64,000 nt of DNA, from assembly GCA_016125275.1 (NCBI GenBank), contig WGMB01000006.1, forward strand, positions 1 through 64,000. Reading direction: 5' to 3'. Within the stretch, counting starts at the first letter, position 1; every line of letters starts with the position of its first letter. Shown here one piece after another: positions 1 through 64,000 of this stretch. The notes under the pieces were generated by a model. That model ran no database searches. It worked only from the letters and a program-made list of their open reading frames with translations, and was not told where the DNA came from. The stretch comes from Acidobacteriota bacterium (GTDB lineage Bacteria > Acidobacteriota > Terriglobia > Bryobacterales > UBA6623). A program made the position numbers and the translations under genes.

Positions 1-100
1 CCCGCTCGACCGAGCGCGCCGCCAGCGAGCGCGCACGGCTGCGCTGTTCCAAGATCTCTCGTTGTTCCGGATTCAGCTGAACGGCAGGGGCGACACGCAT
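1..100 (-). CDS. IS630-type transposase, N-terminal fragment cut by window edge
   Basis: A reading frame opens at an ATG ending at position 100 on the minus strand and stays open to the window edge. The first 33 residues read MRVAPAVQLNPEQ, then REILEQRSRARSLAARSVER. This matches the N-terminal helix-turn-helix entry of IS630-family transposases, where a hydrophobic-Leu-x-x-x-Glu-Arg block is followed by an Ala-Arg-rich segment and a recognition helix. The catalytic DDE part would lie outside the window, so completeness cannot be judged. The assignment is by family pattern only and the piece is short. Confidence 0.6.
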   Translation of the reverse strand, partial: MRVAPAVQLNPEQREILEQRSRARSLAARSVER

Positions 101-248
101 GCAGGCGACCTCTGATTGTAGAGGCGCCAAGGAACCATAAAGGTTACTATTTATGCTGCACTACACTAGCCTAACGCCACATCACGTTGGAGAAAGGTCG
201 GGGATCGTATTACCTACTGAATCTGCGAGTTTCAATCGCAGCCATACG

Positions 249-404
249 ATGTCGGCAAAAAGACAGCGCTCCACCCTGCTAGTTCTGGTCGGCTTTACCA
301 TACTGAGCTGCGATCTTTACGCCGTCTACCGGTTCTCGCTGCCTGGGTCGCATTCAGGCGAACCGCATCAGACCAAACTTTACCTGCCCAAGAAAGGTAG
401 GTGA
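249..404 (+). CDS. small putative membrane peptide, unknown function
   Basis: A 51-residue frame starts at ATG 249. A Lys/Arg-rich start (SAKRQR) is followed by one hydrophobic stretch (about residues 8-24, STLLVLVGFTIL then CDLYAV) and a polar tail ending PKKGR, as in a single-span inner-membrane peptide. An earlier in-frame ATG at 153 would add 32 polar residues and bury the hydrophobic segment, so 249 is preferred. It lies between the IS630 fragment and the DinB gene. No family is recognised, and the stretch could be non-coding. Confidence 0.3.
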   Translation: MSAKRQRSTLLVLVGFTILSCDLYAVYRFSLPGSHSGEPHQTKLYLPKKGR

Positions 405-456
405 CCAGGTAGGGCCGTTTGGAAAGGGCCATCCCACCGTTCCGCGCACGGCTTGC

Positions 457-1020
457 CTACCCTCCCTGCGCGGCAAACCGCCACGTCGGCGGAACAATCC
501 CGTTGAGCCGCAGATAGACGACCATCTGTCCCCGGTGGTGCGCCGTGTGCAGGATGGCGCGCAGAAACATGTCGACGGTCGTGTGCAGCGGGCGGTTCTG
601 GCCCAGAGGCACGTCACGGCGCAAGAACTCCTGCTCGCTCATCTTTTCGAGCGAGGCGCGGATGAAGTCGTAGGTGGCTACGATGTACCGCCGCACCGCG
701 GCCGGGTCGGCTTCGGATTCCTCCAGCGCCTTAGGGGCCTCGACGCCGGGCACATTCAAACGCGAAAAATACGCCGCCTGGGCGCGCGCGAAATGGACGC
801 TCTGTTCGCCGAAGGTGCGGACCTCAGGGCCCGGCCGGTAGGCGAGCTTGGCGGCCGGCATGGCGTCAAAGATCGCCAGCGAGTACTCCCGCTCGTTGGC
901 CCAGTGGCCCAGGATATCTTTGCGGAACTGCTCCGCGAAGGTGTCCTTCCAAGCGGCCGAAGCCGGCACGGCCAGCAAGCCGGCGGCGGCGATGTTCTGG
1001 AGGGCGTTACGTCGTTTCAT
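457..1020 (-). CDS. DinB-family protein with signal sequence
   Basis: The 187-residue protein begins with a signal-like segment (Lys-Arg-Arg, then AAAGLLAVPASA), so it is probably exported. The rest is a DinB-like four-helix bundle: an early His (HFARAQ) and the late AILHTAHHRGQ motif supply the three-His metal site typical of the DinB/YfiT superfamily. Members are metal-dependent, often thiol-dependent S-transferases or of unknown function; the substrate cannot be read here. The start overlaps the stop of the upstream DUF2442 gene (ATGA), so the two are translationally coupled. Confidence 0.75.
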   Translation of the reverse strand: MKRRNALQNIAAAGLLAVPASAAWKDTFAEQFRKDILGHWANEREYSLAIFDAMPAAKLAYRPGPEVRTFGEQSVHFARAQAAYFSRLNVPGVEAPKALEESEADPAAVRRYIVATYDFIRASLEKMSEQEFLRRDVPLGQNRPLHTTVDMFLRAILHTAHHRGQMVVYLRLNGIVPPTWRFAAQGG

Positions 1021-1280
1021 CCTGCGTTCTCGGCGACGCCGACTTCTGCAGCCAGCTTCTTGTAGAGGGCATCGGGCGCCAGACTTGCGCCGCCGGGCCA
1101 GCCGATGGCGCCAAACTCATCGATACTGACTCGGTCGAAGAACGACCGCTCCTTGAGGGGCTCAAATGCGGGGCCCCAGAGTCGGTCGCTGAGATCGACT
1201 TCGCCGGTCAAGCCGTCCGAAAACTCGACCCAAAGCCGATACCTCGAGAGCGGGTGGACGCGCACTACTCGGCACATCAT
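1017..1280 (-). CDS. DUF2442 domain protein
   Basis: An 87-residue protein with the DUF2442 pattern: a small beta-rich domain (VVRVHPLSRYRLWVEFSDG, then GEVDLSDRLWGPAFEPL, then FDRVSIDEFGAIGWPGG and SLAPDALY). Family members are often found beside toxin-like DUF4160 partners or alone; the role is unknown. The start is one of two adjacent ATGs (1278-1280 or 1275-1277). A TAGACT -10-like box at 1288..1293 sits only 7-10 nt upstream and no Shine-Dalgarno is visible, so the message may be leaderless. It overlaps the downstream DinB gene by 4 nt. Confidence 0.7.
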   Translation of the reverse strand: MMCRVVRVHPLSRYRLWVEFSDGLTGEVDLSDRLWGPAFEPLKERSFFDRVSIDEFGAIGWPGGASLAPDALYKKLAAEVGVAENAG

Positions 1281-1304
1281 GGCGATTAGTCTACGCGTCT
1301 TGCC

Positions 1305-1737
1305 TCATCCCCACCAGGGCTCGCCGGGCTTCAGCGTCCTCCTCAGCTCGTCCTCGTCCCACTCCACGCCCAGGCCGGCGCGCTCCGGGACGGCCAGCAA
1401 GCCATCGCGGATCTGCGGCTTCTCGCCGGCCGCCTGCGCTTCCACGGCGCGGTTGCCTTCTCCCAAACGGCTCTCGGAGCGGCAGAAGTTCTGGGTGGCG
1501 CAGCCGAGATCCGCCGCGCCGAGCATATTGGTCAGGTGGCCGAAACCCGCCATCGCCCTCCAGGCCGGCGTCGGTCGTGATCTTGAGCAGGCTCGTGCCG
1601 CGACCTTCCAGGTTCATCGCCTTGATATCGACGATCTTCACCTGCTTCCGCTCGGCGGCGGCAAGCTGTTCATAGCGGGCGTACCAGGCGCCAGAAGGCA
1701 GGGCGCAGGCGAGGCGGAGGAGGTCTCGGCGAGTCAT
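1305..1737 (-). pseudogene. decayed enolase-superfamily (mandelate racemase-like) gene
   Basis: Two frames are needed. The first (1737 down to about 1550) has a Tat-like start (MTRRDLLRLACALPSGAW) followed by KIVDIKAMNLEGRGTSLLKI, which looks like the opening strand of the MR/MLE N-terminal domain. The second (about 1553 down to 1305) reads through DLGCATQNF and RDGLLAVPERAGLGV to LKPGEPWWG, typical of the C-terminal end of these dehydratases. Only about 140 codons remain where about 400 are usual, so the barrel with its metal ligands and catalytic Lys/His is gone. Both a large internal deletion and a frameshift are present. Confidence 0.65.
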
Positions 1738-1792
1738 CGCACAACAGCATTCACGGGCGCGGCGCCTGGGAATCACATAATGGTCTGAGCCT

Positions 1793-2698
1793 ATGAACGG
1801 TCTACCCGATCCTCGCAACGCCGACATCCAGGTCTGGGTCGGCGACGGACTCCACCCCCGCGCCGAAGCCAAGGTCTCCGTCTTCGACAGCTCCGTACAG
1901 GGCGGCGACGCCGTCTGGGAGGGCCTGCGCATCTATGAGGGCAAGGTCGCCGACTTGGACCGCCACCTCGACCGCCTGTTCGACTCCGCCCACGCCATGG
2001 CCTTTCGAGGCGTTCCGTCGCGGGAAAAGATCAAGCGCGCGGTCTTCGCCACGCTCCACGCCAACGGCATGTACGACGGGGCCCACATCCGCCTGACGCT
2101 GACGCGCGGCGAGAAGGTGACCTCCGGCATGAGCCCTCACTGGAACCAGTCCGGCTGCACGTTGATCGTGCTGGCCGAGTGGAAGGCGCCGGTCTACGAC
2201 CAGAACGGCATCCGCCTCATCACCAGTTCCATTCGCAGAAACAATCCCCAGTCGATCGACTCCAAGATTCACCACAACAACCTGATCAACAACATCCTGG
2301 CGAAGATCGAAGCCAACCACGCCGGCGCGGACGACGCCTTGATGCTGGATCTGGCAGGCTATGTGTCGGAGACGAACGCCACAAACGTCTTTCTGGCGAA
2401 GCGGGGCGTTCTTCTCACCCCCCATGCCGACTCCTGCCTGCCGGGAATCACTCGCAGCACGGTGATCCGCTTGTGCCGCGAGCACGGGATCGAGTGCCGG
2501 GAGCGCAACCTGTCGATCAGCGAAGTCTACACCGCCGACGAAATGTTCACGACGGGCACGATGGGCGAGCTCTCGCCCGTGCTGGACGTGGACGGCCGTC
2601 GCATCGGCGCCGGCGGTCGGGGCCCGCTGACCGAGAAGTTGCAGGGCCTGCACGCCGAGTGGGTGCGACGGCACGGCGAGCCGATTCCGCCGCTGTAA
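1793..2698 (+). CDS. ilvE: class IV aminotransferase, probably branched-chain amino acid transaminase
   Basis: The 301-residue protein has the fold-type IV PLP pattern: an N-terminal FDSSVQGGDAVWEGLRIY block, the Schiff-base Lys at about residue 158 (IDSKIHHNNLINNILAK), Glu at about 193 in VSETNATNVF, and the phosphate-binding CLPGITR and FTTGTMGE segments. These fit BCAT, which interconverts branched-chain amino acids and 2-oxo acids with 2-oxoglutarate/glutamate in the cytosol. D-amino acid transaminase or aminodeoxychorismate lyase are related alternatives. A CATAAT box (1776..1781) lies 11 nt before the ATG with no Shine-Dalgarno, suggesting a near-leaderless transcript. Confidence 0.85.
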   Translation: MNGLPDPRNADIQVWVGDGLHPRAEAKVSVFDSSVQGGDAVWEGLRIYEGKVADLDRHLDRLFDSAHAMAFRGVPSREKIKRAVFATLHANGMYDGAHIRLTLTRGEKVTSGMSPHWNQSGCTLIVLAEWKAPVYDQNGIRLITSSIRRNNPQSIDSKIHHNNLINNILAKIEANHAGADDALMLDLAGYVSETNATNVFLAKRGVLLTPHADSCLPGITRSTVIRLCREHGIECRERNLSISEVYTADEMFTTGTMGELSPVLDVDGRRIGAGGRGPLTEKLQGLHAEWVRRHGEPIPPL

Positions 2699-2733
2699 AG
2701 GGCGGTCCCGGCTCGCCGCGGCCGAAGTGAAGC

Positions 2734-5700
2734 TCAGAACGTCAGCTTCATTCCGAACTGGATCTGCCGCATCGACGAAGCGGTCGACGAGATCAGCCCG
2801 GCGTTGGGCGTGTTGACCTGCGTGTTCGGAAAACCGAAGTGCGCCTCGTTGGTGAGGTTGAAGAACTCCGTCCGGAACGCCAGGTTGAAGCGCTCGGCGA
2901 ACTGGAACGAGCGCGCGACCATCAGGTCGAGGTTCACCAACCCGGGCGCCTGGATGATGTTGGCCGCCGAGTTGCCGAAGCGCGTCTCGGCCGCCGGCGT
3001 GGTCCAGTCGAAGGCGTTGACGTCGAACCAGCGCTCCGGCGTGCGCTCGCCGCGCGGGAGCTTGGGGTCGCCGATGCGGTCGGGCCGCTGACCGCCCGTC
3101 GTGTTGGCCGGATTGTTAGTCACCGCCGGGCTGACGAACAGCCCCTCCTGCGCCTCGAAGATCGGCGAGATCTGCCAGCCGCCGAGCAGCGCCGCCATCA
3201 GGCCCTTTTGGGCCCAATGGCCGGTCTTGCCGAACGGCAGGTCCCAGACCGCTGCGACGAACAGCCGCTGCGGCAGGTTCTGGATAGATACCGACTTCTG
3301 CGTCGCCAAGATCGCCGTGTTCTGCGTGAGCTCGCCGTCCAGAGTCTTACTCCGGGTATAGCCGGTGAGAATCGAGTAGCCCTTGGCGAAGCGGCGCTCG
3401 AATTTCATCTCCAGGCCCTGATAGTTGGCGTTACCCATCGGAATGATCATGTTGATGTCCGAGAAGGTGGGGAACGCTCTCCGGTTGGCGAGGCTCACAC
3501 CGGGGGCCAAGTTGATGGGCGTCGGCTGGTTGACGTTCGCCACCTCCTGCCGGTGGGCCGTATTCGAGCCGACGTAGGCGATCGAGAACAGCGAGTTCCA
3601 GGGAAGCGTGCGCTGGACGTTGATGTTCCACTGGTTCGTCATGCCGTTCGGAAAACCGTAGGGCCAGACGGCGTTGACGGACCGGCCGGCCAGCACGGTA
3701 GGATCGAGCGACCCGGCCGGAAAGCCGTCGCGGACGATCACCGCGGAGTTGGCCGCCGTCGTCGAGGTAGGGATGTCGGTCTGCAGGTAGTACGGCGGAT
3801 TGAACTCCGGCGAGGCGTTGGTCGGCAACGAGAAGCTGCCGAGGTAGAAGACGCCGTAACCGGATCGAATCACCGTCTTTTCGTTGAGCTGGTAGGCCAG
3901 GCCGATGCGTGGCGCAAAGTCCGTGCGGCCGAGCTGGCGGAAGGAACGGTCATGGCGACTGTCGCCGCGCGGATCGATCAGCGTGCCGTAGGCCGGGTCG
4001 GTGGGGTCAACCACGAAGTTGGTGGCCTTGTTGTTCTGCTCCACGAACTGCGTTTGCCGTTCGAAGCGCAGCCCCAGGTTGACGGTGAGCTTGCGGGTGG
4101 CCTTCCAGTCATCCTGCAAGAACGTCTCATACGACCAAGCGTGGCGGCGGGCGTCGATGGCTGTGCTCAGCCGGGCTGTGTTGGTGAGCCCCATCAAGGC
4201 GTCGGCGATCGTATCCGAATTGCCTGCGCCGGCCGCTGCACCCGCCGTGGGACGGGTGAACTGTCCGTTGAAGCTCCACTGCCCGCGGGCGAAGTTCGTG
4301 ATACCGGTGTAGCGGACGTAGTTGCGGATGTTCACACCGGCCTTGATGGCGTGCTTGCCGTGGTTGATGGAAAGCGTGTCGACGAACTGCCGCGTGTCTT
4401 GCTTGCGCGGGTCGGGGGCGAAGTTGCGGTCGCCGATGTTCTGGTAGCCGGCCATCGCGAACAGCGGCAAGCCGTTGATGTCTTCGCGGTCGAAGGTGCC
4501 GACGAAACCGAACTCCCGCCACAGTTGCTCCCGGCTTGGCGTGTCGATGCCGCCGCTGAGGCGCACGTAGGCCAGCCGCGCTTCGTTGACCATGGAGGAC
4601 GACGCCAGCATCGTCCAGTTGAGGGTGGCCGTGTTGCCGCGCGCGAATCGCGTGGCCGTGTTGCCGCCCGAGGCGGGCAGCGGCAGGTTGCCCGGCTCGA
4701 GGCGGTCGAAGTTCAGGTAGCTGTGCCGCAGAAAGACCGAGTGCTTGTCGTTGACGCGGTAGTCGTAGCGCCAGTCGATCTTGTCGTCGTCGCGGTTGCG
4801 GGGCGTGTTGAAGCGGAAGTTGTTGGTGCTGCCGGGCCGGTTCGGGGTCGGGTAGAGCGCGATCATACGGCTGGCGACCGGGTCGAGACGGCTGGTCGGA
4901 ATCAGGTTGTTGGCGAACTGGTCGCGGGTTCGGTCAGCCTTCTGCGTCGCAGGGTCGAAGATGTTCGCCACGCCGCTGAAGTCGCCGCCCACCTGCGCCG
5001 GCGTCGGCACGGTGCTCAGCACGGTCAGCTTCTCGCGAATGCGCGTCCCCTCGTAGCTGCCGAAGAAGAACATCTTGTCCTTGATGACGGGTCCGCCGAT
5101 CACGCCGCCGAACTGGTTCTGCCGGAACGGAGGCTGCTCGTTGCCGCTGTTGAAGAAGTCGTTGGCGTCGAGCTTCTGATTGCGAAAGAACTCGAACAAG
5201 GCGCCGTGCAGCTCGTTGGTGCCGCCCTTGGTCGAAACCTGGACGACGGCGCCGCCTCCGCGGCCGAACTCCGCGCCGTAGTTGTGCGTCTCGACCTTGA
5301 ACTCCTGGATCGCGTCGATCGACGGCTTCACCACCTGGTTCGACGCCACCACGATGCCGGAGAAGTAGTTGTTGTTGTCCGAGCCATCGAGAGTGAAGAC
5401 GTTCTGGTCGAAGCGCGCGCCGTTGGCCGAGAAAGCGTCCTCGATGAAGTTCTGATTGCGGCTCGGCAGCACCCCGGCCGACAGCATGGCCAGCTCCTGG
5501 TAGTTGCGGCCGTTCAGCGGCATCTGCGTGATCGTCTTGTTCTCGATCACCTGGCTGAGCCCCGAGGTTTCGGACTCGAGCAGCGGCAGCTCATCGGTGA
5601 CCTCGACCACTTCAGTGATCTGGCCTACGGTGAGTTGCACGTCGATGCGGGCGCGCGTGCCGGCGTTGAGAGTCACGGCGGGGCGGCGCACGGTCTGGAA

Positions 5701-5964
5701 TCCGTCGCTCGAAATCTCGACGTCGTACACCCCGATTGGCAGGGCGGTGATGACATAGACGCCGGCCACATTGGCCTCCGCGTGATAGTCGAGGCCGGTC
5801 GCCACGTTGCGGGCCCGGACGGCCGCGCCAACGATGGCTGCGCCCGAGGGATCGGTGACGACGCCCGTGATGGTGGCGGTGTCGACTTGCGCCCAGGCGC
5901 TCGCGCAGAAGAGCAGGGCTGACAGAATCCGCGCCACGGCGGACGAGCAAACGAAGCGATTCAT
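2734..5964 (-). CDS. Oar-like TonB-dependent outer-membrane receptor
   Basis: The 1076-residue protein starts with a signal peptide ending ASAWAQ (about residue 26), then a carboxypeptidase-regulatory Ig-like domain (ATITGVVTDPSGAAI, about 27-112). A plug-like region follows (IENKTITQMPLNGRNYQEL), then a long beta-barrel rich in aromatic alternating strands that ends in Phe (QFGMKLTF). This is the acidobacterial Oar/TonB receptor layout, used for uptake of large or chelated substrates. The start is fixed by AGGAGG at 5974..5979, 9 nt upstream of ATG, and by the signal peptide; a longer in-frame extension is polar and lacks both. The ligand is not readable from sequence. Confidence 0.9.
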   Translation of the reverse strand: MNRFVCSSAVARILSALLFCASAWAQVDTATITGVVTDPSGAAIVGAAVRARNVATGLDYHAEANVAGVYVITALPIGVYDVEISSDGFQTVRRPAVTLNAGTRARIDVQLTVGQITEVVEVTDELPLLESETSGLSQVIENKTITQMPLNGRNYQELAMLSAGVLPSRNQNFIEDAFSANGARFDQNVFTLDGSDNNNYFSGIVVASNQVVKPSIDAIQEFKVETHNYGAEFGRGGGAVVQVSTKGGTNELHGALFEFFRNQKLDANDFFNSGNEQPPFRQNQFGGVIGGPVIKDKMFFFGSYEGTRIREKLTVLSTVPTPAQVGGDFSGVANIFDPATQKADRTRDQFANNLIPTSRLDPVASRMIALYPTPNRPGSTNNFRFNTPRNRDDDKIDWRYDYRVNDKHSVFLRHSYLNFDRLEPGNLPLPASGGNTATRFARGNTATLNWTMLASSSMVNEARLAYVRLSGGIDTPSREQLWREFGFVGTFDREDINGLPLFAMAGYQNIGDRNFAPDPRKQDTRQFVDTLSINHGKHAIKAGVNIRNYVRYTGITNFARGQWSFNGQFTRPTAGAAAGAGNSDTIADALMGLTNTARLSTAIDARRHAWSYETFLQDDWKATRKLTVNLGLRFERQTQFVEQNNKATNFVVDPTDPAYGTLIDPRGDSRHDRSFRQLGRTDFAPRIGLAYQLNEKTVIRSGYGVFYLGSFSLPTNASPEFNPPYYLQTDIPTSTTAANSAVIVRDGFPAGSLDPTVLAGRSVNAVWPYGFPNGMTNQWNINVQRTLPWNSLFSIAYVGSNTAHRQEVANVNQPTPINLAPGVSLANRRAFPTFSDINMIIPMGNANYQGLEMKFERRFAKGYSILTGYTRSKTLDGELTQNTAILATQKSVSIQNLPQRLFVAAVWDLPFGKTGHWAQKGLMAALLGGWQISPIFEAQEGLFVSPAVTNNPANTTGGQRPDRIGDPKLPRGERTPERWFDVNAFDWTTPAAETRFGNSAANIIQAPGLVNLDLMVARSFQFAERFNLAFRTEFFNLTNEAHFGFPNTQVNTPNAGLISSTASSMRQIQFGMKLTF

Positions 5965-6128
5965 CGGAGACAACCTCCTGGTTGTTTCGGCTGTCGGGAT
6001 GATAGGTTGAAAAACCTCGACCCCATACACCCCAACTTGGCCTGAATTGAAACCCTTTTCGCCGGGGAGGTCAAGAATAAAGTTGGCTTTCGCGGCGGTT
6101 CTTCGCAGGTCCGCCGATGGACGCCGCG

Positions 6129-6158
6129 TTGACTCGTTTTGCATGCGGGCGCTATAGT
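6129..6158 (+). promoter_or_regulatory. sigma70-like promoter for the FMN oxidase gene
   Basis: TTGACT at 6129..6134 and TATAGT at 6153..6158 are separated by 18 nt. Transcription would start near 6165, only about 5 nt before the ATG at 6170, leaving no room for a Shine-Dalgarno. This is the clearest -35/-10 pair among the short-leader genes in the window. Confidence 0.65.
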
Positions 6159-6169
6159 TCCCAGCGGCT

Positions 6170-7444
6170 ATGAAGCACCCCAACGATCAGATTCCCGCCC
6201 CCTGGGCCCGGACGCCCACCTCTCGCCGCTCCGCTCTGCGGGGGCTCGCCGGCCTGCTGCTGACCTCCCCTCTGTTCCAGGACTTCGCCGAGGCCGCCGC
6301 CAAGGAAGGCTTCAACGGCAACCAGCCGCCGCCGATCGACGACCTGTTCAACACGTTCGATTTCGCCAAGGCGGCCAAGGAGTATTTGGACCCGATTGCT
6401 TGGGACTATCTGGCCGAAGGCGCTTCCGACGAGGTCGCGCTCGACGACGCTCGGCGCGGCTTCAACCGCATCATTATTCGGCCGCGATTCCTCACCGACG
6501 TTCACGAAATCGACGTCAAGGCGAACGTGTTGGGGCAGAACCTGCCCTTCCCGATCTTCATCGATCCCTCCGGCGGCAAGAACTGCTTCCTCGACGGCGG
6601 CGAGCTCGAAGTCGCCAAGGCGGCGGCGAAGCTGGGCTGCATGTACATCTCCAACGGCGGCGTCGACGAGTTCCTGACCTCCGCCGAGGCGCCCAAGAAC
6701 TGGTGGATGCTGACCACGGGCTCGCACCTGCGCAGCAAAGGCACGATGGAGACCTTCGTGGAGAAGCTCGAGGACATGGGCGCGACGGGCATCTGCTTCA
6801 CCGTCGACATCATCCACGTCTCGCATCGCGAACGCTCCATCCACAACAAGTTCGTGCGTCGCTGGTGCGATACGGGCGTGCCGCGCGACAGCGCCGGCAA
6901 GTTGATCTACGCCGAGGGCGAGCAGGCCTGGACGACGGGCAACTACCCGCACCTGGCCTTCCCCACGCCGACCTGGGAGGACGTGAAGACGCTCCGCGAG
7001 ATGACCGACCTCAAGATCATCCTCAAGGGCATTCTGACGGCGGAAGACACCGCCAAGGCCGTCGAGGTCGGCGTGGACGGCGTGGTCGTCTCGAGCCACG
7101 GCGCCCGCCAGATGGACCACGTGGGCGGACCCATCGAAGCGCTGCCGGAGTGCGTGGAGGCGGCCAACGGCAAGATCGAGGTGCTGGTGGACGGCGGTTT
7201 CCGGCGCGGTTCCGACGTGCTCAAGGCCCTGTCGCTGGGCGCCAAAGCTGCAGGCGTCGCGCGGCCGTACCTGTGGGGCATGACGCTGTATGGACAGCAG
7301 GGCGTGGAGCGCGTGCTGACGCTGCTCTACACGGAGCTCGCGCTCGACATGGGCATGTCCGGCGTGGCCAAGATCGGCGACATCGACCGCAAGCTGGTCC
7401 GCATCCGCGACTACGAGCTGACCGGGCCGGGCGCGATCCGCTAA
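6170..7444 (+). CDS. FMN-dependent alpha-hydroxy-acid oxidase/dehydrogenase with export signal
   Basis: A 424-residue member of the lactate/glycolate oxidase family, which oxidises an L-2-hydroxy acid on FMN. Visible marks: WDYLAEGASDEVAL near residue 80, the FMN-site Lys in LKGILTAED, the catalytic His/Arg in SSHGARQMDHVGGP, and VLVDGGFRRGSDVLKAL for phosphate binding. Two oddities stand out. The N-terminus carries a twin-Arg type segment (TSRRSALRGLAGLLL), unusual because family members are normally cytosolic or peripheral membrane. The usual Gln-Leu-Tyr strand is replaced by LTTGSH, so the second active-site Tyr appears absent. Lactate 2-monooxygenase-like activity is possible. Confidence 0.85.
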   Translation: MKHPNDQIPAPWARTPTSRRSALRGLAGLLLTSPLFQDFAEAAAKEGFNGNQPPPIDDLFNTFDFAKAAKEYLDPIAWDYLAEGASDEVALDDARRGFNRIIIRPRFLTDVHEIDVKANVLGQNLPFPIFIDPSGGKNCFLDGGELEVAKAAAKLGCMYISNGGVDEFLTSAEAPKNWWMLTTGSHLRSKGTMETFVEKLEDMGATGICFTVDIIHVSHRERSIHNKFVRRWCDTGVPRDSAGKLIYAEGEQAWTTGNYPHLAFPTPTWEDVKTLREMTDLKIILKGILTAEDTAKAVEVGVDGVVVSSHGARQMDHVGGPIEALPECVEAANGKIEVLVDGGFRRGSDVLKALSLGAKAAGVARPYLWGMTLYGQQGVERVLTLLYTELALDMGMSGVAKIGDIDRKLVRIRDYELTGPGAIR

Positions 7445-7454
7445 GACAGAAGGG

Positions 7455-8357
7455 GTGAGCACGGAGCCAAGGCCCCGGCGCTACGTGGTGGAGCCGGGCG
7501 CGGCGCGGCAGCGGCTGGATCAGTTCCTGTTCGACCGCGTCGCCACGCTGAGCCGGATGCAGATTCGCGCCGCCATTCGCGACGGCGCGGTCCGCGTCAA
7601 CGACATGACGGCGCAGGCCGGGGCCAAGCTGGCCCTGGGAGACCGCGTGGAGGCGCGCCTGGATGAGTCCAGGCCGTCGGCCATGCGGCCCGAGCCGCTG
7701 CCGCTCCGCATCGTACACGAGGCGCGCGACTGGGCCGTCATCGACAAGCCCGCCGGCATGCTCGTCCATCCCACCCTCAAGGTCAAGTCCGGCACGCTGC
7801 TCAACGGGCTCGCCGCGCTCTGGAACGGGCCCGGACGTCCGGTGGTGCGGCCGATCCTGGTGCATCGGCTCGACCAGGCGACGTCTGGCTTGGTGGTCGT
7901 CGCCCGGACGCCCGCGGCGGGCCGCGCCCTGGGCAACGCCCTGGCGGCGGGTCGCTTCGAGAAGAGCTACCGGGCGATCCTCGACGGCGTCGTCGAGCGC
8001 GATTCCTTCGAGATCGAGGCGCCGATCGCGCGCGTCTCGGAGACCGAGCCGCACTGGCGCGTGAGCCCCGAGGGCAAGGCGGCGCTGACCCGTCTGCGGG
8101 TCCTGGAGAGAGGCCCGCGGCGGACGCTGGTCGAGCTCGAACCCGTCACCGGTCGCACCAATCAGTTGCGCGTCCACTGCGCCCACGCCGGCCGGCCCAT
8201 CGTCGGCGACCGAGCCTACGGCGGGACGGCGGCGGAGCGCCTCTGCCTCCATGCGGAGCGGCTGCGCCTGCCGGACCCGGAGACCGGCGCGACGCTCACA
8301 GTGGAAGCCGATCTCCCCTGCGAGTTTGCCCGCATCTGGGACGAATCGACGGCTTGA
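7455..8357 (+). CDS. RluA-family RNA pseudouridine synthase
   Basis: The 300-residue enzyme starts at GTG, 10 nt after the previous stop. An N-terminal S4 RNA-binding domain (about 15-75, RLDQFLFDRV then IRDGAVRVND) precedes the catalytic domain. That domain has IDKPAGMLVHP and the family motif HRLDQATSG, whose Asp is the nucleophile. The C-terminal part (LEPVTGRTNQLRVHCAHAG then IVGDRAYGG) matches RluC/RluD-type enzymes that modify uridines in 23S rRNA. Which member (RluC, RluD or a tRNA-acting paralogue) cannot be decided from sequence alone. Confidence 0.92.
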   Translation: MSTEPRPRRYVVEPGAARQRLDQFLFDRVATLSRMQIRAAIRDGAVRVNDMTAQAGAKLALGDRVEARLDESRPSAMRPEPLPLRIVHEARDWAVIDKPAGMLVHPTLKVKSGTLLNGLAALWNGPGRPVVRPILVHRLDQATSGLVVVARTPAAGRALGNALAAGRFEKSYRAILDGVVERDSFEIEAPIARVSETEPHWRVSPEGKAALTRLRVLERGPRRTLVELEPVTGRTNQLRVHCAHAGRPIVGDRAYGGTAAERLCLHAERLRLPDPETGATLTVEADLPCEFARIWDESTA

Positions 8358-8421
8358 CCCGGTGATAGAGAATCGATTTCGGTATGATGATGGCCGGTCC
8401 GCCGCTCGGAAGACGAAATCC

Positions 8422-9204
8422 ATGTTGACTCGAAGGTTGATGCTGGGAGCATTGACAGCCGCCGCGATCACGTCGGCTCGGGAGCAGAACTATCCGCTAC
8501 GGCGGCGGCGCTCGGTGGAAAAGATCTGGCAATCCCCGGAAGGCAACCCGAACGGCTTGGAGGCGACCGCCGAGGGCCTCTGGGTGGGCGAGCAGATCAC
8601 CGACCGCGCCCACCTGCTCGATTGGCGCACGGGCAAGGCGACGGCAAGCTACGAAACACACTCCTCCAACACCAGCGGCATAGCAGCCAGTGACAAATAC
8701 GTCTTCATGGCGGCCAACGGGCCCGCCTTCTTGCGCGAGAAACGCTCGACCGATGTGGCCAAGGGAGGCCGCATCTGCAAGCTCGACATCCGCACCGGCG
8801 AGCCGGTCGCAGACTATCCGACGCCCAACGGAGGCGGGCTGCACGGCTTGCTCTGGGCCCGGGAAGCGCTCTGGGTCACCCAGTTCAGCCCGAACAAGAT
8901 CCTGCGCAGCGACGACTCGGTCCGCATCGCCGGCGAGTTCGATGCGCCGCTCGGCCGAGCCCACGGCATGGGTTGGGACGGCGGCCATCTGTGGTGCATG
9001 TTCTCCAATGACCGGCGCGCGCTGAAGTTCGACGTCACCACCGGCGCCGTGCTGGAGGGCGTGCAGTTGGACGCCACCGATCCCGATCCGCACGGGATGA
9101 CCTGGTGGGACGGCGGTCTTTGGTACTGCGACGCCGGCATCGCGCCGGGTTTCGAGGACAATAAGAGCCCCAACGCGGGTTGGATCTGTCGAATCCATCT
9201 ATGA
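8422..9204 (+). CDS. exported beta-propeller protein (glutaminyl-cyclotransferase/NHL-like)
   Basis: The 260-residue protein has a short basic start and hydrophobic segment (MLTRRLMLGALTAAAI), compatible with a Sec or Tat signal. The rest is a series of Gly-Leu-Trp-Val type blades (ATAEGLWVGEQ, LWAREALWVTQF, GWDGGHLWCMF, TWWDGGLWYCDAG), suggesting a five- or six-bladed propeller like glutaminyl-peptide cyclotransferases. A substrate cannot be assigned. Its stop overlaps the start of the tetraheme cytochrome gene (ATGA at 9201), so the two products are made together and may cooperate in the periplasm. Confidence 0.7.
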   Translation: MLTRRLMLGALTAAAITSAREQNYPLRRRRSVEKIWQSPEGNPNGLEATAEGLWVGEQITDRAHLLDWRTGKATASYETHSSNTSGIAASDKYVFMAANGPAFLREKRSTDVAKGGRICKLDIRTGEPVADYPTPNGGGLHGLLWAREALWVTQFSPNKILRSDDSVRIAGEFDAPLGRAHGMGWDGGHLWCMFSNDRRALKFDVTTGAVLEGVQLDATDPDPHGMTWWDGGLWYCDAGIAPGFEDNKSPNAGWICRIHL

Positions 9205-9776
9205 AGCTCATGTGTGCAGGACGAATCGCGGCGGCGCTGGCGCTCGCCGTCCTACCGGCGTTGTTCGCCGCCGAGGCGGGCAAGCTCATGCGCCCGACCG
9301 ACGGCACGGCCTTCCCTCAGGGCCCGATCGAGATCGTGGCGCGGGCGCCGGAGGGGCGCATCGAGATCGACGGCAAGCCGGTGGAGGTCGAAGCGCCCTT
9401 CCCGGAGGTTCTGCACGGCAAGGCCGAGGTCGCGTCGGGAGAGCATGTGCTGGCGCTGATTTGGAACGGGGGCCGCAAGGAGGCCAAGTTCTTCGTCGGC
9501 GACAATCCGCCGGCCGGCTTCCAGCCGTTTCGGCCGCACCCGGGCTTCGAGAGCGCGGAGTGCGCCCAGTGCCACAGCGTCAGCCGTCGCGGAACCTTCC
9601 GCTTCAGCGGCGACTGCTTCACCTGCCACACCGACGAGCAGTTCACCGCCCACCACCCGCACCCCAAGCATCAGCTCGAGCAGTGCGGCATGTGCCACAA
9701 CGCCCACGGCGGGACCGCGGACGCCTTCTTGCTGTATCCGAAAGAGACGGCCTGCACGATCTGCCACAGCCTTTGA
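9201..9776 (+). CDS. periplasmic tetraheme cytochrome c with N-terminal Ig-like domain
   Basis: The 191-residue protein starts at an ATG overlapping the upstream stop; a short upstream in-frame start would only add residues before the signal peptide. A signal peptide (about 1-24, ALALAVLPALFAAEA) is followed by an Ig-like domain of about 85 residues (MRPTDGTAFPQGPIEIVARAP, to EHVLALIWNGG). The C-terminal 70 residues hold four CxxCH motifs: CAQCH, CFTCH, CGMCH and CTICH, with extra His between them (AHHPHPKH) as possible axial ligands. It should carry electrons in the periplasm; partner and direction are unknown. Confidence 0.85.
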   Translation: MKLMCAGRIAAALALAVLPALFAAEAGKLMRPTDGTAFPQGPIEIVARAPEGRIEIDGKPVEVEAPFPEVLHGKAEVASGEHVLALIWNGGRKEAKFFVGDNPPAGFQPFRPHPGFESAECAQCHSVSRRGTFRFSGDCFTCHTDEQFTAHHPHPKHQLEQCGMCHNAHGGTADAFLLYPKETACTICHSL

Positions 9777-9807
9777 CGCGACAAGCCCGCAGAAGTGGCG
9801 GCGGAGG

Positions 9808-10080
9808 TCAGCGAGCCAAGCGGAGGGCTTCCGTGGCGGCGATCCAAAGATTGATCACGCCCAGGCCGGAGACGGCGCCGCGGGCGTAGAAGTTCAGCCA
9901 GAACTGGTTCCACTCCGGCGCCAGGCTGAAGAAGAAGTTGTTGTCCCACAGCAGCGTCCAGGGCAGCAGCAGCAGGATCAACCCAATTTCCAGGCAAAAC
10001 AGGATGATGATGACGCGGATGACGCGGCTCGCCCCGGAGCTCTCCGGATGCCGGCCCGCCGTCTGATCCGCTGCTCCCAT
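9808..10080 (-). CDS. small two-span membrane protein, unknown
   Basis: A 90-residue protein with one strong hydrophobic segment (about 20-42, IRVIIILFCLEIGLILLLLPW) and a second weaker one (about 66-82, AVSGLGVINLWIAA) flanking a Trp/Phe-rich loop (WDNNFFFSLAPEWNQFWLNFYARG). It has no recognised family. The ATG overlaps the rnhB stop (TGATG), so it is the last cistron of the ffh-rnhB block; a GTG one codon earlier is an alternative start. Confidence 0.65.
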   Translation of the reverse strand: MGAADQTAGRHPESSGASRVIRVIIILFCLEIGLILLLLPWTLLWDNNFFFSLAPEWNQFWLNFYARGAVSGLGVINLWIAATEALRLAR

Positions 10081-10793
10081 CACTGCGCCCCCGCCGCTTG
10101 AAAGAGGGCGAGCTGTTCGGCCGCGAGCGGTTGCGGGGCCAGGCGGCAGAAGCGCGCCACGGCGGCCACCGGCTCAAAACTCATGCGATGGGCCGGCGTC
10201 GGCCCCAACGCCGTCAGCGCGCGTAGGTGGTCGGGCGTGGCGTAGCCCTTGTTGGAGGCGAGACCGTAGCCGGGGTAGACGGCGTCCCAGCGAGCCAGCC
10301 AGGCGTCGCGCTCGACCTTCGCAACAATCGAGGCGGCCGCGATGGAGCGGCAACGCGCATCGCCCTTGATCAGCGATTGCTGCGCAATCGGCAAGTCCAG
10401 GCGCATGGCGTCGATCAGCAAGTAGTCCGCCCGTAAGCTCAGCTTAGCGACTGCGGCCTGCATGGCTCGCCGCGCCGCTTGGTAAATGTTGATGCGATCG
10501 ATCCAACCGGCGTCGACGCCGGCCACGGCCCAAGCCACTGACCGCTCACGGATGCGCCGCGCCAACTCCTCGCGCTGGTCGGCGTCCAGGACCTTCGAAT
10601 CCGCCAATCCGCGAATCGGCCGCTCTGGGTCCAAGATGACCGCGCCTGCGACCACGGGGCCGAACAGGCAGCCGCGGCCCACCTCGTCGACGCCGGCCAC
10701 AGCGACGTAGCCGGCCGAACGAGCTTCTCGTTCGAACCGGCTGCTTGGTTTCGAGGGAATGGTTCCTCGCCAGGCTGTCCGACGCGGCGCCAT
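10080..10793 (-). CDS. rnhB: ribonuclease HII
   Basis: The 237-residue enzyme removes RNA from RNA:DNA hybrids and single ribonucleotides in DNA. All type-2 RNase H landmarks are present: GVDEVGRG with the first Asp-Glu pair (near residue 35), LLIDAM and the IKGDARCRSIAAASIVAKVERD block with further acidic and Lys/Ser residues, and YGLASNKGYATPDH. It sits 7 nt downstream of rplS, the usual rplS-rnhB order. The first 25 or so residues are Arg-rich and not part of the conserved fold, so a later start is possible. Confidence 0.95.
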   Translation of the reverse strand: MAPRRTAWRGTIPSKPSSRFEREARSAGYVAVAGVDEVGRGCLFGPVVAGAVILDPERPIRGLADSKVLDADQREELARRIRERSVAWAVAGVDAGWIDRINIYQAARRAMQAAVAKLSLRADYLLIDAMRLDLPIAQQSLIKGDARCRSIAAASIVAKVERDAWLARWDAVYPGYGLASNKGYATPDHLRALTALGPTPAHRMSFEPVAAVARFCRLAPQPLAAEQLALFQAAGAQ

Positions 10794-10800
10794 CGGGCGG

Positions 10801-11157
10801 TCAGCGCCGATCCCGCTCCGTGAGCCTGGCCGCCTTGCCGCGCAGATTGCGCAGGTAGTAGAGCTTCGCGCGCCGCACCTTGTGCTGCCGCACGACCTCG
10901 AGCTTGGCGATGATCGGCGAATGCACCGGAAAGATGCGCTCCACGCCGATGCCGCCGAAGCTGATCTTGCGGATCGTGACGGTTTCCGAGACGCCGGAAT
11001 TGTTGCGCGCGATCAAGATCCCTTCAAAGATCTGCACGCGCTCCTTCTCGCCCTCACGAATGCGCACGTGAACCTTGATCTGGTCCCCGGGCTCCATCAC
11101 CGGGAGCTCTTCTCGCAGCTCCCCTTTCGTAATCTTGTCGATCACTGCATTCTGCAT
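10801..11157 (-). CDS. rplS: 50S ribosomal protein L19
   Basis: The 118-residue L19 sits at the 30S-50S interface. Diagnostic segments are [55 protein letters not shown] and the C-terminal [27 protein letters not shown]. Length and start (MQNAVIDKI) match the family. It follows trmD in the conserved rpsP-rimM-trmD-rplS order. Confidence 0.98.
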
Positions 11158-11191
11158 CGCCGTTCTCCCGGAAGCTTGCCGTCCGGCGCCC

Positions 11192-11953
11192 CTAGAGGTC
11201 GCCCGCTCCCTCGATTTCCCTCAAAAGCTCTCGATCTTCGCTACTCAGAAGCGCCCGGACGAGCAAATCCGGGCGATTCTTCTTTGTCTTTCGCAGCGCT
11301 TCGCGACGTCGCCAGCGCCGTATCTTCTCGTGATCCCCGCTGAGCAGCTCCTCCGGAACCGCCCAGCCTCGAAACTCCGCCGGGCGCGTGTAGTGCGGAC
11401 AGTCCAGCACTCCCACGCCGCCCGCGTCGTCCGGCGCAAACGACTCCCGCCGGCTCGACGCCTCGTTGCCCAGCACGCCCGGCAGCAGGCGCGCCACGCA
11501 ATCCACCAAGATCCCGGCGGCCCACTCGCCGCCGCTCAACACAAAGTCGCCGATCGAAATCTCTTCGTCGATCAGCTTCTCGGCCACGCGCTCGTCAACG
11601 CCTTCATAGCGTCCGCAGATCAGCGTGACCTCTTCAAACTCCGTCAGCCGTCGCGCCACGGTCTGGTCGAACAACCGGCCCTGGGCCGACAGCAGCACCG
11701 TGCGCCGCTTCGCCTCCGGCCGCCGGGACCGCAACTGCTCGAGCGCCAGACACAGCGGCTCGACCATCAGCACCATCCCTTCGTCGCCGCCGAACGGCCT
11801 GTCGTCGACGCTGCGATGCCGGTCAAAGGCGAACTCGCGCAGATCGTGCGTCTCGATCTCGATCAGGCCCTGCCGGCGCGCCCGCGCCACCACTCCATAC
11901 TCGAACGGACTGTCAAAGAACGCCGGGAAGATCGTCAACAGATCGAACCGCAT
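11192..11953 (-). CDS. trmD: tRNA (guanine37-N1)-methyltransferase
   Basis: The 253-residue SPOUT-class enzyme methylates G37 of tRNAs to prevent frameshifting. Landmarks are [29 protein letters not shown], the trefoil-knot SAM site [13 protein letters not shown] and [12 protein letters not shown], and [13 protein letters not shown] near the C-terminal half. The start is set at MRFDLL, the canonical TrmD opening; an upstream in-frame extension is non-homologous and overlaps rimM. The gene starts 8 nt after the rimM stop. Confidence 0.97.
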
Positions 11954-11961
11954 CCCTCGCC

Positions 11962-12501
11962 CTACTCGTTCAAATCCTCCAGCCCTTCCGGCAGCCGCGC
12001 CGTGATCCGCTTGGCGGCCACGTCCACCGCCACACAAATCTCCGGAACGTAGGGAACCAGAAGCTCCTTGCCGTCCCGGCGAATCTCCAACAGCAGCGAA
12101 CCGCCCGGCTCCTGGATGGCTTCGACCTTCCCCAACTCCCGCCCGGTTCCTTCCTCGAGCACTTCACAGCCGATCAAATCGACATAGTAGTGCTCGCCCT
12201 CCGGCGCGGGACCCAGATCCCCATAGGGGATGCAAATCTCGCTGCCCCGCAGTCGCTCGGCGTCCCCAATCGAGGCGACGCCTTCGAACTTGATCACCAG
12301 ACGCCCTTGATGATCCCAAGCCCACTCGATCGTCGCCGGCTCGACCGACCCGTCGGGGCGCCGCAAGCTGACCACGGTCCCTTCGGCAAACCTCTCCAGG
12401 TCTTCGCACAGGTCCTGCGCCGCTACCTCGCCCTTGTTGCCCCGCGGCTTGGTGATGCGCGCCAGGACGACGAGCTCGTCGGCGGCCGGTGCGGCGCTCA
12501 C
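11962..12501 (-). CDS. rimM: 16S rRNA processing factor RimM
   Basis: The 179-residue protein assists maturation of the 30S head by binding S19. The N-terminal RimM domain has VVLARITKPRGNKGEVAA and a GTVVSLRRPDG strand; the C-terminal PRC-barrel has YYVDLIGCEV, GKVEAIQEPGGSLLLEI and LLVPYVPEICVAVD. It starts at a GTG that overlaps the khpA stop (GTGA), consistent with tight coupling. Confidence 0.95.
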   Translation of the reverse strand: MSAAPAADELVVLARITKPRGNKGEVAAQDLCEDLERFAEGTVVSLRRPDGSVEPATIEWAWDHQGRLVIKFEGVASIGDAERLRGSEICIPYGDLGPAPEGEHYYVDLIGCEVLEEGTGRELGKVEAIQEPGGSLLLEIRRDGKELLVPYVPEICVAVDVAAKRITARLPEGLEDLNE

Positions 12502-12749
12502 GGCTCGACGATGTCCAGCGCGTACCGCCGGTTGCGCTTGCTGCCGGCCGCGGAAAGCACCGTTCGGATCGACTTGGCGGTGCGGCCCTTCTTGCCGATC
12601 ACCTTGCCGAGGTCGCCCGGGGCGACCACCAGCTTCAGCAGGTTCGACTGCTCGGACGCCTTCTCCACCTCGACGCTGTCGGGATCATCCACCAGCGCCT
12701 TGGCGATCAGCTCCACCAGATCAATCGCCGGGTCTTTCGATTCCGCCAC
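12498..12749 (-). CDS. khpA: KH-domain RNA-binding protein KhpA
   Basis: An 83-residue single-KH protein (formerly YlqC). The GxxG loop is in GKVIGKKGRTAKSIRTVL, preceded by LVELIAKALVDDPDSVEVE. KhpA acts with KhpB as a global RNA binder. The start is placed at GTG 12749 rather than at the TTG ending at 12764 because GGAGGAGG lies just upstream of the GTG (AGGAGG, then ATCTG, then GTG) and would otherwise be inside the gene. It sits between rpsP and rimM, the usual order in many bacteria. Confidence 0.92.
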   Translation of the reverse strand: MAESKDPAIDLVELIAKALVDDPDSVEVEKASEQSNLLKLVVAPGDLGKVIGKKGRTAKSIRTVLSAAGSKRNRRYALDIVEP

Positions 12750-12767
12750 CAGATCCTCCTCCAAGCG

Positions 12768-13163
12768 CTAGGCTTCGGCCGGCTGCTCTTCAGTCGCAGG
12801 CGCCGCCTCGGCGCTCTCGGTCGCGACCGGCTCGGCGGCCTTCGGCTCCGGACGCGGAGCGGGCGTCGCCGCCTCGGCCGCTTCCTGCAAGGCCTTCTTC
12901 TTGGGCTGGCTCAGCGTCGGGCCGCCCTCGTTGTCGAAGAACTTGATCAAGCGCTTGACGGTATCGCTGGGTTGAGCGCCTACGCCGACCCAGTAATCGA
13001 TCCGGTCACGCTTGAGGTTCAGCTCAATCGGGCTCGGCCGCGGATCGTAGAAGCCCACGATCTCGAGCGTTTTGCTGTCCCGCGGGCGCCGCTTGTCGGT
13101 CACCACCACGCGATACGTTGGCTTCTTCTTGGCGCCGGTGCGCGACAGGCGAATGGCCACCAT
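12768..13163 (-). CDS. rpsP: 30S ribosomal protein S16 with acidic Ala-rich tail
   Basis: The 131-residue protein has a canonical S16 core (VAIRLSRTGAKKKPTYRVVV, DPRPSPIELNLKRDRIDYW, VGVGAQPSDTVKRLI) of about 88 residues. A C-terminal tail of about 40 residues is rich in Ala, Glu and Pro (ATPAPRPEPKAAEPV, ATEEQPAEA) and likely disordered. Many S16 proteins end soon after the core; tails like this occur in some phyla. It is the second cistron after ffh. Confidence 0.96.
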   Translation of the reverse strand: MVAIRLSRTGAKKKPTYRVVVTDKRRPRDSKTLEIVGFYDPRPSPIELNLKRDRIDYWVGVGAQPSDTVKRLIKFFDNEGGPTLSQPKKKALQEAAEAATPAPRPEPKAAEPVATESAEAAPATEEQPAEA

Positions 13164-13248
13164 AGTTCTTTATCCCTCCAACACAATACTTCCCACCAGC
13201 CGCACGGACCTCGCCACGAATCGGGCTTCCGACGACCGCGAACGCTCC

Positions 13249-14652
<1,404 letters not shown>

Positions 14653-14761
14653 CGATTTGCGAGCGGGGTAGAGCTAACCTTTCGGATCAGACCGAACCGC
14701 CCGCAAGAGGGCGAGCGATTAGGCGCAAGAGGGCTCGAGATCCCGCCGGGATCTTTAGCGT

Positions 14762-14791
14762 ATTGTAATGGCGGGGTTGGCGGAGCGTCAA
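14762..14791 (-). promoter_or_regulatory. sigma70-like promoter of the ffh operon
   Basis: Read on the minus strand, TTGACG (14786..14791) and TACAAT (14762..14767) are spaced by 18 nt. They sit between the lpxC stop and ffh, giving a leader of about 100 nt. The leader contains a short inverted repeat, AGATCCC/GGGATCT at about 14738..14755. Confidence 0.65.
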
Positions 14792-14815
14792 TGGGCAGCG
14801 CGCGCGGAAGCCCGG

Positions 14816-15718
14816 CTAAGCGACCACGGCGGCGGCCTGCGGCGCTTCGACCAAGCTGTAGCAGCTCGGGTCGCTCATGATCTTGCGCACCAGCGCGATG
14901 TGCATGGCGTGTCCGGCGCGTTCGGCCACAATGCGGCCCAGCATCGGCCGGCCGATCATCGCCAGGTCGCCCAGCAGGTCGAGCGCCTTGTGGCGGCAGC
15001 ACTCATCCGGAAAGCGCAGACCGCCTTCATTGAGCGGACCGTCCGGGCCGAAACAGACGGCGTTCTCCAGGTTCGCGCCGCGAATCAAGCCCATGCTGCG
15101 CAACTGTTCCAGGTCTTGCTCGAAGCCGAAGGTCCTCGCCGCCGCAATCTCCCGGGCGTAGAGCTCCGGCGTCACCGGCCCGGCCCAGCGCTGCGCGCCG
15201 ACCGCCGGGTGAGGGAAGAAGGTCTCGCAGACCAGCTCCAGCCGATCCGAAGGCTCGATCGCCACACGCTTGGCGCCTTCCCGCACCTCCACGGCGCGGG
15301 TAACGGCCATGTACTGTCGGGGCTTGCGCTGCTCTCGACGGCCGGCGGCTTCGAGCAGCTCGACGAACGGCCAACCGCTACCGTCCAGGATCGGCACTTC
15401 CAGGTTGTCGATCTCGATGCGGGCGTTGTCGATGCCGAGCGCGTAGAGCACGCTGAGCAGGTGCTCCGTCGTCGAAAGCAGCACGCCCTGCCGCATCAGG
15501 CTGGTCGCGTAGCTAACCTTGGCGACGTGTTTCCAGTGCGCTCGCAGCGCAAAGCCGTCCAGGTCGGTGCGGACGAAGACCACGCCCGAGCCGGCCGGAC
15601 CGGGACCGATGCGCATGCGCGCCCGCGCTCCGCTGTGGAGGCCGACACCGCAAACTTCCACGGTTTCCTGGACGGTCGCTTCGAACGAGGAAGGGGACGA
15701 ATCCGAAGAACTCAGCAT
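14816..15718 (-). CDS. lpxC: UDP-3-O-acyl-N-acetylglucosamine deacetylase
   Basis: The 300-residue zinc enzyme carries out the committed step of lipid A synthesis. Metal and catalytic residues are present: Glu-His in STTEHLLSVL, His and Asp in RHKALDLLGDL, and the late His in RAGHAMHIAL. LDGSGWPFVELL and GVGLHSG are family marks. Its presence implies an LPS-bearing outer membrane. The gene is followed by the ffh promoter and is separated from the upstream exported-protein gene by about 140 bp in which no clear promoter was identified. Confidence 0.95.
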   Translation of the reverse strand: MLSSSDSSPSSFEATVQETVEVCGVGLHSGARARMRIGPGPAGSGVVFVRTDLDGFALRAHWKHVAKVSYATSLMRQGVLLSTTEHLLSVLYALGIDNARIEIDNLEVPILDGSGWPFVELLEAAGRREQRKPRQYMAVTRAVEVREGAKRVAIEPSDRLELVCETFFPHPAVGAQRWAGPVTPELYAREIAAARTFGFEQDLEQLRSMGLIRGANLENAVCFGPDGPLNEGGLRFPDECCRHKALDLLGDLAMIGRPMLGRIVAERAGHAMHIALVRKIMSDPSCYSLVEAPQAAAVVA

Positions 15719-15857
15719 GAGCGTTCGCTATTCCAAGTTGGCAACCGATGGGCCGTTCGCCATGCCGCTGATTCTACAGGAAGATGAGCCCAAAATGCCG
15801 TGGTTGATGAGACACATTTCAGCGTGGCTCGTGTCCAATTCGCAACAAAGTAGCGGC

Positions 15858-16439
15858 TCAACGGTCAGCGAACGTAGCTGAGGCCACCACCACGGCGCGG
15901 CCCGGCTCGAGCCGCACTTCCTCGAGATTGTGATCCAGCGGAGTCGGGCTGCCCAGCTCGAAGCTTTCCATGCGCGGCGCGACGAAGGTGTTGACCACCC
16001 AGTCGAGCAGAGGCCCCTGCATCTCGCGGCCGTCCACCTTGAACGACTCGATTTCCACCTGCGCCATGCCGCGCGCGCTCGTATAGCGGACGCGCGCCTC
16101 GATGGCCCTTTCGCCCCGCAGCATCATCAGCAGGAAGGCGCCGGGCGAGTCGCCCTCGGCGGCCATCTTCGAGAAGTCGGCGAATCCAGTGACCACGCCC
16201 GTCTCCTCTTCGAAACGCACGGCCAGATCGCGCACGCCGGGCGGCAAGTCCTGGGCGTAGCCGTAGCGCAGGTAGGAGTTCATCTCATCCTGGGTCAGCG
16301 TGACGGTCTCGCCCGGGGAGAGCTCGTCGTCGAGGATGCGGTTGATCTTCGCTTCGGCGGCGGCGCTGGCTTCCGACGATACGGCGCCGAAGGCGGGCAG
16401 GGCCAGCAGCGCCAGGAGGGGCAAGGGGAGGAACTTCAT
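15858..16439 (-). CDS. exported protein of unknown function
   Basis: The 193-residue protein starts with a clear signal peptide (MKFLPLPLLALLALPAFGA), preceded by GAAGG five nt before the ATG. The mature part is alternating polar/hydrophobic (EMNSYLRYGYAQDLPPGVRD, VTGFADFSKMAAEGDSPG, ARVRYTSARGMAQVEIESF), probably a beta-rich lipid-binding-type fold, but no family is recognised. An ATG ten codons upstream (ending at 16469) with TACAAT 7 nt before it is an alternative start. Confidence 0.65.
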   Translation of the reverse strand: MKFLPLPLLALLALPAFGAVSSEASAAAEAKINRILDDELSPGETVTLTQDEMNSYLRYGYAQDLPPGVRDLAVRFEEETGVVTGFADFSKMAAEGDSPGAFLLMMLRGERAIEARVRYTSARGMAQVEIESFKVDGREMQGPLLDWVVNTFVAPRMESFELGSPTPLDHNLEEVRLEPGRAVVVASATFADR

Positions 16440-16539
16440 CACGGCCTTCGCGTCAATCTCTGGACGCATCCGCCTCATTGTACGTTCCGAGACCGGGCAG
16501 GTTTGCGGCCGCAATGCCGTCGCTCTCTTTCAAAACTCC

Positions 16540-17232
16540 TCAACCCAGAGCGGGCTCGATGCGGCGCAGGGCTTCGCGGGCGGCCTTCTGCTCGGCTTCC
16601 TTCTTGGTGCGGCCCTGTCCCTGCACGCGAACCTGCTCGCCGACCAGGACTTCGACACGAAAGACCCGGTCATGCGGGGGGCCTTCTTCCGAGAGCACGC
16701 GATACTCGGGCAGCGGCCCCTGGCGCGCCTGCAGAATCTCCTGCAAGGTCGACTTGGCGTTGTCCACCGCGAGATTCTGTTTCGCCTCGGCGACGCGCTC
16801 GGGGCGCAGGATCAATCGATCCACCACCGAGCCGGCCGCGGCGGAGCCGCCGTCGAGGTAGGCCGCCGCGATCAAGGCTTCGACGGCGTCAGCCAGGATG
16901 CTCTTCTTCGAACGGCCGCCGTTGTGCTCCTCGGTGCGGCCCAGCTCCACCTGGTCGCCCAGCCGGATCGCCGCGGCCACCTCGAAGAGCCCGTCCGCGC
17001 TTACCAGCCGCGCCTTGATCTTCGTCAGCGGCCCCTCCGCCAAGTCAGGAAAGAGCTGCAGCAAGCGCTCGCTGACCAGAAACCCCAGCACGGCGTCGCC
17101 CAGAAACTCCAACCGCTCGTTGTCGGCCGTCTGCTCGCGGCCCTCGCGGGAAAACGAACGGTGCCGCAGCGCCGTGCGCAGCAGCTCGGAGTCACGAAAC
17201 TCGTAGCCCAGCTTCTCTTCGAGCGAAGTCAT
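16540..17232 (-). CDS. rnc: ribonuclease III
   Basis: The 230-residue dsRNA endonuclease processes rRNA precursors. The catalytic domain has ERLEFLGDAVLGFLVSERL (signature) and DAVEALIAAAYLDGG (second acidic pair). The dsRNA-binding domain has KSTLQEILQ, PEYRVLSEEGPPHDRVFRVEV and GRTKKEAEQKAAREAL. Length is normal. It is preceded by a short Shine-Dalgarno (GGAG) and separated from the upstream gene by a hairpin. Confidence 0.96.
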   Translation of the reverse strand: MTSLEEKLGYEFRDSELLRTALRHRSFSREGREQTADNERLEFLGDAVLGFLVSERLLQLFPDLAEGPLTKIKARLVSADGLFEVAAAIRLGDQVELGRTEEHNGGRSKKSILADAVEALIAAAYLDGGSAAAGSVVDRLILRPERVAEAKQNLAVDNAKSTLQEILQARQGPLPEYRVLSEEGPPHDRVFRVEVLVGEQVRVQGQGRTKKEAEQKAAREALRRIEPALG

Positions 17233-17251
17233 CAGTCCTCTCCAAGCAGAA

Positions 17252-17282
17252 GGGAGCCGCAGGCCTGTGGGCCGCGGCTCCC
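17252..17282 (-). terminator. hairpin between an exported-protein gene and rnc
   Basis: A 9-bp perfect stem, GGGAGCCGC (17252..17260) pairing with GCGGCTCCC (17274..17282), has a 13-nt loop that can form an inner GGCC/GGCC pair. Read on the minus strand it is followed only by TTCTGCTTGG, a weak T-tract, so it may attenuate rather than stop transcription into rnc. Confidence 0.45.
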
Positions 17283-17316
17283 ATTCCGTCTTGGTCGTAA
17301 TCCGCCGCGCCGAGCC

Positions 17317-18069
17317 TTACTTGCCGGCTTCGATGCGCTTCTTGAGGTCTTCGGCGGCGTTGGAGCCGTCGGCCATCGGCAGGCCGCCGCCGGCGATCGA
17401 GCTGTTGATCGCGGTCAGCGCCTCATCCTTCTTGCCGCTCTTGAGCAGCGCTTCGGCCATGAAGTAGAACGAAGCGGGGTCCTGCTGCGCCGCGACGTCG
17501 ATGGACTGCTTGAACTCATTCACGGCGGCGTCATTGTTGCCGCGCTTGAACTCGATCAGGCCCAGCGACTTGTGCGCGTCGGCCATGAAGTCCTTCTTCA
17601 CCAGCAGCCACTGCTCATCCGGAATCTGGCCGGGGTTCGGGTTCGCCTTGGTCGGGATCACCTTCAGCGCCTGCTTGGCGTAATCCTCGGCCTTGTTCAG
17701 CTTCTCTTCCTTGTCGAGGTCGAACTCCTGGGTCCGCATCGGGATCACGTTCGCCAACGTCAACAGCGCGCCCACTTCGGTCGGGTCATGCTTCAGAGTC
17801 TCTTCACCGAACACCAGCAGCCGCTCGTAGTCGTTGAGCTGCTGGGCGGCCAACATCATCTGCTGGTTGGCGAAGGCCTTGAACTCGGTTTCCGAAAACT
17901 CCTTCAGGAGCTTCTGTCCGGCCGCAATCTTCGCCTCCGGATCCGCTGCATTCTGGATCGCCAGCAGCGCGTCGAGCTCGGCCTGCGACTTCGGGGTAGG
18001 CCCTTCCTGCGCCGACGCCAAGCCGAGCGTGCAGCAGGCGAGCGCAATCCAGAGCGTGAGTCTCTTCAT
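17317..18069 (-). CDS. exported TPR-like protein
   Basis: The 250-residue protein has a signal peptide ending LGLASAQ and then helical repeats: LLVFGEETLKHDPTEVGALLTLANVI, AHKSLGLIEFKRGNNDAAVNEFKQSI, FYFMAEALLKSGKKDEALTAINSSI (each shown here only as landmarks of TPR pairs). AGGAG lies 9-10 nt before the ATG at 18069. Role unknown; TPR proteins of this kind scaffold envelope complexes. It lies between another TPR protein gene and rnc on the same strand. Confidence 0.7.
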   Translation of the reverse strand: MKRLTLWIALACCTLGLASAQEGPTPKSQAELDALLAIQNAADPEAKIAAGQKLLKEFSETEFKAFANQQMMLAAQQLNDYERLLVFGEETLKHDPTEVGALLTLANVIPMRTQEFDLDKEEKLNKAEDYAKQALKVIPTKANPNPGQIPDEQWLLVKKDFMADAHKSLGLIEFKRGNNDAAVNEFKQSIDVAAQQDPASFYFMAEALLKSGKKDEALTAINSSIAGGGLPMADGSNAAEDLKKRIEAGK

Positions 18070-18158
18070 CAATTTGAATCTCCTAGACAGGTCGGGGCGC
18101 GACCGATGTTCGATGTTATCTTATCGGACTCTCATAAGACGCGTGGGCGTCGTGGCGG

Positions 18159-19667
18159 TTACCGATTCGGGTCCGGCTCCTCGTCAGGCTCATCCTCGGA
18201 CTTGGGCCGCGCAAACGGCGCGCTCACGCCCTGTTCGGCGAGCTTCCGTGTCCGCTCGGAGGGGTCGCCGGCGGCAAGGGCCGACTGGTAATTCTTGACC
18301 GCTTCTTCCCGATTTCCCACGATGTCTTCGATCCGGCCCAGGTAAACGAAGGCCATCGCCTTCAGATGCGGGTCTTCGGCCAGCCGCGCGGCTTCGGTGA
18401 AGTGCTCCCGCGCCAAGTCCGGGTCGGCCTCCAGGATCGCGACGCGGCCCAATCCGTAGCTGGCTTGGGCGTCGCTGCCGCCGGCCTTCTCCTGCGCTTC
18501 CAGAAACGTATCACGCGCCTCATCGAGCAGCTCTTCGTTCATCAGGAACTCGCCGCGCTGCAGCAGCTTGTCGAGCTCGCTCAGCTTCGGCTGCGCCGGA
18601 GCGCGTCGGACCGGCTTGCTCGGCGCCGGCGAAAACTCGATCGCCTGCAGCCGCGCCGCCTCCTTCTTCAGATCCACGCCCCCGATCAGGTCCGGGTAAT
18701 AGCGATTGATGTCGCGAGAATCCTCCTCGAAGCCTTGCAGGGCCTCGAAGAAGTACGGCGCCAGCACGTAGCCTTCGCGTAGCGCCTCGTCGATCGCGGC
18801 AGCCTTCTCCTCCGGGCTCGCCCGCCGCAGGCGCTGCTGCACGGCGGTCGCCAGCGACTGCGTGGTCAGCAGCTCGAAGTCGGTCTTGTACTCATCCGGC
18901 AGAGCAGGAGCGAACATCGCAAAACGCGACAGCACCTCAATGCGGCTGACCTCGGTGCGGTACCGGATCGAGAGCCGATCCAGCAGGTGCACCAGAAAGG
19001 CGTGCTGGATCTCCTCCATCGGCACCTGCTCGTTGGGATGCACCACCAGTTGCACTTCGCCGCCGTACAGGCGCGTATTGACGGCTCCGGGCGCCGCCAT
19101 CAGGTCGATCCACACCTTGAACCCTTGGAACTCGCGGCTCTGCGTCGACAGCCTCAGATAGCCGGAGGTGCGGAACAGCATCGGGGCCAGGGCCTGCTGA
19201 TACCGCAGCATTTCCTGCTCGAAGACCGGCTGCGCTTGCTGCCAAATTCCCTCGAGGTCCGCCTCGTGATAGAACTGCTCGACGATGCGCCCGAACTGCC
19301 GCAGCCGACGCACTTCCGGCGGCAGGTCCGTGGGCAGCTCGGCCAGCAGCGCGAAGGTCGGCGGCGGCTCGCACAGCAGCGCGTAGGAGACCCACTGCGA
19401 GAGATTGGCGTCCGGGTCGTCCTGCTTGAGCTCCTCGTAGGCGTTGACCAGTAACTGCCGGCTCTCGCCGTTGAAGCTCTCCAGGTGCTTCCGCACGGCC
19501 TGCCGCAGAGGGCTGTCGCCGCGCGCGCCCACGCCGTCGTCATAGCCGGCGACATTGATCGCCGTCATGACGGTGAACATGCGCTGGTCCGCATCGAGCT
19601 GGTCGCCTTCGGCGGCCCGCATCGCCGGAACGGCGCACAGCAGCAGGAGCAAGAGCCAACCACGCAT
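18159..19667 (-). CDS. exported protein with C-terminal TPR repeats
   Basis: The 502-residue protein has a signal peptide (LLLLLLCAVPAMRA), a central domain of about 300 residues with no clear family (FKVWIDLMAAPGAVNTRLYGGEVQLVV, then a His-rich HAFLVHLLDRLS stretch), and at least three TPRs (FLMNEELLDEARDTFLEAQ, YGLGRVAILEADPDLAREHF, VYLGRIEDIVGNREEAVKNY). The tail is acidic (EDEPDEEPDPNR). A TACACT box (19677..19682) lies 9 nt before the ATG with no Shine-Dalgarno. The substrate or partner is unknown. Confidence 0.7.
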   Translation of the reverse strand: MRGWLLLLLLCAVPAMRAAEGDQLDADQRMFTVMTAINVAGYDDGVGARGDSPLRQAVRKHLESFNGESRQLLVNAYEELKQDDPDANLSQWVSYALLCEPPPTFALLAELPTDLPPEVRRLRQFGRIVEQFYHEADLEGIWQQAQPVFEQEMLRYQQALAPMLFRTSGYLRLSTQSREFQGFKVWIDLMAAPGAVNTRLYGGEVQLVVHPNEQVPMEEIQHAFLVHLLDRLSIRYRTEVSRIEVLSRFAMFAPALPDEYKTDFELLTTQSLATAVQQRLRRASPEEKAAAIDEALREGYVLAPYFFEALQGFEEDSRDINRYYPDLIGGVDLKKEAARLQAIEFSPAPSKPVRRAPAQPKLSELDKLLQRGEFLMNEELLDEARDTFLEAQEKAGGSDAQASYGLGRVAILEADPDLAREHFTEAARLAEDPHLKAMAFVYLGRIEDIVGNREEAVKNYQSALAAGDPSERTRKLAEQGVSAPFARPKSEDEPDEEPDPNR

Positions 19668-19851
19668 TCAGGGCTCAGTGTAGAGGATTTGGCCCGTGCC
19701 GAGAGCCGGGCGCCCGGCGGCGCGTCGACGTCGGGGCCGAGCCGCATTGAACGTTCCCCGCCCCCTATGACTTTCCCCTGTATTTTTGTCGACTCGGTTG
19801 ATATTCTCCCCGTGGCCGCCGCCCGCGGACCGGGCCTGGAGGCGGCAAGAC

Positions 19852-20982
19852 ATGCAGCTCCTCGACGCCGCCATCGCTTTCTCCCTCACCATGCTGGCCT
19901 TCTCCACGGTCGTCAGCGTCGCCCTCGAGGTGGGGCGTCACTTCGCCGGGGTCCGCAAGAAAGAGCTGCGCCGCTTTCTGGGCGAGTACTATCGGCGCGA
20001 GCTCCAGCCCTCGTTCTCCGCCGCCGTGCAGCGGATAGAGGGCGCCGCCGCGGCGCGCGTGGCGCAGCAGGTGGACTCCTGGACCGAGAGCCTGTTGCAG
20101 ACCCTCACCAAGGACGGGGCGCTCCGGACCGACAGCCTGCCGCCGCCCGCCAACGATCGTTCGCCGGCCGCCGAAGTCGACGCCTTCGATCTGATCGACG
20201 TCTCCACGCAGGAGATGGTCGACAGGCTGCGGCAGTCCGAGCTTGGAAAGCAGATCGCGCGCGAGCTCAAAGGCGAGGCCGACGCCGTCTTCGACTACGT
20301 GGCCCAGCGCTACGAGCGTTTTGGCGAGGTCTTCTCGTCGAGTTTCCGCAAGAGCTCGAGGCAGTGGACGGTCGGACTGTCGTTGGCGCTGGCCTTCATT
20401 GCCAACGTCGACAGCATTCACCTATTGCAGGCCTACATGCTCGACGAGAGCACGCGCACCGCGGTCCTCTCCCAGGCGGACGCCATCGTGGCTCAGTCGA
20501 AGGCCGCCCTCGACAAGGCCAACGCCGATCCAGCCGCCGCGTCGGCCGACGGGGCCACCGTCGAAGAGGTGCGCGACTCGCTTACGCGCCTGACGGACCG
20601 CTTCAACAGCCTCGAGACGAACCCTTTTCCGATCGGCTGGACGCAGTTTCCGGCCTGCCCGGAGAAGGCCGCCGACCCGCGCTGCGCAGCCGGCAACCCC
20701 TGGGCCCCGCTGACGTGGTTCTTCGGCTGCCTGCTCACGGCTTGTCTAGCCGGGCTGGGCGCGCCGTTCTGGTACGACGCGGTCTCCGGCCTGATGGCCG
20801 TGGCCAAGCGAACGCGCGGCGACGGCGGTCCATCCGCCGGCGCAACGGCCGAGGAGCCGCCCAAGCCGCCGGTTTTCCACATCCAAACCGAGCCGGCGCC
20901 GATCGTGCTCACCGAACCCGGAGAGCCGGCGGCGAGCAAGCCCTCCACGGAAGTGGCCGCCAAACCGGCCGGGCACAGCTAG
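19852..20982 (+). CDS. predicted multi-span membrane protein, unknown function
   Basis: A 376-residue protein. The start at ATG 19852 is supported by GGAGG 9 nt upstream; a longer in-frame version has no such site. An N-terminal membrane segment (AAIAFSLTMLAFSTVVSVAL) is followed by a helical, charged region, a second span (VGLSLALAFIANV), a third (FFGCLLTACLAGLGAPFWYDAV) and a Pro/Ala-rich cytoplasmic tail. GAPFWYD resembles the last part of membrane proteins often found near cyclic-nucleotide or patatin-type genes, but no function can be assigned. Confidence 0.65.
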   Translation: MQLLDAAIAFSLTMLAFSTVVSVALEVGRHFAGVRKKELRRFLGEYYRRELQPSFSAAVQRIEGAAAARVAQQVDSWTESLLQTLTKDGALRTDSLPPPANDRSPAAEVDAFDLIDVSTQEMVDRLRQSELGKQIARELKGEADAVFDYVAQRYERFGEVFSSSFRKSSRQWTVGLSLALAFIANVDSIHLLQAYMLDESTRTAVLSQADAIVAQSKAALDKANADPAAASADGATVEEVRDSLTRLTDRFNSLETNPFPIGWTQFPACPEKAADPRCAAGNPWAPLTWFFGCLLTACLAGLGAPFWYDAVSGLMAVAKRTRGDGGPSAGATAEEPPKPPVFHIQTEPAPIVLTEPGEPAASKPSTEVAAKPAGHS

Positions 20983-21056
20983 GTTCGGCGGATTGACTTC
21001 GCCCGGCGCGGTCAGCGAGCCTCGAGATTGGCGCCGCGCCTTGGGCTCGCCTTGCC

Positions 21057-21539
21057 ATGAAGTCCAAGCCTCCTCGCAAGACCAACGCCCTGCGCCTGCT
21101 CGACTCCCGCGGCATCCGCTATGAGACGGCTTCGTACGACAGCGGCGGCGTCGCCGTGGACGCCGCAACCGTCGCCCAGAAAATCGGGATGCCGCCGGAG
21201 CAGGTCTTCAAGACGTTGATCGCGGTCGGACCCTCGACCGGTCCCGTCGCCTTTGTCGTTCCGGGGGACTGCGAGCTCGACCTGCGCAAAGCCGCCGCAG
21301 CTTCCGGCAACAAGAAGATCGAGATGCTGCCGCTTCGAGAGCTCAAGGGGCTGACCGGCTACGAGCGGGGCGGCTGCTCTCCGGTGGGCATGGCCCGGCC
21401 CTTACCCACCTGGATCGACGAGTCCGTCGAGCTGTTCGAGACCGTGGCGGTCAGCGCCGGGGCGATCGGCCTGCAGATGATCCTGGCGCCGGCCGACCTG
21501 ATCGAGGCTGCGCAGGCCTCGCTGGCGGACTTGTCCTGA
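21057..21539 (+). CDS. ybaK: Cys-tRNA(Pro)/Cys-tRNA(Cys) deacylase, YbaK type
   Basis: The 160-residue protein clears Cys from mis-acylated tRNAPro. The catalytic Lys is in EQVFKTLIAVG, and the family motif GYERGGCSPVGM is intact, followed by LPTWIDESV. Length matches stand-alone YbaK/EbsC. It lies alone between a membrane protein and a diguanylate cyclase gene. Confidence 0.92.
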   Translation: MKSKPPRKTNALRLLDSRGIRYETASYDSGGVAVDAATVAQKIGMPPEQVFKTLIAVGPSTGPVAFVVPGDCELDLRKAAAASGNKKIEMLPLRELKGLTGYERGGCSPVGMARPLPTWIDESVELFETVAVSAGAIGLQMILAPADLIEAAQASLADLS

Positions 21540-21636
21540 CCTCCATCCCGGTCGGGCGAATGCAATCCGACTCTAGGGCGAGTTTCGTATCCAACCGCAG
21601 CAGCTCCCTGTGGTGGAATCTGGGACACGGGTTGCC

Positions 21637-22542
21637 ATGCACCGTCAGCAGACCAGACTCCGCTTCTACGAGTTCGCGGCACGCATCTTTCCGCGGCGCT
21701 CTTACGGCTTCAAGATCTTCGTGCTGGCGTTTCTATGCACGCATGTGCCCCTCTGGTCGCTCTGCGTCTACATGGCCCTGCAGGCCGGAGCCCTCTCTTG
21801 GGCGCTGCTGGGCGTCGCCACGGCGGGGACGCTCGCTGGGACTCTGGCGCTGCTGGCGGGATTGCATCGGCTGCTGCAGCCGGTACTGCTGACCGGCGAG
21901 ACCCTGCACGCTTACTACCAGGAGCGCCGGGCGCCGGCCCTGCCGCGCACCTTCACTGACGAAGCCGGTCGCTTGATGGCCGACGTCGCACGCGCCATTG
22001 ATCGCTTCGAAATCGCCCGCCGGGAGCTCGAGCAGCAGGTGCGCCACGACCCGCTGACCGGTCTCTACAACCGTCGTGCCGCCGAGGAGAAGCTCCGCGC
22101 GGTCGCGGACCTAGTGGAACAGGGAGACGAATGGCGCATCGCCCTGCTCGACGTCGACGGACTCGGCGGGATCAACGGCCGCTTCGGGCGCCAGATCGGC
22201 GACGGCGTGCTGCGCGACTTGGCGGCCCGTGCGGGCCTGGCGACCTCCGACGGCTGTCCGCGCTCTTGGGTGGCCCGCTGGGGCGGCGACGAGTTCCTGG
22301 CCGCCTTTGCCGGCAAGGAGCGGGACTGCCTGCGGCGGCTGCAAAGGCTGCTCGATCGCTGCCGCATGAAGGGTCCGGGCGACACCTACGTTTCGCTCAG
22401 TGCGGGGCTGACGCGCCTTCGCGAGGGCGAACCTCTGGAGATCATCCTCCAGCGGGCCGACTTCGCCCTCTATCGCGCCAAGTCCGGCGGCCGCGATCGC
22501 TTTGAGACCGCCGACGCCAACTCAGCCCCGCAGCCGTCCTAG
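21637..22542 (+). CDS. membrane diguanylate cyclase (GGDEF)
   Basis: The 301-residue protein has two N-terminal membrane spans (about 22-75: FKIFVLAFLCTHVPLWSLCV and LGVATAGTLAGTLALLAGL), a linker with a short coiled region (AIDRFEIARRELEQQV), and a GGDEF domain. DPLTGLYNRR, DVDGLGGIN and RWGGDEFLAAF are intact, so c-di-GMP synthesis is likely. The RxxD inhibitory site that usually sits five residues before GGDEF reads RSWV, so product inhibition may be lost. A GTG at 21610 is an alternative start. Confidence 0.88.
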   Translation: MHRQQTRLRFYEFAARIFPRRSYGFKIFVLAFLCTHVPLWSLCVYMALQAGALSWALLGVATAGTLAGTLALLAGLHRLLQPVLLTGETLHAYYQERRAPALPRTFTDEAGRLMADVARAIDRFEIARRELEQQVRHDPLTGLYNRRAAEEKLRAVADLVEQGDEWRIALLDVDGLGGINGRFGRQIGDGVLRDLAARAGLATSDGCPRSWVARWGGDEFLAAFAGKERDCLRRLQRLLDRCRMKGPGDTYVSLSAGLTRLREGEPLEIILQRADFALYRAKSGGRDRFETADANSAPQPS

Positions 22543-22606
22543 CCGTGGGCGCCCCGTCCCTTCCGCGCGGGCCCGGGATCGCCTACACTCGCGTTGCGAG
22601 GCACGC

Positions 22607-22999
22607 ATGGACGGTCAGGACCAGCCGCCGGTCGAACCGCGGACGCCCCTTTGCCCGCTGTGCGGCGTGCGTCCGGTGGAGGCCGCCGCGACGGTGGTGT
22701 GGGTGCGCGGCCGGGTGTGGACCCGTGAGGTCTTCCGGCGACCTCTGTTGGGCTGTGTGCCGTGTCTGCAATCCGCGCTGCTGGCGGAAGCTGCGAAATC
22801 CCTGTTCCTGGGCTGGTTCAGCCTTTCGGCGCTGGCTCTAAACCCGATCTTCATCCTCTTCAACCTCAGCCGCGCCATCTTCCTGCGGCCCAGGCCCGAC
22901 GTCGTGGCTTTCCATCTCGCCCGGCGGCGGGAGGCCAGCGGTGCGGCGCCGGTCCCCTGCGGCGGCTCTGCCGATCTCAGCGCCGCGGGGAGGCCTTGA
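22607..22999 (+). CDS. small zinc-ribbon membrane protein
   Basis: A 130-residue protein with two CxxC pairs: CPLC near residue 15 and CVPC near residue 48, a probable four-Cys zinc site. A hydrophobic stretch (about 62-90, LFLGWFSLSALALNPIFILF) and a basic tail follow. It lies 20 nt upstream of the ABC exporter on the same strand and may be co-transcribed with it. No family is recognised. Confidence 0.6.
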   Translation: MDGQDQPPVEPRTPLCPLCGVRPVEAAATVVWVRGRVWTREVFRRPLLGCVPCLQSALLAEAAKSLFLGWFSLSALALNPIFILFNLSRAIFLRPRPDVVAFHLARRREASGAAPVPCGGSADLSAAGRP

Positions 23000-23019
23000 G
23001 CCCCCGCCTATACTGAGAG

Positions 23020-24867
23020 TTGGCTTCAAAACCAGACCTTCCCAAGCTTTGGCCCATGATCCGCGAGCTGGTCGTCCCGTTGCGGGGCGTGCTGCTCGGC
23101 GGTCTCGTGCTGATCCTCGTCAGTCGCGCGGCGAGCTTCGTACTACCTGCGTCGTCCAAGTTCATCGTGGACGAGGTCATCGTCAAGCAGAACACGGAGA
23201 TGCTGACGCCGCTGGTGCTGGCGATCATCGCCGCCACCCTGCTGCAGGCCGCGACGGCGTTCTCGCTGACGCAGGTGCTGTCCAAGAACGGGCAGCGCAT
23301 GATCGCCGAGCTGCGGCGCAGGGTGCAGCGCCACGTCGGGCGGCTGCCGGTCGCCTATTACGACGCGCATCAGACCGGCGTGCTCGTGTCGCGCATCATG
23401 AGCGACGTCGAAGGCGTGCGCAACCTCGTCGGCACGGGCTTGGTCAACATGGTCGGCGGCTTGCTCACCGCCGGCGTGGCTCTGGTTGTACTGTTCACCA
23501 TCAGCGCCAAGCTCACCCTGCTGGCGCTATCCATCATCACGATCTTCATCCTCGTCCTGCGCAGCGCCTTTCAGAAGCTGCGTCCCGCCTTCAAAGAGCG
23601 CCGCAAGATCAGCGGCGAGGTGACCGGGCGCTTGACCGAGTCGCTGGGCGGCGTCCGGGTCATCAAGGGCTATCGCGCCGAGGAGCGGGAGGCGACCGTC
23701 TTTTCCGAGGGCGTCGAGCGCCTGTTGCAGAACGTTTACCAGACGCTCACCGGCACCGCCCTGGTCAGCGTTTCGGCCCAACTGCTGCTTGGCGGCATGG
23801 GCGCGCTGATCGTCTGGGTCGGCGTCCAAGAGATCACCGCGGGACGTCTGACGGCCGGCGACTTGGCGAGCTTCACCATGTTTTCGGCCATGTTCGTGGC
23901 GCCCTTGTTTCAGATCGTGGACGTCTCCACGCAGTTGATGGAAGCGTTCGCCGGCCTGGAGAGAACTCGCGAGGTGCTGCAGGAGCGTCCCGAGGACGAC
24001 GACCCCAAGCGCAAGACGTCGATCGGACCGATCGAAGGCAGCGTGTGCTTCGAAGCCGTCGATTTCTCCTACGAACCGGGCAAGCCGGTGTTGCGGCAAG
24101 TCAGCTTCGAAGCCGCCCCGGATACGATGACGGCGCTGGTCGGCCCTTCCGGCTCGGGCAAGTCGACGATCATTGGGCTCCTGTCAGCCTTCCACACGCC
24201 GGACGCCGGCCGGATCTTGGTGGACGGCGAAGACCTCTCCGCCGTGGAGCTCGGCTCCTACCGCAGCCAGTTGGGCCTGGTGCTCCAGGAGACCTTCCTG
24301 TTCGACGGCTCGATCCGGCAGAACATCGCCTTCGCCCGTCCCGACGCCACCGACGAGCAGGTCCTGGAAGCCTGTCGCATCGCCCGCGTCGATGAGTTCG
24401 CCGAGCGGTTCAGCGAAGGCTACGAAACGATCGTGGGCGAGCGGGGCGTGAAGCTCTCCGGCGGTCAGCGCCAGCGCGTGGCCATCGCGCGCGCCGTGCT
24501 GGCGAATCCCCGCATCCTCATCCTGGACGAAGCCACTTCGAGCCTGGATTCGGAGTCCGAGGCGCTCATCCAGGAAGGCCTCTCCTACCTCATGCGCGGA
24601 CGTACGACGTTTGTCATCGCCCACCGGCTGTCCACGATTCGCAAGGCCGACCAGATCCTGGTCATCGAAAGCGGTCGGGTGCTCGAGCGCGGCACGCACG
24701 AGACCCTGTACGCCGCCAAGGGCCGCTATTTCGACCTCTACACCAAGCAGCACGGGCTGGAAGCGAACCTGTTCCTGGCGCCCGGCGAGGGCGATCGCGT
24801 GGAGCGGGAGAAGTTGGCCGACGAAGAGCGCGACGGCGTGTCGCTGCGGATGCTGAGCGGCTCCTGA
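23020..24867 (+). CDS. MsbA-like ABC exporter (permease-ATPase fusion)
   Basis: The 615-residue half-transporter forms homodimers that flip lipids or export drugs. Six membrane spans occupy about 1-320 (ABC_membrane), including HVGRLPVAYYDAHQTG. The ATPase domain has Walker A GPSGSGKST, Q-loop LVLQETFLFDG, signature LSGGQRQRVAIARA, Walker B ILILDEATSSLD and H-loop IAHRLST. The start is uncertain: TTG 23020 has TATACT (23009..23014) directly upstream, while ATG 23056 lacks a Shine-Dalgarno. Lipid A export (MsbA) or peptide/drug export cannot be told apart. Confidence 0.9.
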   Translation: MASKPDLPKLWPMIRELVVPLRGVLLGGLVLILVSRAASFVLPASSKFIVDEVIVKQNTEMLTPLVLAIIAATLLQAATAFSLTQVLSKNGQRMIAELRRRVQRHVGRLPVAYYDAHQTGVLVSRIMSDVEGVRNLVGTGLVNMVGGLLTAGVALVVLFTISAKLTLLALSIITIFILVLRSAFQKLRPAFKERRKISGEVTGRLTESLGGVRVIKGYRAEEREATVFSEGVERLLQNVYQTLTGTALVSVSAQLLLGGMGALIVWVGVQEITAGRLTAGDLASFTMFSAMFVAPLFQIVDVSTQLMEAFAGLERTREVLQERPEDDDPKRKTSIGPIEGSVCFEAVDFSYEPGKPVLRQVSFEAAPDTMTALVGPSGSGKSTIIGLLSAFHTPDAGRILVDGEDLSAVELGSYRSQLGLVLQETFLFDGSIRQNIAFARPDATDEQVLEACRIARVDEFAERFSEGYETIVGERGVKLSGGQRQRVAIARAVLANPRILILDEATSSLDSESEALIQEGLSYLMRGRTTFVIAHRLSTIRKADQILVIESGRVLERGTHETLYAAKGRYFDLYTKQHGLEANLFLAPGEGDRVEREKLADEERDGVSLRMLSGS

Positions 24868-24913
24868 GCGGGCCTACGCCCGGACCGAGGCCGGGATCCA
24901 ATCGAGCGGGAAG

Positions 24914-26521
24914 CTATTCCGAAGTGGCGGGACCGCGCAGCACCATCGCTTCGGTCGCGTGGGGCAGGATCGGGCGGTGGAAGAGGAAGGCCGCCGGAGC
25001 GGTCGAGCCGCCCACGAAGAAGTCCTGCACGGACCGCATCGATTCGAGCGCGCCGTACAGCAACAGGCCCCAGGTGTCGTCATTGCCGGAAACGGTCATC
25101 TTGCGGACCAGCGCCTCTTCGCCGGCGTCGGCCAGTAAGCCTACGCCGCCGCGAGGCAGCTTCTGATCCTGCCAGAAGTCCACGCCCCAGCCGTTGAGCA
25201 GCGTCGTCACATGGTCGCCCACCACCCGCACTGAGATGCGGTTGAAGTCATCAGCCCGCGCCAGATGGGCGGGCACGTCGATGCTGGCGGCCGAGATGCT
25301 CTTGATGCCATCGATCATCGAGTAGCGCGACAGGCTATAGATCGGCGCCTTCTCCGAACCGGATTGGTGCAGCTTGAAGGCGTAGTAGTTCATCTTGTCC
25401 GGAGCGCGGACCAGCCACCCGACCGCCCGCGTCTGGATCTTCGCGTCGAAATCGAAGCGGTAGTTCTCGAGGTTGGTCGTGTCGCCGCGCAGCGCCAAGC
25501 CTTCCTCCACGGTGAGCCAACCGGCCGGATCGACATCGAGCTTCGTGTCGGTCAGCCAATGATCCACGCCGTCGGTGAAGTCGTCGACGATGAAGAACGC
25601 GGCGCGGTCGCGGATCGGCTTGCTCAATTGCGCTACGGCCGTCGAAACCGGACGCTGCACCTGCGCGGCCTGTTTGCGCAGCCAGTCGCGCCAGGGTACG
25701 TCCAACGTGCTGGCGAACAGCGCGATCGTGACCACAGCGAGCGCCCGCGCGAACGTGCGGCTTAGAAAGACGCCTTCGATCGCCTGCCAGAACCAGACTC
25801 GCTTGGGTTCGGGGAGCGGCGCGATCTGCGCGGACTCGGTCTTCGAATCCGTCAGATCGTCGATCTCGATGTTGCCCGCCGCGCCCCAATCGAAGCTGGC
25901 CTTGGCCCGCTCCACGTAGGCTTCCCGGGCGCGGCCCGGAACTGGGTCGCTGCGTTCCGGCTCCTGCCGGCGCTGACCCGTCGGGGCGAACAGCGCATGC
26001 CACAGGGGCTCCTGCTGCGACTTGCGCAGCCCGTCCTGGGAATCCACCAGCAACGACGCCGGCAGAGGCGGGCGCGCTGGCACGATGCTCGGCTCGGGGG
26101 CCGGAGCAGGAGCGGCCGTGGCTCCGCGCGACGGGCGCGCGAAGGCCTGCGGCGGCGGAACCGGAGCCGGTTTCGGCGGCGGCAACGAATCCTTGGTCAC
26201 CAGCTTGACCGGACGCAGCCCGTCAGCGGAAGGCATGCGCAAGATCGGGCGCTGGACGGCCTTGATGTTCGGAAACGAGGCCGGGCGGAGGCGCTCGCGG
26301 TCGACGGCAGGCTGCAACGGCAGCAGAATGTCACTGTGCTTGAGGCTGGGCAGAGAGACGGCGTGGAGCTGCCGCGCCTGACTCCGCCCGGACGGACGAA
26401 GCTCGCCCAGGCTGGGCCCAAACACCCCGGAATCACGCAGTTGCGGATGCGAGTCCGAGGCGCAAGAGGGCTTTGCCGCTTGCGCAACTTCCGCTAGCCT
26501 GCCCTCTTCTTGGTTCTTCAC
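24914..26521 (-). CDS. Pro-rich single-span protein with C-terminal jelly-roll-like domain
   Basis: The 535-residue protein has three parts. Residues 1-165 are low-complexity, rich in Pro/Ala/Arg (PPPKPAPVPPPQAFARP). A single membrane span follows (about 262-278, ALAVVTIALFASTLDV). The C-terminal half (about 310-480) has a carbohydrate-lectin-like pattern: DDFTDGVDHWLTDTK, LENYRFDFDAKIQTRAVGWLVRA, YYAFKLHQSG, then NRISVRVVGDHVTTLLNGW, resembling DUF1080/LamG folds. It probably senses or binds something in the periplasm. It starts at GTG with no Shine-Dalgarno, so the start is uncertain. Confidence 0.65.
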   Translation of the reverse strand: MKNQEEGRLAEVAQAAKPSCASDSHPQLRDSGVFGPSLGELRPSGRSQARQLHAVSLPSLKHSDILLPLQPAVDRERLRPASFPNIKAVQRPILRMPSADGLRPVKLVTKDSLPPPKPAPVPPPQAFARPSRGATAAPAPAPEPSIVPARPPLPASLLVDSQDGLRKSQQEPLWHALFAPTGQRRQEPERSDPVPGRAREAYVERAKASFDWGAAGNIEIDDLTDSKTESAQIAPLPEPKRVWFWQAIEGVFLSRTFARALAVVTIALFASTLDVPWRDWLRKQAAQVQRPVSTAVAQLSKPIRDRAAFFIVDDFTDGVDHWLTDTKLDVDPAGWLTVEEGLALRGDTTNLENYRFDFDAKIQTRAVGWLVRAPDKMNYYAFKLHQSGSEKAPIYSLSRYSMIDGIKSISAASIDVPAHLARADDFNRISVRVVGDHVTTLLNGWGVDFWQDQKLPRGGVGLLADAGEEALVRKMTVSGNDDTWGLLLYGALESMRSVQDFFVGGSTAPAAFLFHRPILPHATEAMVLRGPATSE

Positions 26522-26580
26522 GACCGTTCCGCCCTGCCAGTCTCATCGGCGATCCCAGACCGCTTCTAGACTACTCCGAG

Positions 26581-26644
26581 GCTTATCTTAAGCGGTGGCC
26601 AATGTACCGACAATTAGCGCTTTGGCTTAGTTCGGGTCTAAGCC
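26581..26644. repeat. two short inverted repeats in the 218-bp gene-free spacer
   Basis: GCTTA-TCT-TAAGC lies at 26581..26593 and GGCTTAG-N7-CTAAGCC at 26624..26644. They are in an unusually AT-rich spacer (26522..26739) between two minus-strand genes and could be transcription stop or regulatory hairpins. Nearer the downstream gene, a 27-codon open frame is present with no start context and is not called. Confidence 0.35.
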
Positions 26645-26739
26645 AATTCGCCTAGTCGAACTGGGGCCGAGGACGGAACGCCGGCGCCTCCTGGTAGCGG
26701 GCGGAGGCCGGTAAATCACTGACCTCAAAAGCCATGGCG

Positions 26740-27882
26740 TCAGTGCGAGACGTTTTCGAACAGGTACACGCCGCCTTTGCCCGCCACGACGATGTCCAGG
26801 TCTCCGTCGCCGTCGAGGTCGACGACCGGGATCTGCATGCCGCCGCCGCTACGACCGCCGTAGTCGATGATGTGGCGCACCCACTCCGCCTTACCACCGA
26901 CGTCGACGCGCTCATACCAGTAGATCCCCAGCGTCTCGCGCCCGCCCGGGTCATGACCGTTGTGCGCGTAGAGCCGCTTACCGGTCACCAGCTCCATCTT
27001 ACCGTCGCCGTTGAGGTCGACCGGCGTCATCGCGTGGGCTTGCGACCAGGCGTCGTCGACCAGTTCCTTGACCCACTTGCGGCCGCCCTGGGGGTCACGC
27101 TGCTGCCGCAGTACGAACACGCCGTAGTCATGCGCTTGCGAGGTGATCACGTCGTTGAGGCCGTCGCCGTCGACATCGTAGACGTAGAGGAAGCCCAGCT
27201 TGTCGAAGGTCCACTCGGCGTGGAAGGTCCATTCGCCCGTGGCTCGCGGATCCTTGGGCGCTTCGAGCCATCCCTCCGGGGTCAGCACATCGTTGCGGCC
27301 GTCGCCGTTCACGTCGCCCGCGCCGATGCCGTGGCCGTGCAGCTTGTTGGAAACTACGTGACGGTTCCAGCGCACTTCCGCGCCCTTGCCCTCCCGCTCA
27401 TACCAGGCCGTAAACCCTTCCCGACCGCCGTACTGCGGCAGCACCTCGTCTTTGACGCCGTCGTTGTCCATGTCCACCAGAAAAGCGAACTCAGTGGGGC
27501 TTCCCTCGTCAACGACGTGCTCGGCCCACATCCCCTGGCCCTTGCCGGGATTCTCGTACCAACCCACGCGGCGCGAGCCCCAGGCGGCGCTGATGATGTC
27601 GACGTCTCCGTCCGAATCCACATCGAGCGGCAAGTCGGAGAAATCGTCCAGGTAGTTGTTGAACAGGAACAGCTCGCGGTGGTGATGCTTCTTCCAGGTC
27701 GGCGCTTCGTACCAGTTCTCGCCGGAGATGATGTCCAAGCGGCCGTCTCCGTTGACGTCGGCCACGGCGCAGGCCTCGTTGCGACCGAGGTCGATCACGT
27801 GACGTTCGAAGGCGATTTCGGGAGTCTTGGGACCGGCCAGCAGGGGCGCGGCCAGCACGGCGACGAGAAACTTGCTTTGCAT
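26740..27882 (-). CDS. exported VCBS/FG-GAP repeat protein
   Basis: The 380-residue protein has a signal peptide (MQSKFLVAVLAAPLLAG) and seven calcium-binding loops of D-x-[DN]-x-D-G form: DVNGDGRLDI, DVDSDGDVDI, DMDNDGVKDE, DVNGDGRNDV, DVDGDGLNDV, DLNGDGKMEL and DLDGDGDLDI. These make up a seven-bladed FG-GAP/VCBS propeller like those in integrins and many acidobacterial secreted proteins. Ligand unknown. The start is the ATG before the signal peptide; upstream in-frame residues are not signal-like. Confidence 0.85.
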   Translation of the reverse strand: MQSKFLVAVLAAPLLAGPKTPEIAFERHVIDLGRNEACAVADVNGDGRLDIISGENWYEAPTWKKHHHRELFLFNNYLDDFSDLPLDVDSDGDVDIISAAWGSRRVGWYENPGKGQGMWAEHVVDEGSPTEFAFLVDMDNDGVKDEVLPQYGGREGFTAWYEREGKGAEVRWNRHVVSNKLHGHGIGAGDVNGDGRNDVLTPEGWLEAPKDPRATGEWTFHAEWTFDKLGFLYVYDVDGDGLNDVITSQAHDYGVFVLRQQRDPQGGRKWVKELVDDAWSQAHAMTPVDLNGDGKMELVTGKRLYAHNGHDPGGRETLGIYWYERVDVGGKAEWVRHIIDYGGRSGGGMQIPVVDLDGDGDLDIVVAGKGGVYLFENVSH

Positions 27883-27916
27883 GGAGCTCCGCGGGACATT
27901 ATAGGCGGGATCGACC

Positions 27917-28813
27917 ATGCTACGCCGAACCTTCCTCGCCGCTCTCGCCGCCGCCGGCGCGCTGCCCGGCCAAGGCCAGCAGCAGGACCCGCCGTTTCGG
28001 CTGCCGTCGAGCGTGCGGCTCGACAAGGATCAGGTCTACGCCTCTCCCGGCGGACGCGACCTGCACCTCGACCTGTTCCGGCCGCGCTCGGGCGGCGGCC
28101 CCTTCCCGGCGATCGTGTTCGTCCACGGCGGAGGCTGGCGGAGCGGCTCGCGAACCCAGTTCCATCGCCAAGCGGCCCACATGGCGACCAAGGGCTTTGT
28201 GGGCGCGTGCATCGAGTACAGGCTGTCGGGCGAGGAGAAGTGGCCCGCCTGCATCGACGACTGTAAGGCCTCGGTACGCTGGTTTTGGGAGAACCAGTAT
28301 CGGCTGAACGTCAATCCGCGCCGCATCGGCGCCGCAGGCGGCTCGGCCGGCGGACACTTAGCGGCCTTGATGGGCACGACCCAGCGCCGGGACTCCTTCG
28401 GCTCCCATATGGAGCACCCGGGTCCCAGCAGCAAGGTCTCCGCCGTAGCCGCCTTCAACGGTGTGTTCGACGTGACCGCCCTGGCCGAAGCCATCCCCGG
28501 CCACGTCGAGCGCTACTTCGTGCCGCTGTTCGGCGCGACGCCGGAACAGAACCCCTCGGTCTACCGCGAGGCCTCGCCGGCAACCTACGTCGGCAAGTCC
28601 ACGCCTCCGTTCCTGTTGCTGCACGGAACGGCCGACACGACCGTGCCCTATGAGCAGGCGGTCGCCTTCGAAAAGCTCATGAAGGCCGACGGCTGCGACG
28701 TGGAGCTGTTCACCGCAGAAGGCGCCGGCCACGGCTTCTTCAACGCGCCGCCCTGGTACGACAAGACACTGGCCGCCATGGAGGCCTTTTTTGTGCGTAC
28801 GCTGAAAGGGTGA
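27917..28813 (+). CDS. exported alpha/beta-hydrolase (esterase/BD-FAE type)
   Basis: The 298-residue enzyme has a short signal (LRRTFLAALAAAGALPGQ), oxyanion-hole HGGG (VFVHGGGW), nucleophile Ser in GGSAGGHLAAL, catalytic Asp in HGTADTTVP and His in GAGHGFF. This is the acetyl-xylan/feruloyl-type esterase pattern (DLH-like, BD-FAE). TATAGG (27900..27905) lies 11 nt before ATG 27917 without Shine-Dalgarno. Its stop overlaps the next gene's GTG (GTGA), coupling it to a methyltransferase. Substrate unknown; an acylated plant or microbial polysaccharide is a reasonable guess. Confidence 0.85.
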   Translation: MLRRTFLAALAAAGALPGQGQQQDPPFRLPSSVRLDKDQVYASPGGRDLHLDLFRPRSGGGPFPAIVFVHGGGWRSGSRTQFHRQAAHMATKGFVGACIEYRLSGEEKWPACIDDCKASVRWFWENQYRLNVNPRRIGAAGGSAGGHLAALMGTTQRRDSFGSHMEHPGPSSKVSAVAAFNGVFDVTALAEAIPGHVERYFVPLFGATPEQNPSVYREASPATYVGKSTPPFLLLHGTADTTVPYEQAVAFEKLMKADGCDVELFTAEGAGHGFFNAPPWYDKTLAAMEAFFVRTLKG

Positions 28814-29580
28814 GCGCCGTTCGGATCTTTGAGCCGGAGTACTATCGACGCCTCCGCGACATCGAACGACGGCACCCGTGGGCGCGCTCCATGCGCCGAC
28901 TCGAGCTCGGCGCGCTCGACCGCTACTTCAAGACAACGGGCCCTTGCCGCGCTTTGGACGCCGGCTGCGGCGCAGGCATCTTTCTGGCCGAGCTGGTCGC
29001 CGTACGGCGGCAGGTCTGGGCCGTGGGCGGTGACATCGCGCAGCCTGCCGTCCGCCTGGCGATGCAGACCGGCGTCTCTCGCCCGGCGCAGTTCGACGTG
29101 CGGCGGCTGCCCTTCGCCGACACCTCCTTCGATCTGGTCCTGTCCAACGACGTGATCCAGCACCTGGGCGACGAGGACGCGCTGGCGACGCTGGCCGAGG
29201 CCGCCCGGGTCTTGCGGCCTGACGGCGTCTTGCTGCTGCGCACCGCCGCACGACGAGGCTGGCTCTGGAAGCGGCACCGCGACGCGCCGGACTATTGCCA
29301 GCGGAACCGGACCAGAATGAAGCGAATGCTGCTCGAAGCTGGATTCGAGCCCCGCTTCGTGGCGCGCGTGAACTGGCTGCCAAGCATTCTGGCTGACCTC
29401 CGCGGCCTGTTCGCGCCGCGTCCAAAAGGCGACGTCGGCCTCGAGCTCAACCCGGACGAGCCGGACTGGAAGGCGCGCCTGCTGGAGGTCTACTGGCGCT
29501 GGGAGCGCCGCCTGGTCTTCGGTCTGCGGCTGCGATTGCCGCTCGGTCACACGCTGGTGGCGCTGGCCCGCAAGGGCTGA
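28810..29580 (+). CDS. class I SAM-dependent methyltransferase
   Basis: A 256-residue protein starting at a GTG that overlaps the esterase stop. SAM-site motif I is LDAGCGAGIFLAEL (about 52-65), followed by GGDIAQPAVRLA (motif II acidic) and LPFADTSFDLVLSNDVIQHL (motif IV). The C-terminal 60 residues contain a hydrophobic-basic stretch (RRLVFGLRLRLPLGHTLVALA). It is a Methyltransf_11-type enzyme, acceptor unknown; linkage to an esterase suggests a small-molecule or lipid substrate. Confidence 0.8.
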   Translation: MSAVRIFEPEYYRRLRDIERRHPWARSMRRLELGALDRYFKTTGPCRALDAGCGAGIFLAELVAVRRQVWAVGGDIAQPAVRLAMQTGVSRPAQFDVRRLPFADTSFDLVLSNDVIQHLGDEDALATLAEAARVLRPDGVLLLRTAARRGWLWKRHRDAPDYCQRNRTRMKRMLLEAGFEPRFVARVNWLPSILADLRGLFAPRPKGDVGLELNPDEPDWKARLLEVYWRWERRLVFGLRLRLPLGHTLVALARKG

Positions 29581-29596
29581 AGCGCGCTGCGACGCG

Positions 29597-29624
29597 AAAA
29601 GAGGCCGCTCCGAGGAGCGGCCTC
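29597..29624 (-). terminator. intrinsic terminator of the second Oar-like gene
   Basis: A perfect 10-bp stem GAGGCCGCTC / GAGCGGCCTC with a 4-nt loop (CGAG) lies just downstream of the minus-strand gene ending at 29652. Read on the minus strand it is followed by TTTT (29600..29597). The methyltransferase gene (+) ends 20 nt away, so the hairpin may also help to stop that convergent transcript. Confidence 0.75.
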
Positions 29625-29651
29625 TGGGTTCGATCGAAGGGACTCGATTCC

Positions 29652-32600
29652 TCAGAACTCAAGCTTGAAGATCAAGTGCATGTAGGTGCGGCCTCCCTGT
29701 CCGGAGAAGCTGCCGATGGTGCCGTTGATCTTGCCGAAGCTCTGCGGATTCCGCAGGTCCACCACGCTGTTCGGAGCCGAGAAGAAGGGAATCTTGAACG
29801 GCTGGTTGATGTCGTAGCGGATCGAGAACCGCAGCTTCTCGCGAATCGGAATCGTACGCGAGAGCGAGAGCTGGTGCCAGACCATGCCGGGCTGGTTGAG
29901 GATGTTGCGGCCCGCCTGCCCGGGCGTGAAGCTGCCCGGAATGGCGAAGGCATTGATGTCCGCCCAGGGCAGCGCGCACGCCACTATGTGGCGGCACGGA
30001 CCTTTGCGGTCCCAGGCGAGCTGGATGTCGTCGTAGGTGTAGCCCGGCGCGATGTCCGGCCGGAGCGTGCCCGGCAGGTAGACGTTGGTCACGCCGCCCG
30101 GCAGACGGCCGTTGTGCGTGAACGAGAACGGCGCGCCGCTTTCGATCGTCTGAATGCCGGCCAACTGCCAGCCGCCCAGCACCGCGCCGCCTACGCCGCT
30201 TTGCAGCCACCGGCGGCTCTTGCCGAACGGCAGGTCCAAGATGGCGTAGCTCACCCAGCGGTGGCGGACGTCGAAGTCCGAACGGGCCTTCTCGAGCGAC
30301 CGGTTGTAGTACGTCACGCCGCCGGCCGAGCCGTCGTCGCTGTCCTGGTCGATCGACTTGCTCCAGGTGTAGAACGACGAGAGCTGGAAGCCCGACGACA
30401 TCCGGCGTTCGACCTTGATCGTGCCGGAGTGATACGTGCTGTGGCCGAAGTTGCTGAAGTGGTTGATCGCTCCAAACTGCGTGTACGGGCGATAGTTCTG
30501 GTAGGCCGTGCGGATGCGGTTGAGCTCGTCGAAGTTGGTCGACACGTCCAGCGGAACCTGGTTGATGTCCCAGCGGTTCAACAGGCCCACGCCGCCCGAG
30601 CCCTGGTAGCTCAGATCCATCAGCCAGGTGTTGCTGAGCTGATGCTGCACGGAGACGTTCCAGTTCATCACGTAGGGCAGCTTCATGTTCTTGTCGAACC
30701 AAGAGATGTTGCGCTGCGAGTAGTTCGCGCCCTGGAACGGGGCCGAGCCGTCCGGCTGGATGTCGAAAACCACCGGCGGGGGGCCTTGGGAGAGCTTGAA
30801 GGCGTAGGCCGGATTGCCCGGCGCCTGCGCCACGTTCGCCGTCGCCAGGTACTCCTCGAAGTTCTCCTGCAGACCGTTGGTCCACAGGTCGATCGTGTTG
30901 ATCGCAAAACCGGCGCGGAAGACCCACGACGGCGAGAAGTTGTAAGCGATGCCGACCCGGGGCTGGAAGTTGTTGTAGTCCTGGCTGGCCAGGGCCCCGT
31001 CCGGGTGCAGCAACGCGCCCTTGCGCCCGGTGAGCGGGTCGATGGCGTCGGGGTCGAACTGGCTCTGCTGGCCGTACTTGGTCTGGAACGGCGTCTCGGT
31101 CTGCCAGCGCAAACCCAGGTTCAACGTCAGCTTCGGAGTCGCTTTCCAGTCGGTCTGCACGTAGCCCGCGGTGCTCCACCACTGGGGCAGCCAAGTGGCC
31201 AAGTCCTGGGTGAACTGCGCGCTGCCGACCGTGCCCAGCAGCAACGAGGCGAACTTGTGGCCGGTGTTGGGCCGGAACGGGAACTCCGTGCCAGCCATGT
31301 TGTAGCGGCCCGAGGGCTGCGCCGGCACATGGGAGTTGATGCGGGTCCGCAGAACCTCGAAGCCCATCTTGATGGTGTGCCGGCCCCGCACCATCGTCAG
31401 GTTCTCCTGTAGGCTCATGTTCTCGTTTACGTCGGTGGCCTGGCCCTCCGGGTAGCGGAAGTACATCTCAGCGCCGGTGGAGGTCAGGAACGACGGCATG
31501 GTCGTACCGTCAACGTTGGGGATGCCGAGCTGGGACGCCCAGTCGCCGTTGAGGCTTTCGGGAATTCTGCGCAAGAAGCGCCTGTTGTATCCCACGCGCA
31601 CCTCGTTGATCGTCGTCGGGTTGATCGTGTACGAGTCCGACAGCACCACCTGATGCTGGTCGATCGGCTGCGGCGTGTGGTTGAAATCGAAGATCGGATT
31701 GGCGACCTGCACCTGCCAGCGGCCGTTGAACGAGCGGTGGCGATGGTAGGAGTAGCGGCCGAAGATCTTGTGCTTGTCGGTGAACGTGTGATCGATCTTG
31801 TGATCGAAGCTGGTGCGGTAGGAGCGATAGACCGTGTCCGCGCTCAAGTTGTTGCGCGGCCCCGTGGAGTCGAAATAGGCCTGATTGTTGCGGTTGTTGG
31901 GGGCCGTGTAGGGGTTGAGCGCGAGGAAGTTCAACGCCACCGGATCGAAACGGCTCTGCGGCAGGATGTTGTTGGCGAACGCCGTCCGCGAATAGCTGCC
32001 GTCGGGGAGTTGGACCAGCGTGTCGGGGTCGTAGATGATGTCGGGCCGGACCGGCGAGCCGGGGAAACTGAAGTCGCCCATCATCATCTCGGGGGACGGC
32101 ACGTCGCGGTCATTGTTCTCCGAGGCCTTCTCGTGGTGGCGCTGGAACGCCCACAGGAAGAACGTCTTGTTCTTGACGATCGGGCCCGAGAGCATGCTCG
32201 ACATCAGGTGGAAGGCGAACTTGCCGGTCGGCACCGAAGCGTCCTGCCAATTGCGGTGGATGAACTGCTTGGGCACGTAGCGCTCTTCGGCGACGCCGTG
32301 CAGCGCGTTGCCGCCGCTCTTGTAGGTGATGCTCATGGTGCCTCCGCCGGAGTGTCCGTACTCCGCGGGCAACGCCGTGGTCATCACCTTCACCTCTTCC
32401 ATGGCGTGCTGCGCAGTCGAAAGATTCCGGCCGGTGCCGATGCCGCCCGTACCGGGGTTCATGGTCGATACGCCGTCGCCGGTCATCTGGAACCAGCGCG
32501 TGCGGCCTCCCAAGGCGTGGCCGGTGCCTCGCTGTGAGGTCACGCCGGGGACATAGAAGAGCATGCTCTCGATCTTCATCTGCGGCGTGGGCAGGCGCGT

Positions 32601-33050
32601 GAGCTGCTGGCCCGTCACCAGGTGGCCCGCCGACGCCGTCTCGGTCTCGAGCATCTGCGCCGCGGCGGAGACCTCGACGGTCTCGACCACGTCGCCCAGC
32701 TCGAGCGTGACGTCGACGCGGGCGGTCTCGGTGGAGCGGATCTGCACGCCCGTGCGCACCACCCGCTTGAAGCCGTCGCTCTGGTAGGTCAGATCATAGA
32801 AACCAGGGTTGAGATAGGGGACGTAGTAGGCGCCTTCGGCATTCGTAGCCGAAGAAACCGTTACGCCTTTTTCTTTACTGAGGACGGAAATCGAGACACC
32901 GGGAATGGCCGCGCCGGTCGAATCCGAAACCAAACCGGTGAGAATGCCTTGACCGGTTTGGGAAAAGGCCGCACTTGGGCCGAGCAGGCAGAGTGCAAAG
33001 AGCGACGCAAGGCTCCTATGGGGGCCGCGCCACGAGGCACACGACAGCAT
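29652..33050 (-). CDS. second Oar-like TonB-dependent outer-membrane receptor
   Basis: The 1132-residue protein has a signal peptide ending SAAFSQ (about 1-31) and a carboxypeptidase-regulatory domain (GILTGLVSDSTGAAI). A plug region with GHLVTGQQLTRLPTPQMKIE follows, then a barrel with many Asn/Tyr-rich loops ending in THLIFKLEF. GGAGGG (about 33057..33062) before ATG 33050 sets the start, because an upstream in-frame ATG would precede the signal. It is distinct from the first receptor in plug and loop sequence, so its substrate is probably different. The gene is isolated by a terminator downstream. Confidence 0.9.
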   Translation of the reverse strand: MLSCASWRGPHRSLASLFALCLLGPSAAFSQTGQGILTGLVSDSTGAAIPGVSISVLSKEKGVTVSSATNAEGAYYVPYLNPGFYDLTYQSDGFKRVVRTGVQIRSTETARVDVTLELGDVVETVEVSAAAQMLETETASAGHLVTGQQLTRLPTPQMKIESMLFYVPGVTSQRGTGHALGGRTRWFQMTGDGVSTMNPGTGGIGTGRNLSTAQHAMEEVKVMTTALPAEYGHSGGGTMSITYKSGGNALHGVAEERYVPKQFIHRNWQDASVPTGKFAFHLMSSMLSGPIVKNKTFFLWAFQRHHEKASENNDRDVPSPEMMMGDFSFPGSPVRPDIIYDPDTLVQLPDGSYSRTAFANNILPQSRFDPVALNFLALNPYTAPNNRNNQAYFDSTGPRNNLSADTVYRSYRTSFDHKIDHTFTDKHKIFGRYSYHRHRSFNGRWQVQVANPIFDFNHTPQPIDQHQVVLSDSYTINPTTINEVRVGYNRRFLRRIPESLNGDWASQLGIPNVDGTTMPSFLTSTGAEMYFRYPEGQATDVNENMSLQENLTMVRGRHTIKMGFEVLRTRINSHVPAQPSGRYNMAGTEFPFRPNTGHKFASLLLGTVGSAQFTQDLATWLPQWWSTAGYVQTDWKATPKLTLNLGLRWQTETPFQTKYGQQSQFDPDAIDPLTGRKGALLHPDGALASQDYNNFQPRVGIAYNFSPSWVFRAGFAINTIDLWTNGLQENFEEYLATANVAQAPGNPAYAFKLSQGPPPVVFDIQPDGSAPFQGANYSQRNISWFDKNMKLPYVMNWNVSVQHQLSNTWLMDLSYQGSGGVGLLNRWDINQVPLDVSTNFDELNRIRTAYQNYRPYTQFGAINHFSNFGHSTYHSGTIKVERRMSSGFQLSSFYTWSKSIDQDSDDGSAGGVTYYNRSLEKARSDFDVRHRWVSYAILDLPFGKSRRWLQSGVGGAVLGGWQLAGIQTIESGAPFSFTHNGRLPGGVTNVYLPGTLRPDIAPGYTYDDIQLAWDRKGPCRHIVACALPWADINAFAIPGSFTPGQAGRNILNQPGMVWHQLSLSRTIPIREKLRFSIRYDINQPFKIPFFSAPNSVVDLRNPQSFGKINGTIGSFSGQGGRTYMHLIFKLEF

Positions 33051-33325
33051 GAAAACCCCTCCGTTACGGGATTGGGATCGAGGCGCCTGCACCCCGCAAG
33101 CGCAACGACTCCCGAAACTATCGGGGGTAGCTTACAACAGAAATCAAAACCCAGCGATATCTTTTTATCGATAGTCTCTGAAAGACGCTCTAGTTCCCAG
33201 CATTCGAGCGCCTATTCCTCTCCCGGAGCGCCCTAACGCCAACGTCTGATCTTCGCTCTCCGAATCGAAAGATACGCCGCCGTTCCAGTCCGGCGCGCCG
33301 AGCTGGAGCGCGGTTCCGCAAGCGC

Positions 33326-33694
33326 CTACGCCTCGTCGTGGGCCAGAAAGGCCTCCGCGGCGTCGCGGTCGTGGGTGACCAGCATGGCCGCGCCGCCACG
33401 ATTGGCCACCGACTCGGCGAACTTGTTGATGTGGTCTCCAGGGAAGAGAACCGCCAAGCGCAAGCCTTGCAGCTTGCGGGCGATCCGCTCGCCGAGCAGG
33501 TAGCGCTCGAACTCGAACACGGCGCCCGGAACTTCGATCGCGAGGCCGTCGAGCAGGACTCGGCGGCAGCCTCGAGCCGCGCACTCGACGCCGATTGCGT
33601 CGACCAAACGCCGCATCCCCGGCAGACTCCACTCGCCCCACACGCTCGCCAGCAGCAGATCGCCCTGCTGCTCGAAGTCGGTCTCCAGGTCCAT
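33326..33694 (-). CDS. STAS-like small protein, unknown
   Basis: A 122-residue protein with an alternating beta-alpha pattern similar to SpoIIAA-like/STAS proteins (LLLASVWGEWSLPGMRRLVDAI, CRRVLLDGLAIE, LRLAVLFPGDHINKFAESVA, AMLVTHDRDAAEAFL). No phosphorylatable Ser/Thr motif is obvious. GGGAGG lies 6 nt before the ATG and TAGAAT about 20 nt before it, the latter overlapping the plsX 3' end, so it has its own promoter. Function unknown. Confidence 0.65.
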   Translation of the reverse strand: MDLETDFEQQGDLLLASVWGEWSLPGMRRLVDAIGVECAARGCRRVLLDGLAIEVPGAVFEFERYLLGERIARKLQGLRLAVLFPGDHINKFAESVANRGGAAMLVTHDRDAAEAFLAHDEA

Positions 33695-33717
33695 GGCGGA
33701 CCTCCCTGGGGATGATT

Positions 33718-34749
33718 CTAGACGCTGGCCGCGTTCAGCGCCGCGAAGCTCTCATGCATCGCCGCTTCGATCCGCGCGCTCACGTTGTCCTGGCTGAGCT
33801 CGGCGGCCACCCGGACGGCGTTCTTGATGGCGTTGGCGTTCGACCGGCCGTGGCAGATCAGGCAGACGCCCTTGACGCCCAGTAGCGGCGCTCCGCCGTA
33901 CTCGGTGTAGTCCACGCGCTTGCGGAAGTCCTCGAAGGCGTTCTTCGCGAGCACGTAGCCGATCTTGCGCTGCAGCGTCTTCTCGAGCGATTCCTTGAGG
34001 ATCTGGCGAATCGCCGCGACGAGCCCTTCGCTGACCTTCAGCGCGACGTTGCCCGTGAAACCGTCGCACACGATCACGTCCGCCGCGCCGGAATACAGGT
34101 CGCGCCCCTCGACGTTGCCGATGAAGCGCACCGGCAGCTCCTTGAGCAGCGGCGTCGTTAGCTTGGTCAGCTCGTTGCCCTTGTGCTCTTCCTCGCCGAT
34201 CGAGAGGATGCCGACGCGGGGCGAAGGGCAGTGGCAGATGATCTTGGAGTAGATCTCGCCCATCAGCGCAAACTGCGCCAGCATCTCGGGCGTACAGTCG
34301 ACGTTGGCGCCGACGTCCATCAGCACCGACCAGGAAGCTTCGAGCGTCGGGAAGACCTGCGCCAACGCCGGACGCTTCACGCCCGGCACGACGCCCAGCA
34401 CCGTCTTGGCGATCGCCATGCACGCGCCGGTGTTGCCGGCCGACACCACGCCCTGCGCCCGCCCGTCCCGAACGGCGCGTGCGGCTACACGGATGGACGC
34501 GTTGGTCTTCTTACGCAGCGCAGAGGACGCCGAGTCCTCCATGGTGATGACTTCGTCGGCGTGCAGGATCTCGATCGGCAATGACCCGGCGCCGCGCTGC
34601 GCCAATTCCGCGCGCAGCCGCTCCTCGGGTCCGGCGAGCAACACACGGACGCCGTATTGGGAGACCGCCTCGATGGCGCCTTCCACTTCGGACGCGGGGC
34701 AGTGGTCGCTGCCCATGGCATCCACTGCGATCGTGACCCGGTTCGGCAC
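33718..34749 (-). CDS. plsX: phosphate acyltransferase PlsX
   Basis: The 343-residue enzyme makes acyl-phosphate from acyl-ACP for phospholipid synthesis. Family marks: [20 protein letters not shown] near the N-terminus, [25 protein letters not shown] and a C-terminal [16 protein letters not shown] and [12 protein letters not shown] block. It starts at GTG, 49 nt after rpmF in the classic yceD-rpmF-plsX order. Confidence 0.97.
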
Positions 34750-34798
34750 GGCTCGAAGTAGATTCTCGCTGATTTGGGGTCGCCGGTGCGAGCCTCGA

Positions 34799-34981
34799 CT
34801 ACTCAGTCTCGACTTCGATGACTTCCTTGTCGCGGTAGTAGCCGCACTCGAGGCACACGCGATGCGGCAGCTTGTCGGCGCCGCAGCGCTGGCAAGTCGT
34901 CGTCGACCGCGTCGTCAGAAAGTCGTTCGCGCGGCGCTTGGACGTGCGGGTCTTGGAATGGCGGCGTTTTGGATTCGGCAT
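34799..34981 (-). CDS. rpmF: 50S ribosomal protein L32
   Basis: A 60-residue L32. [20 protein letters not shown] is canonical, and the zinc ribbon is present (CQRCG, then CLECGYY). Length and order between yceD and plsX are as expected. Zinc-type L32 implies the ribosome can reflect zinc supply. Confidence 0.97.
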
Positions 34982-35000
34982 GATCCTTGTCTCGTTCCCT

Positions 35001-35540
35001 TCAGTTTCTCTTCAACTGCTGGAGCGCTTCCCAGCGTGGGTCGACCTTTCGATCTTCGCACGAGCACTCCTTCTCGTTCCTGTTGCCGCCGCACTCCGGG
35101 CAGATGCCCCGGCAGTCTTCGCGACACAACGGCCGCATCGGCAGCCACAACTGCAACTGTTCCCCGACAACCTCCGACAGCAGGATTCCGTTGTCCTCGT
35201 AGAACCCGTAGTCCAAATCGTCGGCGCTGACGGCGACCTCCTCGCTCCGGTCGATCGCATCGGCCGGGTAGAAGTAGAGGTCCAAATTCTGATCGGCCGG
35301 CTGTGTGAACGTCGTCAGACAGCGAGCGCACTCTCCCGCGACTTGCCCTTCCAAGCGCCCTTTCACCCGCAGGGTTCTGGAGCCGCTATGATCGAGCAGC
35401 TCGGCCGAGCCTTCGGCCCGCAGCTCGCCCGGCAGACTCCAGTTGTCCGGCAGGTCCAGCTCTTTGGAAGTGAACGCAAGGTCGAACTCGACGGGCCGAT
35501 GTTCGAGCTCCCGGACGTCGATTCGAAGATCCTTTTTCAC
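35001..35540 (-). CDS. yceD: DUF177 (YceD) rRNA-accumulation protein
   Basis: The 179-residue protein has the DUF177 pattern GECARCLTTFTQPADQNLDLYFYP and a four-Cys C-terminal site (CREDCRGICPECGGN). YceD supports 23S rRNA accumulation in other bacteria. It starts at GTG and opens the yceD-rpmF-plsX group; 19 nt separate it from rpmF. Confidence 0.9.
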   Translation of the reverse strand: MKKDLRIDVRELEHRPVEFDLAFTSKELDLPDNWSLPGELRAEGSAELLDHSGSRTLRVKGRLEGQVAGECARCLTTFTQPADQNLDLYFYPADAIDRSEEVAVSADDLDYGFYEDNGILLSEVVGEQLQLWLPMRPLCREDCRGICPECGGNRNEKECSCEDRKVDPRWEALQQLKRN

Positions 35541-35582
35541 GCGAAAGCGTTAACCTTCTGATTATACGCACCCTGAGGCCGG

Positions 35583-36164
35583 ATGCCTAGCCCCCCGCCC
35601 AAACCGAGCGCCGAGCGCGCAATCCGCGACGAGGTCGTCGTCGCCAAGACCGGCAAGAGCCGGCGGGCCTGGTTCGAACAACTCGACAAAGCGGGCGCCC
35701 GAGGCTGGGATCACAAGGCCATCGCACGCAGCCTGCGCCAGGACTACGGGCTCACGCCGTGGTGGGCGCAGACCGTGGCGGTCGACTACGAGCGCGCCGC
35801 CGGGTTGCGCGACCAGCATGAGCAGCCGGACGGCTACCAGATCCAGCGGGAGCGCACCGTCCACGTCTCCGCCGAACGCGCTTGGCGAGCCTGGGACGAC
35901 GAGGCCGAGCGCCTGCGCTGGCTCCCGGAGGCCGCCCAAGCGAAGATTCGCCGGCTCGCGGGCGCCCGCCGGCGGGTACGGCTGGATTGGCCGAACGGCC
36001 GTGTGCTGCTGGGCGTCCAGCCGCGCGGAGACGACAAGTGCTCGGTGGGCGTGATGCACTCGCGTCTGGCCGGCCGGGACGACGCCGAGGCGGCCAAGCG
36101 GTTCTGGTCCGCCCGGCTCGACGCCCTGGTGGCCCTGCTCGAAGGCCCGGATGAGATACGATGA
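35583..36164 (+). CDS. DUF4287 plus SRPBCC/AHSA1-like protein
   Basis: A 193-residue protein. The N-terminal DUF4287 segment (TGKSRRAWFEQLDKAGARGWDHK then WWAQTVAVDYERA) is followed by a START/AHSA1-like domain (ERTVHVSAERAWRAWDDEAE, then RLAGARRRVRLDWPNGRVLLGV). SRPBCC domains bind hydrophobic ligands; the DUF4287 half has no known function. TTATAC (35562..35567) lies 15 nt before the ATG. The stop region overlaps the next gene by 14 nt. Confidence 0.8.
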   Translation: MPSPPPKPSAERAIRDEVVVAKTGKSRRAWFEQLDKAGARGWDHKAIARSLRQDYGLTPWWAQTVAVDYERAAGLRDQHEQPDGYQIQRERTVHVSAERAWRAWDDEAERLRWLPEAAQAKIRRLAGARRRVRLDWPNGRVLLGVQPRGDDKCSVGVMHSRLAGRDDAEAAKRFWSARLDALVALLEGPDEIR

Positions 36165-36762
36165 TTCGGGCGTGAGAGTCTTCCTCCAACTCCTGCTGCT
36201 TTGCTCGGCGGCGACGGCCGCGACCGGGGCGGAAGCGCATCTGGGCAAGACGCTGGAACAGTGGCGGGCGCAACTGGGCGCCGACAATCGCGTGGAACGT
36301 CTGGTCGCCGCGCGCTCGCTGGGCGAGATGGCGATCGACGGACAGCCGGGCGCGCTGGAAGCCGTGACGGCCTCGCTCGACGACGCCGATTCCGCCGTGC
36401 GCTACTGGGGCGCTGTGGCGCTGGGCGAGTTGGGGGCCAAAGCCAAGCCCGCTGAGCAGGCGCTCCGCTCCCGGCTGGACGATCCAGCGCCCGAGGTGCA
36501 GGTCTGGTCGGCCTACGCCCTGGTGCGGATGGGCGACGAGCGGGCCGGCCTCCAAAAGCTGATCGAACAGCTTGCCAACCCCGAAAAAGGCGCGCGCCTG
36601 CAGGCCGTCACCGCGCTCGACCAACTGGGAGAAGCGGCCTCCCCGGCCGTCCCGGAGATCGAAGCCGCCCTGGACGACGAGTTCGACTACGTCCAACGCA
36701 TCGCCCGGCACGCACTCTGGACGCTGGGGCGGCGCCCTTGTCCCTACGCCGAGTGCCCCTGA
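36151..36762 (+). CDS. exported HEAT-repeat protein
   Basis: A 203-residue protein with a signal segment (VFLQLLLLCSAATAATGAEA) and four HEAT-type repeats (LVAARSLGEMAIDG, AVRYWGAVALGELG, VQVWSAYALVRMGDE, LQAVTALDQLGEAA), an alpha-solenoid for protein binding. GAAGG five nt before ATG 36151 supports this start; a GTG at 36172 would give a tighter signal peptide. The first 14 nt overlap the previous gene, so the two are probably co-expressed. Confidence 0.75.
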   Translation: MRYDDSGVRVFLQLLLLCSAATAATGAEAHLGKTLEQWRAQLGADNRVERLVAARSLGEMAIDGQPGALEAVTASLDDADSAVRYWGAVALGELGAKAKPAEQALRSRLDDPAPEVQVWSAYALVRMGDERAGLQKLIEQLANPEKGARLQAVTALDQLGEAASPAVPEIEAALDDEFDYVQRIARHALWTLGRRPCPYAECP

Positions 36763-36817
36763 CGGCGGGCCGCGCTGCGATCGATATTCCTCGGCGCCTC
36801 TGATATTCTGGTCGCCA

Positions 36818-38056
36818 ATGAACGCGCGCGCCTTTCTCCTCGTTGTTGCGGCCCTCGGGCTGGCTTGCGGACCCGCGGCGGAGGCGCCGCCGGCCGAGAC
36901 GTCCGAGCCGGCCGCTATGAAGGTGGAGCGCAAGCTCATCTACCCGGCGCAGTTTGCCGAAGGCAAGTCCTATACCCCGGGCGTTCTAGCGGGCGACACG
37001 CTCTACCTGGCCGGTATGATCGACCTCGATCCCAAGACCGGCCAGCAGCCCGAAGGCGTCGAAGCCCAGACGAAGATGGCGATGGACTCGATCGGCCATG
37101 TGCTCGAGGCCGCCGACATGACCTATTCGAACTTGGTCTCGTGCCACGTGATGCTCGACGACATGGAGAACTACAAGGCCATGAACGCGGTCTACGGCTC
37201 CTACTACGAGGAGGGCAAGTACCCCGCGCGCACCACGCTCGAGATGCCTTCGCTGGTGGCCGGCGCGCACGTGGAGATCAGTTGCATCGGCTACCGCAAC
37301 GCCGCCGAGATCCAGTACATCCACGCCGCTGAGGGCCGCACGCCCCCCGCGATGGGGCCGTACTCGCCGGGCGTCATGGCCGGCGGCACGCTCTACATCT
37401 CCGGTCAGGGCGGGCGCGACCCCAAGACCAACGAGGTCGCCGAGAAGGTGGGCGACCAGACCGCGCGCACGCTGGAGTCGATCCAGGCGATCCTCGAAGC
37501 CGCCGGTCTGGACTTCAAGAACGTGGTCTTCACCAACGTCTACTACCTCGGCCCCGAAAACCGCGCGGGCGTGGACGAAGCCTATATGAAGCCTTTCATG
37601 GAAGGCGGCGCGCCGAGCCGCGGAGCGTTCTGCCTGTCGCGGCTGCCCGGCACGATCAGCGTGGAGATCACCTTCCTGGCGGCCAAGGACAACTACATCA
37701 CGCGGCTCTACCCGCATGACGAGCAGCCCGGCGCGACCTCCTCGCCCGCGAGCCTGACCGGAGACACCCTCTATGTCTCCGCCCACGCCGCGCCGGAGGC
37801 GGGCGAGACGCTGGAGGCGCAGTTCCGCGCCATCCTGGAAGAGCAGAAGGCGCGCCTCGAGCTCGCCAGCATGGGGCTGGAGAACGTGGTCGACGCCAAG
37901 GTCTATCTGGCGGACTCGAACGACTTCAAGGCCATGGACGCGCTGTTCAAGGAATACTTCCCGAACAACCCGCCGGCCCGCACCACGGTGGGCGTGCGCG
38001 AGGAAGCCGACCGCGCCGGGACGAAGCTCGAAATCGCGTTCATCGCGGTGAAGTAG
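36818..38056 (+). CDS. exported protein made of three tandem RidA (YjgF/YER057c) domains
   Basis: The 412-residue protein has a signal-like start (AFLLVVAALGLACGPAA, weak lipobox LAC). Three RidA domains follow at about 33-160, 170-295 and 300-410. Each keeps an Arg at the position of the RidA catalytic Arg (YPARTTLEMP, PSRGAFCLSRLP, PPARTTVGVR) and the VEISCIG / VEITFLA / LEIAFIA strand. RidA normally works as a cytosolic trimer that hydrolyses 2-aminoacrylate; here the trimer appears covalently linked and exported. A TATTCT box (36804..36809) lies 8 nt before the ATG. Substrate unknown. Confidence 0.85.
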   Translation: MNARAFLLVVAALGLACGPAAEAPPAETSEPAAMKVERKLIYPAQFAEGKSYTPGVLAGDTLYLAGMIDLDPKTGQQPEGVEAQTKMAMDSIGHVLEAADMTYSNLVSCHVMLDDMENYKAMNAVYGSYYEEGKYPARTTLEMPSLVAGAHVEISCIGYRNAAEIQYIHAAEGRTPPAMGPYSPGVMAGGTLYISGQGGRDPKTNEVAEKVGDQTARTLESIQAILEAAGLDFKNVVFTNVYYLGPENRAGVDEAYMKPFMEGGAPSRGAFCLSRLPGTISVEITFLAAKDNYITRLYPHDEQPGATSSPASLTGDTLYVSAHAAPEAGETLEAQFRAILEEQKARLELASMGLENVVDAKVYLADSNDFKAMDALFKEYFPNNPPARTTVGVREEADRAGTKLEIAFIAVK

Positions 38057-38067
38057 TCCCCCAAAAA

Positions 38068-39486
38068 CTAGCCGCCGAACTCCTTCAGGAGCTGATACCA
38101 GAACCGCACCGCGCGATGGAACGAGTCGACGGGCAGCCGCTCGTCGAGCCCGTGGGCGCGTCGGTCTTCGGGGCCGGTGGCGATGCCGGAGAAGCCGTAG
38201 ACCGGGATGCCGAGTTGACGGACGCGCAGACCGTCCGTCGCGCCGGTCGACTGGCTGGGGGCGATCGGCGCGGATCCGAAAAACTCCTTGGACAACGTGC
38301 GTAGCTTGGTCATTACGTCCTCGCGCAACGGCGAGGGCGGGCTCGGCTTGGATTCGCCGATGCGCTCGACCTTCACGGCCGGATCGGCGACGATCTCGCG
38401 CAGTGTCGCCTGGACTTGTTCGGGCGTCGTGCCGGGCAGAATTCGGCAGTTGACCGTAGCCTGCGCCTGCCGCGGCAGCGCATTTTCGGCCACGCCGGCC
38501 TTGAGCATCGTGGCCACGCAAGTCGTGCGAATCGAGGCGTTGAGCCCGGCGTCAGCAGCCGCCAGCCGGCGCAGGACGTCGGGATCGGGCTGGGCCTTCG
38601 CTGCCTGCGCCATCAGCTCCCCGACTTCGCCCGGCGTGGCCTCGGCGCCGACGCGCAGCGACTCGCGGACGACTTCATTGACCTGGACGGGAAAGCGATA
38701 GGTCTCCAGGCGCGTGAGGGCGCGGGCGAGCTGGTAGATGGCGTTGTCGGGCCGTGGGCGCGAGCTGTGTCCGCCCGGATTCGTCACCGTGAAGGTGAAG
38801 CTCTGGTAGAGCTTCTCGCTCATCTGGATGGAGAGCAGACGCGGGCGACCCTCGTCGTCGAGCTCACCGCCGCCGGCGTCGGTGTTGAAGGCCAACTCGG
38901 CGTCGATCAGCTCCCGGTGGTCGCGGGCGATCGCGGTGATGCCCGCCATCGTGGACTCCTCGTTGCCGGTCAGGACCATGATCAGGTCGCGCTTGGGCTG
39001 ATAGCCCTCGCGCTTCAGCCGGATGAAGTCGGCGATGAGGGTGGCCGCGCCGGCCTTATTGTCGCTCGTGCCGCGGCCGTAGTAGTAGCCGCCCTTGGTC
39101 AGCAGGGTGAACGGGTCGGCCTGCCAGGCGTCAGGGTCGGCGTCCACCACGTCGATGTGCGCCATCACGAGCAGGGGTTTGCGCTCGCCGGAGCCCTTGT
39201 AGCGCACGATGAGGTTGTTGACCGGGCCGGAGCGCACGAAGGCGATCTGGTCCTCGGCGAACCCTTCGCGGCGCAGTCGCTCAGCGACGCCGTCGAGCAG
39301 CCGGTTGGTGTTCTCCGGAAAAGTCTCGCTGGAGCGAATCTCCACTAGCTCCTGCAAGATGTCGCGCGCCAGGTCGTCGTAGGAGTCCGGATTCGCTGCC
39401 GCAGCGGCGCAGGCCAGCAGAAAGAGCGGAACGAGGAGGCGCAGCAGCAAGATGAGGCCATTGTAGCCGGGCCGGCGCGGGAACAT
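38068..39486 (-). CDS. exported M20-family metallopeptidase (carboxypeptidase)
   Basis: A 472-residue dizinc peptidase with a hydrophobic start (LILLLRLLVPLFLLACAAAA). Metal ligands: MAHIDVVD (His), GRGTSDNKAG (Asp bridge), TGNEEST (Glu-Glu), NTDAGGG (Asp) and a C-terminal RRAHGLDE (His). The dimerisation domain has GGHSSRPRPDNAIYQ. It should trim peptides in the periplasm. It ends 10 nt from the convergent RidA gene and starts 46 nt from the divergent VWFA gene. Confidence 0.9.
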   Translation of the reverse strand: MFPRRPGYNGLILLLRLLVPLFLLACAAAAANPDSYDDLARDILQELVEIRSSETFPENTNRLLDGVAERLRREGFAEDQIAFVRSGPVNNLIVRYKGSGERKPLLVMAHIDVVDADPDAWQADPFTLLTKGGYYYGRGTSDNKAGAATLIADFIRLKREGYQPKRDLIMVLTGNEESTMAGITAIARDHRELIDAELAFNTDAGGGELDDEGRPRLLSIQMSEKLYQSFTFTVTNPGGHSSRPRPDNAIYQLARALTRLETYRFPVQVNEVVRESLRVGAEATPGEVGELMAQAAKAQPDPDVLRRLAAADAGLNASIRTTCVATMLKAGVAENALPRQAQATVNCRILPGTTPEQVQATLREIVADPAVKVERIGESKPSPPSPLREDVMTKLRTLSKEFFGSAPIAPSQSTGATDGLRVRQLGIPVYGFSGIATGPEDRRAHGLDERLPVDSFHRAVRFWYQLLKEFGG

Positions 39487-39532
39487 TTCGCGCCGGGCGC
39501 CGTATCTTGAGCTTCGTATTCTTAGCATCGCG

Positions 39533-40462
39533 ATGCTGCGCAGAAGAGAGCTCTTGCTGGGTTTGCCGGCCGCGGCGGCCCTGCGGGCGCAATCGTCGAT
39601 CACCGTCGACGTGCGGCTGGTTCAGGTGACGTTCTCGGTTCGGGACGCCGCCGGGGCGATCGTGCGCGACCTCTCTGAGCAGGATTTCGAGATCTTCGAG
39701 GACGGCGAGCGCCAGCGCGTCGCCCGCTTCTCGCATGGCGACGACCAGGCCCTGCGACTGGGCGTACTGGTGGACGGCAGCGGCAGCCAGTCGGAGTTCA
39801 TCGCACGCCATCGGCGCGACCTGGCGGACTTTCTCGACGAGGCGCTGGAACCCGAGGACGGCGCCTTCGTGCTGGGCTTCGGCAACAGTTTGCGGCTGGT
39901 GTGCGACTTCGCCAACGACGGCGGGGCGATGGTGGCCCGCCTGGACTACTACCGGGAGCATGCCGGGCGGCTGCCGAAACTCGGGCCCGACGAAAACAGG
40001 GACGGCGGCACGGCTCTGTACGACGCCATCTACCACTCGATCCAGGAAAAGCTCGTCGGCGTGGACATCGGTCGCCGCGCCTTGCTGGTGCTCAGCGACG
40101 GCGGCGACAACTCGAGCGGCTATCACATGCTCGACGCCTTGGAGGCCGCCCAGGCCGCCGACGTGCGGCTGTTCAGTATCTGGTACGCCGAGAAGGACGG
40201 CGGCGCGCTGAAGGTGCGCGACCGCTACGGCCTGCGCGTGCTGGGGCGGCTGGCGCAAGACACCGGCGGCGAGATGTTCGAGGCCTCCGGCGAGAGCCTG
40301 AGGGAGCAGTTTCGGCGGATCGCCGAGGACCTGCGGACCTCCTACGAAGCCGCCTACTACTCCTCCAAGGCGGCCAGCGACGGCCGCTTTCGGCAGGTGG
40401 ACGTCCGGCCCAAGGACCCGGCCTTGCAGGTGCGGGCGCGGCCGGGCTACTACGCCCGCTGA
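39533..40462 (+). CDS. acidobacterial-type VWFA-related protein
   Basis: The 309-residue protein starts with a Tat-like motif (LRRRELLLGLPAAAAL) and an Ig-like head (VDVRLVQVTFSVRDAAG, QDFEIFEDGERQ). The vWA domain has a MIDAS-type DGSGSQS (about residue 80) and LLVLSDGGDN, ending LQVRARPGYYA. It looks like the acidobacterial VWFA family (TIGR03436), which is secreted with unknown ligands. TATTCT (39517..39522) lies 10 nt before ATG 39533 with no Shine-Dalgarno. Confidence 0.8.
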   Translation: MLRRRELLLGLPAAAALRAQSSITVDVRLVQVTFSVRDAAGAIVRDLSEQDFEIFEDGERQRVARFSHGDDQALRLGVLVDGSGSQSEFIARHRRDLADFLDEALEPEDGAFVLGFGNSLRLVCDFANDGGAMVARLDYYREHAGRLPKLGPDENRDGGTALYDAIYHSIQEKLVGVDIGRRALLVLSDGGDNSSGYHMLDALEAAQAADVRLFSIWYAEKDGGALKVRDRYGLRVLGRLAQDTGGEMFEASGESLREQFRRIAEDLRTSYEAAYYSSKAASDGRFRQVDVRPKDPALQVRARPGYYAR

Positions 40463-40513
40463 GGCTCCGGCCTGCCCGCAGGGGGCTCCATCGTGGCAAG
40501 CTAGGGACGCGCG

Positions 40514-43126
40514 ATGGCCCTGGAAACCTACCGCCAAAAGCGTCGCTTCGGCGAGACCCCGGAGCCGGCCGGAGCAGCGCCCAACCCCGACTCCGGCGGC
40601 CGTTTCTGCATTCAGAAGCACGCCGCGCGGCGGCTGCACTACGACCTCCGCCTGGAGATCAACGGCGTGCTGCGCAGTTGGGCCGTCCCCAAGGGCCCAT
40701 CTCTCGATCCGGGCGAGAAGCGCCTGGCCGCGCGCACCGAAGACCACCCCATGGAGTACCTCACCTTCGAGAAGGTGATTCCGCCCGGCAACTACGGCGC
40801 GGGGACGATGCTGGTCTGGGACATCGGGACCTTCGAGTGCGAGGGAGACGCCGCGCCCCTCGAACAACTCGAGCGCGGCGAGATCAAGTTCGCCCTCTAC
40901 GGCAAGAAGCTGCGCGGCAGCTTTGTGCTGGTACGGACTCGCCGCTCGTCGAAGTCCGACAAGAAGGCCGAGGAGTGGCTGCTGATCAAGCACCGCGACG
41001 CCGCCGTCGACCCGGATTGGCGCATCGAGGATCACCCCGCCTCCGCCCTCACCGGACGCACCCTGGAAGAAGTCGCCGCCGGAGCTCCGCCGGACCAAGC
41101 GCAAGCCGCCGGCCCGGCCGCCTTCGAAGACGCCGTGGAAGGCCCCCCGCCGCAGCTCTCGCCGATGCTGGCGACCTCGGCCGAGAAGGCCTTCTCCGAC
41201 CCGGACTGGCTCTTCGAGCTCAAGTGGGACGGCGTGCGCGCCCAGGCCCGGCTGGAAGGCGGGGCCGTGCGGCTGCTCTCCCGCAACGGCAAGGACGTGA
41301 CGGCGCACTACCCGGAGTTGGCCGAGCTCCCGCGCGCCGCGGCCGCCCGCTCCGCGGTCCTGGACGGAGAGATCGTGGCCCTCGACGCCCAAGGACGCTC
41401 AGACTTCGCGCGGCTCCAGACGCGCATGCACGTGCAGGCGCCGTCGCGGGCGCAGGTCCAGTCCGCGCCGGTCGTGTTCTACCTGTTCGACGTGGTCTAC
41501 CTCGACGGCTATGACCTGCGCCAGGTCCCGCTGCGCGACCGCAAGCGGCTGCTGCGCGAGATCCTGCATGACTCGCCGCAGATTCGCTACTGCGACCACG
41601 TCGTGGGCGAAGGCGAGGCGCTGTACGAGCTGGCCAGCCAGGCCGGCGCCGAAGGCGTGATCGCCAAACGCGCTGACAGCGCCTATCAGCAAGGGCGCTC
41701 CGCCGAGTGGCTCAAGATCAAGGCCTTTCGCGAGGTGGACGCCGTAGTGGGCGGCTGGACCGACCCGCGCGGAGGCCGCGATCGCTTTGGGGCCCTGCTG
41801 GTAGGCCTCCACGGCGCCGGCGGCCTGCGTTTCGTGGGCGGAGTGGGCACGGGTTTTGACGGCGCCGTGCTCGACGCCTTGGCCGAGCGGCTGGCCCCGC
41901 TGGCGAGCGACGTCTGCCCCTTCACCGCCGTTCCCGTGACCAAAGAGCGCGCCCATTGGGTGCGGCCTCAGCTGGTCGCGCGGGTCAAATACGGGTCCTG
42001 GACGCCGGATCACATTCTGCGGCATCCGGTTTTTTTGGGCCTGCGCAGTGACATGGAGCCCTCCGATTGCATCGAACAGGCGATGGCCGCTCCGGAAACC
42101 GCCAAGCCGCGCCGCCGGGCCGACGCCTTGCCGACGCTCGACTCCCGCGAAGCGCTCGAAGCCGAGCTCTTCTCCGGCCGCCGCGAAACCGTGGTCGCCG
42201 AGATCGATGGCAAACGCGTACGCCTGACGCACCTCGACAAGGTCTACTTCCCCAAGCCCGGCTACACCAAGCGCCAGGTGTTGGCCTACTACTACAAGGT
42301 CGCCGACCGCATCCTGCCCTTTCTGGAGAACCGGCCGCTGGTGCTGCACCGCTTCCCCAACGGCATCGAGGCCGAGTCGTTCTACCAGAAGGACGCCGGC
42401 GAAGGCGTGCCGGAGTGGATGGATACCGTCGTGATCCCGTCCGAGGGCGTCGGCCGCGACATCCGCTACTTCGTGGTCAACGATCTGGCGGCGCTGCTCC
42501 ACCTGGTCAATCTCGGCTCCATCGAGTTCCACCCCTGGCCGAGCCGCACCGACGACCTGCACAAGCCGGACTACGTCTTCTTCGATCTCGACCCGACCGA
42601 GGGCTGGGAGTATTCGACGGTCGTGCGGGTGGCCCGGGCGATCTGGAAGCGCTTGGAGGCGATGGGGCTCGACGTCTTCCTGAAGACCTCAGGCTCGGAA
42701 GGAATGCACCTTTGGCTGCCGCTCGAGCGCAACTACGACTTCGACCAGGCCCGGGCGTTCGCCGAGATCGTGATGCGGATCGTCCACGCCGAGCTGCCGG
42801 ACGAAACCACGCTGGAGCGCGTGGTCGACAAGCGTCCCAAGGGCGTCATCTACCTGGACTACTCCCAGAACGCCTATTCCCGGCCGCTGGCGACGGTCTA
42901 CAGCGTCCGCCCGAAGCCGCTGGCGACCGTGTCCGCACCGTTGTCCGCCGCCAGCCTGCGCAGCGACCTCACGCCCGACTCCTACACGATCGAAAGCCTG
43001 CCGCACTTGCTGGAGCAGCGCAAGACCGACCCCTGGGCGGAGTTTTGGAACAAGCGCCAGTCGATCGAGCCGGCCCTCGCCAAGCTCCGCGACGTCGTCA
43101 GCGAATCGTCCAGGAATAAGGCGTGA
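40514..43126 (+). CDS. ligD: ATP-dependent DNA ligase LigD (phosphoesterase-ligase-polymerase)
   Basis: The 870-residue NHEJ enzyme has three domains in order. 3'-phosphoesterase, about 15-150: CIQKHAARRLHYDLRLE, AARTEDHPMEYL. Ligase, about 215-530: adenylation Lys at residue 237 in LKWDGVR and DGEIVALDAQG. Polymerase/primase, about 570-865: VYFPKPGYTKRQ, FFDLDP and LKTSGSEGMHLW. This PE-Lig-Pol order is the Pseudomonas-like layout. No Ku gene is seen nearby. The C-terminal 28 nt overlap the convergent sppA gene. Confidence 0.95.
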   Translation: MALETYRQKRRFGETPEPAGAAPNPDSGGRFCIQKHAARRLHYDLRLEINGVLRSWAVPKGPSLDPGEKRLAARTEDHPMEYLTFEKVIPPGNYGAGTMLVWDIGTFECEGDAAPLEQLERGEIKFALYGKKLRGSFVLVRTRRSSKSDKKAEEWLLIKHRDAAVDPDWRIEDHPASALTGRTLEEVAAGAPPDQAQAAGPAAFEDAVEGPPPQLSPMLATSAEKAFSDPDWLFELKWDGVRAQARLEGGAVRLLSRNGKDVTAHYPELAELPRAAAARSAVLDGEIVALDAQGRSDFARLQTRMHVQAPSRAQVQSAPVVFYLFDVVYLDGYDLRQVPLRDRKRLLREILHDSPQIRYCDHVVGEGEALYELASQAGAEGVIAKRADSAYQQGRSAEWLKIKAFREVDAVVGGWTDPRGGRDRFGALLVGLHGAGGLRFVGGVGTGFDGAVLDALAERLAPLASDVCPFTAVPVTKERAHWVRPQLVARVKYGSWTPDHILRHPVFLGLRSDMEPSDCIEQAMAAPETAKPRRRADALPTLDSREALEAELFSGRRETVVAEIDGKRVRLTHLDKVYFPKPGYTKRQVLAYYYKVADRILPFLENRPLVLHRFPNGIEAESFYQKDAGEGVPEWMDTVVIPSEGVGRDIRYFVVNDLAALLHLVNLGSIEFHPWPSRTDDLHKPDYVFFDLDPTEGWEYSTVVRVARAIWKRLEAMGLDVFLKTSGSEGMHLWLPLERNYDFDQARAFAEIVMRIVHAELPDETTLERVVDKRPKGVIYLDYSQNAYSRPLATVYSVRPKPLATVSAPLSAASLRSDLTPDSYTIESLPHLLEQRKTDPWAEFWNKRQSIEPALAKLRDVVSESSRNKA

Positions 43127-44858
43127 CGGCCAACATGCCGCCCCCGGCCAGCGCCGGCAGCAGGCCCTGCGGGTCGAACCGTTCGGCCCACGAGGCCGGG
43201 AACAGCGGCGCGCTCGCCAAACCCTGCGCGCCCATGCCGTCATGCTCGAACAAGACCTCGAGGATCGTCTTGGCCTTGGGATAGGTAGCCAGCGCGACCT
43301 CTTCGTCGGCGCCGATGCCGGCCTTCTCCTTGGCCAGCGCGATGGCTCGTTCGTAGCCTCCCAGTTCGTCCACCAAGCCGTTGCCCAGGCCTTCCTTGCC
43401 CAGCCACACACGTCCCTGGGCCACCTCGTTGATCTCGTCCCAGCTCTTGCCGCGAGCGTCAGCCACCTTGGAGACGAACGAGTCGTAGACCGCTTCGACG
43501 CCCTCGCGCAGCTTGGTGCGTTCGTCGTCGGTCAGTGAGCGGTAGTCGGTGTCAATGGAGGCGAACTTGCCCCGGGTGAGGATCTCCTTGCGCAGGCCGA
43601 TCTTATCGTAGAGGCCGCGCAGGTTGAACTTGCCGAAATACACGCCGATGGAGCCGGTGTAGGTGCCCGGATAGGCCAGGATCGGCGTATCCTTGGCCAT
43701 CGCCATGTAGTAGCCGCCCGAGGCCGCCACATCCGACATGGAGATGATTACCGGCTTCTCCTCGCGCAGCAACTGCAGCGCCCGCCACATGCGGTCCGAG
43801 GCCAGCGCATCCCCGCCGGGCGAGTCGATGCGGACGATCACGGCCTCCAGATCCTCGTCCTTGCGCACTTGGTCGAGCATGTCGACGAAGGCGTCGCCGG
43901 CAAGCAGCTCCGATCCGAAGAACGGGTCGGCGTCGCCCATTCCGCCCACGATCGTGCCGACGCCGTAGACGACGGCGATCTTGCGCTTCGAGCCCAGGTC
44001 GAGCTCCGACAGCGACGCCTGGTTGTAGCGCCGCAACGAGACCATCTCGATCTCGTCGAGTCCGACCTTCTCCTTGATGCGGTCTTCGAACTGATCCGGG
44101 TAGGAGAGCTGGTCCACTAAGCCCAGCTCCTTGGCTTGGGGCGAGAGGAACGGCCCTTGGTCCAGCGCCGCCCGGAACTGCTCCGGCGTGAGGCCGCGCG
44201 AGGAGGAGCCCATCTCGACCAGCAGCTCGAGCAGCCCGTCGAGCTGCGATTCCACGACCTCGCGGAAGGCGTCGGACATGGAGTCCCGGGAATACGGCTC
44301 GACGGCGCTCTTGTACTTGCCGACCCATTCGAGCTCTGCCTCCACGCCGATCTTCTCGAAGGTGTCCTTGTAGAAGGCCACTTCGGCCCGCAAGCCCTTC
44401 ATGTCCAGGCGGCCCTCGGGCGCCATGTGGATCTCGTCGGCGGCGCTGGCGACGAGAAAGTCGATGGTCCCGGCGACCTCCATGTAGGCCAGCACGGGCT
44501 TGCCGCTCTTCTTGAACTCGGCGATGACGTCGCGCAGCTCCGCCACCTTGCCCCAGCCGGCCCCGAGGCCGCCGCAATCGAGCGCCAAAGCCTTGATGCG
44601 CTCATCCTTGGCCGCCCGTTCCACGGCGCGGCGGACGGTCAACAACGTCGCCGGCGGTCCGGCGTGCAGAAAGTCGAATTGGATGGGACTGGCGACGTTT
44701 TCGGGGAGCGCTCCGGAGAGGTCGAGCGTCAGGACCGCGTCGTTGGGCACGCCGCTCTGACCGCCGCCGGCCGCCAGGGCGCCCACGATGATGACTGCGA
44801 TGACCAGGAAGAAGATGATCAGGACGCCGGTCAAGACGCCGAGCAGGTATTTGACCAT
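43098..44858 (-). CDS. sppA: signal peptide peptidase SppA (67-kDa type)
   Basis: The 586-residue membrane protease degrades leftover signal peptides. An N-terminal span (VLIIFFLVIAVIIVGALAAG) anchors it. The catalytic Lys is in VGKYKSAVEPYS and the nucleophile Ser in SDVAASGGYYMA, the double-domain 67K layout. DSPGGDALAS and TGSIGVYFGK flank the active site. It converges on ligD with a 29-nt overlap of the two 3' ends. Confidence 0.95.
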   Translation of the reverse strand: MVKYLLGVLTGVLIIFFLVIAVIIVGALAAGGGQSGVPNDAVLTLDLSGALPENVASPIQFDFLHAGPPATLLTVRRAVERAAKDERIKALALDCGGLGAGWGKVAELRDVIAEFKKSGKPVLAYMEVAGTIDFLVASAADEIHMAPEGRLDMKGLRAEVAFYKDTFEKIGVEAELEWVGKYKSAVEPYSRDSMSDAFREVVESQLDGLLELLVEMGSSSRGLTPEQFRAALDQGPFLSPQAKELGLVDQLSYPDQFEDRIKEKVGLDEIEMVSLRRYNQASLSELDLGSKRKIAVVYGVGTIVGGMGDADPFFGSELLAGDAFVDMLDQVRKDEDLEAVIVRIDSPGGDALASDRMWRALQLLREEKPVIISMSDVAASGGYYMAMAKDTPILAYPGTYTGSIGVYFGKFNLRGLYDKIGLRKEILTRGKFASIDTDYRSLTDDERTKLREGVEAVYDSFVSKVADARGKSWDEINEVAQGRVWLGKEGLGNGLVDELGGYERAIALAKEKAGIGADEEVALATYPKAKTILEVLFEHDGMGAQGLASAPLFPASWAERFDPQGLLPALAGGGMLAVTPYSWTIR

Positions 44859-44890
44859 GGGTGTTTTCGGGCGCGCCGCATCAAACAGAA

Positions 44891-44924
44891 AGCGGGCGCG
44901 GCCTCATTATAGACCGCGCCCGCT
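44891..44924 (-). terminator. intrinsic terminator after the Solibacter-type secreted gene
   Basis: An 11-bp perfect stem AGCGGGCGCGG / CCGCGCCCGCT (44891..44901 and 44914..44924) with a 12-nt loop lies 30 nt past the stop of the minus-strand gene ending at 44955. On the minus strand it is followed by TTCTGTTTGA, a partial T-tract. It separates that gene from sppA. Confidence 0.7.
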
Positions 44925-44954
44925 CGGAACCGGAGGCCGGCCGGCCGCCTCGGC

Positions 44955-46706
44955 CTAGGGCTGCTCCACGGCGATCTCCACCGTGTTGCTGCGGCGGCCG
45001 TCGGGATACTCGAGCGTCAGACGCGTGCGCGGATCGGTCGGCGACTGATCCGGAACGACGACGTTGACCTGGAACAGGCCGACAAACGTCGGCGACAGGC
45101 CCACGAAAAGCGGGTCGGCCAGGGGGCCGAAGGCCAGCCGCCCGAAGTTGACGATCGGCATGTCCACGGCGTAGGAGAGCGGGCTGGAAGGCGCGGCGGC
45201 GCCGGTCGGCACCTCCGGCGTCACCGGTCCGAGCCCGGTGGCATAGATCACCAGCACATCGCCCGGCCGCGCCGGCGCGGTGGGAATGCCCAACTGCTGG
45301 CCGATCTCGACCGGCAGCGGGAAGTTGCCCTGGGTGGCGTTCTGGATGGCGCCGTACTCGCCGATGTTGAAGCGGAAGATCCCGGCCGAGCGCGTGTCGA
45401 TCTGCGCCTGGATCTGGTTGCCGGTCTGGCCGTCCCGCACGACCTGGATCAACGCGGTTCCCGCCGAGACGCCGTAGGGAATCTGGAAATTGATCTGCCC
45501 GAACGAGACGAAGAACAGCGGCGCGGCGACCCCATTGACCATCACCTGCGCGCCGCCCATCTCGGTGGGCAACGGCACCGTCTGCGCCTGCTCGAAGCCG
45601 TAGGAGAGCTGATCGCCGAAGATCGACACGATCGTACCGGGCGACATCGGCCGCGTCGGGTCGAAGGTCGCTCCGTTCACCGCGCCGCGATAGGACGAGA
45701 TCGGCGCGCTCGAGGCCTGCACCGACAGCCACACCTCGACCTGCGTCGGGCCGTTGGCCGCGTTCGAGTCCACGCGCACTACGCCGCGGTAGAGGCCCGC
45801 GGCCAGTCCGTCCACGTTCGTCTTCACGGCGACCAAGTTGTTGTCGAGCGTCTCGGTCGACAGCCAATCGCCGCCGGCGTCAGTGGAAACCGCCGCCCCC
45901 GTCACGTTGAGGTTGCCCTGGCCGCGGTTGGAGAACGAGAGATAGGCGTCGCGAACCGCCACGCCCTCGGCCGTCTCGAGCATCAGTTGCTCCGTGTTGG
46001 GCACGATGATCGGCGAGGAGGTGACGTTGAGCGTCACCGGGATGGGCCGATTGTCCGAGGCGAACGACGAGCCTTCCATGAACACGGTGCCCTGGTTGGC
46101 GCCCATGTTGAGGCCCGCGTTGTAGCCGCCCAGGATGCGGTGCGTGTGCACGAAGCGGAACGAGCCCAACCCGGAGCTCGTCACCTGCAAGAAGCTGCCC
46201 GCCGCCGTCAGCACCGGCGCCGGACCGGCCGGCGTCTGAAAGTCCTTGAAGTCGCTCGCGCCTTGGATCGGCGGCACGTAGAGCTGGACTTCCGAGGGCT
46301 CGTTGCCGCCCACGTAGATCGTCACTTCCACCGACTGCGGCGCGTCCACCGCGCCGGGCGCCTTCACTTCCACCGCGCCGTGGTATTCGCCGGCTTCCAG
46401 GGAGGCCGTGTTGAACAGAACGCTGATGCGGAAGCAGGTGCGCGAGGCGTCGAACGAGCAGGCTGCGGCGGCGCCGACTTGCGGCGTCAGCCAGGAGTAA
46501 AAGCCTCCCGAGGCCTGCACGGACAACGAGCCGCTTCCGGCGTTGGCCGCCTCGAAGAACAGGTCCGTGGGACCGTTGCTTCCGGTCGTAATCCAGAGGG
46601 GGCGCGTCAGGTTGGCCGGAACATGGAGCTCCAGCCGGGGTTGCGCCGCCACGGCGGCCGCACCCAACAGACAGCAGAGACCAGCAAACAGAACTTTTCG
46701 GATCAT
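44955..46706 (-). CDS. secreted Solibacter-type protein with BACON-like repeats
   Basis: The 583-residue protein has a signal peptide ending AAAVAAQ and two or three Ig/BACON-like units in the N-terminal half (EAGEYHGAVEVKAPG, SVEVTIYVGG, LSVQASSAPI). The C-terminal about 230 residues follow the Solibacter C-terminal pattern (TIGR03437): SPGTIVSIFGDQL, GGAQVMVNGVAAPLFFVS, INFQIPYGVSAG, VLVIYATGLGPV and LFQVNVVVPDQ. These domains are abundant in Bryobacterales; role unknown, probably surface binding. Its terminator lies downstream. Confidence 0.85.
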   Translation of the reverse strand: MIRKVLFAGLCCLLGAAAVAAQPRLELHVPANLTRPLWITTGSNGPTDLFFEAANAGSGSLSVQASGGFYSWLTPQVGAAAACSFDASRTCFRISVLFNTASLEAGEYHGAVEVKAPGAVDAPQSVEVTIYVGGNEPSEVQLYVPPIQGASDFKDFQTPAGPAPVLTAAGSFLQVTSSGLGSFRFVHTHRILGGYNAGLNMGANQGTVFMEGSSFASDNRPIPVTLNVTSSPIIVPNTEQLMLETAEGVAVRDAYLSFSNRGQGNLNVTGAAVSTDAGGDWLSTETLDNNLVAVKTNVDGLAAGLYRGVVRVDSNAANGPTQVEVWLSVQASSAPISSYRGAVNGATFDPTRPMSPGTIVSIFGDQLSYGFEQAQTVPLPTEMGGAQVMVNGVAAPLFFVSFGQINFQIPYGVSAGTALIQVVRDGQTGNQIQAQIDTRSAGIFRFNIGEYGAIQNATQGNFPLPVEIGQQLGIPTAPARPGDVLVIYATGLGPVTPEVPTGAAAPSSPLSYAVDMPIVNFGRLAFGPLADPLFVGLSPTFVGLFQVNVVVPDQSPTDPRTRLTLEYPDGRRSNTVEIAVEQP

Positions 46707-46942
46707 GGAGAAAACCTTCGGGGGAAACCGGACGCGGCGGGCGGACGCTCTCTATCTTAGCCCACGCCGACCCTAGGGCAACCGGGCGCCATCGTTCAGA
46801 GTAATCCAGGATTGTCCCTGCCGGGCGGGCCGCGACCCGGGAATTTATCGCTTGCCGCGTGTTGATTCGGCCGGCCGCTCCGTAAAGAAACCATAAAGGC
46901 CCCTGGCGAATTTGGACCGCTATGGCAAAGTAGGGTTGAGGT

Positions 46943-47443
46943 TTGCCGGTCGCAGCGTCCAAGCGGCCGCGAGGCTGGCTTCGTCGCAAGCTGCTCGCAA
47001 GACTCTGCGCGCCGGCGTGGGTGGCGGTTCCGCTCTCGGCGGGAGCTCCGTCCGACAAGGCGATCTACCGCGGAGGTTCGCTGTCCACGCCCCCTGCCGC
47101 CGAAAGCGGGGTCGTCTCGGCGAGTGACGAGCGGGACTTCGTGTTCCGCTGGGGCGACGGAGAGCTGCGGGTCCCTTATGAGGCCGTCAACTTGCTCGAG
47201 TACGGTCAAAACGCCGGTCGTCGCCTGACGTTGGCCATCACTATCTCGCCGCTGTTTCTGCTGTCGAAGAAGCGGCGCCACTACTTGACGATCGGCTTCC
47301 TCGACGAGGAAGGCCGACAGCAAGCGGCGGTCTTCGAGCTGGGCAAGAAGATCGTCCGCAGCACGCTCGCCGGCCTCGAAGCGCGGACCGGGCGGCGAGT
47401 GGACTACGAGAACGAGGAGGCGCGCACCGCCGCGCGGCGATAG
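46943..47443 (+). CDS. protein of unknown function, possibly exported
   Basis: A 166-residue frame beginning at a TTG with Lys/Arg-rich and then weakly hydrophobic residues (LLARLCAPAWVAVPLSAGA), possibly a signal. The rest is a compact alpha/beta stretch (FVFRWGDGELRVPYEAVNLLEYG, LTLAITISPLFLLSKKRRHYLTIGF, AVFELGKKIVRSTLAGL) resembling bacterial PH-like folds. No Shine-Dalgarno is visible, so the start is doubtful. It lies 25 nt upstream of another exported-protein gene. Confidence 0.5.
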   Translation: MPVAASKRPRGWLRRKLLARLCAPAWVAVPLSAGAPSDKAIYRGGSLSTPPAAESGVVSASDERDFVFRWGDGELRVPYEAVNLLEYGQNAGRRLTLAITISPLFLLSKKRRHYLTIGFLDEEGRQQAAVFELGKKIVRSTLAGLEARTGRRVDYENEEARTAARR

Positions 47444-47468
47444 GCTTGGCGGCGCGGCGACAGAGCTT

Positions 47469-48044
47469 ATGCGGCGACTGACGGCGGTGGCGATACTCTG
47501 GGCGGCGGCTCTAGCGGCCGCCGAAGCTCCGGGTCCGCAAGTGGACCGGATGCTGGTGAAGCTGCTCGACATCCGCACGTTATACGTGGAGCCGCTGCAG
47601 GGCGAAGCCGCGGGCACGATCCGCGACATGCTGGTCGGCGCGATTCAGAAGACGGGGCTGTTCGTGCTGACCGAGAACCCCGACACGGCGGACGCCTTTT
47701 TGCGCGGCTCGGCCGAGGACTTGATCTACCAGAACCTGGAGCGGCGCCGCGAGAGCCTGACCGCGCGGGGCTCCGCGTCCGGCAGCCGCCGGGAGACAGG
47801 CGACTCGCGCTACAACGCCGCCAGCTTCGGCGTGGGCGACAGTGAGAGCTCCGAGCTGCGAGAGCGCCGCCACGAGGCCTCCGCGGCGGTCCGCATTTTG
47901 CTGCCCAACGGAGAGGTTCTGTGGTCGACGATTCAAGAGAGCGACGGGGCCAAGTTTCGCGGTTCGGCCCACGACGTCGCGGCGAAGGTGGCTGACGACC
48001 TGGTGCGGGCCTATCGCAAGGCCCAAGCGCTGGACAAGCCCTGA
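47469..48044 (+). CDS. exported protein of unknown function
   Basis: The 191-residue protein has a signal peptide (LTAVAILWAAALAAAEA). The pattern DIRTLYVEPLQGEA, VGAIQKTGLFVLTENPDTADAFLRG, VRILLPNGEVLWSTIQES and VADDLVRAYRKA resembles small LptE/CsgG-like outer-membrane assembly proteins, but the match is weak. It could help assemble an envelope structure. It ends 12 nt before the convergent coiled-coil gene. Confidence 0.6.
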   Translation: MRRLTAVAILWAAALAAAEAPGPQVDRMLVKLLDIRTLYVEPLQGEAAGTIRDMLVGAIQKTGLFVLTENPDTADAFLRGSAEDLIYQNLERRRESLTARGSASGSRRETGDSRYNAASFGVGDSESSELRERRHEASAAVRILLPNGEVLWSTIQESDGAKFRGSAHDVAAKVADDLVRAYRKAQALDKP

Positions 48045-48056
48045 GGGAGTCGCCCC

Positions 48057-48536
48057 TTAGCGCAGGGCCAAGAACAGGACGGCGGCAAAGACCGCCGCCA
48101 CCAGCCCAATCAACACGTTGAGCTTAAGTTCGAAGCGTTCGGCCTCGAGCGCCTTCAGGTCGATGGCCTCGAGGGCTTCTTCCATCTTGCTGAGGCGCCC
48201 GAGCACCGCGGCGTCGGTGTCGATGACCTTGGCCTCGGTCGCCGAGAGCCGCTGTTCCCAGGGCTTGAGCTCACTGCGGACCGTGTGGCGGGCGGCGTCG
48301 GCGGCCACGTCGCGCGCCATTTCGCGGGCGGCCTCCTCCATCATGCGGAGGGTCTCGGCCTCGGCCTGAGCCAACTCGCCGGAAGCCTTGGCTTCCAGCG
48401 AGGATGGCTCCAACTCTCCGGTCAGCCGGCCTGCCGGCGGCTGCCGTTCCTGCACGGGCCTGGCGGCCGCCGAGGACCGCTGCTGATTCTGCTGCGCCAG
48501 CGCAGCCAGCGATCCCAAGACGTTCATCCAGCCCAT
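48057..48536 (-). CDS. tail-anchored coiled-coil protein
   Basis: A 159-residue protein. Most is helical and charged with Ala/Glu/Lys heptads (AQAEAETLRMMEEAAREMARD, LGRLSKMEEALEAIDLKALEAERF), a likely coiled coil, followed by one C-terminal span (LNVLIGLVAAVFAAVLFLAL). No family is recognised. It is the last of a minus-strand run with the cupin gene. Confidence 0.6.
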   Translation of the reverse strand: MGWMNVLGSLAALAQQNQQRSSAAARPVQERQPPAGRLTGELEPSSLEAKASGELAQAEAETLRMMEEAAREMARDVAADAARHTVRSELKPWEQRLSATEAKVIDTDAAVLGRLSKMEEALEAIDLKALEAERFELKLNVLIGLVAAVFAAVLFLALR

Positions 48537-48557
48537 GGCGCTCTTATCTTCCAGTGA

Positions 48558-49778
48558 CTACTCGGGCCGAATCAGGGGCTTGGCGTCCGGATTGCCCGGC
48601 CCGAAGTGCTTGAGCATGACCAGGTTTTCCGTGTCCGACGTATTGGTGATCTCCACGCCGGCGTTGGCGGCCGGCCGCGTGACGAACAGCTCGTCCTTGG
48701 TCATCTCGCCGAAGCGGATCATCGCCGGCGTGTGCACGTCCCACTTGCCGACGAGGCCGCGCCCTTGGGTCAGGATCGTGCCGTAGGCCGCCGCGTCGGT
48801 AATGGTCACGGTGCGCCCGGGCAGAACCGTGAGCTCCTTGGCCGAGTAGTAGTTGGTGGAGTAGGTGACCCACTTCTCTTCGTAGCCGGCTTCGCGCATC
48901 TCTGCGAGATCGCGCACCGGCAGGGGCTCGAAGAAGCGGTGCTCCATGAAGTGCGGATCGACGTTCTTCTCCCAATCCAACATGCTCAGGATGTAGTCGA
49001 GATCCTGGTGGTGCGCCTCGGGAACGTCCTTGACCAGCAGCTCCCACGGCACCGGCCGGCCTTCCACCAGGGACTGGAACATGCCGAAGACGTCGGAGTT
49101 CACCTGCGGCTCGTAGGTAACCGCCGAGCCGGGCGCGTGCAGCACGCCGGCCGGGATCTGCCAGCCCGAGCCGGGCTTCAGCTTGTAGGCCTTGGAGTGG
49201 TAGAGGATGCCGTTGTCGCCCTCGTTCCAGCGCTCCAGGCAGGCGCGGATCTGGTCCTTCGTGGTGCCCGGTTCGAGGCCCATGAAGGTGTAGGCGAAGT
49301 TGTTCTCTTTGAAGTTGAACTGCGGCGGAAAGTAGTAAGCCTCGGGCTTGCCCTTCTGTCCGACCTTGGCCGCATGCTCGTCCATCTGATGCATGTGGTG
49401 GGGAATGGGGCCGAGGTTGTCAAAAAACTTACAGAGGATGTTCCAGCCGCCGTGCTCGGACATCACGTCCTGGCCCAGCAGCTCGTCGCCGATCTCCTCG
49501 ACGGCCTCCTTGAGCAGCACCTTTTCGGTTCCGGCCACCACGTAGGAGAGGCCTTCGTCGTCGCCGGTCAGCGGGCCGTTGGCGGCCTTGGTGGTGGAGG
49601 AGAACCAGCGCTCGTCGATGCCGCCGCGATGCGCGCCGTAAGCGTACAGGTCGCTGGAGTGGAGCTTGAGCCGCCCGCCCGGCATCAGGAACGAACGCGG
49701 CACCCAGCAGGGCGCCAGTCGGAGGAGGCCTTCGCCGGCCACGAGCGCGTCACGGAGCGCAGGAATGTGAGCAGCCAT
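48558..49778 (-). CDS. cupin protein, mannose-6-phosphate-isomerase-like
   Basis: The 406-residue protein has a cupin fold with a metal-type His pair (PIPHHMHQMDEHAA) and KLKPGSGWQIPAGVLHAPGSA, as in type I phosphomannose isomerase-like sugar isomerases, but a second isomerase domain is not seen. The substrate is not known. The ATG at 49778 is preferred over an upstream TTG; TACAAT (49788..49793) lies 9 nt before it and no Shine-Dalgarno is present, again suggesting a leaderless message. Confidence 0.75.
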   Translation of the reverse strand: MAAHIPALRDALVAGEGLLRLAPCWVPRSFLMPGGRLKLHSSDLYAYGAHRGGIDERWFSSTTKAANGPLTGDDEGLSYVVAGTEKVLLKEAVEEIGDELLGQDVMSEHGGWNILCKFFDNLGPIPHHMHQMDEHAAKVGQKGKPEAYYFPPQFNFKENNFAYTFMGLEPGTTKDQIRACLERWNEGDNGILYHSKAYKLKPGSGWQIPAGVLHAPGSAVTYEPQVNSDVFGMFQSLVEGRPVPWELLVKDVPEAHHQDLDYILSMLDWEKNVDPHFMEHRFFEPLPVRDLAEMREAGYEEKWVTYSTNYYSAKELTVLPGRTVTITDAAAYGTILTQGRGLVGKWDVHTPAMIRFGEMTKDELFVTRPAANAGVEITNTSDTENLVMLKHFGPGNPDAKPLIRPE

Positions 49779-49808
49779 ATCGGGCAAATTGTAGCGCAGC
49801 GTTCGGCC

Positions 49809-50114
49809 TCAGGCCGCTTGGAGGACTTTGAGCGTCGTGCCTTCGACGAGATCCTTGACGGTCTCGCGGTAGGCGGCCATGTGCGGCGCCTTCAGGTGCG
49901 CGTGCAGGGCGGCGACGCTTTCCCATTGCTCCACGATCGTCACGATGTTCTCGTCGAGCTGCTGGGCGCCGAGGCCGGAGTCCGCGTCCACGGTGGGGGA
50001 GTAGCGCAGGCAGCCGTCTTCAGCCAGCACCTTGGGCACGTTGGCCTGGAACTTGGCGAGGAACTCGTCCCGGCGGCCGGGCCGGACGCGGATGGAGGCG
50101 ATGACGTCGATCAT
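49809..50114 (-). CDS. antibiotic-biosynthesis-monooxygenase (ABM) family protein
   Basis: The 101-residue dimeric ferredoxin-like protein has the ABM pattern: VIASIRVRPGRRDEFLAKF, EDGCLRYSPTVDAD and VTIVEQWESVAALHAHLKAPHMAAY (HAHLKAPHM is the LHxxxPH motif). Members cleave or oxidise quinones and heme or are of unknown role. The start codon lies inside an 11-1-11 perfect palindrome (50108..50130), which may be an operator or a translation-blocking hairpin. Confidence 0.85.
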   Translation of the reverse strand: MIDVIASIRVRPGRRDEFLAKFQANVPKVLAEDGCLRYSPTVDADSGLGAQQLDENIVTIVEQWESVAALHAHLKAPHMAAYRETVKDLVEGTTLKVLQAA

Positions 50115-50130
50115 GGTCCGACCATGATCG
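50108..50130. promoter_or_regulatory. perfect 23-bp palindrome over the ABM start codon
   Basis: CGATCATGGTC (50108..50118), one central C, then GACCATGATCG (50120..50130). It covers the ATG of the ABM gene (50112..50114 on minus). As DNA it is a candidate dimer-repressor operator; as RNA it would hide the start codon in a hairpin. Confidence 0.55.
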
Positions 50131-50148
50131 CAGAGTCTTGCGCGGGGC

Positions 50149-50670
50149 TCAGGAGCGGCGGTTGGGTTTGGGGGAGGAGAAGGAGAGGCGGGGCTCGGCG
50201 ACGACGCCGTAGCCGGGGGAGTTGCGGGAGGGGCTGAGGAAGTCGCGGGCGGGCGGCGGGGCGTTGTGGAGCGGGAGGGGCGGCTCGTCTTGGGGTTGGC
50301 GGAGGTGGTGGGCGAGGACGGGGTCGATTCTGTCGGGATTCGTGGGAGATTGTCGGCGATTGGTGGGAATGTGCTGGCGGGGCGTCGGTTCCTGCGTCGG
50401 GGCGGGCCGGCGGAGGGGCTCGGGGTCGTCTTCGGGGAAGGACTCCTCGCCTTCGACGGGGGCCATGAACTCGGCGTATTCGGAGGGCGTGAGGTCGAAG
50501 ACGAAGGTTTCGACGTGGGTTCCGTAGTTGATGGAGGAGATGGTGTAGCCGCCGCCTTCTTCGTTGCCAAAGACGCGGATGGTGACTTCGGGGCGGTCGA
50601 GTAGGGGCGGCAGGCGGCGCTCGAGGCGTTCGATGCGGCGGCGCAGACCTTGGTTGGGCAGGGTGACCAT
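50149..50670 (-). CDS. Pro/Arg-rich hypothetical protein
   Basis: A 173-residue frame with a plausible N-terminal half (LPNQGLRRRIERLERRLPPLL, then VTIRVFGNEEGGGYTISSINYG, VETFVFDLTPSEYAEFM) followed by a Pro/Arg/Gln-rich tail (RRPAPTQEPTPRQHIPTNRRQ) likely unstructured. Codon use is purine-rich on the plus strand and unlike the flanking genes. It is the left edge of the accessory region. No family is recognised. Confidence 0.55.
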   Translation of the reverse strand: MVTLPNQGLRRRIERLERRLPPLLDRPEVTIRVFGNEEGGGYTISSINYGTHVETFVFDLTPSEYAEFMAPVEGEESFPEDDPEPLRRPAPTQEPTPRQHIPTNRRQSPTNPDRIDPVLAHHLRQPQDEPPLPLHNAPPPARDFLSPSRNSPGYGVVAEPRLSFSSPKPNRRS

Positions 50671-51217
50671 GAGGGTGTGTCCTATCGGGACGGGGCTTTG
50701 GGTCGGGGTCAAATGTCCGGATTTGTCAGGTTTGGATGCATTTGACCTGACATTTGGGCTGGGGGAGTGGAAGCCGTCCCTCGATTCCAGGGTAGCGCGG
50801 GTTACCAAACTTTCGAGCCCGGTCGGGTTGGATGTTGTTGGCGGGAAACGAGTTCGGGGGCGACACGGTCGTGATACGGCCAAGCGTTGGGAGAGAGCGC
50901 TCGGAGGGCGGGGCTGCGGAAAACCGGGACACCCTCGGGCGCCGCCGGCGCGTCCAGGCGTGGCGGGAAGCCAAGGGGCGTGGTTACAATCACTTACGCT
51001 CAATAGAGCGTGTTTCGCGAGAACTGGGTCGCACGATCCGGTGATCGTAGCCGTCTTGAAATCAATAACATATGGCACCATGGCCGAGAAATCGAGGCTG
51101 TCCCGCGTTCCGCCAATCGAGGCTGTCCCACGTTCCGCCACGTTCCGCTGTACGGCGGAGCGTATGGTTATAACACGAATGTCGATCGTAACGTCCGCAT
51201 CCTGAAGGAGGTGAACC
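50671..51217. other. 547-bp spacer with inverted repeats and a tandem repeat
   Basis: No gene is supported here. It contains GGTCAAATG (50707..50715) inverted as CATTTGACC (50739..50747), with overlapping GTCAGGT/ACCTGAC and AAATGTC/GACATTT pairs, and a tandem 25-bp repeat at 51090..51139. A TATAAC hexamer lies near 51169. AT content is higher than in flanking genes, as in recently acquired DNA. Confidence 0.5.
51090..51139. repeat. tandem 25-bp direct repeat
   Basis: Two adjacent 25-bp copies (51090..51114 and 51115..51139), starting AATCGAGGCTGTCCC and ending CGTTCCGCC, differ at one base. A further partial copy (ACGTTCCGC) follows at 51140..51148. The repeats lie about 80 bp upstream of the next gene. 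Confidence 0.75.
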
Positions 51218-51913
51218 GTGTCAAGCCGCTCTACAGGCGCTAGCGTACAACTGACCCGTTCCCTCTTGGTCCTTCATCTGCTTCTCGTCGCAGGAGCTAT
51301 AGCCGCGTATTGGCCGACGCTTCGAGCAGGCTTGGGCGGGCGATGGGACTGGGTATGGGGGTTTTGGCACGTTGCCGTCCTTACGGGCATTGGGTTGTCA
51401 TCGGCCCGACTCGCTGCAGGTAGGGCGCTATCCCTAGTCGACTGGCTCCTTCACGCCGCTTGGGCAGCCTCGATGATCGTTTCCATGGCGTTGGGTCGCG
51501 GCCCGTTCGCGTTCCGGCTCGAACCAACATCGGGGTTCGGTTGGGACTTCTCTACCTTGAACGCGGTCTACCCCATGTTGCGAGCGCTACAGTTTGCGGT
51601 AGTCGTTGGCTTAATCTCCACGCTTCCAATTGCGTCTAGCGTGATACTCGGAGATCGCCTTCCCAAAACAAGACCGTCAGCATCGCAGCTGCTTCGAAGA
51701 GGTTCGATGCTCTTGTTCATTGGCGGGATCGTCTCGATGCTGGCTCTTCGACACTCCTCAAGCTTGGCTGAGGGTCAAGTTGGTCTTGCCGCCGTTCTGG
51801 TACTGGTAGCAGCCATCCTGCCGGTTGCTTACCTTGGTGCATCAGGAGATTTAGGGGCGGCTCGGATACTGCTGTGCGAAGGGTGGCTACTGGGCCTCTT
51901 CAAGTTCGTCTGA
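51218..51913 (+). CDS. multi-span membrane protein, unknown
   Basis: A 231-residue protein with about six hydrophobic segments (LLVLHLLLVAGAIAAYW, FWHVAVLTGIGLSSARL, LLHAAWAASMIVSMALG, LQFAVVVGLISTLPIASSVIL, MLLFIGGIVSMLAL, VGLAAVLVLVAAILPVAYLG). It starts at GTG preceded by AAGGAGGTGA, a near-perfect Shine-Dalgarno. Its lower GC and isolation in a mobile-element-rich stretch suggest acquisition. No family is recognised. Confidence 0.7.
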   Translation: MSSRSTGASVQLTRSLLVLHLLLVAGAIAAYWPTLRAGLGGRWDWVWGFWHVAVLTGIGLSSARLAAGRALSLVDWLLHAAWAASMIVSMALGRGPFAFRLEPTSGFGWDFSTLNAVYPMLRALQFAVVVGLISTLPIASSVILGDRLPKTRPSASQLLRRGSMLLFIGGIVSMLALRHSSSLAEGQVGLAAVLVLVAAILPVAYLGASGDLGAARILLCEGWLLGLFKFV

Positions 51914-51954
51914 CAGTGTGGGTTCTGTTGGGGCGACACCGGGACGGCGAAACC

Positions 51955-52057
51955 GGGGGGAACAGGTGACCTGCTCCCGGAAAACCAGACCAACTGGGCA
52001 GATGGGGGACGGCAGATGGGGGGCAGATGGATCGGGGCAGATCGGGGACAGAGCCCG
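51955..52057. repeat. REP-like array upstream of RAYT 1
   Basis: An imperfect palindrome GGGAACAGGT-G-ACCTGCTCCC (51958..51978, one mismatch) is followed by four GGCAGAT units at 51997, 52011, 52022 and 52036, then GGGACAGAGCCCG (52045..52057). The last element is inverted downstream of the RAYT gene. This is the arrangement of REP/BIME elements beside their transposase. Confidence 0.6.
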
Positions 52058-52093
52058 AATAGGGCGGGGAGTGTGCGAGACTGTCAGCGAACG

Positions 52094-52783
52094 ATGCCGA
52101 GAGCGGCGCGGGTGGTGGCGGTCGGGGCACCGCATCACCTGACTCAGCGGGGCAACAACCGCCAGGACGTATTCCTCGTCGACGACGATCGGCGAGCCTA
52201 TCTCGAGCGGCTGCGGCAGGACTGCCGGGCGCGTGGGGGGCGGGTCTTGGACTACTGCCTCATGAGCAATCATGTCCATCTGATCGCTGTGCCCGGGCGC
52301 GCCGACTCGTTCGCTCGCGCGCTGCGGCGGGCGCATTCGAGCTACGCCCAGGCGTTCAACAGGGAGTACCGCCGCGGCGGCCACTTGTGGCAGAACCGCT
52401 TCTTTTCGTGTGCGTTAGCGGCGGACCACGTGCCGGCGGCGCTGCTGTACGTCGACCTGAATCCGGTGCGGGCGGGGTTGGTGGGCGGCGACGCCGGGTA
52501 TCCGTGGTCGAGCGCGGCGTGGCGCGCCAACGGGTCGGAGGACGCGCTGCTCGACAAGGAAGCCTGGTCGGAAGTCCGCGAAACAGGCGCTTGGGGGGAG
52601 GCGTTGCGCCGAGGCCCGGGAGCTTGGTTCGAGGAGGAGCTCAGGGAAGCGACTCGGACGGGGCTGCCGCTGGGAGACGAGCGGTTCGTGGCGGAGCTCG
52701 AGCAGCGATCAGGTCGGCGCCTGCGAGCAGCCAAGCCGGGTCCGAAGCCACGGGCGGTTGGAGCCGGAGCAGGCGGTAAGTGA
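52094..52783 (+). CDS. REP-associated tyrosine transposase (RAYT 1)
   Basis: A 229-residue single-strand transposase of the Y1/IS200-like group. Start MPRAARVVAV is the canonical RAYT opening. Motifs: PHHLTQRGNNRQ, HUH-type NHVHLIA, catalytic Tyr in HSSYAQAFN, GHLWQNRFF and YVDLNPVRAGL. RAYTs cut and move flanking REP sequences. The C-terminus is basic (RRLRAAKPGPKPRA). REP-like arrays lie on both sides, with a 13-bp inverted pair at 52045..52057 and 52836..52848. Confidence 0.88.
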   Translation: MPRAARVVAVGAPHHLTQRGNNRQDVFLVDDDRRAYLERLRQDCRARGGRVLDYCLMSNHVHLIAVPGRADSFARALRRAHSSYAQAFNREYRRGGHLWQNRFFSCALAADHVPAALLYVDLNPVRAGLVGGDAGYPWSSAAWRANGSEDALLDKEAWSEVRETGAWGEALRRGPGAWFEEELREATRTGLPLGDERFVAELEQRSGRRLRAAKPGPKPRAVGAGAGGK

Positions 52784-52832
52784 TAGATTCCACTGCAGGT
52801 GAGGGGGATCGCCGGCGATTCGGCGCGACTGA

Positions 52833-53120
52833 GCTCGGGCTCTGTCCCAGATCTGTCCAGATCTGTCCGGATCTGTCGTCCCTCAAAATGTAGGTGGATA
52901 CGACGTTCGGTGGGAGTGGGGGTCCATCAGAGCGAGGCTGAACGAGCCAGTCGGCGAAAGAAGGGACGAGTTCCTTGGTCACTACCTTCATGGAAAGACC
53001 CGGCCTCAGGACTACACCCACGGATGCATCGCCGAGCGGAGCGAGCAAGTGCTCAAGCTCCTGCTGCAGATGGATCCCAAGTTGACGCCAGTTGTTCCAG
53101 TGGATGTGAGGCGCAAATGA
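52833..53120 (+). pseudogene. C-terminal remnant of an L,D-transpeptidase-like domain
   Basis: No start codon is assigned. An open frame from 52833 to a TGA at 53118..53120 becomes protein-like from about 52881: VPQNVGGYDVRWEWGSI, then RARLNEPVGERRDEFLGHYL, then HGKTRPQDYTHGCIAERSEQ, and LLLQMDPKLTPVVPVDV. The LHG-x8-THGC stretch matches the [ST]HGC catalytic Cys motif of YkuD/L,D-transpeptidases and their toxic effector relatives, with the upstream His. The N-terminal part is missing and the frame starts inside the REP array. The stop overlaps the next gene's ATG (ATGA). Confidence 0.55.
52836..52877. repeat. REP-like array downstream of RAYT 1
   Basis: CGGGCTCTGTCCC (52836..52848) is the inverse of the upstream element and runs into three 10-bp units of the form CCAGATCTGT (two exact, one with CCGG). 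The array ends where a truncated coding frame begins. Confidence 0.65.
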
Positions 53121-53641
53121 GACAGCTTGTCTTCCTCCTCACCGCTGTAGCGCTGTTTCCTGCGTGGAGCCAGACGGTAATCGATTCTTCGTCGCTCTAC
53201 ATAAGTGATCTTGTGAAATGGGAGGAATTCCAGCGGCCGGACCGGTCAAGTGCGACGTCGGCTCTCGTGGCGATCTTGGCGCTGGAGCGCGACGGGAGAC
53301 TGGCGATAGCGTCCTGCTGGGTGCGTAAGGGGCCTGATGATCGTCTTCGCATCCTCTACACTGAGGGATTCAGTCTCCACTCGGGCACTTGGAAGGCCGC
53401 TGACGGGCATCTGGCCGTTCGATACCGACCGATACACATAAGCATTCCGAAGGTGGGCGAGTCGACTGAGCAGTATACGGAAGAATCATGGGCCTATGCC
53501 CCGGCACCACAAGAAGATCGGCTGGCCGAGTGGGTAAGAACTGCCAACTCCCGCTATGTTCCACTTCGGAACCTCGGCGATGTGAAGCAGTTGGGCGAAG
53601 CGATTCAGTTCTATCGAGACACGGCTCAGAATCCGAAGTGA
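53117..53641 (+). CDS. small exported protein, candidate partner of the L,D-transpeptidase-like remnant
   Basis: A 174-residue protein with a clear signal peptide (MRQLVFLLTAVALFPAWSQ). The mature part is polar (LYISDLVKWEEFQRP, LVAILALERDGRLAIASCWVR, LHSGTWKAADGHLAVRYRP, LGEAIQFYRDT). A longer in-frame start at 52799 would place this signal inside the protein. ATG overlaps the stop of the upstream remnant, the arrangement of an effector with its immunity or chaperone gene. No family is recognised; a periplasmic immunity role is inference only. Confidence 0.6.
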   Translation: MRQLVFLLTAVALFPAWSQTVIDSSSLYISDLVKWEEFQRPDRSSATSALVAILALERDGRLAIASCWVRKGPDDRLRILYTEGFSLHSGTWKAADGHLAVRYRPIHISIPKVGESTEQYTEESWAYAPAPQEDRLAEWVRTANSRYVPLRNLGDVKQLGEAIQFYRDTAQNPK

Positions 53642-53765
53642 CCTCGGGCCGAATCAACCGGTTACCGCCCAGTACCCGAACAAGCGCCGAATAGCCGCCT
53701 TTGGCGGCTGGAGGAGGAGTGACACGCCACCCCGGCGCGGGAGCCGCGGGCGGCGTGGGGCGACA

Positions 53766-54578
53766 ATGCGGAGCATGGAGAAGCGGACGCGATCGGCGGG
53801 GACGAAGCTGACCGAAGGCGAGTACGAGCGGCTGGAGCGGGCGGCCGGAGCGACGATCCGGGGCGATGCCGCGCTTGGCTCGCGTGGTAGCGGGGGCGTA
53901 CCGCACCACGTCACGCAGCGGGGGAACAACCGCCAACAAGTCTTCTTTTCCGATCAACAACGGCGCCTGTATCTGGCAACGCTTGCCGGATACGCCACGC
54001 GCAATCAGCTCCAGATTCTCGGCTATTGCCTTATGCCGAATCACATTCATGCGGTCGTCGTTCCGCAGTTGCAAACCTCGATGGGACATAGCTTTGGCCG
54101 CGCTCACAGCGCCTACAGCCGCTATTTCAATCGGACCAGAAATCGCAGCGGGCATCTGTGGCAAAATCGCTTCTATTCCGCCCCACTCGACCGCCCCCGC
54201 CTACTCGCCGCTTTGCGATATGTGGACCTCAATCCAGTTCGAGCCCGCATGACCGATCACGCGGAAAGCTACGGCTGGTCCAGCGCGACGGCGCACCTGA
54301 CGGGCCGTGATCCGTTCGGTCTGATCGATCCCGCGGTCTGGGAGGCGCTCTGTCCGGCCGGCGGCTGGAAGGACATGCTGCAGCCGGCCCGGGGCTCGGA
54401 CGAGGAGTGGGCACAGCGCCTGCGCGCTGCCACACACTCCGGCAAACCATTGGGAAGTCAGGGGCTTATCGAACAAATGGATCGGCTCGCCGGGTATTTC
54501 CTCGTTTGGCGGCGGGATTTGGAGATCAGTCGGGATTGGGTTGAGTTGGTGTCGGGGAAGTTGGCCGGGAGGCTGTGA
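53766..54578 (+). CDS. second RAYT (REP-associated transposase), frameshifted at the N-terminus
   Basis: The main frame encodes the full catalytic part: PHHVTQRGNNRQ, HUH motif NHIHAVVVP, Tyr in HSAYSRYFN, GHLWQNRFYS and YVDLNPVRARM. The canonical start MPRLARVVA is present at 53866 but in another frame, so about one C is missing near 53901. The in-frame upstream extension (53775 onward: EKRTRSAGTKLTEGEYERLERAAGA) resembles the N-terminus of ribbon-helix-helix proteins and is probably a fused fragment. It is unlikely to be made as a normal RAYT unless recoded. Confidence 0.8.
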   Translation: MRSMEKRTRSAGTKLTEGEYERLERAAGATIRGDAALGSRGSGGVPHHVTQRGNNRQQVFFSDQQRRLYLATLAGYATRNQLQILGYCLMPNHIHAVVVPQLQTSMGHSFGRAHSAYSRYFNRTRNRSGHLWQNRFYSAPLDRPRLLAALRYVDLNPVRARMTDHAESYGWSSATAHLTGRDPFGLIDPAVWEALCPAGGWKDMLQPARGSDEEWAQRLRAATHSGKPLGSQGLIEQMDRLAGYFLVWRRDLEISRDWVELVSGKLAGRL

Positions 54579-54581
54579 GGC

Positions 54582-54692
54582 GGTAGCTGCGCCCCTCCGG
54601 GGCGCGGGAGAGGGTGGGGTGGGGCTTTGGGTCCCCGGGTTTCACCTGGGGCTGGTAGTTGCGCGCGCCCCGCTGGGGCGCGGAGAGAGGGT
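54582..54692. repeat. two REP-like hairpins between the second RAYT and the PSC/DUF1549 gene
   Basis: Copy 1 is at 54582..54615 with GCGCCCC-TCC-GGGGCGC (54589..54605). Copy 2 is at 54654..54692 with GCGCCCC-GCT-GGGGCGC (54665..54681). Both begin GGTAG[CT]TGCGC and end AGAGGGT. They are probably substrates of the adjacent RAYT. Confidence 0.6.
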
Positions 54693-54742
54693 TAGGCTCC
54701 GTTCCTCCGGGCTCCCGCTGCGCGGGTCGCGCTTGCAGGACC

Positions 54743-54762
54743 GACGGACAGGAATGTCCGTC
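54743..54762. terminator. short hairpin at the convergent end
   Basis: GACGGACA-GGAA-TGTCCGTC, an 8-bp perfect stem with a 4-nt loop, lies 20 nt past the end of the minus-strand PSC gene. No T-tract follows, so stop function is uncertain. Confidence 0.4.
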
Positions 54763-54781
54763 TCCACCGGAGCTGCCCCCG

Positions 54782-57111
<2,330 letters not shown>

Positions 57112-57115
<4 letters not shown>

Positions 57116-58524
57116 GCCAAGATCTCCCGTACGACGCGGCCGTGGACGTCGGTGAGGCGGAAGTCGCGGCCGGCGTAGCGGTAGGTGAGCCGTTCGTGGT
57201 CGAAGCCGAGCTGGTTGAGGATGGTGGCGTGGAGGTCGTGGATGCTGACGCGGTTTTCGACGGCCTGGAAGCCGAGCTCGTCGGTGGCGCCGTAGTTGAC
57301 GCCGCCTTTGACGCCGCCGCCGGCCATCCACATGGTGAAGCCGTAGGGATTGTGGTCGCGGCCGTCGCCGGCTTCGGAGACCGGGGTGCGCCCGAACTCG
57401 CCGCCCCAGACGACGAGGGTCTCATCGAGCAGGCCGCGCCGTTTGAGGTCGGCGATGAGAGCCGCCGCGCCCTGATCCATGTCCGGGCAGCGCTCGCGGA
57501 GCTTGCTGTTGATCTCTTTGTGGTCGTCCCAGGGCTGACCCGGCCCGTAGTAGACGTGGACGTAGCGGACGCCGCGTTCGACGAGACGGCGGGCGAGCAG
57601 GCAGCCGTTGGCGAAGGGCGTGGAGCCGTACTCCTCGCGGACCTTCTCGGGCTCCAGGCGCACGTCGAAGACGTCGAGCGCTTCGAACTGCATGCGGTAG
57701 GCGGTTTCCATGGCGAGGATGCGGCCGTCGAGGTAGGCGTCCTCGCCGGCGTCGGCGCGGTGCTCGCGGTTGAGGGCCTGGAGCAGGTCGAGCTGTTCGC
57801 GCTGCGCCGAGGCGTCGAGCCGCTCGTTGCGCAGGTACTGGATCATCTGCTCAGGGTCGGTCTGGCTGTTGTCGAAGTGTGTGCCCTGGTGCTCGGCGGG
57901 CAGAAAGCCGGAGCGCCAAAGGGAGCCGCCGCGCGAGGAGGGGCTGAGGGCGACGAAGCCCGGGAGGTTCTGGTTTTCGGAGCCGAGGCCGTAGGAGACC
58001 CAGGCGCCGAGGGTGGGCCGGGTGGAGGCGATGTTGCCCGAGTGGATGAGGTTCCGCGCCGGCGTGTGCGTCGGGTTGAACGTGTACATCGAGCGGATGA
58101 TGGCGAGCTCGTCGACCACGCCGGAGAGCTTGGGCAACAGCTCGCTGACGTGGGCGCCGCTCTGGCCGTGTTGCCGGAACTCGAAGGGCGAGGGCAGCAG
58201 CCCGCCGGTCATGCGTTCGGTGCGCAGGTTGGCGGAGTCGGGCCGCTGGCCGGCGTGCTTCAGCAGGGCCGGCTTGGGGTCGAACATGTCCAGGTGGGAC
58301 GGTCCGCCGGTGAGGAACAGGAAGATGATCTGCTTGGCCTTGGGCGCGAAGTGCGGGCCGATGGGGGCGGCGCCGGCCGTGGGGGCCGCGGCCAACTGGG
58401 GCGCGAGCATGCCAGCCAGGCCGATGGCGCCGAAGCCGCCGCAGAGGGACTCGACGAAGCGGCGGCGGCTCAGCGGTCGCGGCGGCTGGAGAAAGGAGGA
58501 AGCGGAGGGGCTCGGGACCGGCAT
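57112..58524 (-). CDS. DUF1501 protein with Tat signal
   Basis: The 470-residue protein has a twin-Arg signal (SRRRFVESLCGGFGAIGLAGML) and the DUF1501 sulfatase-like fold: FLFLTGGPSHLDMFDPKP, ELLPKLSGVVDELAIIRSM, HIYYGP-like VHVYYGPGQPWDDHKEI, LDETLVVWGGEFGRTPV and RDHNPYGFTMWMAGGGVKGG. DUF1501 proteins are alkaline-phosphatase-like without known substrate. The start has TATAAT (58537..58542) 12 nt upstream and no Shine-Dalgarno. Its stop overlaps the next gene's GTG. Confidence 0.92.
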
Positions 58525-58666
58525 CGCTGGTAAGCGATTATAGCGGTCGGACCGCCGCTCGACCCTCACCGGGGCCGCTTTGCGGCAGGGACTTTCGCAG
58601 ACCGCAACCCGGGGCGCGCCGCCGGGTCGGCGGACCTCAGCGGTATACAATAACTGTCGCGAAACG
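58525..58666. promoter_or_regulatory. 142-bp divergent spacer with two opposed -10 boxes
   Basis: A TATAAT (58537..58542) faces the DUF1501 gene and a TATACAAT (58644..58651) faces the propeller cytochrome gene. Both lie within 15 nt of their start codons. The -35 boxes are weak. The shared spacer may let one regulator control both systems. Confidence 0.5.
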
Positions 58667-60130
58667 GTGCGTCCTTTGCTGCGATCCTTGTCAACTCTAG
58701 CCCTCCCGGTCCTGGCGGCGGTCGCCTTGACGGCTCCGCACGGCGCTTTGGCGGCCGGCGATGAGCCGGAGCTCGATTACCTGTTCTTCAAGGAGCGGGT
58801 GCAGCCGGTTTTGTTGCAGAAGCGCATCGGGCACGCCCGTTGTGTGGCTTGCCATGCGCATCGCAGTCCCGCGCTGGAGCCGCTCTCGGCGGGGGCGGAG
58901 ACGTGGGACAACGAACAGTCGCGCAAGAACTTTGAGATCTGGAAGCTGTTTGTGACGCCCGGCAAGCCTCTGGAGAGCCGCATGTTGCTGCATCCGCTGG
59001 CCGAGGACGCCGGCGGAGACGCTTTCCATGCGGGCGGGAAGCACTGGGCGTCCACCGGAGACCCGGAGTGGCAGACGCTGGCCGACTGGGTGCGCGGGCG
59101 GCGGCTGGGGGCGCTGGCGATCCCCAGTGCGGATTCGACCCGCGTGCTGCAGACCAACGCGGCCGGAGACGACATTCATGTGATCGATCCGACGATGCGT
59201 GAGGTGGTCGGCGTGATCCGCGGCATCGAGGCGCCGCACGGAGTGGCGATCGCGCCCGACGGCAAGCGCATCTACGTGAGCGACGAGTCGCTGCAGACGC
59301 TCGATGTGGTGGACCCGAAGACGCTCGAGGTCTTCAAGCGGATTCCGCTGAGTGGGAATCCGAACAATCTGGCCGTGGCCAACGACGGCTCGAAGGTCTA
59401 CGTGGGGATCCGCGAGGCGCCGGGCGCGGTGGACGTGATCGACGCCGTTTCGCTGACGAAGGTGAAGAGCATCTCGGTGGAGGGGCCGGTCCACAACGTG
59501 TATGTGGTCCCGGACGGCACGCACGTCTTCGCCGGATCGATCGAGGGCAAGACGATCAACGTGATCGACGTGGCGCGGGACGAGCTGTCCTGGACGATCC
59601 CGATGGGGGCCGGCGTGCGCCCGATGACATTCATCAAGGGCGGCGACGGCTCGACGCGGCAGGTGCTGGTGGAGCTATCGGACCTGCACGGCTTTGCGGT
59701 CGTCGATTTCGGGACGCGGCAGGAGCTGACGCGGGTGGAGATTCCGGAGATCCCGGGCCGCGAGAAGGTGACCGAGGGGCTGCAGGGTTCGCCGTCGCAC
59801 GGTCTGGCGCTGAGCCCGGACCAGAAGGTGCTGTGGGTGGCGAGCAAGCTCTATGGGGCGGTGGCGGCGTTCGCCGCGCCGGCGCCGTGCCGGGCCGACC
59901 GGGAGCCTCCGAAGGGCAAGAGCTGTGTGTGGGAGATGATCAAGCTGGTGGACGTGGGCAGCCATCCGGACTGGCTGTCGCTGACGCCCGACGGCAAGAG
60001 CCTGTACGTGGCGCTGGCCGGAGACAACGAAACGGCGGTGGTCGACACCGAGTCCATGGAAGTGGCGGCCCGGATTCCGGTGGGTAACGTGCCCAAACGG
60101 AACGTCGCCGGAGTATTGAGCGCGCGATAG
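58667..60130 (+). CDS. exported cytochrome c/beta-propeller (YVTN) protein
   Basis: The 487-residue protein starts at GTG 58667; a signal segment (LSTLALPVLAAVALTAPHGALA) follows. An N-terminal heme-c domain has ARCVACHAHRSP. From about 160 on, a YVTN-type seven-bladed propeller shows DDIHVIDPT, PDGKRIYVSDESLQTLDVVDP, NDGSKVYVGIREAP and PDGKSLYVALAGDN. It is 20 nt upstream of the DUF1592 gene and presumably in one operon. A role in periplasmic electron transfer is likely; its ligand is unknown. Confidence 0.8.
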   Translation: MRPLLRSLSTLALPVLAAVALTAPHGALAAGDEPELDYLFFKERVQPVLLQKRIGHARCVACHAHRSPALEPLSAGAETWDNEQSRKNFEIWKLFVTPGKPLESRMLLHPLAEDAGGDAFHAGGKHWASTGDPEWQTLADWVRGRRLGALAIPSADSTRVLQTNAAGDDIHVIDPTMREVVGVIRGIEAPHGVAIAPDGKRIYVSDESLQTLDVVDPKTLEVFKRIPLSGNPNNLAVANDGSKVYVGIREAPGAVDVIDAVSLTKVKSISVEGPVHNVYVVPDGTHVFAGSIEGKTINVIDVARDELSWTIPMGAGVRPMTFIKGGDGSTRQVLVELSDLHGFAVVDFGTRQELTRVEIPEIPGREKVTEGLQGSPSHGLALSPDQKVLWVASKLYGAVAAFAAPAPCRADREPPKGKSCVWEMIKLVDVGSHPDWLSLTPDGKSLYVALAGDNETAVVDTESMEVAARIPVGNVPKRNVAGVLSAR

Positions 60131-60150
60131 CGCCGAGCGCGGAACCGGAA

Positions 60151-63100
60151 ATGAAGAATGCAAAGCACCCGATGAGCCCCCTGCGATCCGCTTGGCGCCG
60201 GACGTTCGGCTGGGCCGCCTGCGGGTTGTTGGCGGTTTGCGCCGCTCCGGCCGCCGAAGCGCCCAACGCCGCTTTGCAGCGGCAGTTCGACGAGATCGTC
60301 AAGCCGTTCGTCAAGCAGAACTGCGTCGCTTGCCACGGCGGCGAAAAGCCGGCTTCCCAGTTCAACATCGAGGTGTACCGGACCTACGACTCGGTGGTGG
60401 AAGACCATCCGCACTGGGCGCTGGTGATGGGCCGGCTGAAGGCGGGGGACATGCCGCCGAAGGGCCTGCCGCAGCCCTCCGACGAGGCCCGCCAAGAGGT
60501 GATCGACTGGATCGAGGCGGTGCGGGCGGACTTGGCGCGGCGCTCGGCGGGAGACCCCGGGGCGGTGCTGCCGCGGCGGCTGAGCAACTCCGAGTACAAC
60601 TACACGATCCGCGACCTGACCGGCGTGGACCTGCGACCCACGCGGGAGTTTCCGGTCGATCCGGCCAACCTGGCTGGGTTCGACAATTCGGGCGAGTCGC
60701 TGACGATGTCGCCGTCGCTGCTGAACAAGTACCTGCTGGCGGCGCGCGAGGTGAGCGAGCACTTGGTGCTCAAGCCGGACGGCATCGATTTTGCGCCGCA
60801 CCCGATGCTGGTGGAGACCGACCGCGAGAAGTACACGATTCAGCGGATCGTGGATTTCTACAAGAGCCAGCCGACGGACTTTGCGGACTACTTCGAGGCG
60901 GCGTGGCGCTACAAGAACCGGGCGGCGTTGCAGCAGCCTTCCGCGACGCTCGACAGCGTGGCGGCCGACGCCAAGCTGAGCACGAAGTATCTGCCGAAGG
61001 TATGGGGCATTCTCGAAGGCCCGGTGGAGGAGAACGTCGGCCCGATCGCCAAGCTGCGGGGCATGTGGCAGGCGCTGCCGGCGCCGGGCGAAGGAGCCGC
61101 CGAGGCGGTGCGCGCCCAGTGCGTGAAGATGCGCGACTTCGTGGTGAAGCTGCGCAAGGACACGGCCATGCAGTTTGCCGCCCCGGTGGTGAAGGGCCTG
61201 ACGCCGTGGTCGCAACCGCTGATCAACTGGAAGTTCGACGAGTTCGCCTCGCATCGCCGCGATTTCGATCGCACGGCGCTGCGCGAGAAGAGCGATCCGG
61301 CGCCAGAGTTGCCGGAGATTCCCTCCTATCCCGGCCTGGGCCGCGAGATGGCGCCGCGCAACAAGGCTCTGCAGATGCACGCGCGGGCCGGCAATCCGGA
61401 CCTGATCGTGCCGGACGGCGAGCTCGCGCGGTATGAGAAGGCGTTTGCCGCCTTCAGCGACGTCTTCCCCGACGCGTTTTACATCAGCGAGCGTGGCCGC
61501 TTCTTCCCCGACGATTCCGCCGACAAGGGACGGTTCTTGAGCGCGGGCTACCACAACGTGATGGGGTACTACCGCGACGACACGGCCTTGCAGGAGCTGA
61601 TTCTCGACGACGCCGGCAAGCAGCGGCTGGACCAGCTCTGGGATGAGTTCGACTTCATCGCAGACTTCACCGGCCGTACTTGGGATCAGTACTTCTTCAA
61701 CCAGAGCGGCGAGGTGGTGGGCAACGGCCGGGAGTCGGGCAGCGAGCGTCCGACCGACGCGGCCGTCGACGCGCCGTCAGTGATCTTCAAGATGCGCGAC
61801 GTCTACCTGGCCAAGGCGCAGGAAGATCCCTCCAACGATCCGATCGCGGTGGAAGCCATCCGCGTCCACTTCCAGAAGGTGAACGACACCCTACGGAGGA
61901 TGGAGAAGATGCGCGTGGACGCCGAGCCGCGGCACTTGGACGCCCTGCTGGCGTTCGCCCAGAAGGCCTATCGCCGGCCGCTGACCAAGGCCGAGGGCGA
62001 CGATCTGCTGGCCTACTACCATTCGCTGCGCGACCAGACCGGGCTGACGCACGAAGACGCGATCCGGGACTGCCTGGTCAGCGTGTTGATGTCGCCGGAC
62101 TTCCTGTACCGCATCGACCTGGTGGACGGCTTCCCGCCGCAGCTCACGAGCGCGGCGCCGCTGGAAGGCGGGGCGAAGGAGGGGGGCGCGGTGCTGACGC
62201 GTCCGCTGTCGGCCTACGCGCTGGCCAACCGGCTGAGCTACTTCTTGTGGGCGAGCATGCCGGACGAGGAGCTGCTGGAGCACGCCGCCGACGGTTCGCT
62301 GCTGCGGCGGGACGTACTGGTCGCGCAAGCGCGGCGCATGCTCGAGGACAAGCGGGTGCGGGGGCTGGCGACAGAGTTCGGCGGCAACTGGCTGGAGTTT
62401 CGGCGCTTCGAGCAGCTCAACTCGGTGGATCGCGAGCGCTTCCCGGAGTTCGACGACGCGCTGCGCGAGGCGATGTTCCAGGAGCCGATGCGGCTGATCG
62501 AGGACGCGGTGCGGCACGACCGCTCGGCGCTCGATCTGATTTACGGCGACTACACCTTCGTCAACCCCGTGCTGGCGCGCCACTACGGCATGCTGGAGGA
62601 GGCCCATGGCGACGAGACGCGCTGGGTGCGCGTGGACCACGCCGGCCGCTACGGCCGCGGGGGCCTGCTGCCGATGTCCGCTTTCTTGACGCAGAGCTCG
62701 CCGGGGCTGCGCACCAGCCCGGTAAAGCGAGGCTTCTGGATCGTGCGGCGGGTGCTGGGCGAGACGATTCCGCCGCCGCCGCCGGTGGTGCCCGAGCTCC
62801 CGAAGGACGAGTCGAAATCGAATCTGACGGTGCCGGAATTGCTGGCGCAGCATCGCGCCAATCCCTTGTGTGCGTCCTGCCACGCGCGCTTCGATTCCTT
62901 CGGCTTGGCCTTTGAGGGTTATGGGCCGGTGGGCGAGCGCCGCGACAACGACTTGGCGGGCCGCTTGATCGAAGCCGTGGCGGAGTTTCCCGGCGGCGGC
63001 GAAGGCGAAGGGCTCGCGGGCGTGAAGGAGTACATCCGGGCGCACCGCCAGGACGATTATCTCGACAACCTCAGCCGCAAGCTGCTGGCTTATGCGCTGA

Positions 63101-63279
63101 GCCGTTCGCTGCAGCTCTCCGACGAGCCCCTGGTCGAGCAAGAACAGGCGAACTTGAAAGAAAACGACTACCATTTCAGTGCGCTGGTGGAGACAATCAT
63201 TACCAGTCCGCAGTTTCTGAATCGACGCGACGCCGGTTCCGCGCAGCAGAGCGGGGCCGCAACCGAGAGAGGTGAATGA
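60151..63279 (+). CDS. DUF1592/DUF1588/DUF1587/DUF1585 diheme protein
   Basis: A 1042-residue exported protein (signal WAACGLLAVCAAPAAE). The N-terminal heme-c site is NCVACHGG (Cys58-His62). DUF1587 follows (RRLSNSEYNYTIRDLTGVDL), then DUF1592 (AYALANRLSYFLWASMPDEEL) and DUF1588 (RGGLLPMSAFLTQSSPGLRTS, ASCHARFDSFGLAFE, a second CxxCH); DUF1585 closes it (KLLAYALSRSLQLSD). These PSD-type proteins are large, usually paired with DUF1552, and of unknown activity. The stop overlaps the DUF1552 ATG. Confidence 0.92.
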   Translation: MKNAKHPMSPLRSAWRRTFGWAACGLLAVCAAPAAEAPNAALQRQFDEIVKPFVKQNCVACHGGEKPASQFNIEVYRTYDSVVEDHPHWALVMGRLKAGDMPPKGLPQPSDEARQEVIDWIEAVRADLARRSAGDPGAVLPRRLSNSEYNYTIRDLTGVDLRPTREFPVDPANLAGFDNSGESLTMSPSLLNKYLLAAREVSEHLVLKPDGIDFAPHPMLVETDREKYTIQRIVDFYKSQPTDFADYFEAAWRYKNRAALQQPSATLDSVAADAKLSTKYLPKVWGILEGPVEENVGPIAKLRGMWQALPAPGEGAAEAVRAQCVKMRDFVVKLRKDTAMQFAAPVVKGLTPWSQPLINWKFDEFASHRRDFDRTALREKSDPAPELPEIPSYPGLGREMAPRNKALQMHARAGNPDLIVPDGELARYEKAFAAFSDVFPDAFYISERGRFFPDDSADKGRFLSAGYHNVMGYYRDDTALQELILDDAGKQRLDQLWDEFDFIADFTGRTWDQYFFNQSGEVVGNGRESGSERPTDAAVDAPSVIFKMRDVYLAKAQEDPSNDPIAVEAIRVHFQKVNDTLRRMEKMRVDAEPRHLDALLAFAQKAYRRPLTKAEGDDLLAYYHSLRDQTGLTHEDAIRDCLVSVLMSPDFLYRIDLVDGFPPQLTSAAPLEGGAKEGGAVLTRPLSAYALANRLSYFLWASMPDEELLEHAADGSLLRRDVLVAQARRMLEDKRVRGLATEFGGNWLEFRRFEQLNSVDRERFPEFDDALREAMFQEPMRLIEDAVRHDRSALDLIYGDYTFVNPVLARHYGMLEEAHGDETRWVRVDHAGRYGRGGLLPMSAFLTQSSPGLRTSPVKRGFWIVRRVLGETIPPPPPVVPELPKDESKSNLTVPELLAQHRANPLCASCHARFDSFGLAFEGYGPVGERRDNDLAGRLIEAVAEFPGGGEGEGLAGVKEYIRAHRQDDYLDNLSRKLLAYALSRSLQLSDEPLVEQEQANLKENDYHFSALVETIITSPQFLNRRDAGSAQQSGAATERGE

Positions 63280-64000
63280 GAATGGCCCAGCCCGAAAACG
63301 CGAACAACCAGACAGGAGTTTCCCGCCGCGCGGTGCTCCGCGGAGCCGGCGTTGCGCTCGCTCTGCCGTGGATGGAGTCGCTGCAGGCGGCGACGACCAA
63401 TAACGCGCCGGCGACGTTCCCGAAGCGGTTCGGCGTCCTGTTCATGGGCATGGGCGTGAACGAGGACCACTGGAGCGCGGAAGGCTCCGGAGCCGACCTC
63501 AAGCTCAGCAAGACGCTGTCGGTGCTGGAGCCGATCAAGCACAAGGTCAACGTCATCGACGGGCTGTTCAACAAGAACGCGACCGGGCAGGGCATTCACC
63601 CGGCGCAGACCGGCAATCTGCTGTCGGGCGCGCACATTCAGAAGGGCGCCATCATCCGCTCGGGCGTCTCGGTGGACCAGGCGATCGCCGGGCACATCGG
63701 GCAGGACACGCCGCAGTCGAGCCTGGTGCTGGCCTGCGACCAGCCGATGACGGGCTTCCACGAGACGAACTTCTCGCTGGCCTACAGCTCGCACATCTCC
63801 TGGCAGAGTCCGGACTCGCCGGTGCCGGTGGAGGTCTACCCGTCGCTGGCGTTCGACAACCTGTTCGAGAACCGCGGCACGATGCGCAACATGAGCGTGC
63901 TGGACCGCGTGAAGGATCGGACGCAGAGCTTGAACCGGCGGGTCAGCTCGACCGACCGGGCCAAGCTGGACGAGTACCTCACCAGCGTCCGCGAGGTGGA
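63276..64000 (+). CDS. DUF1552 protein with Tat signal, runs off the window
   Basis: The frame starts at ATG 63276, overlapping the previous stop (ATGA); an in-frame ATG at 63282 is an alternative. GVSRRAVLRGAGVALALPW is a twin-Arg signal. Visible DUF1552 parts: FGVLFMGMGVNEDHW, HKVNVIDGLFNKNATGQGIHPAQTGNLLSG, SVDQAIAGHIG and YSSHISWQSPDSPVPVE. About 241 codons are present; the rest is outside the window. It is the usual DUF1592 partner and probably exported as a folded protein. Confidence 0.88.
   Translation, partial: MRMAQPENANNQTGVSRRAVLRGAGVALALPWMESLQAATTNNAPATFPKRFGVLFMGMGVNEDHWSAEGSGADLKLSKTLSVLEPIKHKVNVIDGLFNKNATGQGIHPAQTGNLLSGAHIQKGAIIRSGVSVDQAIAGHIGQDTPQSSLVLACDQPMTGFHETNFSLAYSSHISWQSPDSPVPVEVYPSLAFDNLFENRGTMRNMSVLDRVKDRTQSLNRRVSSTDRAKLDEYLTSVREV

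Follow-up and report, generated by a model that had tools for sequence, protein, structure and literature searches.

A predicted envelope lipoprotein of Acidobacteriota with three RidA domains in one chain

Rid proteins are usually studied as agents of cytosolic damage control, in which RidA converts imines and enamines to keto acids and ammonia. Several proteins that unite RidA-like units in a single chain have been described. A triple RidA fusion, exemplified by EF_0115, was named 3x-RidA in 2015 and presumed to form a covalently linked trimer unit (Niehaus et al., PMC4433059). Cyanuric acid hydrolase has been argued to be a concatenation of YjgF units (PMC3758960). The FIST domain of FBXO22 is pseudo-threefold, with a fold common to chorismatases and cyanuric acid hydrolases, and this fold was possibly derived from YjgF monomers (PMC11185555).

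Here we analyze one gene in a stretch of 64,000 nucleotides (the window) from an acidobacterial genome. A preliminary description had proposed that it encodes a single-chain RidA trimer sent to the envelope, with an undescribed imine/enamine detoxification or ligand-binding role in the periplasm. The triple fusion already carried a name (PMC4433059); we found no description of an exported, periplasmic or secreted RidA in the open-access literature. We conclude that the window protein is a real, conserved and apparently exported version of the known 3x-RidA architecture, and that the fusion itself is not new.

Domain architecture and N-terminus

The window protein contains three RidA-family domains in one chain, as first described (Table 1). 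A Pfam scan placed three PF01042 stretches in the open reading frame (ORF; total E 4.1e-67), which also matches TIGR00004 (E 1.6e-62).

Table 1. Positions of the 3x-RidA gene, its parts and its upstream neighbor in the window
Feature	Position	Strand	Remarks
3x-RidA lipoprotein gene (predicted)	36818..38056	+	ATG start, 412 aa plus stop; three PF01042 / TIGR00004 stretches
Predicted signal peptide, aa 1-16 (MNARAFLLVVAALGLA)	36818..36865	+	Rule-based reading; Cys column kept in orthologues
Cys17, predicted lipidation site	36866..36868	+	Cys in 15/23 aligned sequences (window + 14); absent from Sec-type sister branch
RidA domain D1, aa 38-161	36929..37300	+	HMM domain; Arg138 = 37229-37231
RidA domain D2, aa 165-291	37310..37690	+	HMM domain; Arg268 = 37619-37621; most canonical of the three
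RidA domain D3, aa 294-412	37697..38053	+	HMM domain; Arg388 = 37979-37981
HEAT-repeat protein, signal-like N-terminus, just upstream of 3x-RidA	36151..36762	+	Same strand

All signal and leader assignments in this work were made by eye or by rule. On a rule-based reading, the N-terminus MNARAFLLVVAALGLACGPA combines a basic residue, a hydrophobic stretch and a lipobox-like Cys17. The segment MNARAFLLVVAALGLAC reads by rule as a lipoprotein signal, with a basic n-region, a hydrophobic stretch and a lipobox ending in Cys (MNARAFLLVVAALGLA followed by C), and cleavage is predicted between LGLA and C17. Another 22 full-length proteins, orthologues or close paralogues drawn from 19 loci on genome contigs, keep all three domains. 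The lipobox Cys is present in 14 of these 22, so that the aligned column holds Cys in 15 of 23 rows, and the remaining eight have a Sec-like leader without Cys. Because the relatives keep the three domains together with one or the other type of leader, the combination seen in the window protein is more than chance. The signal-like N-terminus of the preliminary description thus reads as a lipobox whose Cys is conserved across the lipoprotein branch, and delivery to the envelope is supported at the level of prediction. We predict that the window protein is a lipid-anchored envelope protein.

It is very improbable that we are instead looking at an ordinary cytosolic 3x-RidA behind a non-functional leader. 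Such a protein would be in keeping with a leader read by rule and with EF_0115, for which the available part of the description does not mention export. However, the lipobox Cys is conserved in the lipoprotein branch, Sec-like leaders occupy the same place in the rest, and an unstructured leader precedes the fold (residues 1-32 lie below pLDDT 50 in an AlphaFold2 model).

At each of three loci (L058, L059 and L060), two 3x-RidA genes are arranged in tandem; the first encodes a lipobox, whereas the second has a Sec-like leader that lacks the Cys.

Relatives and predicted fold

Of 61 genomes around that of the window, 59 have some match, mostly to single-domain proteins. Whole-length matches occur in several genera of this set, and an ORF-level check found three domains in about two dozen of its ORFs. 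The window's own genome encodes a second, diverged 3x-RidA protein (L056). Window-type matches came from 20 loci (L058-L077) in a named genome scan; all are from Acidobacteriota, mostly labelled Bryobacterales, and weaker, single-domain matches followed in other phyla. A scan of viral contigs found no relative. In a phylum sample, 13 of 297 genomes, including the window's own, matched at E <= 1e-45, and the surrounding DNA was read for 11 of the 12 others. Three Rid domains are present at L137 and L139-L146 and two, by local profile, at L147, all with signal-like leaders by eye; no Rid ORF was recovered at L138. The full-length relatives found are all acidobacterial, and those inspected appear exported.

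In a tree of individual domains, the domains of the window branch cluster according to their place in the chain, and each cluster takes in the corresponding domain of L137, which is the nearest outgroup to the branch (support 96/92 for D1, 99/99 for D2 and 95/84 for D3). This grouping indicates that the triple fusion is older than the window branch. A separate fusion may have given rise to some other acidobacterial 3x-RidA proteins.

Shorter and more distant forms were also seen. Two ORFs near an intact 3x-RidA gene (L044, 9549-10100; L046, 5855-6580) encode the same leader and the first Rid domain only, and look like duplication remnants. A triple-Rid ORF that has diverged strongly and carries a signal-like leader occurs at L118 (4468-5610, +), L120 (4148-5332, -) and L122 (4308-5522, +), where it adjoins PLP synthase genes (pdxS-like and pdxT-like by sequence start) and a gene for a MocR-type regulator. 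Pfam confirmed the Rid domains of L118 and L120; for L118 it also confirmed GntR/Aminotran_1_2 and SOR_SNZ. A triple-Rid ORF of a different subfamily, with a lipobox-like leader (FCWGC), lies at L123 (2221-3438, +).

The AlphaFold2 model, computed from the 23-row alignment, has a pLDDT of 87.2 and a pTM of 0.85. Its top whole-chain matches (Foldseek, VIA-align) are chorismatases, aligned over aa 58-411 with Z 27 and rmsd 2.7-3.0; 4bps, for example, superposes over 280 residues between aa 59 and 411 (Z 27.0, rmsd 2.7). Next come single RidA chains, which align over one domain, and FBXO22, which aligns over the whole chain. Since the model matches chorismatases across all three domains, and the published fold is pseudo-threefold and YjgF-like, the three RidA domains likely close into a covalent single-chain trimer. 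The covalently built trimer of the preliminary description is, at the level of a predicted model, supported by this whole-chain superposition.

Cleft residues and neighboring genes

The position of the catalytic Arg105 of RidA is occupied by Arg in every domain of the window protein (R138, R268 and R388), as had been noted at the outset. In the 23-row alignment, R138 is invariant (23/23) and R268 nearly so (22/23). R388 is found in 12 of 23 rows, with Leu, Val, Ile or Gly in the sister genus and L077. The equivalents of Tyr17 and Ser30 are invariant in D2; in D3, Ser replaces the Tyr17 equivalent. At the Glu120 position the window protein has S155, T285 and A407 in place of the Glu of RidA. 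Glu120 is kept in RidA and Rid1-3, and the Arg is critical, but changing Glu120 to Ala in Salmonella enterica RidA had little effect (Niehaus et al., PMC4433059). Arg-bearing Rid proteins deaminate 2-aminoacrylate in vitro (PMC5619798). Given this residue pattern and the published roles of Arg and Glu, D1 and D2 may plausibly act as deaminases, but the case for D3 is less certain. A disulfide between C109 and C156, both invariant, is possible.

The window gene is flanked by the HEAT-repeat gene, whose product has a signal-like start, and by a convergent M20 peptidase gene. Co-transcription of the HEAT-repeat gene with 3x-RidA is possible. We rejected both as partners because neither is a conserved neighbor in the relatives' loci. 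No PLP gene adjoins the window gene, and none was seen beside its lipoprotein-branch orthologues. Elsewhere in the window, in a region of lower GC3, two ORFs (52016-52783 and 53766-54578, +) share an HHLTQRGNNRQ-like or HHVT stretch with REP-type transposases, judging from the ORF starts.

Other relatives do lie beside genes for PLP enzymes with export-type leaders. A divergent SelA/Aminotran_5-type enzyme with an RR leader is encoded next to 3x-RidA at L061, L063 and L066, and the same gene is present with a frame break at L062. At L143, a Tat-type SelA-like gene begins 2 nt after 3x-RidA, and at L137 such a gene lies downstream, with a Tat-type RidA beyond it. Besides a single Bryobacterales lineage, the pairing occurs in two further acidobacterial genomes. 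At L057, the 3x-RidA gene and that for a Tat-type class I/II aminotransferase overlap by 4 nt. The window's own genome contains a four-gene run (L106) of Tat-SelA-like, Tat-RidA, Tat-SelA-like and Tat-RidA genes, all with RR leaders and with single-domain RidAs; similar pairs with single-domain RidA occur at L112, L114 and L115. The PLP lysine motif SGGK is kept in 12 of 12 aligned SelA-like enzymes. Across 12 genomes, 8 of the 94 RidA genes have a SelA-like match within 3 kb, compared to 0.8 expected under random placement. These are not 94 independent trials, given the relatedness of the genomes and the presence of RidA genes that adjoin each other. Since the RidAs counted are also mostly single-domain, the clustering favors a link to exported RidA generally over one to the window protein. 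Taken together, the repeated pairing of relatives with exported PLP enzymes points to imine handling outside the cytoplasm.

Additional neighbors of the relatives include DUF7133 and deoxyhypusine synthase. In the sister genus (L067-L076), a deoxyhypusine synthase-type gene, identified by Pfam in one copy, lies directly downstream of 3x-RidA. We set it aside as a functional partner because it is confined to this group.

We give roughly even odds (about 50%) to the reading that the window protein is an envelope lipoprotein, a single-chain RidA pseudo-trimer that hydrolyzes imines or enamines from exported PLP enzymes. The signal peptide would be cut before Cys17 and the protein anchored to lipid, with its three domains forming a pseudo-trimer that faces the periplasm. 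The interdomain clefts, each with its Arg, would then hydrolyze reactive imines and enamines to keto acids and ammonia. The source of these compounds would be periplasmic enzymes, chiefly exported PLP-dependent SelA- or aminotransferase-V-like proteins, as suggested by the neighbors of relatives rather than those of the window gene itself, and perhaps also amine-oxidizing quinoproteins, again from the relatives' neighbors. More tentatively, periplasmic PLP metabolism in Acidobacteriota may free enamines and imines, for which the lipid-anchored RidA trimer and the Tat-exported RidAs would be the dedicated clean-up or completing enzymes. The imine/enamine role put forward in the preliminary description has only indirect support: the Arg residues and the relatives' recurrent linkage to exported PLP enzymes speak for it, and the S, T and A at the Glu120 positions speak against it.

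Those same substitutions raise a somewhat less probable alternative, in which the fold was kept and the activity changed, so that the protein binds a ligand in the periplasm or acts as a different hydrolase, much as YjgF concatenation led to chorismatase, cyanuric acid hydrolase and FIST. Concatenated YjgF folds have switched function before, the best full-length fold matches are chorismatases and the FIST domain, and D3 is degenerate in the sister genera. The varied neighbors (PQQ dehydrogenase and cytochrome c, DUF7133, deoxyhypusine synthase) would also suit such a change. However, the sequence remains near RidA and has only ~12-14% identity to chorismatase, the Arg of D1 and D2 is nearly invariant, and relatives are linked to PLP enzymes.

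The neighborhoods at L062 and L063, where cytochrome c and PQQ dehydrogenase genes directly follow 3x-RidA, bear on a further alternative. The protein could be a general scavenger of imines or carbonyl-amine adducts, arriving from outside or from quinoprotein or FAD amine oxidation, with no tie to PLP. Cytosolic Rid genes cluster with FAD amine oxidases too, and the window gene has no PLP neighbor. We consider this unlikely, as the quinoprotein link was seen in a single lineage, at loci that carry the PLP gene as well.

If hydrolysis of imines from exported PLP enzymes is the correct reading, a conserved exported Rid set, recurrently beside Tat-type PLP enzymes, would locate imine chemistry in the envelope, with the paired genes pointing to candidates for the enzymes that produce the imines. 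With its unequal clefts, a trimer that is covalently linked by nature could also help to establish how many of the three RidA sites are required.

Comparison with known systems

A single-chain concatenation of a YjgF-like trimer has likewise been argued for cyanuric acid hydrolase AtzD (Toblerone fold; PMC3758960). However, its active site lies in the central barrel, and it is absent among the fold matches listed for the window model. The chorismatases FkbO/Hyg5 (4bps, 5a3k and 5ag3) are alike in predicted whole-chain arrangement (Z about 27 over 280 residues), a comparison of fold alone, whereas sequence identity is 12-14% and the Pfam and NCBIfam matches of the window protein are to Rid families only. 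With RidA/TdcF, the window protein shares fold, sequence family and an Arg105 equivalent in each domain. RidA/TdcF is a single-domain imine deaminase that forms a homotrimer, in contrast to three domains in one apparently exported chain, and the window protein departs from it at the Glu120 equivalent (S/T/A) and, in D3, at Tyr17. A further counterpart is 3x-RidA itself: EF_0115, in the part of its description available to us, is presented with no mention of export, unlike the exported-type window protein, and the two have the tandem triple RidA fusion in common.
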